From positions 1 through 23,728 of IMG/VR virus record IMGVR_UViG_3300049460_000115: 23,728 nucleotides of DNA; one strand, 5' to 3'. This document shows, piece by piece, positions 1-23,728 of this stretch. Made by a program: the position numbers and the translations under genes. Source of the DNA: a virus. The notes under the pieces are model-generated. The model had not been told where the DNA came from, made no database searches, and saw nothing but the letters and a program-made list of their open reading frames with translations. Positions within the stretch are counted from its first letter, which is position 1; each line of letters begins with the position of its first letter.

Positions 1-825
1 CGCGCCGCTGCGGTTGGTCAGCAGCGCATACGTGCCGACCCCACCGGCCCCGGCAGACGCCTGGGCAATGATGGCCTTGGGGGTGGCGTTGGCATCGTTC
101 CATAGACCCGCTAACGCCGCGTCGATGGTCGCCTTGGTATAGGCGTCACCGATGCCGTAGGCCGCCAGGCTGCCGCCCCAATTGGCTTTGCCAGCCAGCA
201 AGGCGTCGGTGGTCGCTTTGGTGTAGGCATCGCCGATGCCATAGCCCGCCAGGGTAATCGCATTATTGGCCTTACTGGATAGCAACCAATCGACATCGAC
301 ACTTCGATAGGCGTCCCCAATACCGTAGCCCGCCAAGGTCGAAGCGTTGTTGGCCTTGGTCGCCAGCGCCGCGTCGATCACCGTTTTGGTATAGGCATCG
401 GTGATGCCATAGGCCGCCAGGGTGGTCCCCCAATTGGCTTTGGCCGACAGCAGCCCATCGGTGGCCCCTTTGGTGTAGGCATCACCAATACCGTAGGCCG
501 CCAGGGTGATGCCCCAATTGGCTTTGCCGGACAGCAAAAAATCGGTCTGGTTTTTCGTGTAGGCATCGCCGATGCCATACCCGGCCAGGGTGGTGGCCTT
601 CAATGCGTAACTGGCGCCAAATGCCCGAAGGGCCTGTAACAGTTGCGTGTTGTCGTTTTTGTCCAGTTCCGGCAGGAACGCCAAGATCAGGTTGGCCAGC
701 TCTTCCTGAACCATGTTCAGCCATTCGGCTTTGAGCGGCGTCGGGGGCGCACCGGCCGTCAGTGAACCATACCGAAAGCGCCCCAACGCGCCCACTAACT
801 CGGTCCACGATGAAATTCTTTGCAT
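1..825 (-). CDS. Tail fibre protein, N-terminal part (runs off the window)
   Basis: The frame is open for 275 codons from the ATG at 825 to the window edge, so the C-terminal receptor-binding end is not visible. Residues 1-78 form a non-repetitive N-terminal region that probably attaches to the baseplate; it includes the stretch EWLNMVQEELANL. Residues 79-246 are six consecutive 28-residue repeats built on TLAGYGIGDAYTK followed by TDxLLxxKANW, resembling the Phage_fiber_2 type of tail-fibre repeat. The start codon lies one base after the stop of the gp48-like baseplate gene, which fits the usual Mu/P2-like order of baseplate genes followed by fibre. The protein is expected to be a trimeric, extended adsorption fibre on the virion. 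Family assignment is confident; receptor specificity cannot be inferred. Confidence 0.85.
   Translation of the reverse strand, partial: MQRISSWTELVGALGRFRYGSLTAGAPPTPLKAEWLNMVQEELANLILAFLPELDKNDNTQLLQALRAFGASYALKATTLAGYGIGDAYTKNQTDFLLSGKANWGITLAAYGIGDAYTKGATDGLLSAKANWGTTLAAYGITDAYTKTVIDAALATKANNASTLAGYGIGDAYRSVDVDWLLSSKANNAITLAGYGIGDAYTKATTDALLAGKANWGGSLAAYGIGDAYTKATIDAALAGLWNDANATPKAIIAQASAGAGGVGTYALLTNRSGA
88..591 (-). repeat. Six tandem 84-bp (28-residue) tail-fibre repeats
   Basis: Each 84-bp unit encodes 28 residues of the form TLAGYGIGDAYTK-x-x-T-D-x-L-L-x-x-K-A-N-W-G-x. Unit borders are at residues 79, 107, 135, 163, 191 and 219 of the fibre. The units differ at many third codon positions, and units 3 and 4 diverge most (TKTVID, RSVDVDW). 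The array is therefore old and kept by protein selection rather than freshly duplicated. Confidence 0.9.
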
Positions 826-826
826 G

Positions 827-1471
827 CTACAAATCCTCGAATTCAGAAATGACCGCCGGCATCACGTAATGCAGCGCATGAAACAGCCGGTCGACGCTCT
901 GCGCGATGCCATCGACCTGGGCCTGACCAAATCCCAGCACCACGTCGGTGTATTCCGGCGCATCACGCTGCAGGCGGCAATCCAAGGCGGCGGCCTCCGG
1001 CGTGCCGTACGCCGCCAACGGGGCCGAGGCAATCCAGCCCCAGGGCCAGCCATCGCCATAGAGGAAGTCGCCAGCATTGGTCGAGCCCACCCGCGCCAGG
1101 CGAAACTCTTGAATGCTGGTCTCGATTCCGACCTGAGTGGAGAGCTTGAGGTAGTAGCTCAACTGCGGGGCCCCGGTCGCGGTCAGCTTGTCAATGATCG
1201 CTTGCCGGCGCTCTTCCAGACTTTGTGAACCGGGCACGGTGCAAACATCGGGAAGCCCCAGGTAGGCCTCCCAGTCCGGCACCAGGGCCGTGGCGGTGGC
1301 CGGATTCAGCTCCAACAACAAGGCCTCGCCGCCGCCCTCGACCCGCGCCAGCTCCGGGGCCAACGCCGCCACCAGCTGCGCCCAATCGGGCTCTAACTCC
1401 AGATCAAACGCCGGGCCCGGCGGCAACATCTGCCGCAGCTTTTCAAGGTAATCCGCCTCGGTCATAGCCAT
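827..1471 (-). CDS. Mu gp48-like baseplate protein (YmfQ/DUF2313 family)
   Basis: The 214-residue product has the features of the DUF2313/YmfQ family (Mu gp48, P2 gpI-like), a baseplate wedge component linking the gpJ-like protein to the fibres. Visible family traits are an N-terminal YLEKLRQMLPPGPAF segment, a central LxLPD region with LEERRQAIIDKL, and an aspartate/proline-rich C-terminal half. Two starts are possible. The ATG at 1471 is preceded by GGGGGTGA at good spacing, while a second ATG at 1465 overlaps the upstream stop as ATGA. I prefer 1471 because of the ribosome-binding match. It overlaps the baseplate J gene by 10 bases and abuts the tail fibre, so translation is coupled. Confidence 0.88.
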   Translation of the reverse strand: MAMTEADYLEKLRQMLPPGPAFDLELEPDWAQLVAALAPELARVEGGGEALLLELNPATATALVPDWEAYLGLPDVCTVPGSQSLEERRQAIIDKLTATGAPQLSYYLKLSTQVGIETSIQEFRLARVGSTNAGDFLYGDGWPWGWIASAPLAAYGTPEAAALDCRLQRDAPEYTDVVLGFGQAQVDGIAQSVDRLFHALHYVMPAVISEFEDL

Positions 1472-2505
1472 GTCATCACCCCCGGTACCGCCACCTCATT
1501 GGCCGCCAGCAGCACATCGGCCGCCGGCACACTCAACACATGGTCGGTTTCCCCCGGGGTGTTGCTGATCGCCGCCCGCACATGGGTAATCTTCAGCGTT
1601 TGCCCCGAACCACCCTCGTCCAAGATCAGCCCACGCAGCGCCTGCGTCACCGCTGTACGCAGGGCGATGCCATCCGGCACCAGGCGCATGCTGAAGTTGA
1701 TCGCCCGCGCGACGGGCGCCAGGGCGTAGACCTCGGCCGTCACTGGCCGCCGCTGCTCCAGGTGCGCCTGCACCTCGGCGACCTGGGCCGGCGTCGGGAT
1801 GATGTCGGGATCGCCATCGCGCACAAACGTCAAACCAAAGGTGCCCGGGCCCATCCACCGCGGCAACGCCCAGGCCCGGGTCACGCCCGGCACCTCCAAA
1901 GCCCACTCGACAAAGTCGGCACCGTTGCCGACCTTGCTGGGGTTTTTGAACGCGGCTTGCACCCGCCCGCGCAAGGCTTCCAAGCCCTCCAGTTCGGCGC
2001 CGCCGACGATGCCATCCGCGCCAATGCTGGCCGTGGGACTCACGCCGAGGACCGGCGTCACCGCCGTCAGGCTGCCGGCCTCAATGTTGCCCAGGCTACC
2101 GACGGTTTCAGCGATCAACTGCAAGGACGCCGCGCCATTCACCAGCTTGGCGGCTTTCGCCACCAGGTACCGCCGGCCATCGTCGGAGCGATAGACCTGG
2201 CCCACATCGACCAGGGCGCCGCTGGAGCCGGTCACCGTCGCCAACCCTTTGGCCGCGACAGCCGGGGTGCGCCCCTCCTCCAGCCGCCACTCGGCCCAGC
2301 GCAGCAGCATGGCTTCGTCACAGGTCGCGGGGTTGGACTGGCGCGCAATCCAGTCTTGATAGCCGTACAGCTCGAAGGCGGTGCCGCTCAGCGCGCGCGC
2401 CGCCACCTTGGCATCGGCGCGGCGCAAGGCATCCGGGGCGTTTCGCTCAAAATCAGCCTCGACGCGCTGGATCAGCGCCGGCAGCGTTGGAATTTCATGC
2501 GGCAT
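1462..2505 (-). CDS. Baseplate J-like protein (Mu gp47 family)
   Basis: This 347-residue protein matches the baseplate J-like family (Mu gp47, P2 gpJ), the wedge protein of contractile tails. The N-terminus (IPTLPALIQRVEADFER), the central domain around GADGIVGGAELEGLEALRGRV and the following ADFVEWALEVPGVTRAW are typical of the family. That central stretch is the most conserved part of J proteins. Length is close to that of Mu gp47. It overlaps the gp46-like gene upstream by 11 bases and the gp48-like gene downstream by 10, placing it in the standard gp45-46-47-48 order. No truncation is seen. Confidence 0.93.
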   Translation of the reverse strand: MPHEIPTLPALIQRVEADFERNAPDALRRADAKVAARALSGTAFELYGYQDWIARQSNPATCDEAMLLRWAEWRLEEGRTPAVAAKGLATVTGSSGALVDVGQVYRSDDGRRYLVAKAAKLVNGAASLQLIAETVGSLGNIEAGSLTAVTPVLGVSPTASIGADGIVGGAELEGLEALRGRVQAAFKNPSKVGNGADFVEWALEVPGVTRAWALPRWMGPGTFGLTFVRDGDPDIIPTPAQVAEVQAHLEQRRPVTAEVYALAPVARAINFSMRLVPDGIALRTAVTQALRGLILDEGGSGQTLKITHVRAAISNTPGETDHVLSVPAADVLLAANEVAVPGVMTWL

Positions 2506-2881
2506 TGATCAGCCCCCAGGTGTTCTCAAAGTCCAGTTCCATGGTGTCGCCGCTCTGCTCGGTCAGCGTGACGCGTAAATTCATCCGATCGCTTCCACGG
2601 CGATCCGCCGTTACGGTAACGGCCGTGACAATCGCGTCATCGAGCAACCAGGCCAGCGCCTCTTCGGCGTAGGCCTGGGCATCCTGCAGGGTCTGCGCGA
2701 CCAAGGTCCGGCGCGACAACAGCCACAGCCGAGAGCCGATCTGGTCGCCGGCTACTGACGGCACGCAATCGCCCCACCAGCCCTTGCGGTCGCTGTCGTC
2801 CACGCCGTCATCCGGCCCGGCGCGGCGCCAGGTGAACAGACTGATGGTCACGGCGCGGCGCAACAGTTCCTCACGGCTCAT
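2495..2881 (-). CDS. Mu gp46-like baseplate protein
   Basis: The 128-residue product belongs to the phage GP46 family, a small baseplate component functionally like the gp25/gpW lysozyme-like wedge proteins. Visible signatures are the early tryptophan-rich stretch (LFTWRRAGPDDG, then DRKGWWGDC), SRLWLLSRRT, and AQAYAEEALAWLLDD in the middle. The ATG at 2881 overlaps the stop of the gp45-like spike gene as ATGA, and the 3' end overlaps the J gene. It contains the odd-centred 17-bp palindrome at 2607-2623. The C-terminal half is beta-rich (VTVTADRRGSDRMNLRVTL), as in relatives. Confidence 0.9.
   Translation of the reverse strand: MSREELLRRAVTISLFTWRRAGPDDGVDDSDRKGWWGDCVPSVAGDQIGSRLWLLSRRTLVAQTLQDAQAYAEEALAWLLDDAIVTAVTVTADRRGSDRMNLRVTLTEQSGDTMELDFENTWGLINAA
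2607..2623. repeat. 17-bp perfect palindrome GCCGTTAC-G-GTAACGGC
   Basis: Two perfect 8-bp arms flank one central base inside the gp46-like gene. The GTTAC/GTAAC half-sites match the dispersed motif family seen at 12121, 14275, 16400, 19824 and 20188, but the spacer is one base rather than two. It may be related to that family or be coincidence. Confidence 0.5.
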
Positions 2882-3393
2882 GCGCCACCCCCAAGCGGTG
2901 GCCCGCTTTGACCACTGCCGGGCTGCACGTCGCCGTGCGGGTGCTCGATCTGGCTGATGCCGGCGGCGACCTGATCGCCCTGCGACTCGATGCGGCCGGT
3001 TGCTGTGATCAGCGGCGTATCGAAGTTCACCGACTCCGACGCCTTGATATTCAGGGTCACCGTTTCAATCTCGATCACCCGGTCGCGCTTGAAATGGATG
3101 AAATCGCCTTCGTCGGTGTACAAGGCCACCTCGCCCGGCTTCAGCCCCTGCAGACGAAAGCGCCGGTCCGCGACCACGATCACCACGCCGTGGCTGCGGT
3201 CGCCGCCGATGAACACCGCCAGCGCCTCGGCCCCCGCCTGCGGGCAGGCGGTGAAGCCATAGGGCTCCAGGTGCTCCAGATTGTCTTTGACCTCGCCGGC
3301 CAAAAGCCGCAACTGCAGGCTTTGCAGCTTGCTGGCTGAATTGCCCAAGGCCACCGCCCCGCGGGCCAGCATGTTCGCGATGCCGTTTCTCAT
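2878..3393 (-). CDS. Baseplate central spike (Mu gp45 family)
   Basis: The 171-residue protein matches the Mu gp45 family, the trimeric membrane-piercing spike under the tail tube. The N-terminal half forms an OB-fold-like domain, with VALYTDEGDFIHFKRDR characteristic of Mu gp45-like proteins. The C-terminal half is a repeating beta segment (IEIETVTLNIKASESVNFDTP) that would form the beta-helix. Near the end is an H-x-H motif (H151 and H153). In phage spike tips this motif is known to bind an iron ion. A short Gly/Pro-rich tail follows. Its start overlaps the hub gene stop as ATGA, and its stop overlaps the gp46 start in the same way. Confidence 0.92.
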   Translation of the reverse strand: MRNGIANMLARGAVALGNSASKLQSLQLRLLAGEVKDNLEHLEPYGFTACPQAGAEALAVFIGGDRSHGVVIVVADRRFRLQGLKPGEVALYTDEGDFIHFKRDRVIEIETVTLNIKASESVNFDTPLITATGRIESQGDQVAAGISQIEHPHGDVQPGSGQSGPPLGGGA

Positions 3394-4499
3394 GGTTTGT
3401 AGTCCGCTGGAATGAGGTATTCAAAGTTGTCGGTCTTCTTGCCCTTCTTCAGCTTGCGGTTCTCGTAAGCGTCGTTCGGCTCCGGCAAAAAGGCCTCGGG
3501 CGGGGCCACGCTGATTTTGGCCGTGGTGCCCTGCTCGCTCAGCTCATAGCTGATTTCACTGATCAGCATGTCGCGGTCAAAGCCGATCAACGGATCGATC
3601 ACCCGCACCAGCATGTTGTGCCGCCACAGCGCGCCGTTGCTTTGCCGCCAGCCCTGCACCACGTAGTTGACCGTCAAGGCTTTGCCGACCGCGCTGGACC
3701 GCTCCCACTCGACCCGCTGCCGGGCCAGTTGCTCGGTCATCTGCCCAGATTGCTGAATGACCTTGACCCGCCGACGGTTGACCCGCGCGTCGGGAACCCG
3801 ACCTTCGACCTCGCTGGCCGCCACGCCAAAACTGACATCGGTACCGCTGCGCTGGCCCTTGCTGACGTACTCGGAAAACACCCCAGAAAAGTCCAGATTG
3901 GTCTCTCCCGACAACAGGTTCTTGCCCAGCTCCAGGGTATCAACCGCGCGCCCGGCACTGCCCGGTTGGGCAATCACCAGGCGCCCGCGGCCGTCGTCGG
4001 TGCTGAACAGCCGCGACAGGGTCAACAGCCGGTCGATGCTTTCAAACGCCGTCTCGCCCGGCTCGATGCTGTGATCTTCCACGCCCAGGGTCAGCGCCGC
4101 CTCATTGACCACCGCGATTCCGTATTCGCCGGCAATCGCGGCGATGATCTGTTGCACGTTTTGTCCGCGCCACTGCCCCGGCTGATTGACCGCGGCGCAG
4201 TCCACCAGGTCCGCGGTGCGCGAGCGCCCGGTGATGCTCAGGGTGACCGACTCGCTGTCGTAGCGAATCGGCGTGCTGAACACATAACCGGTCAATAGCA
4301 GATCCTGACCAATGCGCACCTCCACCGCTTCGCCCTGGCGAATCCGCACCGGCACCTCACCGCTGCCCGGCCAGCGCCAGGTGATGCCCAGGGTAAAGTC
4401 GCGCGCCTGGCGTTCCAGGCCGGCGCCGATGCTGACGCTTTTCCAGCCGCCATAGTCGTGCCCACCCACACCCAGGGTGACCTTGTTCAGCTCGCTCAT
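3390..4499 (-). CDS. Baseplate hub protein (Mu gp44 / gpP family)
   Basis: This 369-residue protein corresponds to Mu gp44, the trimeric hub that caps the tail tube and carries the gp45 spike. Diagnostic stretches are the N-terminal VTLGVGGHDYGGWKSVSI, LLLTGYVFSTPIRYD, the ITGRSRTADLVDCAA motif and the later SEYVSKGQRSG block. Length is close to Mu gp44. It starts two bases after the gp43-like gene and overlaps the spike gene by four bases. A lysine-rich C-terminal tail (KLKKGKKTDN) is present. No defect is seen. Confidence 0.93.
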   Translation of the reverse strand: MSELNKVTLGVGGHDYGGWKSVSIGAGLERQARDFTLGITWRWPGSGEVPVRIRQGEAVEVRIGQDLLLTGYVFSTPIRYDSESVTLSITGRSRTADLVDCAAVNQPGQWRGQNVQQIIAAIAGEYGIAVVNEAALTLGVEDHSIEPGETAFESIDRLLTLSRLFSTDDGRGRLVIAQPGSAGRAVDTLELGKNLLSGETNLDFSGVFSEYVSKGQRSGTDVSFGVAASEVEGRVPDARVNRRRVKVIQQSGQMTEQLARQRVEWERSSAVGKALTVNYVVQGWRQSNGALWRHNMLVRVIDPLIGFDRDMLISEISYELSEQGTTAKISVAPPEAFLPEPNDAYENRKLKKGKKTDNFEYLIPADYKP

Positions 4500-4501
4500 G
4501 C

Positions 4502-5878
4502 TCAGGCCTTCGCTACTTGGAGTTCGGTGGCCGGGACAAAGCCCGGGTGACGCACACGGTTACGCGCGACAATTTCCGCGGCGCGCAAGGCATCGCCATA
4601 CAGCGCATGGGCCAACACCAGCGCTGACACGGTTTCGGCCGGGGCATAGGTGCGCAGGCCGACGCCGCTGCGGGCCACTTCCGTCAAGTGCCGATCCAGG
4701 GCCTGGCGAGCCTCACTCAGCGCGCCAAAGTGCTCTGGCTGACTGTCGCCCGCCACCGACCACATCGCCTCGCTGATCGCGTCACGCACGGCCAGCACGT
4801 CCTCGGCGACCGGCACCGCCGTCTCGACCGCGGTACCGGCCTGTACCGTCGCCCCTTGTTGCGCCAGTTGCACGTCCAGGGCTGCCGGTGCGCTGACGCC
4901 CGAGCGCACCGCGACCGGCACCTCGGCCATGTCCAGCAGCACATCCAGAAGCGCCGCGTCCTGTATCAGGGCAATCACCGCGGCTTGAATTACCGCCACC
5001 TCCGCGTCATCGGTGGCCGGTGCCGTGGCCGCTAACGCCGCCGCCACCACCGCCTTGGCACTGCTGCCCTGGAATGAGCTGCTGGCACCGGGGCCGCCCA
5101 AAGCGGCGCTGGAGTCGCTGGAGCTGCTAGCACCGGAGTCACTGGACGATCCGCTGGAGCCGCCGGCGCCGGAGTCACTGGACGATCCACTGGAACCGCC
5201 GGCACCGTAGCCGCCGAACGAGCGCGCCAGGCCGGTAATATCCGCCAGCAGACTGTCGGCAAACGCCCCTGGCCCATTCAGCAGCGACGACACCAGGCCG
5301 TTGAGGTCGGTCCCCAAGGACATAGCCGGCTGCAGGAACTTCAAGGCAAACCCCAACGCCCCCGACAGCGCCGAACGCACCGCACTGGCCCGTTGCCGCG
5401 CCAGGTCCACCGGCGCCATCGCCGCGTTGAATCGGCCCTTGATCGAACTCAGCAGGCTCGGCGCCTGGGCCGCCAGTTGCCGGCGGGTGTTCGGCGACTG
5501 CACCGGGAAGGCCAGCATGCCGTCGATAAACTCCAGGTTGAAGCGCACCACGCCCAGCTCATTGCGCGCATGCGACACCTCACAGTCGCCGGCGGTGACG
5601 GTCATGCGGCCAAACCACGGATGCACCAACTCGCCCGAGCCGAGCTTATCCAGCGCAGTCAACAGGCGGTCGCGCTGCGCCAAGCAATCATCCCCGGCGA
5701 CAAACCCGGTGAACTTATAGTGCCGAGTGCGTCGCCCGAGGTCTTCGACAAAGGGTTGATCGCGCTGGGGAAACTCATGCAACTGAGTCCGCCGACCGAC
5801 AGGCACGCTGTCGGTATCCACCAGAAACGGCACCCCCCGGAAGGAGGCGCCTTGTTTACGGTCGCGCCATTCACTCAT
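4502..5878 (-). CDS. Mu gp43 / gpN-like DNA circularisation N-terminal domain protein
   Basis: Residues 1-130 match the phage DNA circulation N-terminal family (Mu gpN/gp43), a tail/baseplate protein. Key stretches are WRDRKQGASFRGVPF, the R-T-Q-L-HEFPQRDQPFVEDLG segment, and LVHPWFGRMTV. Residues 220-275 are a low-complexity Gly/Ser/Asp linker made by a 36-bp tandem duplication. The remaining part is a long alanine-rich, helical C-terminal domain. The start codon shares one base with the tape-measure stop (TAATG), so translation is coupled. In Mu this gene also lies between tape measure and gp44. The name refers to an old proposal about DNA circularisation; a structural tail role is the safer reading. 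Confidence 0.88.
   Translation of the reverse strand: MSEWRDRKQGASFRGVPFLVDTDSVPVGRRTQLHEFPQRDQPFVEDLGRRTRHYKFTGFVAGDDCLAQRDRLLTALDKLGSGELVHPWFGRMTVTAGDCEVSHARNELGVVRFNLEFIDGMLAFPVQSPNTRRQLAAQAPSLLSSIKGRFNAAMAPVDLARQRASAVRSALSGALGFALKFLQPAMSLGTDLNGLVSSLLNGPGAFADSLLADITGLARSFGGYGAGGSSGSSSDSGAGGSSGSSSDSGASSSSDSSAALGGPGASSSFQGSSAKAVVAAALAATAPATDDAEVAVIQAAVIALIQDAALLDVLLDMAEVPVAVRSGVSAPAALDVQLAQQGATVQAGTAVETAVPVAEDVLAVRDAISEAMWSVAGDSQPEHFGALSEARQALDRHLTEVARSGVGLRTYAPAETVSALVLAHALYGDALRAAEIVARNRVRHPGFVPATELQVAKA
5133..5204 (-). repeat. 36-bp tandem duplication encoding a Gly/Ser/Asp linker
   Basis: Two near-identical 36-bp units (5133-5168 and 5169-5204) each encode the 12-residue unit GAGGSSGSSSDS. 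A degenerate third unit (GASSSSDSSAAL) follows in the protein. The copies differ at very few bases, unlike the fibre repeats, so the duplication looks recent and may vary in copy number. Confidence 0.8.
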
Positions 5879-6969
5879 TACGGCTTACTCCCTGATATCG
5901 AGCGGTAGCCCACTTGCGGCGTGATCGACAGCCCCGGTTGATTGCTCGTGCCCGGATCAACCCGGACCCCGGGCGGCGCCCCTTCAAAACGCACCACCAA
6001 CGCACCGTCGAGCTGTGTGCGGTTATTGGCCAACGACGACTGCAGCAAGGCGCCCGGCGCCGGCAGCCGCGGCTGGAGCAAGGCACCCGGCGCTGGCAGT
6101 CCCGACGGACGCAGCAGCTGGCCCGGCTCGAGGGGCGGCGGGGTCAGATTGCGCTCGTTCGGCGGACTGCTCTCCGTCCTCACCGCCTTGGCTTGCAGGA
6201 ACGCGTCCGGCGCCGCCAGTCCCGGTGGGCGCAACAACTGCGCCGGGGCGAATCCGCCTTGGCTCAGATTGCGTTCGTTCTGCTGAATGTTCGCCAGGCT
6301 TACCGCATTGGCCTGTAGAAACGCCCCGGTCCCGCCACCGGCGCCGGCATTACGCTGGCGTTGCTCGTCGGCATAACCGGCGACCTTGGCGGTCAGGCCG
6401 GCGCCGCCGTCTTCCATCCCAAACAGGCTCAGGATCGGTTGCAGGTACGGTTTGACACCTTCCCACAAGCCTTTGAAAAAGGCGGTGATCGGTGACCAAT
6501 GCTTGATGATCAGGCCCAGGGGCGACCAGTCAAACACCGTGCTCATGAACTCCATAAACGGTGTGGCCAGCGCCTTGATCAGCTCCCACAACGCGGTGAA
6601 GAACGGCCCGACCTTATCCCAATTGGCCACGATCAAGCCGGCCGCGGCGGCAATGGCCACGGCGATGAGGCCCACCGGAGTGGCGGCAAACGCCACGCCC
6701 AGGACGCGGGTGGCCACCGTGGCCGCGAACACCGCAATGCGCAGCGCGGTGAAGGCGCCGGCCGCCATGGCGATGCCTTTGACCAACTGCGGGTTATCCT
6801 GAATCAAATCCGCAATCCCGGAAATCATCGGGCGCAGGCCTTCGACCACCGCATTGATTCCCGGCAACAGGGCACTGCCGACGGACCGCGCCACACTGGC
6901 CACCGCGTTGCGCAACAGCTGCAGGTTGTTGGCGGTGGTCGCCGCGCGCGAGGCGTACTCGTTCTCCAT
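5878..6969 (-). CDS. Tape measure protein, C-terminal portion after an in-frame stop
   Basis: This 363-residue open stretch is in the same frame as the upstream tape-measure fragment, separated only by TAA at 6979-6981 and three sense codons. The first residues (MENEYASRAATTANNLQLLRN) directly continue the TP901-type core, so the ATG at 6969 is an internal methionine rather than a convincing natural start. I see no good Shine-Dalgarno sequence before it. Residues 65-117 contain hydrophobic segments, as expected for the membrane-inserting part of tape measures. Residues 217-296 form two 40-residue repeats. Joined with the upstream part, the gene would encode about 690 residues, close to Mu gp42. 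Whether this half is translated is unknown. Confidence 0.85.
   Translation of the reverse strand: MENEYASRAATTANNLQLLRNAVASVARSVGSALLPGINAVVEGLRPMISGIADLIQDNPQLVKGIAMAAGAFTALRIAVFAATVATRVLGVAFAATPVGLIAVAIAAAAGLIVANWDKVGPFFTALWELIKALATPFMEFMSTVFDWSPLGLIIKHWSPITAFFKGLWEGVKPYLQPILSLFGMEDGGAGLTAKVAGYADEQRQRNAGAGGGTGAFLQANAVSLANIQQNERNLSQGGFAPAQLLRPPGLAAPDAFLQAKAVRTESSPPNERNLTPPPLEPGQLLRPSGLPAPGALLQPRLPAPGALLQSSLANNRTQLDGALVVRFEGAPPGVRVDPGTSNQPGLSITPQVGYRSISGSKP
6082..6321 (-). repeat. Two 120-bp (40-residue) repeats in the tape-measure C-terminus
   Basis: Repeat 1 (6202-6321) and repeat 2 (6082-6201) share FLQAxAV, NERNL, QLLRPxGLxAPxA at the same spacing. A short extra unit, LLQPRLPAPGA, follows directly. 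The proline-rich composition suggests an extended, unstructured tail. The units have diverged considerably. Confidence 0.75.
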
Positions 6970-6978
6970 CGAGCCGGC

Positions 6979-7950
6979 TTATTTCTGCGCATCGGCGACT
7001 TTTTGCAGGTTGCCTTTGAGCAGGTCCAAGTTGGTCAACAGCGGGGCAATCGCGGTGATCGACTCGGTGCCGAACAGCTCCGAGAGCAATCCCGCCTGCT
7101 TGTCCTTGTCGACACGCTTGATGCGGTCGAGGATTCCGAGCACCGCCCCTTGCGCGTCGGCCTGCATGGCCTTGGCCACCTCCTTGGAATCCAGGCGCAA
7201 GGATTTGAAGGCTTGCGCCTGGCCTTTGGTGGCCGACGCCCCCTTGGTCATGGCTAGCATGAAATTCTTGATACCGGTGGCCGCCACGTCCTGCTCAACG
7301 CCGACGCCCGCCATGGTCGCGCCAAGGGCCGCGATCTGCCCCGAGGCCAGGCCGGCAATCTCGCCCAGCGGACCGATGCGAGTGACGATGTCGGAAATTT
7401 GCTTGGTGTTGGCCGGGCCGGTATTGCCCAGGTAGTTGATTTTATCGGCCAGGGTCTCCACGTCGCCCTGGGTCAATTTGAACGAGGTGCGCCACTTGGC
7501 CATCATGTCGCCCGACTCATCGGCGGTCTGGTCGAAGGCAATGCCCATTTTGACCGCCGCCTCGGCGAAGCCCAACAGCTCTTCACGGGCAATGCCCGAC
7601 TGGCCACCGGCCGCGACAATCTTGGCAATGTCATTGGCGGCCATGGGCAGGCGTTCGGACAATTTGCCAATGTCGTCGCCCATCTGCTTGAACTGCACCG
7701 GGGTGTCGAAGTTAACCACCTTCTTCACGTCCGCCATGGCCGTCTCGAACTGAATCGCCGCCGCCGCGCCGGCAATGAACGGGGCGGCCAACGCTCCACC
7801 GGTCACGACATCGCTAAAACCAATCTTGCCCAGCCCCGTACTCTCCAGCCCCTTGCGAAAGCCAGCGACGTTTTTGCGGATACCGGCCAAGGTCGGCGAC
7901 AGCTTATCGACACCGGTGATCAGCGCCTTAAGTTGAAACTTATCGGCCAT
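6979..7950 (-). CDS. Tape measure protein, N-terminal portion ending at a premature ochre codon
   Basis: The tape measure sets tail length and is threaded inside the tube. This 323-residue fragment has the TP901-type core: QFETAMADVKKVVNFDTP, LPMAANDIAKIVAAGGQSGI, AVKMGIAFDQTADESGDMM and SELFGTESITAIAPLL. It ends at TAA within NLQKVADAQK-stop-AGSMENEY, where homologues normally read straight through (commonly a tyrosine codon, one substitution from TAA). The start at 7950 follows the stop of the frameshifted chaperone by two bases, with AGGGG upstream. The gene is therefore split by a nonsense codon, and the full tape measure would run 5878-7950. Confidence 0.9.
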   Translation of the reverse strand: MADKFQLKALITGVDKLSPTLAGIRKNVAGFRKGLESTGLGKIGFSDVVTGGALAAPFIAGAAAAIQFETAMADVKKVVNFDTPVQFKQMGDDIGKLSERLPMAANDIAKIVAAGGQSGIAREELLGFAEAAVKMGIAFDQTADESGDMMAKWRTSFKLTQGDVETLADKINYLGNTGPANTKQISDIVTRIGPLGEIAGLASGQIAALGATMAGVGVEQDVAATGIKNFMLAMTKGASATKGQAQAFKSLRLDSKEVAKAMQADAQGAVLGILDRIKRVDKDKQAGLLSELFGTESITAIAPLLTNLDLLKGNLQKVADAQK

Positions 7951-7952
7951 AG

Positions 7953-8383
7953 CTACCCCTGCGGAACTTGATTAATGCGCTGGGCGTTTACCAGCGATTC
8001 GGCGAACGTATCCAGCGGCAGCGCCATCATCTGCTCGGGCCCGACTTTCCAGAAAAAAGCCAGGTCATAAGCCACGGCAATCAGGCCGTCGACGTCTTCG
8101 ATGCCGCAGTCATGAAAAAACCCGTCACGGCCCAGCCCAGGTTGTTCAAGTCATAGAGGTCCAGCTGGTTCACCGACGGCGACGGAATCCCGGCACAGAC
8201 GGCGATGTACTTGGCCGCCACCTCCATGTCGAGGGTGACTTCCTCGTTTTTGTCGATTTTGTACGGCAGCGCCTTGATCGCCCGGACCTCGGCCACGGTC
8301 GGCCGGCGCAGGGTGACTTCCAGCACTTCCAGGTCATGCGCCTGAATCGGCGCGGCCAGTATGTAGGGCTTCACGTCACTCAT
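7953..8383 (-). CDS. Frameshifted tail assembly chaperone (gpE+E' / Mu gp41 type)
   Basis: A -1 shift at the run GGGTTTTTTC (8123-8114) joins the first 90 residues of the short chaperone to 53 residues from the overlapping frame, giving 143 residues. The extension starts HDCGIEDVDG and contains AYDLAFFWKVGPEQMM. That pattern is typical of the E' or T part of these fusions. It ends at TAG 7955-7953, two bases before the tape-measure start. Both candidate heptamers (G-GGT-TTT and T-TTT-TTC) yield the same protein. P2 and many other phages express an equivalent fusion of similar size from the same gene position. The long form links the tape measure to tube subunits during assembly. Confidence 0.85.
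8081..8383 (-). CDS. Tail assembly chaperone, short form (Phage_TAC_7, gpE/gp41 family)
   Basis: The unshifted product has 100 residues and matches the tail assembly chaperone E/41/14 family: PTVAEVRAIKALPY, the acidic DKNEEVTLDMEVAAKYIA stretch, and the C-terminal DLNNLGWAVTGFF. The start at 8383 overlaps the tube stop as ATGA and has an excellent AAAGGAGGT ribosome-binding site inside the end of the tube gene. An upstream in-frame ATG at 8410 is less likely. This form is expected to be more abundant than the frameshifted one and to act as a scaffold during tail building, absent from the virion. Confidence 0.9.
   Translation of the reverse strand: MSDVKPYILAAPIQAHDLEVLEVTLRRPTVAEVRAIKALPYKIDKNEEVTLDMEVAAKYIAVCAGIPSPSVNQLDLYDLNNLGWAVTGFFMTAASKTSTA
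8114..8123 (-). promoter_or_regulatory. Programmed -1 ribosomal frameshift site
   Basis: The minus-strand run GGGTTTTTTC sits in frame as ACG GGT TTT TTC. It offers two X-XXY-YYZ heptamers (GGGTTTT and TTTTTTC). The -1 frame downstream is open for 53 codons up to the tape-measure start. Position, orientation and product length all match the conserved tail-chaperone frameshift. Confidence 0.82.
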
Positions 8384-8727
8384 TGGAAACCTCCTTTGTT
8401 GCCGTCCCATTGAATGTCGATGGTGCCGTCATCGCCCTTAGCAGTCGGCTCGTCGACCACGTAGGCGCCCGACAACACGTAGACACGGCCGTTCTTGAAC
8501 TCGACGGTGATCGTCGCATCGGTGTCGGCCATGATTTCCTTGATCGGTAGGTCCGGCGCATCGACGATGGTGGCCTTCACAAACGGCACCAGGTCTTCTT
8601 CCTTGAAAAAGCCCGGCGCAATCGACTCGCGCTTTTTGTCACCCAGCAGCACTTCTACGCCGCCGGTGACGGTGAACTGAACGCCGTTTGCCTTGATGTA
8701 AACGGTGCCCGCAACTTTCTGGCCCAT
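8380..8727 (-). CDS. Tail tube protein (Mu gpM family)
   Basis: The 115-residue product matches the Mu-type tail tube family: AGTVYIKANGVQFTVTGGVEV at the N-terminus, ESIAPGFFKEE in the middle, and DATITVEFKNGRVYVLSGAYVV. Six-membered rings of this protein form the inner tube through which DNA passes. The start at 8727 has AGGAGA about seven bases upstream. A terminator hairpin lies between this gene and the sheath gene. The 3' end carries the Shine-Dalgarno sequence of the chaperone gene and overlaps its start. Confidence 0.93.
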   Translation of the reverse strand: MGQKVAGTVYIKANGVQFTVTGGVEVLLGDKKRESIAPGFFKEEDLVPFVKATIVDAPDLPIKEIMADTDATITVEFKNGRVYVLSGAYVVDEPTAKGDDGTIDIQWDGNKGGFQ

Positions 8728-8741
8728 GGCCGCTCTCCTAC

Positions 8742-8765
8742 AAAAAAGCCCGCACGCGGCGGGCT
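8742..8765 (-). terminator. Intrinsic terminator between sheath and tube genes
   Basis: On the minus strand a perfect 7-bp stem AGCCCGC/GCGGGCT with a 5-base loop is followed by a run of T residues (8747-8742). The plus-strand reading lacks a T tract, so the signal acts on late transcription. It sits 16 bases after the sheath stop and 14 bases before the tube start codon. Confidence 0.85.
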
Positions 8766-8781
8766 ATAAAGGTTGGTTGGA

Positions 8782-10266
8782 TCAGACCGCGTACTGCAGG
8801 CGGAACTGGTACTGCAGCGCGAAAATCCGCAGCTGATTGACCAGGTCAGGCGGGTACAGAACGTTCAGCCGGTTCGGGTTGGTGGCTGAGCGCTCGACGA
8901 TCAGGTTGGCCGCGAAGGCCTCGGCGTTTTCCACGATGCCCAGCTGCTCCAGGGCGTAGTAGCCGGCGATCATTTCCGCGCGGATCACGTTCGGCGTGAC
9001 GATGGCCTGGCCGGCGCCGAAGCGCGTGCCGTCGTTGGCCAGCTTGTGCCGGGCGTATTTGCTGGTCACCCGCGACTTCAGGTAGCCAATCACATACGCC
9101 GACTGGTGCAGCGTCTCGCTGTCCAGGTAGGAATCATCGGCCTGGCCGAAGGCGTTGAACTGGTAGCTGGTGATCGCCCGCTCGATGCGCTGCGCACCGC
9201 CGCCGAAGTAGGCCGTGGCAATACCGCGGTTCAGCAACGACTGGCGCTCGGTCAAGGTGAAACGCGCACCGGCCGCGGCCGGGGTGATGCCCGCCAGCTC
9301 GCCGGTTTGCGTCGGCCGCGCCGGGTCGGCAGAAATGAACACCGCGGTGCGCGCCGCATAGGCCGCCGCCACGTTCCACACCGGATCGGGACAGCCCGCT
9401 TCAAAGCCGTGAATCGTCGCGTGCTGATCGTTGCGCGTCGCGCTCAGGGCGACCAATTCGCCGAGGGTGCCGCGCTGGGCGGTGTAGACATGCCCATAAA
9501 GCTGCTTGGCCCAGCTCCAGCGCCCGCTGGAATCGTCCATGAAGGCTTTCCAGGCATCCAACGAGGTGGCATCGGCCCACGGCGCACAGATGAATTCGAA
9601 CGGCTCGTCGCCCAAACTGGCCAAGGCCACTGCGATGTCCGGGGTGCCCACACCACCGGTCATCGGTGCCAGCACCGCGGTCAGGCCGGCCGGCATGGCT
9701 TCACCGTTGGTACGGCCCAGGCGATTGAGCTGCAGCGCCAGGTCGTTACCGCTCAGACCCGACCATTTGCAGGTCAGCGTCACCACGCCGACGGCCGCCA
9801 CCGCGGTCACCGCCAGCCCGGCGGCATTCACCGCCGCCGCCAACGCCGCTGCCGCGGCCGTCGGGGTGGCGCCCTTGGCCACGGTCGCGCGCACCCGGCG
9901 GCCACCGATGTACAGGTTCAGCTCGCCAGCGGCGGTGGCCGTGCCGGTGATGGTCACGCTGCCGGCCGCCTTGGTACCGGTGGCTTTGATCGGTAGGCAC
10001 CAGACCTCGCCCGCTGGATCGTTGCGGCGCCAAGTTTCGTACATCTGCGCGAGCATCGAGCCATTGCCGCCGATGCTCTTGGCCAGCCCCAGGTTCGACA
10101 CCAGCGTCAGCTGGCCAATTTCCGTGGCGGTGGCGTCATCATTGACCTGCGCCACGATCAACCGCGGCATGCTGGAGCCGCCGCTGTTGGCCTGAGAATT
10201 GTCGACCTCGGCGTAAAACAGCGGCACGCGCAGGTCGCTGGGGATGGTGTTAAAGCTGATGGTCAT
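8782..10266 (-). CDS. Contractile tail sheath protein (Mu gpL family)
   Basis: At 494 residues this is almost exactly the size of Mu gpL. The N-terminus (ISFNTIPSDLRVPLFYAEVDNS), the central PDIAVALASLGDEPFEFICAPW block and the C-terminal sequence around RNDQHATIHGFEAGCPDP are characteristic of Mu-type sheath proteins. The middle carries an alanine-rich, beta-rich inserted domain. The protein forms the contractile outer sheath. The start overlaps the DUF2635 gene by 17 bases; GGGAG lies upstream. It is followed directly by an intrinsic terminator. Confidence 0.94.
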   Translation of the reverse strand: MTISFNTIPSDLRVPLFYAEVDNSQANSGGSSMPRLIVAQVNDDATATEIGQLTLVSNLGLAKSIGGNGSMLAQMYETWRRNDPAGEVWCLPIKATGTKAAGSVTITGTATAAGELNLYIGGRRVRATVAKGATPTAAAAALAAAVNAAGLAVTAVAAVGVVTLTCKWSGLSGNDLALQLNRLGRTNGEAMPAGLTAVLAPMTGGVGTPDIAVALASLGDEPFEFICAPWADATSLDAWKAFMDDSSGRWSWAKQLYGHVYTAQRGTLGELVALSATRNDQHATIHGFEAGCPDPVWNVAAAYAARTAVFISADPARPTQTGELAGITPAAAGARFTLTERQSLLNRGIATAYFGGGAQRIERAITSYQFNAFGQADDSYLDSETLHQSAYVIGYLKSRVTSKYARHKLANDGTRFGAGQAIVTPNVIRAEMIAGYYALEQLGIVENAEAFAANLIVERSATNPNRLNVLYPPDLVNQLRIFALQYQFRLQYAV

Positions 10267-10474
10267 TCTTCAGCGCTCCCTGGGGTGGCCGTAGCCGGGT
10301 TTTCGGGGTGGCCTTGGCCTTTTTCGGCGCGTCGAGGGTGACGTCATTGTCCTGCAGGCGGCGCAACCAATAGGCGTCGCGCGGGACGTCACGCCCCTCC
10401 GCGGGCAAATCGCCGCCGGCTTCAGGGTCGGGCACCACCCGGCCCTCGGCCGGGTACACAGTCATGCGGCTCAT
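10250..10474 (-). CDS. DUF2635 protein (Mu gp38-like)
   Basis: The 74-residue protein has the short DUF2635 signature: V-x-P-x-x-G-R-V-VPDPEAGGDLPAEG followed by VPRDAYWLRRLQDNDV. Its function is not established; in Mu-like phages it always sits between gp37 and the sheath gene. The ATG at 10474 overlaps the gp37-like stop as ATGA. An internal ATG at 10465 would give MTVYP. The C-terminal tail is basic and rich in Lys/Pro. Confidence 0.88.
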   Translation of the reverse strand: MSRMTVYPAEGRVVPDPEAGGDLPAEGRDVPRDAYWLRRLQDNDVTLDAPKKAKATPKTRLRPPQGALKNDHQL

Positions 10475-11076
10475 GGTGAGTCCTCAGTGGGTTGCTGGAG
10501 TGCAACGGAGAAAGTCGCCTCGACCCGGCCGTCAGGGCCGGGGCGTGACAGGTTGGGGTCAGACGGCTCGATCAGATCCAAGTTGAAATCAAGGCCCGCC
10601 AGCGGCGGCAGGCCGTCCAGTTCGCGCTCCTGCCAGGTTTCCGGCGGGTCCGCCTTTTTGTTGCGACCCAGTTGAAACTCGGTGAAGAATCGGAAGCGAT
10701 ACACCACCCGCGAACGATCGATCAGCAGCAAGGCACTGCCGCCGTACTGCAGTGGCTCGCTTTGTTCATCCGGCACAAAACCGACCAGGGCGCGCCACAG
10801 TTCGGCGCGCAGGTCGTGCAAGCGGTCGGCCGCGTCCTGGCCGCGTTCGTCCTTGTTGGCCAGCACCACACACACGTCAAACTCGTCGGTGATGTCTTGG
10901 GCAATGACGTTACCTTGGCTCTCGCCGGCATCGTCTCCGACGACGATCACGTACGCGGCCGGCAGTGCCATGGCCGCGCTCTTTTCGGCCGGGTCCCAAT
11001 CCAGCCCGCCGGCCACACGCCCAACAAATGCTGGGCAATAGCTGCGCAACTGTCGAATGACAGGGGTTATTTTCAT
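10471..11076 (-). CDS. Mu gp37-like protein (DUF1834), probable tail terminator
   Basis: The protein (201 residues from the ATG at 11076) matches DUF1834/Mu gp37: ITPVIRQLRSYCPAF at the N-terminus, LPAAYVIVVGDDAGES, FDVCVVLANKDERGQDAADRL, and a C-terminal LPPLAGLDFNLDLIEPSDPN. Members are thought to cap the tail at its head-proximal end, by position and fold similarity to tail terminators. A GTG at 11106 in the same frame would add ten residues, but it falls inside a hairpin, and MKITP is a more typical start. It is coupled to the DUF2635 gene. Confidence 0.85.
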   Translation of the reverse strand: MKITPVIRQLRSYCPAFVGRVAGGLDWDPAEKSAAMALPAAYVIVVGDDAGESQGNVIAQDITDEFDVCVVLANKDERGQDAADRLHDLRAELWRALVGFVPDEQSEPLQYGGSALLLIDRSRVVYRFRFFTEFQLGRNKKADPPETWQERELDGLPPLAGLDFNLDLIEPSDPNLSRPGPDGRVEATFSVALQQPTEDSP

Positions 11077-11097
11077 TAGTTGAATTCCACGCTGGAC

Positions 11098-11115
11098 AAG
11101 CCCCACACGGGGCTT
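11098..11115. other. Perfect 7-bp hairpin between two late genes
   Basis: AAGCCCC and GGGGCTT flank a 4-base loop just after the stop of the HK97-gp10-like gene. Neither strand has a T tract after it, so it is not a convincing intrinsic terminator. It could stabilise an mRNA end or influence the GTG at 11106. Confidence 0.5.
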
Positions 11116-11121
11116 AGATGG

Positions 11122-11628
11122 CTAAAGCAAACTGGCCGCGAAGGCTTGCGACAAAATGGCCTGCACTTCCGGCTTGCTGTCCTGCAGGGCGTCGGTCATG
11201 TAGTTATCGCGTGGCGCGATTCGCCACCCGCCGGCTTGGCGCGCGGCGATCAGGTCCGCCCGAGCGCCCCGGGCGCGGCGGCCGCGACCGGGGCCGAACC
11301 CTCTAATCCGACTGCCTTGACGCACCCCGTAATGCAGGTACGCCGGATAGAAGGCGGTCATGGCGGCTGTTTTGCTCGGGGCAATCTTGACCAGAAACCC
11401 CGAGCGCGACACCTTGGCCTTGATCGACTCCAGGGTCGCCCCGGTGCGGTTGACCGGGTAACCGTCCTGTCCCTTGCCCAGCGCCAGGTTCATTTGCGCG
11501 CGCTGCGTGACCAGGCGCCCGGCCTTGCGCATGCCGGCGCGAATCTTGCGCTTGTCGAAGGCGTCCCGCGTGAAGCTGTCGAAGCCTTCGACGTGCAGAT
11601 AAGCGTCAACCGACGCCGAGTTAGCCAT
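11122..11628 (-). CDS. HK97 gp10-like head-tail connection / tail completion protein
   Basis: The 168-residue product resembles the HK97-gp10 group of neck proteins: N-terminal VEGFDSFTRDAFDKRKIRAG, a basic helix RKAGRLVTQRAQMNLAL, RTGATLESIKAKV and the YPAYLHYGVRQGSRIRG motif. Members complete the neck or tail terminator. It follows the head-tail joining protein with an 8-base overlap, in the same order as HK97. Together with the gp37-like protein this gives two candidates for closing the tail, as expected when an HK97-type head meets a Mu-type tail. Confidence 0.8.
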   Translation of the reverse strand: MANSASVDAYLHVEGFDSFTRDAFDKRKIRAGMRKAGRLVTQRAQMNLALGKGQDGYPVNRTGATLESIKAKVSRSGFLVKIAPSKTAAMTAFYPAYLHYGVRQGSRIRGFGPGRGRRARGARADLIAARQAGGWRIAPRDNYMTDALQDSKPEVQAILSQAFAASLL

Positions 11629-11977
11629 AACCGGAACCCTCGCTGTCGCTGTCCAACTGCTCCACGTCGACCACGGTGTACACCCGGCCGCCGTTCAGAT
11701 CCGTGGGCCGCCGCACCCGGAACAGCCGGCCGTCGGCACACAGAATCTCGTGCCGCGAATCCAACCCCTTGACCCGTCGAAAAATGATGCGGTGCGTCAG
11801 GTCATCCCCGGTTTGCTTGGCGCCGGTGTACACCGCCGTGCCCAAAGGCATCAGCTTGGCCCAGCGCTTGGCAACGGTGATGTAGCCCGATTCAATCCCC
11901 GCGTCAGCGCTGGGGGTGTCGTTGCGAATGCGCACCGTGATGCGCGTGTCCAGTTCGCCCGCGCCTGGCTCTTTCAT
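11621..11977 (-). CDS. Head-tail joining / head closure protein (Phage_H_T_join family)
   Basis: The 118-residue protein has the pattern of SPP1 gp16-type head closure proteins: GELDTRITVRIRN, WAKLMPLGTAVYTGAKQ, a beta stretch RIIFRRVKGLDSRHEILCADGRLFRV, and the final YTVVDVEQLD. It would form the ring that closes the portal and receives the tail. The ATG at 11977 overlaps the upstream stop as ATGA, so it is preferred over the in-frame ATG at 11989. Confidence 0.87.
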   Translation of the reverse strand: MKEPGAGELDTRITVRIRNDTPSADAGIESGYITVAKRWAKLMPLGTAVYTGAKQTGDDLTHRIIFRRVKGLDSRHEILCADGRLFRVRRPTDLNGGRVYTVVDVEQLDSDSEGSGYG

Positions 11978-12354
11978 AGCGTGATCCACCGATAAGGATT
12001 AATCAGTGCGTCGAAGGCCAACGGCAGATCCTTGGCGCCCGAACTGGTGGCCTCGGCGACGGCTTCACGGTGTTTAAACCAGTGCGCCACCAGCAGCAGC
12101 ATGGCCACCCGCACGTCATCCGTTACGGGTAACGCATTCTCCGGCGCGCCTGCCGGCAACAAGGGGCGCAAAAAGTCTTCGTCGTTTAGCTGGTCTTCCG
12201 TGGCGCCTTCTGGTGCCACCTCAAACAGCTTGCGACCACTGCGACTCTCCACCAGGCGCCACGCGGCACGACCGTAGACCTTAAGCAGGCTGTCTTCGTC
12301 GGTTTCATCCAGCTCAAGGCGGCAATGCTCTTTCATTTGCGACAGTGTGAGCAT
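11974..12354 (-). CDS. Head-tail connector protein (HK97 gp6-like)
   Basis: The 126-residue, mostly helical protein matches the gp6-like connector family: LTLSQMKEHCRLELDETDED at the N-terminus, RAAWRLVESRSGRKLF, DDVRVAMLLLVAHWFKHREAV, and a C-terminal ALINPYRWITL, which is very typical of the family. It forms the ring directly under the portal. It follows the capsid gene by 36 bases, which hold a weak imperfect hairpin without a T tract. The imperfect palindrome at 12121-12134 lies inside the gene and uses TTA and GTA codons. Confidence 0.92.
   Translation of the reverse strand: MLTLSQMKEHCRLELDETDEDSLLKVYGRAAWRLVESRSGRKLFEVAPEGATEDQLNDEDFLRPLLPAGAPENALPVTDDVRVAMLLLVAHWFKHREAVAEATSSGAKDLPLAFDALINPYRWITL
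12121..12134. repeat. Dispersed palindrome copy CGTTACGGGTAACG
   Basis: The half-sites GTTAC and GTAAC flank two bases within the connector gene. It differs at one position from the 13-mer GTGACGGGTAACG found three times elsewhere in the window. Confidence 0.6.
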
Positions 12355-12390
12355 CAGCGTACAGGACCGCTTGCGCGGCCCTGCTCCGTG

Positions 12391-13623
12391 TTAGGCGGCT
12401 GCCTTACCTACCAGCGCCTTAATGGCCGCCGTGTCCTGCAAGACGATGCCGAAGCGCAGGAAGGCCAGGAAGCCCACTTGGCCATACTCGGCGTAACGCT
12501 CAACCAGACGCTTCAGGGTCAGGCTGCGCACGGCGCGCAAGATCAGTTCGTTGAAGTCGCCGGCATACATGAATTTCTTGCCGGCCGCGATATCTGCAAT
12601 CGCCTGATCAATGACGTACTGCTGTTTCAGGATGGTGGCCGGGCGGTCGCTGTCGATGCCGGGCAGCCACAGCGGACGGTTATTGCCGTCGACCATTTCT
12701 TCCAGGGCTTGCGACGTCTTGTCGTTGAACGCCAGGCGGAATTTCGGCGCCGCACGATACGCCGGATCAACCGAGTGGATCAGGCTGTTGACTTCCTGCC
12801 AGGTGAACTTGGTGGCGTTGACCGTCATTGCGCCTTGCGCTACCGAGGCTTCCAGGCCTTTTGGCTGGGCCGGTGCATCAACTGTTTCAGCCGCACCGGT
12901 GCCCTGGACGATCAGGCGGTTACGGGTACGCCCGCAACGCTTGCTGATGCGGCCGGACAGAAAGGCTTCCATGTCGATACCCGAATCCTGCAACAGCTGC
13001 TCAGAGACACGAATGATCTTCGAACTGATGGTGTAGGAACCCAGGGTGCCCATACCAAACTCGACGTCTTTGTCGGTGGCCGCCTTGTTCTCGCCAATCA
13101 ACTCGCCCTCTTCTTCACCGCCATTGCTGACGGCCCAGGCAATCGGCGCACCGTTATCGGTGTTGAGCAACTGGCAAACGGCCGCAATGCCACCGTAGGT
13201 GTTCAGCGACTCAATCACCCGCGCTTGCAGGGTGGTCGGCACGGTGAAGCCGCCGGCCTCGTTGGGGTTGGTGCCCTGGGCGCGCATGGCGAACACCGCC
13301 GAACGCTGTTCAGGGGTCAGGCCTTCGGTGCCGCGACGCAGGAAAGCGTCAAAGGCCGAACGCTGTTCAGCCTCCGCGCCAGTCAGGTCGCCCAACGGGG
13401 TTTGCGGGTTGTCGCGTGCCCGGGTTTCGATAAAGGCTTGATCGTTGTCGCGCAGTTCTTCTTCGCGCTCGATCTTGCCTTTGAGGTCGGCCAGCTCGGC
13501 GCGCATGGTTTCCCACTTGCTACGCGTCTCGCCGGTCCAGGCGTCATCTTTGGTGCTTTCGTGCAGGCTGCGCATTTCGGCCGACTTGGTGGCGTACAGC
13601 GCTTTCAGTTCTTTCAGAGTCAT
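12391..13623 (-). CDS. Major capsid protein, HK97 fold
   Basis: The 410-residue protein is an HK97-type major capsid protein. Residues 1 to about 100 are a charged coiled-coil scaffold (delta) domain beginning LKELKALYATKSAEMRSL, expected to be removed by the prohead protease encoded just upstream. The shell domain follows from around GGFTVPTTLQARVIESL, with EEEGELIGENKAATDKDVEFG (E-loop region), SSKIIRVSEQLLQDSGIDMEAF, and the A-domain end DGNNRPLWLPGI. Length is typical for the family. It is preceded by GGGGAA at reasonable spacing, 16 bases after the protease stop. I cannot tell from sequence whether covalent cross-linking occurs. Confidence 0.95.
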   Translation of the reverse strand: MTLKELKALYATKSAEMRSLHESTKDDAWTGETRSKWETMRAELADLKGKIEREEELRDNDQAFIETRARDNPQTPLGDLTGAEAEQRSAFDAFLRRGTEGLTPEQRSAVFAMRAQGTNPNEAGGFTVPTTLQARVIESLNTYGGIAAVCQLLNTDNGAPIAWAVSNGGEEEGELIGENKAATDKDVEFGMGTLGSYTISSKIIRVSEQLLQDSGIDMEAFLSGRISKRCGRTRNRLIVQGTGAAETVDAPAQPKGLEASVAQGAMTVNATKFTWQEVNSLIHSVDPAYRAAPKFRLAFNDKTSQALEEMVDGNNRPLWLPGIDSDRPATILKQQYVIDQAIADIAAGKKFMYAGDFNELILRAVRSLTLKRLVERYAEYGQVGFLAFLRFGIVLQDTAAIKALVGKAAA

Positions 13624-13639
13624 ACAGGTTCCCCAGGGG

Positions 13640-14257
13640 TTAAAGGTCTTGCAGGGTCAGCAGGCGCTCACGGGCGGCGCGGTCGAATTCGCCGCGGGCT
13701 TCAAGGCCTTCGTTTTGTGCCTGCTTCCAGGCGTCGTGCGAGCGCTGTGCAGCGCTTGAATCGGGATAGGCCGGAAAGGACACCGGCCCGACGTCGCGCA
13801 GCTCGGCAACCTTGTAGATGGTGCGAATAACCACGCCGTCTTCTTCGTGCCAGGTGTCGCCACCTGGGGCGACCCGCATGGCAAAACTGCTGCCGGACAT
13901 GTCACCGCGCGCAATCGGCGCGACGACCAGATCACGGATGGTCAGGGTGTCCGGCGTGTCGATTTCGTAAGCCAGCCCGCGCTCGTCGACGGTCAAACGC
14001 AACGTGCCGCTGGTGGTGCGGCCCAACAGATAGTTGGGGTCGTGGTTGAACAGCCCGCGCGTGTCCTGGGCCAGCACGTCGTCGAACGCGCCCGGGGCGA
14101 TCAGCTCGACAAAGAACCCGCCCAGCAGGTCGCTGCGCGTGTTGAACACAGCGGCATAGCCGACGATCTTCGGTGCGCCGGCCTGGCCATCGGGAAGCTG
14201 GACAGCGCGAAGCTCGCATTGCTGCGCCGGCAGCATGCGTTTTTCAATTTCACTCAT
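13640..14257 (-). CDS. HK97-family prohead protease
   Basis: The 205-residue product (from the ATG at 14257) is a U35/S78-type prohead serine protease, which cleaves the capsid delta domain during maturation. Visible motifs are the histidine in LFNHDPNYLLGR (H72), the serine cluster in GDMSGSSFAM (S121-S124), and the terminal RDVGPVSFPAYPDSSA, a hallmark of the family. The chosen start follows AGGAA and lies four bases after the portal stop; an in-frame upstream ATG at 14317 would extend into the portal gene and is unlikely. It lies next to the capsid gene, as usual. Confidence 0.93.
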   Translation of the reverse strand: MSEIEKRMLPAQQCELRAVQLPDGQAGAPKIVGYAAVFNTRSDLLGGFFVELIAPGAFDDVLAQDTRGLFNHDPNYLLGRTTSGTLRLTVDERGLAYEIDTPDTLTIRDLVVAPIARGDMSGSSFAMRVAPGGDTWHEEDGVVIRTIYKVAELRDVGPVSFPAYPDSSAAQRSHDAWKQAQNEGLEARGEFDRAARERLLTLQDL

Positions 14258-14261
14258 GGGG

Positions 14262-15494
14262 TTATTCCTGTTCCGTGACGGGTAACGGCAAGCCGTCTGC
14301 CCCCAAAAGCCGGGCATTGACGTTGATCAGCATGGAATCCAGGCCGGTGATCGGGTTCATGTCTTCAAACACCCGCACTTCGTTGCGCGTCATCCAACCA
14401 TCCAGAATCGCGCGGCTGTAGAACTCGGCGCGCTCGGTCGGTGTGCCGCGCAACAGGCCGGCCAAGTTGAACTTGACGTAGTAGCCCGCCAGGCGCTCGG
14501 CGCGGGTGAAGACCTTGCGGTTAATCTCCTGCTCCCAGTTCACGATCCACGGCATGATTGAGTGCCGCACGAACTGGATAGCCTGCTCGCTGATGTTGGA
14601 AAAGGTGGCCTTTTCCAGGTCGTTGATCATGTGTGCCGGCACGTTGAACATGCCGGCGATTTCGCTTCGGGTCAGCTTGCGCGTCTCCAGAAACTGGGCG
14701 TCTTCCGGGGCGATGGTCAGCGCCTTGTAATCCAGATCCGCCGGCAGCAGCAGGGTTTTGTTTTCCGACTGGCGCAGCTTGTTGACAGCTCCCACCCAAG
14801 CCTTTTTCAGGCGCTCCCAGCCGTCCGCCTTGACGTCGCCTTTCAGCGTGACGATGCCCGTAGGCCGCCCGCCGCCCTCGAAAAACTCTTTGCCGTAACG
14901 CACGGCCGCCAGGCCCAGGCCGATGGTTTCGGCGTTCTGTCGAATCGGGCTGATGCCCAGCTTTCCGTTCGACCCAATCGCCCGGACATGCACCATGTCT
15001 TCAGGCGCCACCGCCAGCGGCTTGTCGTCATCATCGCGGGTGCCGTAGATCCAGCGCCCGCCGTTGCGCAGCAGTTCCGTGTGTTGCGGCTGACACAGCT
15101 CAAGGCCTTGCAGCTCACCCCGGCGACCGCGCACCAGACGGCTGTAGCCGTTGCCCCATCCTAGCGTGTGCGCCTGCTTGGTTTCCCGCCACTTGTATGA
15201 CGTTTGCCACAGGTTCGGCTCATCGTGCAGCAGGTAGTGCGCCGGGTGATCGGTACCGGGAACAATCCGGCCGTCGATCTTGCGCAGCACGTTGATCGGC
15301 AACTGGGCCAGGGTGCTGGACAGCACATAGATACAGGCGTACACCGCCGTCAGCTTTTGCGCCGTCTCGGGGCTGACGTGTATGCCATTGCCCGCGCTCA
15401 GCAACTCGCCCAGCTCCTGACTGCTCAGCGACACCGCCGGGTTTTCCATGCTTCGCCGTTCGTGACGGCCGGAAAAGATCACGGCCGCCCCCAT
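14262..15494 (-). CDS. Portal protein, HK97 family
   Basis: The 410-residue protein forms the dodecameric DNA entry portal. Family features include HVSPETAQKLTAVYACIYVLSS, LPINVLRK, HPAHYLLHDEPNLWQTSYKW, the GNGYSRLVR block, and the lower FNVPAHMINDLEKATFSNISEQA motif, which is diagnostic of HK97-type portals. The start at 15494 overlaps the small membrane-protein gene by 16 bases; a later ATG at 15449 is possible. The frame is open further upstream to 15584, but that part mirrors the small gene. The gene ends with LPVTEQE, where the dispersed palindrome at 14275-14287 lies. Confidence 0.93.
   Translation of the reverse strand: MGAAVIFSGRHERRSMENPAVSLSSQELGELLSAGNGIHVSPETAQKLTAVYACIYVLSSTLAQLPINVLRKIDGRIVPGTDHPAHYLLHDEPNLWQTSYKWRETKQAHTLGWGNGYSRLVRGRRGELQGLELCQPQHTELLRNGGRWIYGTRDDDDKPLAVAPEDMVHVRAIGSNGKLGISPIRQNAETIGLGLAAVRYGKEFFEGGGRPTGIVTLKGDVKADGWERLKKAWVGAVNKLRQSENKTLLLPADLDYKALTIAPEDAQFLETRKLTRSEIAGMFNVPAHMINDLEKATFSNISEQAIQFVRHSIMPWIVNWEQEINRKVFTRAERLAGYYVKFNLAGLLRGTPTERAEFYSRAILDGWMTRNEVRVFEDMNPITGLDSMLINVNARLLGADGLPLPVTEQE
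14275..14287. repeat. Dispersed palindrome copy GTGACGGGTAACG
   Basis: This 13-mer, within the last codons of the portal gene, is identical to the copies at 16400-16412 and, inverted, at 19824-19836. In the portal frame it is read with a TTA leucine codon, which is rare in such GC-rich DNA. Confidence 0.7.
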
Positions 15495-15625
15495 AGCCAG
15501 GCGCCGGCCATCAGCAACAGACCGCCGGCCATCAGTGCAACCCCGGGGCCGAACTGGACATAAAGCCCAGCCACCAACAGGCAATAGCCTGCCGCCCCGA
15601 GCAAATCGGGAAGGTATTTTTTCAT
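15479..15625 (-). CDS. Small two-helix membrane protein between terminase and portal
   Basis: This 48-residue gene starts at ATG 15625, four bases after the terminase stop, and ends TGA 15481-15479, overlapping the portal start. The sequence begins MKKYLPDLLGAAGYCLLVAG and has two hydrophobic stretches (about residues 8-24 and 28-45) separated by a short QFGPG turn, ending in GRP. It looks like a hairpin inner-membrane protein. Genes of this size and character are often found at this place in HK97-like phages, but I do not know a demonstrated function. The tight spacing on both sides supports it being real. Confidence 0.75.
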   Translation of the reverse strand: MKKYLPDLLGAAGYCLLVAGLYVQFGPGVALMAGGLLLMAGAWLWGRP

Positions 15626-15629
15626 AGGG

Positions 15630-17363
15630 TTACATCGCCAGAATGTCGTCGTCGGTAAGGGTGTCGAGTAGGCTGCCCTCGACCTGATCGGCCAGCATTG
15701 CGCGGCTCATGGCCATCAGCACGGCGACCATGCCGTCGATCTTGCGCAGGTTGCCTTTGCCTTCGTCTTCTTTCATCGGGGTCAGACAGCCCCGGTATTC
15801 CTTGGCCGTCACGTTACCCGCCATCCACGACAGCACGCCGTTTTCCGGGTGGTTGAAGCGCCGCGACACCAGGGCCGCTTCCACTTCCCGCATCGGCATG
15901 TTCATGGTTTGAATGCCACCGCCCACCTCGACCACCTCCGCGCCATCCGCTTGCAGTTGGTGCGCCAGTTGCGTGGCACGCCATTTGTCGTAGGCGATTT
16001 CCTGAATGTCGAACATTTCTGCCAAGTCTTTGATGTCATCGCGCACGACGTCAAAGTCAGTCTCTTCGCCGTCAGTGGTCAGCAGCTCGCCCGTGTTCAC
16101 CCACGTCTCATAGGCTTCCTTAAACGTCACCGCGCGCTCTATCGCGCCTTCCGGCAGGTAGGACCGACAGAACACCGTCCACACGTCGCGGCCGCGTTCG
16201 TCCTTATCCTTGAACACCAGGGCCACGGCGGTAATGTCCGACTTGCTGGCCAGGTCGACACCGACCCAGCATTTGCGCCCGCGGAATTGCTCCAGGGTTA
16301 AGTTCGGATTGCCACAAGCGGCCCAGTCCGACATGTTCAGCCAGGCCGAACGCGCGCTCACCCACACATTCAAATGCTTCGTTTTGAATTTGTTGAGCTG
16401 TGACGGGTAACGCTTGGCGTTGGCCTGCATGCGCAACAGGTATTCATCACCGACCGACACCCCAAAATTCGGGTTTGCCTTGCGCAACACCTTGGGGTCT
16501 TGCCAGTCGTCGCCATCGTCGATGGTGTAGATGATGCCGAACAGCTCTTCGTTCTCGATGCCACCTTCGCCCAGGGCGTGCAGCAGCATGTCTTTGACCT
16601 GGCCGCGTTGCACGTAGCAAGGCCCGGCCAGGTTATAGCCGGCCGTGGTGATCACAAACATCAGCGGATGTTCGCGGGCACCCATGCCGGTGATCATGGT
16701 GTCATACAGTGCCGACGAAGCATGTTCGTGGTACTCGTCGACAATCGCGCAGGAAGGCGAACTACCGTCGCCCGGGTCGCCGATCAGCGGCTCGAAGCGG
16801 CTGCCGTCCTCGGGCAGCGACAGGTTCATCACCATCAGTTCGGCGCCGCAATCCTCGATCAGCTCCGGCGTGTTCTTGAGCATCAGCCGCGCCGGCCGGA
16901 ACACCTCCATGGCCTGATCTTCGGTCGTCGCCCCGCAATACACCTCCGCGCCAAACTCGCCGTCCATGGTGAACATGAACAGGCCCAGGCCGGCGGCGAT
17001 CACGCTTTTGCCGTTCTTCCGGGGGATCTCGCAATAGACCTCACGAAAGCGCCGCAGCCCGCTGCGCTTCGACCGCCAGCCGAAAATGCAGCAGAAAATA
17101 AACTTCTGCCACGGCTCCAGGGTGATCAGCAGACGCTTGCCGGCCCACTTGCCTTTGGTGTGCGGCAGCAACTGGATGAACTCGCACACCCGCTCCGCTT
17201 CGGCTTTGTCGAACTTCCAGGCGTAACCCTTTTTCTTGGCCTTCTCCAAGTCGCCCAGGTGCCGCCGGCACGCCGCGCGCACCCACTTGCACGCCTCGAT
17301 TTTGCCCGCCACCACGTCGCGGGCGTACTTGTTCGCCGCGTTGACGTTGGGTGAACTGGCCAT
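15630..17363 (-). CDS. terL: Terminase large subunit (HK97-type TerL)
   Basis: The 577-residue protein is the packaging motor ATPase and nuclease. The ATPase domain has a Walker A-like IPRKNGKS (residues 113-120), the adenine-binding region WAGKRLLITLEPWQKFI, and Walker B AIVDE (206-210). The C-terminal RNase H-like nuclease has acidic residues D370 (GVDLASKSDITA), D459 (EIAYDKWRA) and D543 (KIDGMVAVLMA). All key motifs are present. It follows the small subunit by 9 bases. TerL proteins of this group are associated with cos packaging with 3' overhangs, in line with the adjacent HNH gene. Confidence 0.95.
   Translation of the reverse strand: MASSPNVNAANKYARDVVAGKIEACKWVRAACRRHLGDLEKAKKKGYAWKFDKAEAERVCEFIQLLPHTKGKWAGKRLLITLEPWQKFIFCCIFGWRSKRSGLRRFREVYCEIPRKNGKSVIAAGLGLFMFTMDGEFGAEVYCGATTEDQAMEVFRPARLMLKNTPELIEDCGAELMVMNLSLPEDGSRFEPLIGDPGDGSSPSCAIVDEYHEHASSALYDTMITGMGAREHPLMFVITTAGYNLAGPCYVQRGQVKDMLLHALGEGGIENEELFGIIYTIDDGDDWQDPKVLRKANPNFGVSVGDEYLLRMQANAKRYPSQLNKFKTKHLNVWVSARSAWLNMSDWAACGNPNLTLEQFRGRKCWVGVDLASKSDITAVALVFKDKDERGRDVWTVFCRSYLPEGAIERAVTFKEAYETWVNTGELLTTDGEETDFDVVRDDIKDLAEMFDIQEIAYDKWRATQLAHQLQADGAEVVEVGGGIQTMNMPMREVEAALVSRRFNHPENGVLSWMAGNVTAKEYRGCLTPMKEDEGKGNLRKIDGMVAVLMAMSRAMLADQVEGSLLDTLTDDDILAM
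16395..16414. repeat. 20-bp exact inverted repeat partner (in terL)
   Basis: The 20 bases GAGCTGTGACGGGTAACGCT recur exactly, in the opposite orientation, at 19822-19841. The core GTGACGGGTAACG belongs to the dispersed palindrome family. In terL it encodes KRYPSQL. Confidence 0.75.
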
Positions 17364-17372
17364 AGAGGGTGG

Positions 17373-17846
17373 TTATCCGGCTTTGCCTCCCCGCAGAGCG
17401 GTAAAGGGGTTGTTGGGTTTCTCTTTGCCGCCCGGCTTCAGGCGCGCCCGCGCCGCCGGGTCCAGCCCGAGCGCGCTGCCGAAGGTCGCCATCTGGCGCA
17501 TGGTTTCGTTCGCCACGGTGCAGGCCGGGTTTTTGATTTCCTGCTTGGCACCCATGACGATGATTCCGTTTTTCGTAATGTCGGCTTGAGCTTCGCGCCA
17601 ACGCTGGTAGGCCATGCAAAACGCTTCAAGGTTGTGCAGGTCGGTGGCCGTCAGGATCTTGGCCTCGATCAACCAGGGCGCGACTTGCTGCCAGGCCTCG
17701 ACGGCAATTGTGCCGAACCATTCCGGCGGGTCCGGCACCACGACCAGGGCGTCGGGCGAAGGCTCTTTGGTGTTGAGCTTTCGCTTGCCGGCGTTGCCTT
17801 GAATCACCTTCAAGGCCGTGGGTTTAGGGGGGCGGCCGCGTGCCAT
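17373..17846 (-). CDS. terS: Terminase small subunit (P27 family)
   Basis: The 157-residue product matches the P27-type small terminase: GRPPKPTALKVIQGNAGKRKLN at the N-terminus, EWFGTIAVEAWQQVAPWL, a helix region TATDLHNLEAFCMAYQRWREA, and the terminal AARARLKPGG followed by NPFTAL, which is typical. It recognises the packaging site and recruits TerL. The gene starts 146 bases after the HNH gene; the interval is the presumed cos region. No defect is visible. Confidence 0.93.
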   Translation of the reverse strand: MARGRPPKPTALKVIQGNAGKRKLNTKEPSPDALVVVPDPPEWFGTIAVEAWQQVAPWLIEAKILTATDLHNLEAFCMAYQRWREAQADITKNGIIVMGAKQEIKNPACTVANETMRQMATFGSALGLDPAARARLKPGGKEKPNNPFTALRGGKAG

Positions 17847-17992
17847 AGGTCAAAACCCTCTCCAAATTTCCAAAAGTACGAATTTTTTAATTTCGCGGTC
17901 GCGCGTTAAAGGCTGGGCGAGCGGTGGAGAAGGCGAAAACCTCCAGAGATTTACCCCGCCCCCTCCCGCGCTGCTTTTTGGTGCATTTTTCG
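17847..17992. other. Non-coding interval, presumed cos packaging site
   Basis: The 146-bp gap between the HNH and small terminase genes has no supported gene. It combines an AT-rich block (17868-17895), a CGCGGTCGCGCG-like segment near 17894, and a C-rich tract at 17954-17971. In HK97-like phages cos lies exactly here, between the HNH gene and terS. The C/G-rich tract is a plausible cohesive-end location, but I cannot fix the nick positions. Confidence 0.45.
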
Positions 17993-18385
17993 CTACCTGA
18001 TCGGCACACGTTCGCCGAAGTCGCGCAGCCTGGCTTCGGCCGCCTCCCTTTGCGTTTTGGCCTTGTGACAGTCGACGTTTAGGGCCTGCAAATTGCAAAA
18101 ATCGTCAGTCCCACCCAAGGATTTGGGTATTACGTGGTCGACTTCTGATGCAGGAAGGCGCCGACCGTTGCAGTCACCGCACTGGCACAAGTAACGATCC
18201 CGCTTGAGTACCGCCGCGCGCTTCTTGCGCCATGCCCAGTCATAGCCGCGCTGTTCGGCGGTGCCGCGATCCGGCTTCACCCAGCCACTGGCCAGGTGAA
18301 TATGCTTGTCGCAATAGCCGCTACTGTCCTGGGTCTTGGCCGGACACATCGGCGAGCGGCACGGGCGTTTGGCCTTTGGCGGCAT
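17993..18385 (-). CDS. HNH endonuclease (HK97 gp74-like packaging nuclease)
   Basis: The 130-residue protein has a complete HNH motif: D83-H84 in EVDHVIPKSLGG, N98 in FCNLQAL, and H107 in DCHKAKT. Cysteines C67, C69, C72 and C106 could hold a structural zinc, and a second cysteine group (C9, C14, C25) near the start may form a small extra finger. HNH proteins beside terminase are known to help terminase cut at cos. The ATG at 18385 has an AAGGAG site at good spacing and lies inside the end of the Rz1 gene (65-base overlap). Confidence 0.92.
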   Translation of the reverse strand: MPPKAKRPCRSPMCPAKTQDSSGYCDKHIHLASGWVKPDRGTAEQRGYDWAWRKKRAAVLKRDRYLCQCGDCNGRRLPASEVDHVIPKSLGGTDDFCNLQALNVDCHKAKTQREAAEARLRDFGERVPIR

Positions 18386-18644
18386 TGGTTGCAGCTCCTT
18401 GCTTCTGGATGCAGTCGAGCACCTGAGTGGCGCAACGGACTAGGGCGTCCTCGCTTTCGTCCAGGGCGCGCGTCCAGTCCTCATTGATCACCAGCGGCGG
18501 CCGACCCGGTAGCGGGCACGGCACCAGGCCGCACGACAACGGCGCCTGCTCGATAGGCAACGGGGTCGGTGGTGTCGGGTCTGGCGTAGCGCATCCCGAG
18601 AGCACCAGGGATAAGGTCAGCCAAATAAGCGTTGGTCTTTTCAT
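18321..18644 (-). CDS. Rz1-like outer-membrane spanin lipoprotein
   Basis: The 107-residue product has a signal peptide with a clear lipobox, L15-S16-G17-C18, so the mature protein is lipidated at C18 and placed in the outer membrane. The following proline-rich stretch (TPDPTPPTPLP) is typical of Rz1. It starts inside the Rz gene in another frame (164-base overlap) and runs past it, the usual embedded spanin arrangement. Compared with lambda Rz1 it is longer, with a C-terminal extension containing further cysteines. With Rz it would fuse the two membranes in the last step of lysis. Confidence 0.88.
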   Translation of the reverse strand: MKRPTLIWLTLSLVLSGCATPDPTPPTPLPIEQAPLSCGLVPCPLPGRPPLVINEDWTRALDESEDALVRCATQVLDCIQKQGAATNAAKGQTPVPLADVSGQDPGQ

Positions 18645-18942
18645 CGGTGCGTTTCAGCTCGGCCAGGCTTCGATTGAGCTGGGCGGCCTGGCCGTCCAAC
18701 GTGGAATAGATAGAGCGGGTTCGTGTGTCGATCAGACCCAACACGACGCGCAAAGCCTGCTGATCCAGCACGGCTTTCTTTAACGTCGCGTTGTTGGCCT
18801 CTGATACTTCCACTGACTTGCGCAGGGTCGCGTTCTGTTCCATGGCCAACTTCGTGACCTGAGCCGAATGATCGGCAACCCACAAGGCGGAAACGACGAC
18901 AATGCCGGCACCTAAGCCAGCAGTCAGGACGCCAATATTCAT
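18481..18942 (-). CDS. Rz-like inner-membrane spanin (LysB/Rz type)
   Basis: The 153-residue product has one N-terminal membrane segment (about residues 5-23, GVLTAGLGAGIVVVSALWV), then a long periplasmic coiled coil (about 27-110) with NATLRKSVEVSEANNATLKKA. The Ala/Val-rich C-terminus would meet Rz1. The start at 18942 overlaps the endolysin stop as ATGA and follows GAGG; an in-frame ATG at 18957 is less likely. The position after the endolysin and the embedded Rz1 reading frame support the call more than the sequence alone does. Confidence 0.87.
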   Translation of the reverse strand: MNIGVLTAGLGAGIVVVSALWVADHSAQVTKLAMEQNATLRKSVEVSEANNATLKKAVLDQQALRVVLGLIDTRTRSIYSTLDGQAAQLNRSLAELKRTDEKTNAYLADLIPGALGMRYARPDTTDPVAYRAGAVVVRPGAVPATGSAAAGDQ

Positions 18943-19442
18943 AACCCTACCTCGCATAACGTCCGCTCAATGGCGCGACGGTGGACGATGCCGGCGCAGT
19001 TGCTGGCCTTGAGCCGGCAGTCTTTGCCAGCGACGTACACCCAGCGGTCTATCTGCGCGCAGGCCTCGGCAGCCCGACCAGCATTAGCCAGGCGGGCCGC
19101 CGTGGAATTGCAGAAGGCCGAGCCGCCGACGTTGTAGGCCATCAGCCCGAAGGCCGCGCGCCGCGTTTCCGGCATGGGGTAACTGACACAACGATCAACA
19201 GCAGCCAGGCCGATATTGATAGCGGCGGCATTGCGCCGCTTGCAGCCCTCGACCGTCTCCACATCACCCCGCTTAACGCCATAGGTGACACCGCCGCAGA
19301 TGGTCCAAACACCGCCAATGTCCTGATAGGCCGTCAGCGGGTTGGCCTCAAGGATCGGCACGCTTTCTTGCATGATGCCGAAGGCCGTAGCCCCCGCGAC
19401 CACGGCGGCGAGCATCGCCCGAGGCAGGGTTACTTTCGCCAT
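18939..19442 (-). CDS. Endolysin, GH24 lysozyme with a SAR-type N-terminus
   Basis: The 167-residue protein (ATG at 19442) degrades peptidoglycan glycan strands. The GH24 catalytic spacing E-x8-D-x5-T is present as E32, D41 and T47 (LEANPLTAYQDIGGVWT). The N-terminus is a weakly hydrophobic helix rich in Ala/Gly (about residues 5-24), fitting a signal-arrest-release anchor that lets the enzyme reach the periplasm by the host Sec system. Eight cysteines (C49, C67, C85, C111, C128, C142, C149, C163) are unusual for a cytoplasmic enzyme. The start overlaps the holin 3' end. The frame extends upstream to 19538, but that part overlaps the holin and lacks the expected start. Confidence 0.9.
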   Translation of the reverse strand: MAKVTLPRAMLAAVVAGATAFGIMQESVPILEANPLTAYQDIGGVWTICGGVTYGVKRGDVETVEGCKRRNAAAINIGLAAVDRCVSYPMPETRRAAFGLMAYNVGGSAFCNSTAARLANAGRAAEACAQIDRWVYVAGKDCRLKASNCAGIVHRRAIERTLCEVGL

Positions 19443-19633
19443 TTTTGCCACCACGACGCGACCAGGGATCGCCACCCTGGAAAAATCAGTGTGCCGATGG
19501 CCAGCAGCAGATAGATCACCGTCAATACGCTGATCCACGTTTCAATCGGGATTTCCAGAATCTGAGCCCCGACGTATGCCGCCGGAGGGGTCGCCTTAGC
19601 GAAAACGGCGGACGGATCGGGGGATTCGTTCAC
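19430..19633 (-). CDS. Holin / pinholin
   Basis: The 67-residue protein has one strong hydrophobic segment (about residues 33-53, WISVLTVIYLLLAIGTLIF), a soluble Pro/Ala-rich N-terminus and a basic, Trp-rich C-terminus (WWQKWRK). Size, topology and place directly before the endolysin identify it as the lysis timer. With a SAR endolysin downstream it may act as a pinholin that depolarises the membrane. The start is GTG at 19633, with AAGGA unusually close upstream, which may keep expression low. It begins 15 bases after the terminator at 19648-19679. Confidence 0.83.
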   Translation of the reverse strand: MNESPDPSAVFAKATPPAAYVGAQILEIPIETWISVLTVIYLLLAIGTLIFPGWRSLVASWWQKWRK

Positions 19634-19647
19634 TTTCCTTTTCCCAT

Positions 19648-19679
19648 AAAAAAACCCCCGACCTGTGAGGGCCGGGGGT
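19648..19679 (-). terminator. Intrinsic terminator in front of the lysis genes
   Basis: On the minus strand ACCCCCG pairs with CGGGGGT around a 12-base loop that can extend the stem (CC/GG), followed by seven T residues. It lies between the promoter at 19734-19762 and the holin, so late transcription must pass it. This is the arrangement of lambda tR'. Confidence 0.88.
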
Positions 19680-19733
19680 CAAAGAATGACTATGCAGTGG
19701 CACCGTGGCCGCAACATCACCACGATGGAGCAA

Positions 19734-19762
19734 ACGATAGGGATAACCGCCATGCTTGTCAA
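19734..19762 (-). promoter_or_regulatory. Probable late promoter (pR'-like)
   Basis: The minus strand reads TTGACA, a 17-base spacer, then TATCGT: a perfect -35 with a 4/6 -10. Transcription would start near 19727 and meet the terminator about 50-80 bases later. It lies in the only long gene-free stretch (19634-19832) before the late genes. Confidence 0.7.
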
Positions 19763-19780
19763 CACGAAAAGTTGATAAGC
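19754..19780. promoter_or_regulatory. Inverted repeat overlapping the -35 of the late promoter
   Basis: GCTTGTCAAC and GTTGATAAGC (one mismatch) flank a 7-base spacer. The left arm contains the -35 hexamer. A second palindrome, CACGA-A-TCGTG, lies at 19782-19792. Both could be operator sites for a regulator such as a Q-type protein or the basic protein encoded next door. Confidence 0.55.
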
Positions 19781-19821
19781 GCACGAATCGTGTAAAACCC
19801 GCGCACTGATCAACCCGCTTT

Positions 19822-19841
19822 AGCGTTACCCGTCACAGCTC
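19822..19841. repeat. 20-bp exact inverted repeat partner (end of regulator gene)
   Basis: The exact inverse of 16395-16414. It overlaps the stop codon of the gene ending at 19833 and lies about 60 bases upstream of the late promoter -35. Confidence 0.75.
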
Positions 19842-20279
19842 GACAGTGGGGATTAACAACTTCCAGGCGGTGGGAGTGTGCAAGCAAGCCAACTCCCCTT
19901 TAAACGCACCACCACAGCCCGCCGGCAGGGTCTTGCCGCATTGCTTGCACGGGTAGCGCTGGGCGTCGGCAATCTGCCCTTCCAGCCGGGCGGCGTCCTC
20001 ACGGATTAGCGTGCAAATGTACTCTTCGACGTCGTAAGGCTTTCCGGTACCCGAGCGCACCGCCATGGAATTAGCCAACACGTCGCCCAGGGCCGGCTTC
20101 AGCTTGAACGATACTTCCTTGACCCCCTCGGCCTTGAGGATGGCTCGGCGCTTCTGCTGTCGCTTGGTGGCAGGCTTCACACTCTCAGCGTTACGCGTAA
20201 CGCGAGGCGGGGCCGGCGGCGCTTTAACTGGGCGGACCCTCCCGCTCGGCGCGCTACTGATATTGATCCCTTCGGACAT
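19833..20279 (-). CDS. Basic protein with C-terminal Cys cluster, possible DNA-binding regulator
   Basis: I do not recognise a named family. The 148-residue product (ATG 20279, AGGAG upstream) has a disordered basic, Pro-rich N-terminus (residues 1-50, including TKRQQKRRAILKAEG). Next comes a segment EVSFKLKPALGDVLANSMAV plus YDVEEYICTLIREDAARL, which could be a ribbon-helix-helix-like fold. It ends in a Cys/His cluster (C111, C114, C122, C132, H134) that could bind zinc. Its position immediately upstream of the late promoter is the place of Q in lambda, so a late-regulator role is possible, but another Q-like gene lies at 22787-23209. An ordinary accessory DNA-binding protein is equally possible. 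Confidence 0.7.
   Translation of the reverse strand: MSEGINISSAPSGRVRPVKAPPAPPRVTRNAESVKPATKRQQKRRAILKAEGVKEVSFKLKPALGDVLANSMAVRSGTGKPYDVEEYICTLIREDAARLEGQIADAQRYPCKQCGKTLPAGCGGAFKGELACLHTPTAWKLLIPTVEL
20188..20203. repeat. 16-bp perfect palindrome GCGTTACGCGTAACGC
   Basis: A perfect even palindrome inside the basic regulator gene, with the same half-sites GTTAC/GTAAC and two-base spacer as the dispersed family. It is the most symmetric member and lies in the gene nearest the late promoter. Confidence 0.7.
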
Positions 20280-20281
20280 GC

Positions 20282-20464
20282 TCAATACTCCTGCGCTTCG
20301 GCAAGGCGCTGTCGGCGCTTTTCGTCCCACTCTTCAAGGTCCAGGTCTTCTAGTTCGCGCTCCCAGGCTTCGCAGGCATCACAAAACCACCCGCTCACAC
20401 GCTTCACCAGCCCCGCTTCATCGTCACCGCAACCCGTGCAGCGACCGCTATCGAACGCGCTCAT
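20282..20464 (-). CDS. Small zinc-ribbon-like protein, unknown function
   Basis: The 60-residue protein has two CxxC pairs (C9/C12 and C28/C31) separated by 15 residues, the size of a small zinc ribbon. A strongly acidic helix follows (ERELEDLDLEEWDEKRR). The ATG overlaps the Lar-like stop as ATGA, and the gene ends two bases before the next start, so it is part of a coupled cluster. Acidic mini-proteins of this kind in phages sometimes act on host proteins, but nothing here identifies a target. Confidence 0.75.
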   Translation of the reverse strand: MSAFDSGRCTGCGDDEAGLVKRVSGWFCDACEAWERELEDLDLEEWDEKRRQRLAEAQEY

Positions 20465-20802
20465 TCATCACCCCTCGGGAACAGGTTCAGCCCTTCGGCG
20501 GCGTTCGCCTGATACAGCACTGCATGCCGCGCATCACGCGCCTGCCAGTTGGCCACCGCTCCCGCCAGGGCCAGATGATAGTCGCCGCGCTCATACAACA
20601 CCGCCTCATGGGTCGGCCCCTGGCTGCCGCATTCATGACAGAACACATAGGCATCGACCAGCGCGCCGTCGTCGCCGTAGTCGTCTACTTCAGCGGTGGC
20701 TGCGTAGGGGTGCTCTGTGTCAATAACGACAGGCATAGGCGGGCCACCACAGAACGGGCAAGCACTCAGCACAACCGGCAAATTGATTGTTTCTACGCTC
20801 AT
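20461..20802 (-). CDS. Lar-like restriction alleviation protein
   Basis: The 113-residue protein has the Lar-family pattern: an N-terminal CPFCGG (C15, C18), a second pair CHECGS (C55, C58) after an acidic loop, and a downstream W-x-A-R (W86). Lar of Rac prophage modulates type I restriction; many related phage proteins are known only by this zinc-ribbon pattern. The acidic stretch between the pairs (AEVDDYGDDGALVD) is longer than in minimal members. The start at 20802 overlaps the upstream stop as ATGA. The in-frame extension to 20937 covers the neighbouring gene and is not used. Confidence 0.72.
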   Translation of the reverse strand: MSVETINLPVVLSACPFCGGPPMPVVIDTEHPYAATAEVDDYGDDGALVDAYVFCHECGSQGPTHEAVLYERGDYHLALAGAVANWQARDARHAVLYQANAAEGLNLFPRGDE

Positions 20803-21068
20803 GCTTGAACCCTCCCGGTGATGCGCTCCCACCACGTCAGGCGACGGCCCGCGCAAATTGTCGACTTGCGCAACACCATCAGCAAATGACGCAACTGGGT
20901 GTATTGAGCCGGGCGCATTGGGCTGGCCTCGATCCATTCGCGAACCTCCGGCCGATTGATTTCCGTATCCAGAATGCGGGCCACTTCAACAAAGTGTTCT
21001 GCCGGGAAATGGGCGTAGAACTTGTCGTCCCACAGTTCAAGGGTCATGGTCGTTTCAGGGCGTTTCAT
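20799..21068 (-). CDS. Hypothetical phage protein (89 residues)
   Basis: I do not recognise the family. The protein starts MKRPETTMTLELWDDKFYAHF and has a mixed charged middle and a basic, Trp-containing C-terminus (RLTWWERITGRVQA). No membrane segment, signal or cysteine cluster is seen. The ATG at 21068 has a strong AAAGGAGGAA site upstream, which marks it as the first gene of the four-gene cluster after the integrase. Its stop overlaps the Lar-like start. Confidence 0.7.
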   Translation of the reverse strand: MKRPETTMTLELWDDKFYAHFPAEHFVEVARILDTEINRPEVREWIEASPMRPAQYTQLRHLLMVLRKSTICAGRRLTWWERITGRVQA

Positions 21069-21098
21069 AGAATTAACTTCCTCCTTTGGAATGAATGT

Positions 21099-22400
21099 TT
21101 AAGCGGCGCTGCAAGCCTTACCGTTCAAGGCGTCCAGACCTTCCGGCGGTTCGACCTGTCTCGCTTCTGTCTCGGCGTGAAGGCCGGTCAATTGGGCGAA
21201 ACCTCGGGCACACAGCCAGGCGTGCCAGCACTCCAGAGCGGCGCGTTTTTGCTTCTTCAAGGTGGTGTGAATGTAGGTCGCACTGATGCCCGGCAGCTGG
21301 TGGTTCAACAGGAACTCACCGACTTGATGTTCAACGCCCAGGTCAGCCCAGCAGGTGCGCGCGACCTTTCGCAGGTCGTGACTGGTCCACTCGCCGGCCC
21401 CCAACGGCTTGAACAAATCGTCGGCTTGCTTGGCGGTAACGGGCTGGCCATTGCGTGCTGGGAACAAGTACGCCCCGACATAATTAGCGGCTTTTTGCTG
21501 GTCACGATAAGCACGCAGAAAGGCGCAAATCTGATCGGTTAACGGGACGATCAATTCTTTGCGGGTCTTGGCATCGGTGGCCGGAATGAACCACTCCCCC
21601 TCTTCAAGGTTGAGGTTTTTCCACCTGGTCAAACGGGTTTCACCGATGCGCGTACCGTGGGCCAACATCATCACCGCCAGGGCCACGGACGTCGGATATT
21701 CGGTTTGGCGCTCGATCAGATCGGCCAGCACCCCGCGCAGTTGATCCGGGCGAATCGCCCCGGGCTTGGCTTCGATACTGGCGGCAATGAAGTCGGGAAA
21801 GGTGAAGCCGGCCAGCGGGTTGACGCTGATCAATTTCAGCTTGGCGGCCTGTTTGAAGGCCCCCATCAGCACCCCGAACACCTGACGCACGTAGGCCAGC
21901 GAATAACGCTCTTGCAGTGGCCAGATCAACTTTTCATCTAGGCGCGCTTGATTCATGTCGGCCAGCAGCTCGCCCGCCAAGTGCGGCCGTAGGTGGCATT
22001 TGATCACCGAACGAATGGCATCTTTACGTTTGGTTGATTTGTTGCGGTCGCGCTTGTTGCGGTCCAGGTACCAGGCCAGCAGCTCGCCCACGGTCTGCCA
22101 GCCATCCACCGCCACGGATTCGGACGGATCAATGGCCAGCTTCTGCAGGATCTTCGGCAGCGCCTCCATGAAGTCAGCGGCGCCCAGGGCTGGCCAGTTG
22201 GCGATTTTGCTGTAGGGATTGGCCTTGCCTTTGTGGTAGGTGACGACGTACCAACTGCCCGACGCACGGGACGCGTGATAACGGAAGACGACCGGACGGC
22301 GCGAGTCGCGCAGTTGTTTGACGGATGGGTCAGCGGCATGGCGTTTGATGGCGGCGTCTGACAGCGCAACGCTGACAGTGCTGGTATCGGCTTGAGGCAT
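21099..22400 (-). CDS. int: Tyrosine integrase (site-specific recombinase)
   Basis: The 433-residue protein has all catalytic residues of the tyrosine recombinases: R251 (HGTRIGET), a beta-hairpin lysine near K278 (DAKTRKEL), H341 and R344 (SHDLRK), H367 (LLNHQ) and nucleophile Y376 (ATYIHTT). Residues 1-95 are an arm-binding-type N-terminal domain, and residues 100-200 the core-binding domain (TVGELLAWYLDRNKRDRNKS). It would integrate and, with a partner, excise the phage. A strong AAGGAG lies eight bases before the ATG. It is in the same orientation as the late genes and sits between the Q-like gene and the lysis cassette. The non-coding leader before it may contain attP. Confidence 0.95.
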   Translation of the reverse strand: MPQADTSTVSVALSDAAIKRHAADPSVKQLRDSRRPVVFRYHASRASGSWYVVTYHKGKANPYSKIANWPALGAADFMEALPKILQKLAIDPSESVAVDGWQTVGELLAWYLDRNKRDRNKSTKRKDAIRSVIKCHLRPHLAGELLADMNQARLDEKLIWPLQERYSLAYVRQVFGVLMGAFKQAAKLKLISVNPLAGFTFPDFIAASIEAKPGAIRPDQLRGVLADLIERQTEYPTSVALAVMMLAHGTRIGETRLTRWKNLNLEEGEWFIPATDAKTRKELIVPLTDQICAFLRAYRDQQKAANYVGAYLFPARNGQPVTAKQADDLFKPLGAGEWTSHDLRKVARTCWADLGVEHQVGEFLLNHQLPGISATYIHTTLKKQKRAALECWHAWLCARGFAQLTGLHAETEARQVEPPEGLDALNGKACSAA

Positions 22401-22421
22401 TGGCCTGGCTCCTTGGGTAAG

Positions 22422-22456
22422 GCGACCAGGCCCGCGTGATTAGGTGGCCCGGTCGC
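22422..22456. other. Strong imperfect hairpin in the integrase leader
   Basis: GCGACC-A-GGCC pairs with GGCC-C-GGTCGC around a 13-base loop (one mismatch). It ends about 20 bases before the integrase ribosome-binding site. No T tract follows, so it is not a standard terminator; it could affect integrase translation or be part of the attachment site. A second pairing, CTCCCC/GGGGAG, lies at 22472-22510. Confidence 0.55.
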
Positions 22457-22527
22457 GGATCAGGCGCAGGGCTCCCCTACCCATCCAGTTGACGGGCACA
22501 CAGCGGGGAGTGACTGCGCGCGGATTC

Positions 22528-22559
22528 ATTCGTTAATTCGTTATTTCGTCAATTCGTTA
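22528..22559. repeat. Tandem octamer array (ATTCGTTA x3 plus one variant)
   Basis: Four consecutive 8-bp units read ATTCGTTA, ATTCGTTA, TTTCGTCA, ATTCGTTA. The array overlaps the stop of the upstream small gene and is AT-rich in GC-rich surroundings. It resembles iterons or integrase arm sites; the 156-bp gap to the integrase start (22401-22556) holds no supported gene. Confidence 0.75.
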
Positions 22560-22790
22560 TCGAACGGGGTGAATCTTGTTGCGCAGCTGATTGGCCAGGG
22601 CAACTATCTGGTAATGCTCGGCGGTCTTTTCCGCCGTTGGCCCTGGCATCGCCAGGTAGTCGGTCAACACCAGCACGAAAGCGCGCAGCTCTTTGGTGTG
22701 TTCGATCAACTCCAGGGCCGGTTTAAAATCGGCTTGCCCAGCGTACGGGCCAAAATAGGCCTCAACCTTGGCCATGGCTTCGGGGGTCAT
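22557..22790 (-). CDS. Hypothetical phage protein (77 residues)
   Basis: I do not recognise the family. The protein is helical in appearance (EAMAKVEAYFGPY, LELIEHTKELRAFVLVLTDYL, VALANQLRNKI) with no cysteines, signal or membrane segment. The ATG overlaps the Q-like stop as ATGA. It is the last gene before the integrase leader and ends within the octamer array. The spacing and coupling support a real gene; function is unknown. Confidence 0.7.
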   Translation of the reverse strand: MTPEAMAKVEAYFGPYAGQADFKPALELIEHTKELRAFVLVLTDYLAMPGPTAEKTAEHYQIVALANQLRNKIHPVR

Positions 22791-23209
22791 TGGTTTAACC
22801 TCAGTGTGGATTCAATGGACGCCCGCGCCGCCTTCAAGCGCCGTTCATAGGTGCGCAGGCTGATGCCCAGGGCGTGGGCTTTGTTGTATTGATCGGCGCC
22901 GCGTGGGTCGTAGTGCGCGATCCCGCGACGGGCCGCGACCTGCCACCAGGCGGCGTTGTATTCGAAGCGCAACACGTCCGCATTCAGCGAATCAGCGGCG
23001 AACAGCGACAACACCGCCGCTTCAATGGCGCACTCGATGCCGCCAGTTTGCGGACCGCTGCCACCACCGCCGCCGAAAAACAGCTCGCCCTTGTTGTCGA
23101 TCAGCTTGGCCAGCATCGAGCGCCCGGCCGGCGCGGTTTGATCCGCGCACGTCCAGCGCGCCCAAAGATCAAGCGCGACGTCGAGGGTGTCGACCTTGCG
23201 GCGAGCCAT
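22787..23209 (-). CDS. Q-type antitermination protein candidate
   Basis: The 140-residue protein has the general layout of the phage antitermination Q family (PF06530 type). The N-terminus has VALDLWARWT, then comes a variable glycine-rich loop (GELFFGGGGGSG), a helix IECAIEAAVLSLF and a spaced FEYNAAWW. It ends in a sigma-like helix-turn-helix, ALGISLRTYERRLKAARASI. Such proteins allow RNA polymerase to pass terminators from a late promoter. That fits the promoter-terminator pair at 19.65-19.76 kb. The gene is 3 kb upstream of that site rather than next to it. A simple HTH regulator is the alternative. Confidence 0.65.
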   Translation of the reverse strand: MARRKVDTLDVALDLWARWTCADQTAPAGRSMLAKLIDNKGELFFGGGGGSGPQTGGIECAIEAAVLSLFAADSLNADVLRFEYNAAWWQVAARRGIAHYDPRGADQYNKAHALGISLRTYERRLKAARASIESTLRLNQ

Positions 23210-23221
23210 TCCGGCAGCGCC

Positions 23222-23677
23222 TTACGCTTCGGCCAGCGCGTCAACCGCCGCCGCACACAGCGGGGCGATTTCGCGCAGGCGCGGCAACACCAGTTCAGAC
23301 AGGGCGTCGAGCGGGGCCAGGACATGACGGAAGCTGTCGCCCTTGGCGGTGACGTTGAAGTCGCCCTGACGGTGAACGACCTGAGCAGACGGCGTGCCGT
23401 AGACGTGCCAGATCGCGCCGCCATGGGCGCGCACCACCTGCGCTTCTTCTTCGGTCAGGCAATGCACGATCACCAGGCCGCCGGCCGGGTTCTTCGTGCG
23501 CTTGTCCAGGGCGGTGTCCAGAGCGTCCCGCAGGATCATCGAGCGGCGCAACGGCCGATTGATCCCGGGGCTGGTGACGGCAAAGGCCGCCAGTGATTCT
23601 TTGCCCGACTCGACCAGGCGGTTAGCAATTGCGATACGCTCGGCATCAGAGCCGCCAGACAGTGCAATCAATAACAA
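23222..23677 (-). CDS. dNMP-kinase-like P-loop protein with degenerate Walker A
   Basis: The 151-residue protein resembles phage deoxynucleoside monophosphate kinase-like proteins: LLIALSGGSDAERIAIANRL at the P-loop position, a central strand GGLVIVHCLTEEEAQVVRAHGG followed by IWHVYG, as in the conserved V-x-F/L-x-NEA-x-x-IR-x-x-GG region of that group. The Walker A lysine is missing (GGSDAER in place of GxxGxGK), so ATP phosphotransfer is doubtful. The start appears to be TTG at 23677 with GAGGGG upstream. The gene lies 12 bases before the Q-like gene, among early genes. Confidence 0.55.
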   Translation of the reverse strand: MLLIALSGGSDAERIAIANRLVESGKESLAAFAVTSPGINRPLRRSMILRDALDTALDKRTKNPAGGLVIVHCLTEEEAQVVRAHGGAIWHVYGTPSAQVVHRQGDFNVTAKGDSFRHVLAPLDALSELVLPRLREIAPLCAAAVDALAEA

Positions 23678-23698
23678 GGTAGTCCCCTCGGCCTGCCG

Positions 23699-23728
23699 TC
23701 AGCGGCGGGCGCGTTCAATTTTGGTATT
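23699..23728 (-). CDS. C-terminal end of an upstream gene (partial)
   Basis: The last nine codons of an open frame (ending KIERARR and TGA at 23701-23699) enter from the window edge. The basic ending and spacing to the next gene fit the tail of an early phage gene, but the fragment is too short to name, and a chance open frame is possible. Confidence 0.35.
   Translation of the reverse strand, partial: NTKIERARR

Follow-up and report, generated by a model that had tools for sequence, protein, structure and literature searches.

An in-frame ochre codon interrupts the conserved tape-measure gene in the record of a temperate, Pseudomonas-type phage

The closest described counterparts of the gene considered here are the tape measures of Mu/SfV-like contractile tails (PHROG 28, PF10145), with which it shares sequence, gene order, and length, but from which it differs by an in-frame stop at codon 324. 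A close example is the tape measure of a Pseudomonas serbica IT-P366 prophage (hereafter, L082), which shows 93% identity to the window protein over 690 residues that include the stop position and lies in the same gene neighbourhood; unlike the copy in the window (i.e., the whole 23,728-base stretch of DNA analysed here), the L082 gene is intact and single, and has an aromatic residue at codon 324. A more general class for comparison is that of defective prophages with nonsense-inactivated structural genes, in which, likewise, one point lesion sits in an essential late gene while the other genes are intact, although the lesion in the window is known from the record sequence only and we infer the prophage state. 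The record itself is a linear IMG/VR fragment that carries an integrase, and, of the sequenced genomes, those closely related to it are Pseudomonas prophages. It would represent a temperate phage of Pseudomonas type that combines an HK97-like head module with a contractile tail resembling those of Mu and SfV, the host and the integrated state being presumptive.

A previous, sequence-only reading had described two tape-measure halves lying in one frame and parted by TAA plus three sense codons, and this description is exact in both coordinates and frame. The TAA (6981-6979) is followed by GCC GGC TCG and then, in the same frame, by ATG 6969-6967, at which a 363-aa ORF (6969-5878) opens, and a second TAA (5880-5878) closes the tape-measure frame (Table 1). 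With the first TAA read through, the frame that starts at ATG 7950 and ends at 5878 comprises 690 codons, in agreement with the joined length of about 690 residues proposed earlier. Protein similarity also runs across the junction as had been claimed; that is, positions 231-532 of phrog_28 correspond to the first half (E 4e-75) and positions 537-704 to the second half (E 4e-47), in the same register and with a gap across the stop of four profile positions, and the first half scores 142.7 bits against PF10145 (cut-off, 33.2). As far as family membership is concerned, the profile matches are significant and collinear in both halves, and the gene sits, as in other members, between the frameshifted tail-assembly chaperone and the hub genes; what the record does not encode is one full-length product from an uninterrupted gene, the frame being broken at codon 324. 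The gene is, hence, a broken copy of the PHROG 28/PF10145 family rather than a working member.

Table 1. Features of the tape-measure locus and its neighbours in the window
Feature	Position	Strand	Description
In-frame TAA, codon 324 of 690	6981-6979	minus	Splits the tape-measure frame; sense in 160/160 aligned related loci
Tape measure, N-terminal part (323 aa)	7950-6979	minus	N-terminal helix and PhageMin_Tail helical domain (aa 92-294); PF10145 E 1.8e-41, phrog_28 E 4.3e-75
Tape measure, remainder (366 codons + stop)	6978-5878	minus	Predicted long helical tape and C-terminal tail; phrog_28 E 4.1e-47, phrog_4200 E 4.9e-47
ATG, codon 328, GSM motif	6969-6967	minus	Possible yet unsupported restart codon; Met invariant in alignment
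Tail assembly chaperone, intact	8382/8383-7953	minus	PF10109; -1 slip site GGGTTTTTT at ~8122-8114; extension ends just before the tape measure
Baseplate hub/DNA circularisation protein, intact	5878-4502	minus	phrog_184, PF07157; full coverage vs. L082 and L003
Contractile tail sheath, intact	10266-8782	minus	phrog_165 E 1.4e-189; 96% identical to L082, full length

Two protein scans provided 160 loci with a tape measure spanning codon 324, and the aligned codon encodes Tyr in 137 of them, Phe in 22, and Thr in one, with a stop in none; that is, every orthologous locus has a sense codon where the window has TAA. The earlier proposal of a nonsense change at an aromatic codon of a single tape-measure gene agrees well with these data (Tyr or Phe in 159/160 loci). 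When the C-terminal half served as the query, 69 loci spanning the codon were recovered, many of them from contigs already represented among the 160, and here, too, none had a stop (0/69). In close relatives with an intact copy, the tape measure occupies one ORF (639-691 aa) whose full length aligns across the stop with as much as 93% identity, and only a few relatives lack such a continuous frame. The exact stop junction was not found in other IMG/VR contigs, in scans from which records of the genome that contains the window may have been excluded, and IMG/VR pattern scans for TAA or TAG at the junction motif returned five matches, none of which was a tape measure, while a control pattern with TAY at the same motif recovered at least 75 tape measures. 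Since neither the aligned loci nor the TAA/TAG scans contain such a tape measure, this position is neither a conserved two-gene arrangement nor a recoding site. The finding that had been named as overturning the broken-gene interpretation, namely homologues that naturally carry two genes with the stop and start conserved at this site, was specifically sought among the relatives without success, and a naturally split tape measure was consequently rejected. Further, the parts of the literature searched yielded no published case of split or ochre tape measures. By these comparisons, the stop is private to the window record.

Lesions elsewhere in related tape measures are few. In L013, a relative with 95% identity, the tape measure carries a one-frame shift of its own at a G run near residue 288 (~5849-5864), which is another private lesion or base error, and that of L160 (from a Symbiopectobacterium endosymbiont) is also broken, being the only such case among the related tape measures besides L013; the L022 tape measure merely ends at the contig end. 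Isolated tape-measure lesions occur, therefore, in about one record in eighty.

The remainder of the window appears to be in good order. The tail genes follow the order sheath, tube, tail-assembly chaperone (with its -1 slip site), tape measure, DNA-circularisation/hub, hub, and baseplate wedge; upstream of them lie the HK97-type capsid, protease, portal, and terminase genes, and then the lysis genes and the integrase. The start of the hub/DNA-circularisation gene overlaps the tape-measure stop (TAATG), and the chaperone probably starts at ATG ~8383, after GGAGG, rather than at the longest-ORF start (8410). When proteins of close relatives were aligned to the window, every compared gene was covered without a stop or frame change, the tape measure excepted, which leaves the TAA as the sole lesion detected in some 30 genes; we read the other items flagged in this comparison as wrong-frame shadow ORFs or ORFs extended to a start further upstream. 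The suggestion that all other structural genes are intact thus stands for the genes tested against relatives, with the limit that the tail-fibre gene (1-825) is cut by the start of the contig. The integrase (22400-21099, minus strand) has the orientation of the late genes and is located just upstream of the regulator and lysis genes. A missing early region, suspected from this proximity of integrase and lysis genes, was rejected; the order is normal for this type of phage because L162, L164, L166, and L167 share it.

Based on these data, we favor, with a probability of roughly two in three, the view that the tape-measure gene of this temperate phage of Pseudomonas type has suffered a private and recent nonsense mutation, the base being taken as real. 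Translation would end after residue 323, the truncated protein would probably be unable to template a tail, and few or no normal tailed particles would be expected unless a helper phage provides a tape measure. Structure prediction, made on the intact homologue L082 rather than on a mended window protein, gave a helical domain that is confident only over about residues 65-340, past which long helices and, at the C-terminus, a short region of strands are predicted, all at low confidence. Judged by this model, the 323-residue product would retain, besides the N-terminal helix, the greater part of the helical PhageMin_Tail domain, and would lose the last part of the domain, the whole predicted tape, and the C-terminus. 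Tail-defective particles may be expected from the window phage because tape measures are essential in other phages, i.e., the lambda H and P1 sit genes are scored essential (PMC10695390). A tail built on the full 690 residues would be expected to measure about 104 nm, given 0.15 nm per residue (PMC9024508, PMC9703825).

The selection data bear on the age of the stop. The dN/dS ratio between the window and close relatives was 0.03-0.08 upstream of the stop and 0.11-0.23 downstream, compared to 0.01-0.10 and 0.05-0.22, respectively, for the same segments between intact relatives. The window tape measure shows, accordingly, slight relaxation at most, and purifying selection acted in the past on both sides of the stop. 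Given the low dN/dS on both sides, a real stop must be recent; however, the values fit a recent mutation and a base error alike.

Alternatively, it is possible that sequencing, consensus calling, or assembly placed a stop in an intact gene, which we consider rather unlikely but still the strongest competitor. That the lesion stands alone in 23.7 kb of otherwise clean sequence, that purifying selection acted on both of its sides, and that the same junction occurs in no other IMG/VR contig is all compatible with such an error, and the frame shift of L013 shows that isolated lesions do occur in these records. Beyond codon 324, nothing suggests a decaying phage, which fits an error equally well. 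On the other hand, only 2.7% of the substitutions in the tape-measure gene are computed to give a stop, substitution errors are rare in a deep short-read consensus, and prophage genes are often broken, all of which count, though indirectly, against an error. In our judgement, these considerations favor a mutation over a base error by about 2.5 to 1. It should also be mentioned that the stop is remarkable only for sitting in an otherwise uninterrupted, conserved gene, and that any one-substitution nonsense change would look alike; the finding is, in this sense, an ordinary one. If the base is real, a temperate phage has been silenced at tail assembly by one stop, with its other genes intact, and this may represent a recent step toward a defective or helper-dependent prophage. 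An erroneous base would call for flagging the record, lest its tape measure be annotated as two proteins. Either outcome leaves our knowledge of phage biology unchanged.

A functional split, with termination at the TAA and a restart at ATG 6969, nine bases on, so that two polypeptides still build the tail, appears very improbable. The TAA and the ATG are near each other and in frame, and dN/dS is low in both halves. In addition, the tape measures of L397 (2662-4740) and L398-L407 align to window residues 10-101, with the next aligned stretch beginning immediately at residue 339; that is, the PhageMin_Tail domain (window residues ~102-338) is absent from them, a gap that phrog_4200 has as well, and hence the domain next to the stop is dispensable in some relatives and the region past the stop resembles a self-sufficient tape. 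The N-terminal segment, however, stays fused to the tape in these same relatives, and not a single homologue is split at codon 324. The restart proposed earlier at ATG 6969 found no positive support, either, and was rejected: the anti-SD energy upstream of it is weak (-3.2 kcal/mol vs. -6.6 kcal/mol for the true start at 7950), i.e., there is no real Shine-Dalgarno sequence, and its Met is invariant for protein reasons rather than as an evolved start. A two-piece tape measure produced by termination-reinitiation, with the N-terminal domain and the tape as separate chains and tails still formed, is, if anything, marginally harder to credit. If true, it would mean that the helical N-terminal module, absent in some relatives, does not require attachment to the tape.

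Programmed readthrough or suppression of the TAA to give the full-length protein, also raised previously, is the least plausible of these possibilities: the frame past the stop is open and conserved and a host may supply a suppressor, but no relative has a stop at codon 324, a search of the window for tRNA genes, including suppressor tRNAs, found none, and general suppression would extend the many window genes that end in TAA. Reassignment of TAA was rejected, the window having one in-frame TAA only and TAA being common as a terminator; since TAA ends many intact genes (the capsid, protease, portal, both terminase, and the integrase genes), the genetic code is standard.

Finally, a few features of the tape measures are worth recording in their own right. 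The L397-L407 proteins have extra copies of a ~41-aa repeat (WTPLG...NW...LW), and the L397 protein is 692 aa long (from the longest-ORF start) vs. 690 for the window. The C-terminus of the window tape measure (6090-6330, minus strand) contains a diverged repeat of ~50 residues (FLQANAV...LLRPPGL and FLQAKAV...LLRPSGL), and the tape measures of the relatives L002, L006, and L083 are ~50 residues shorter.
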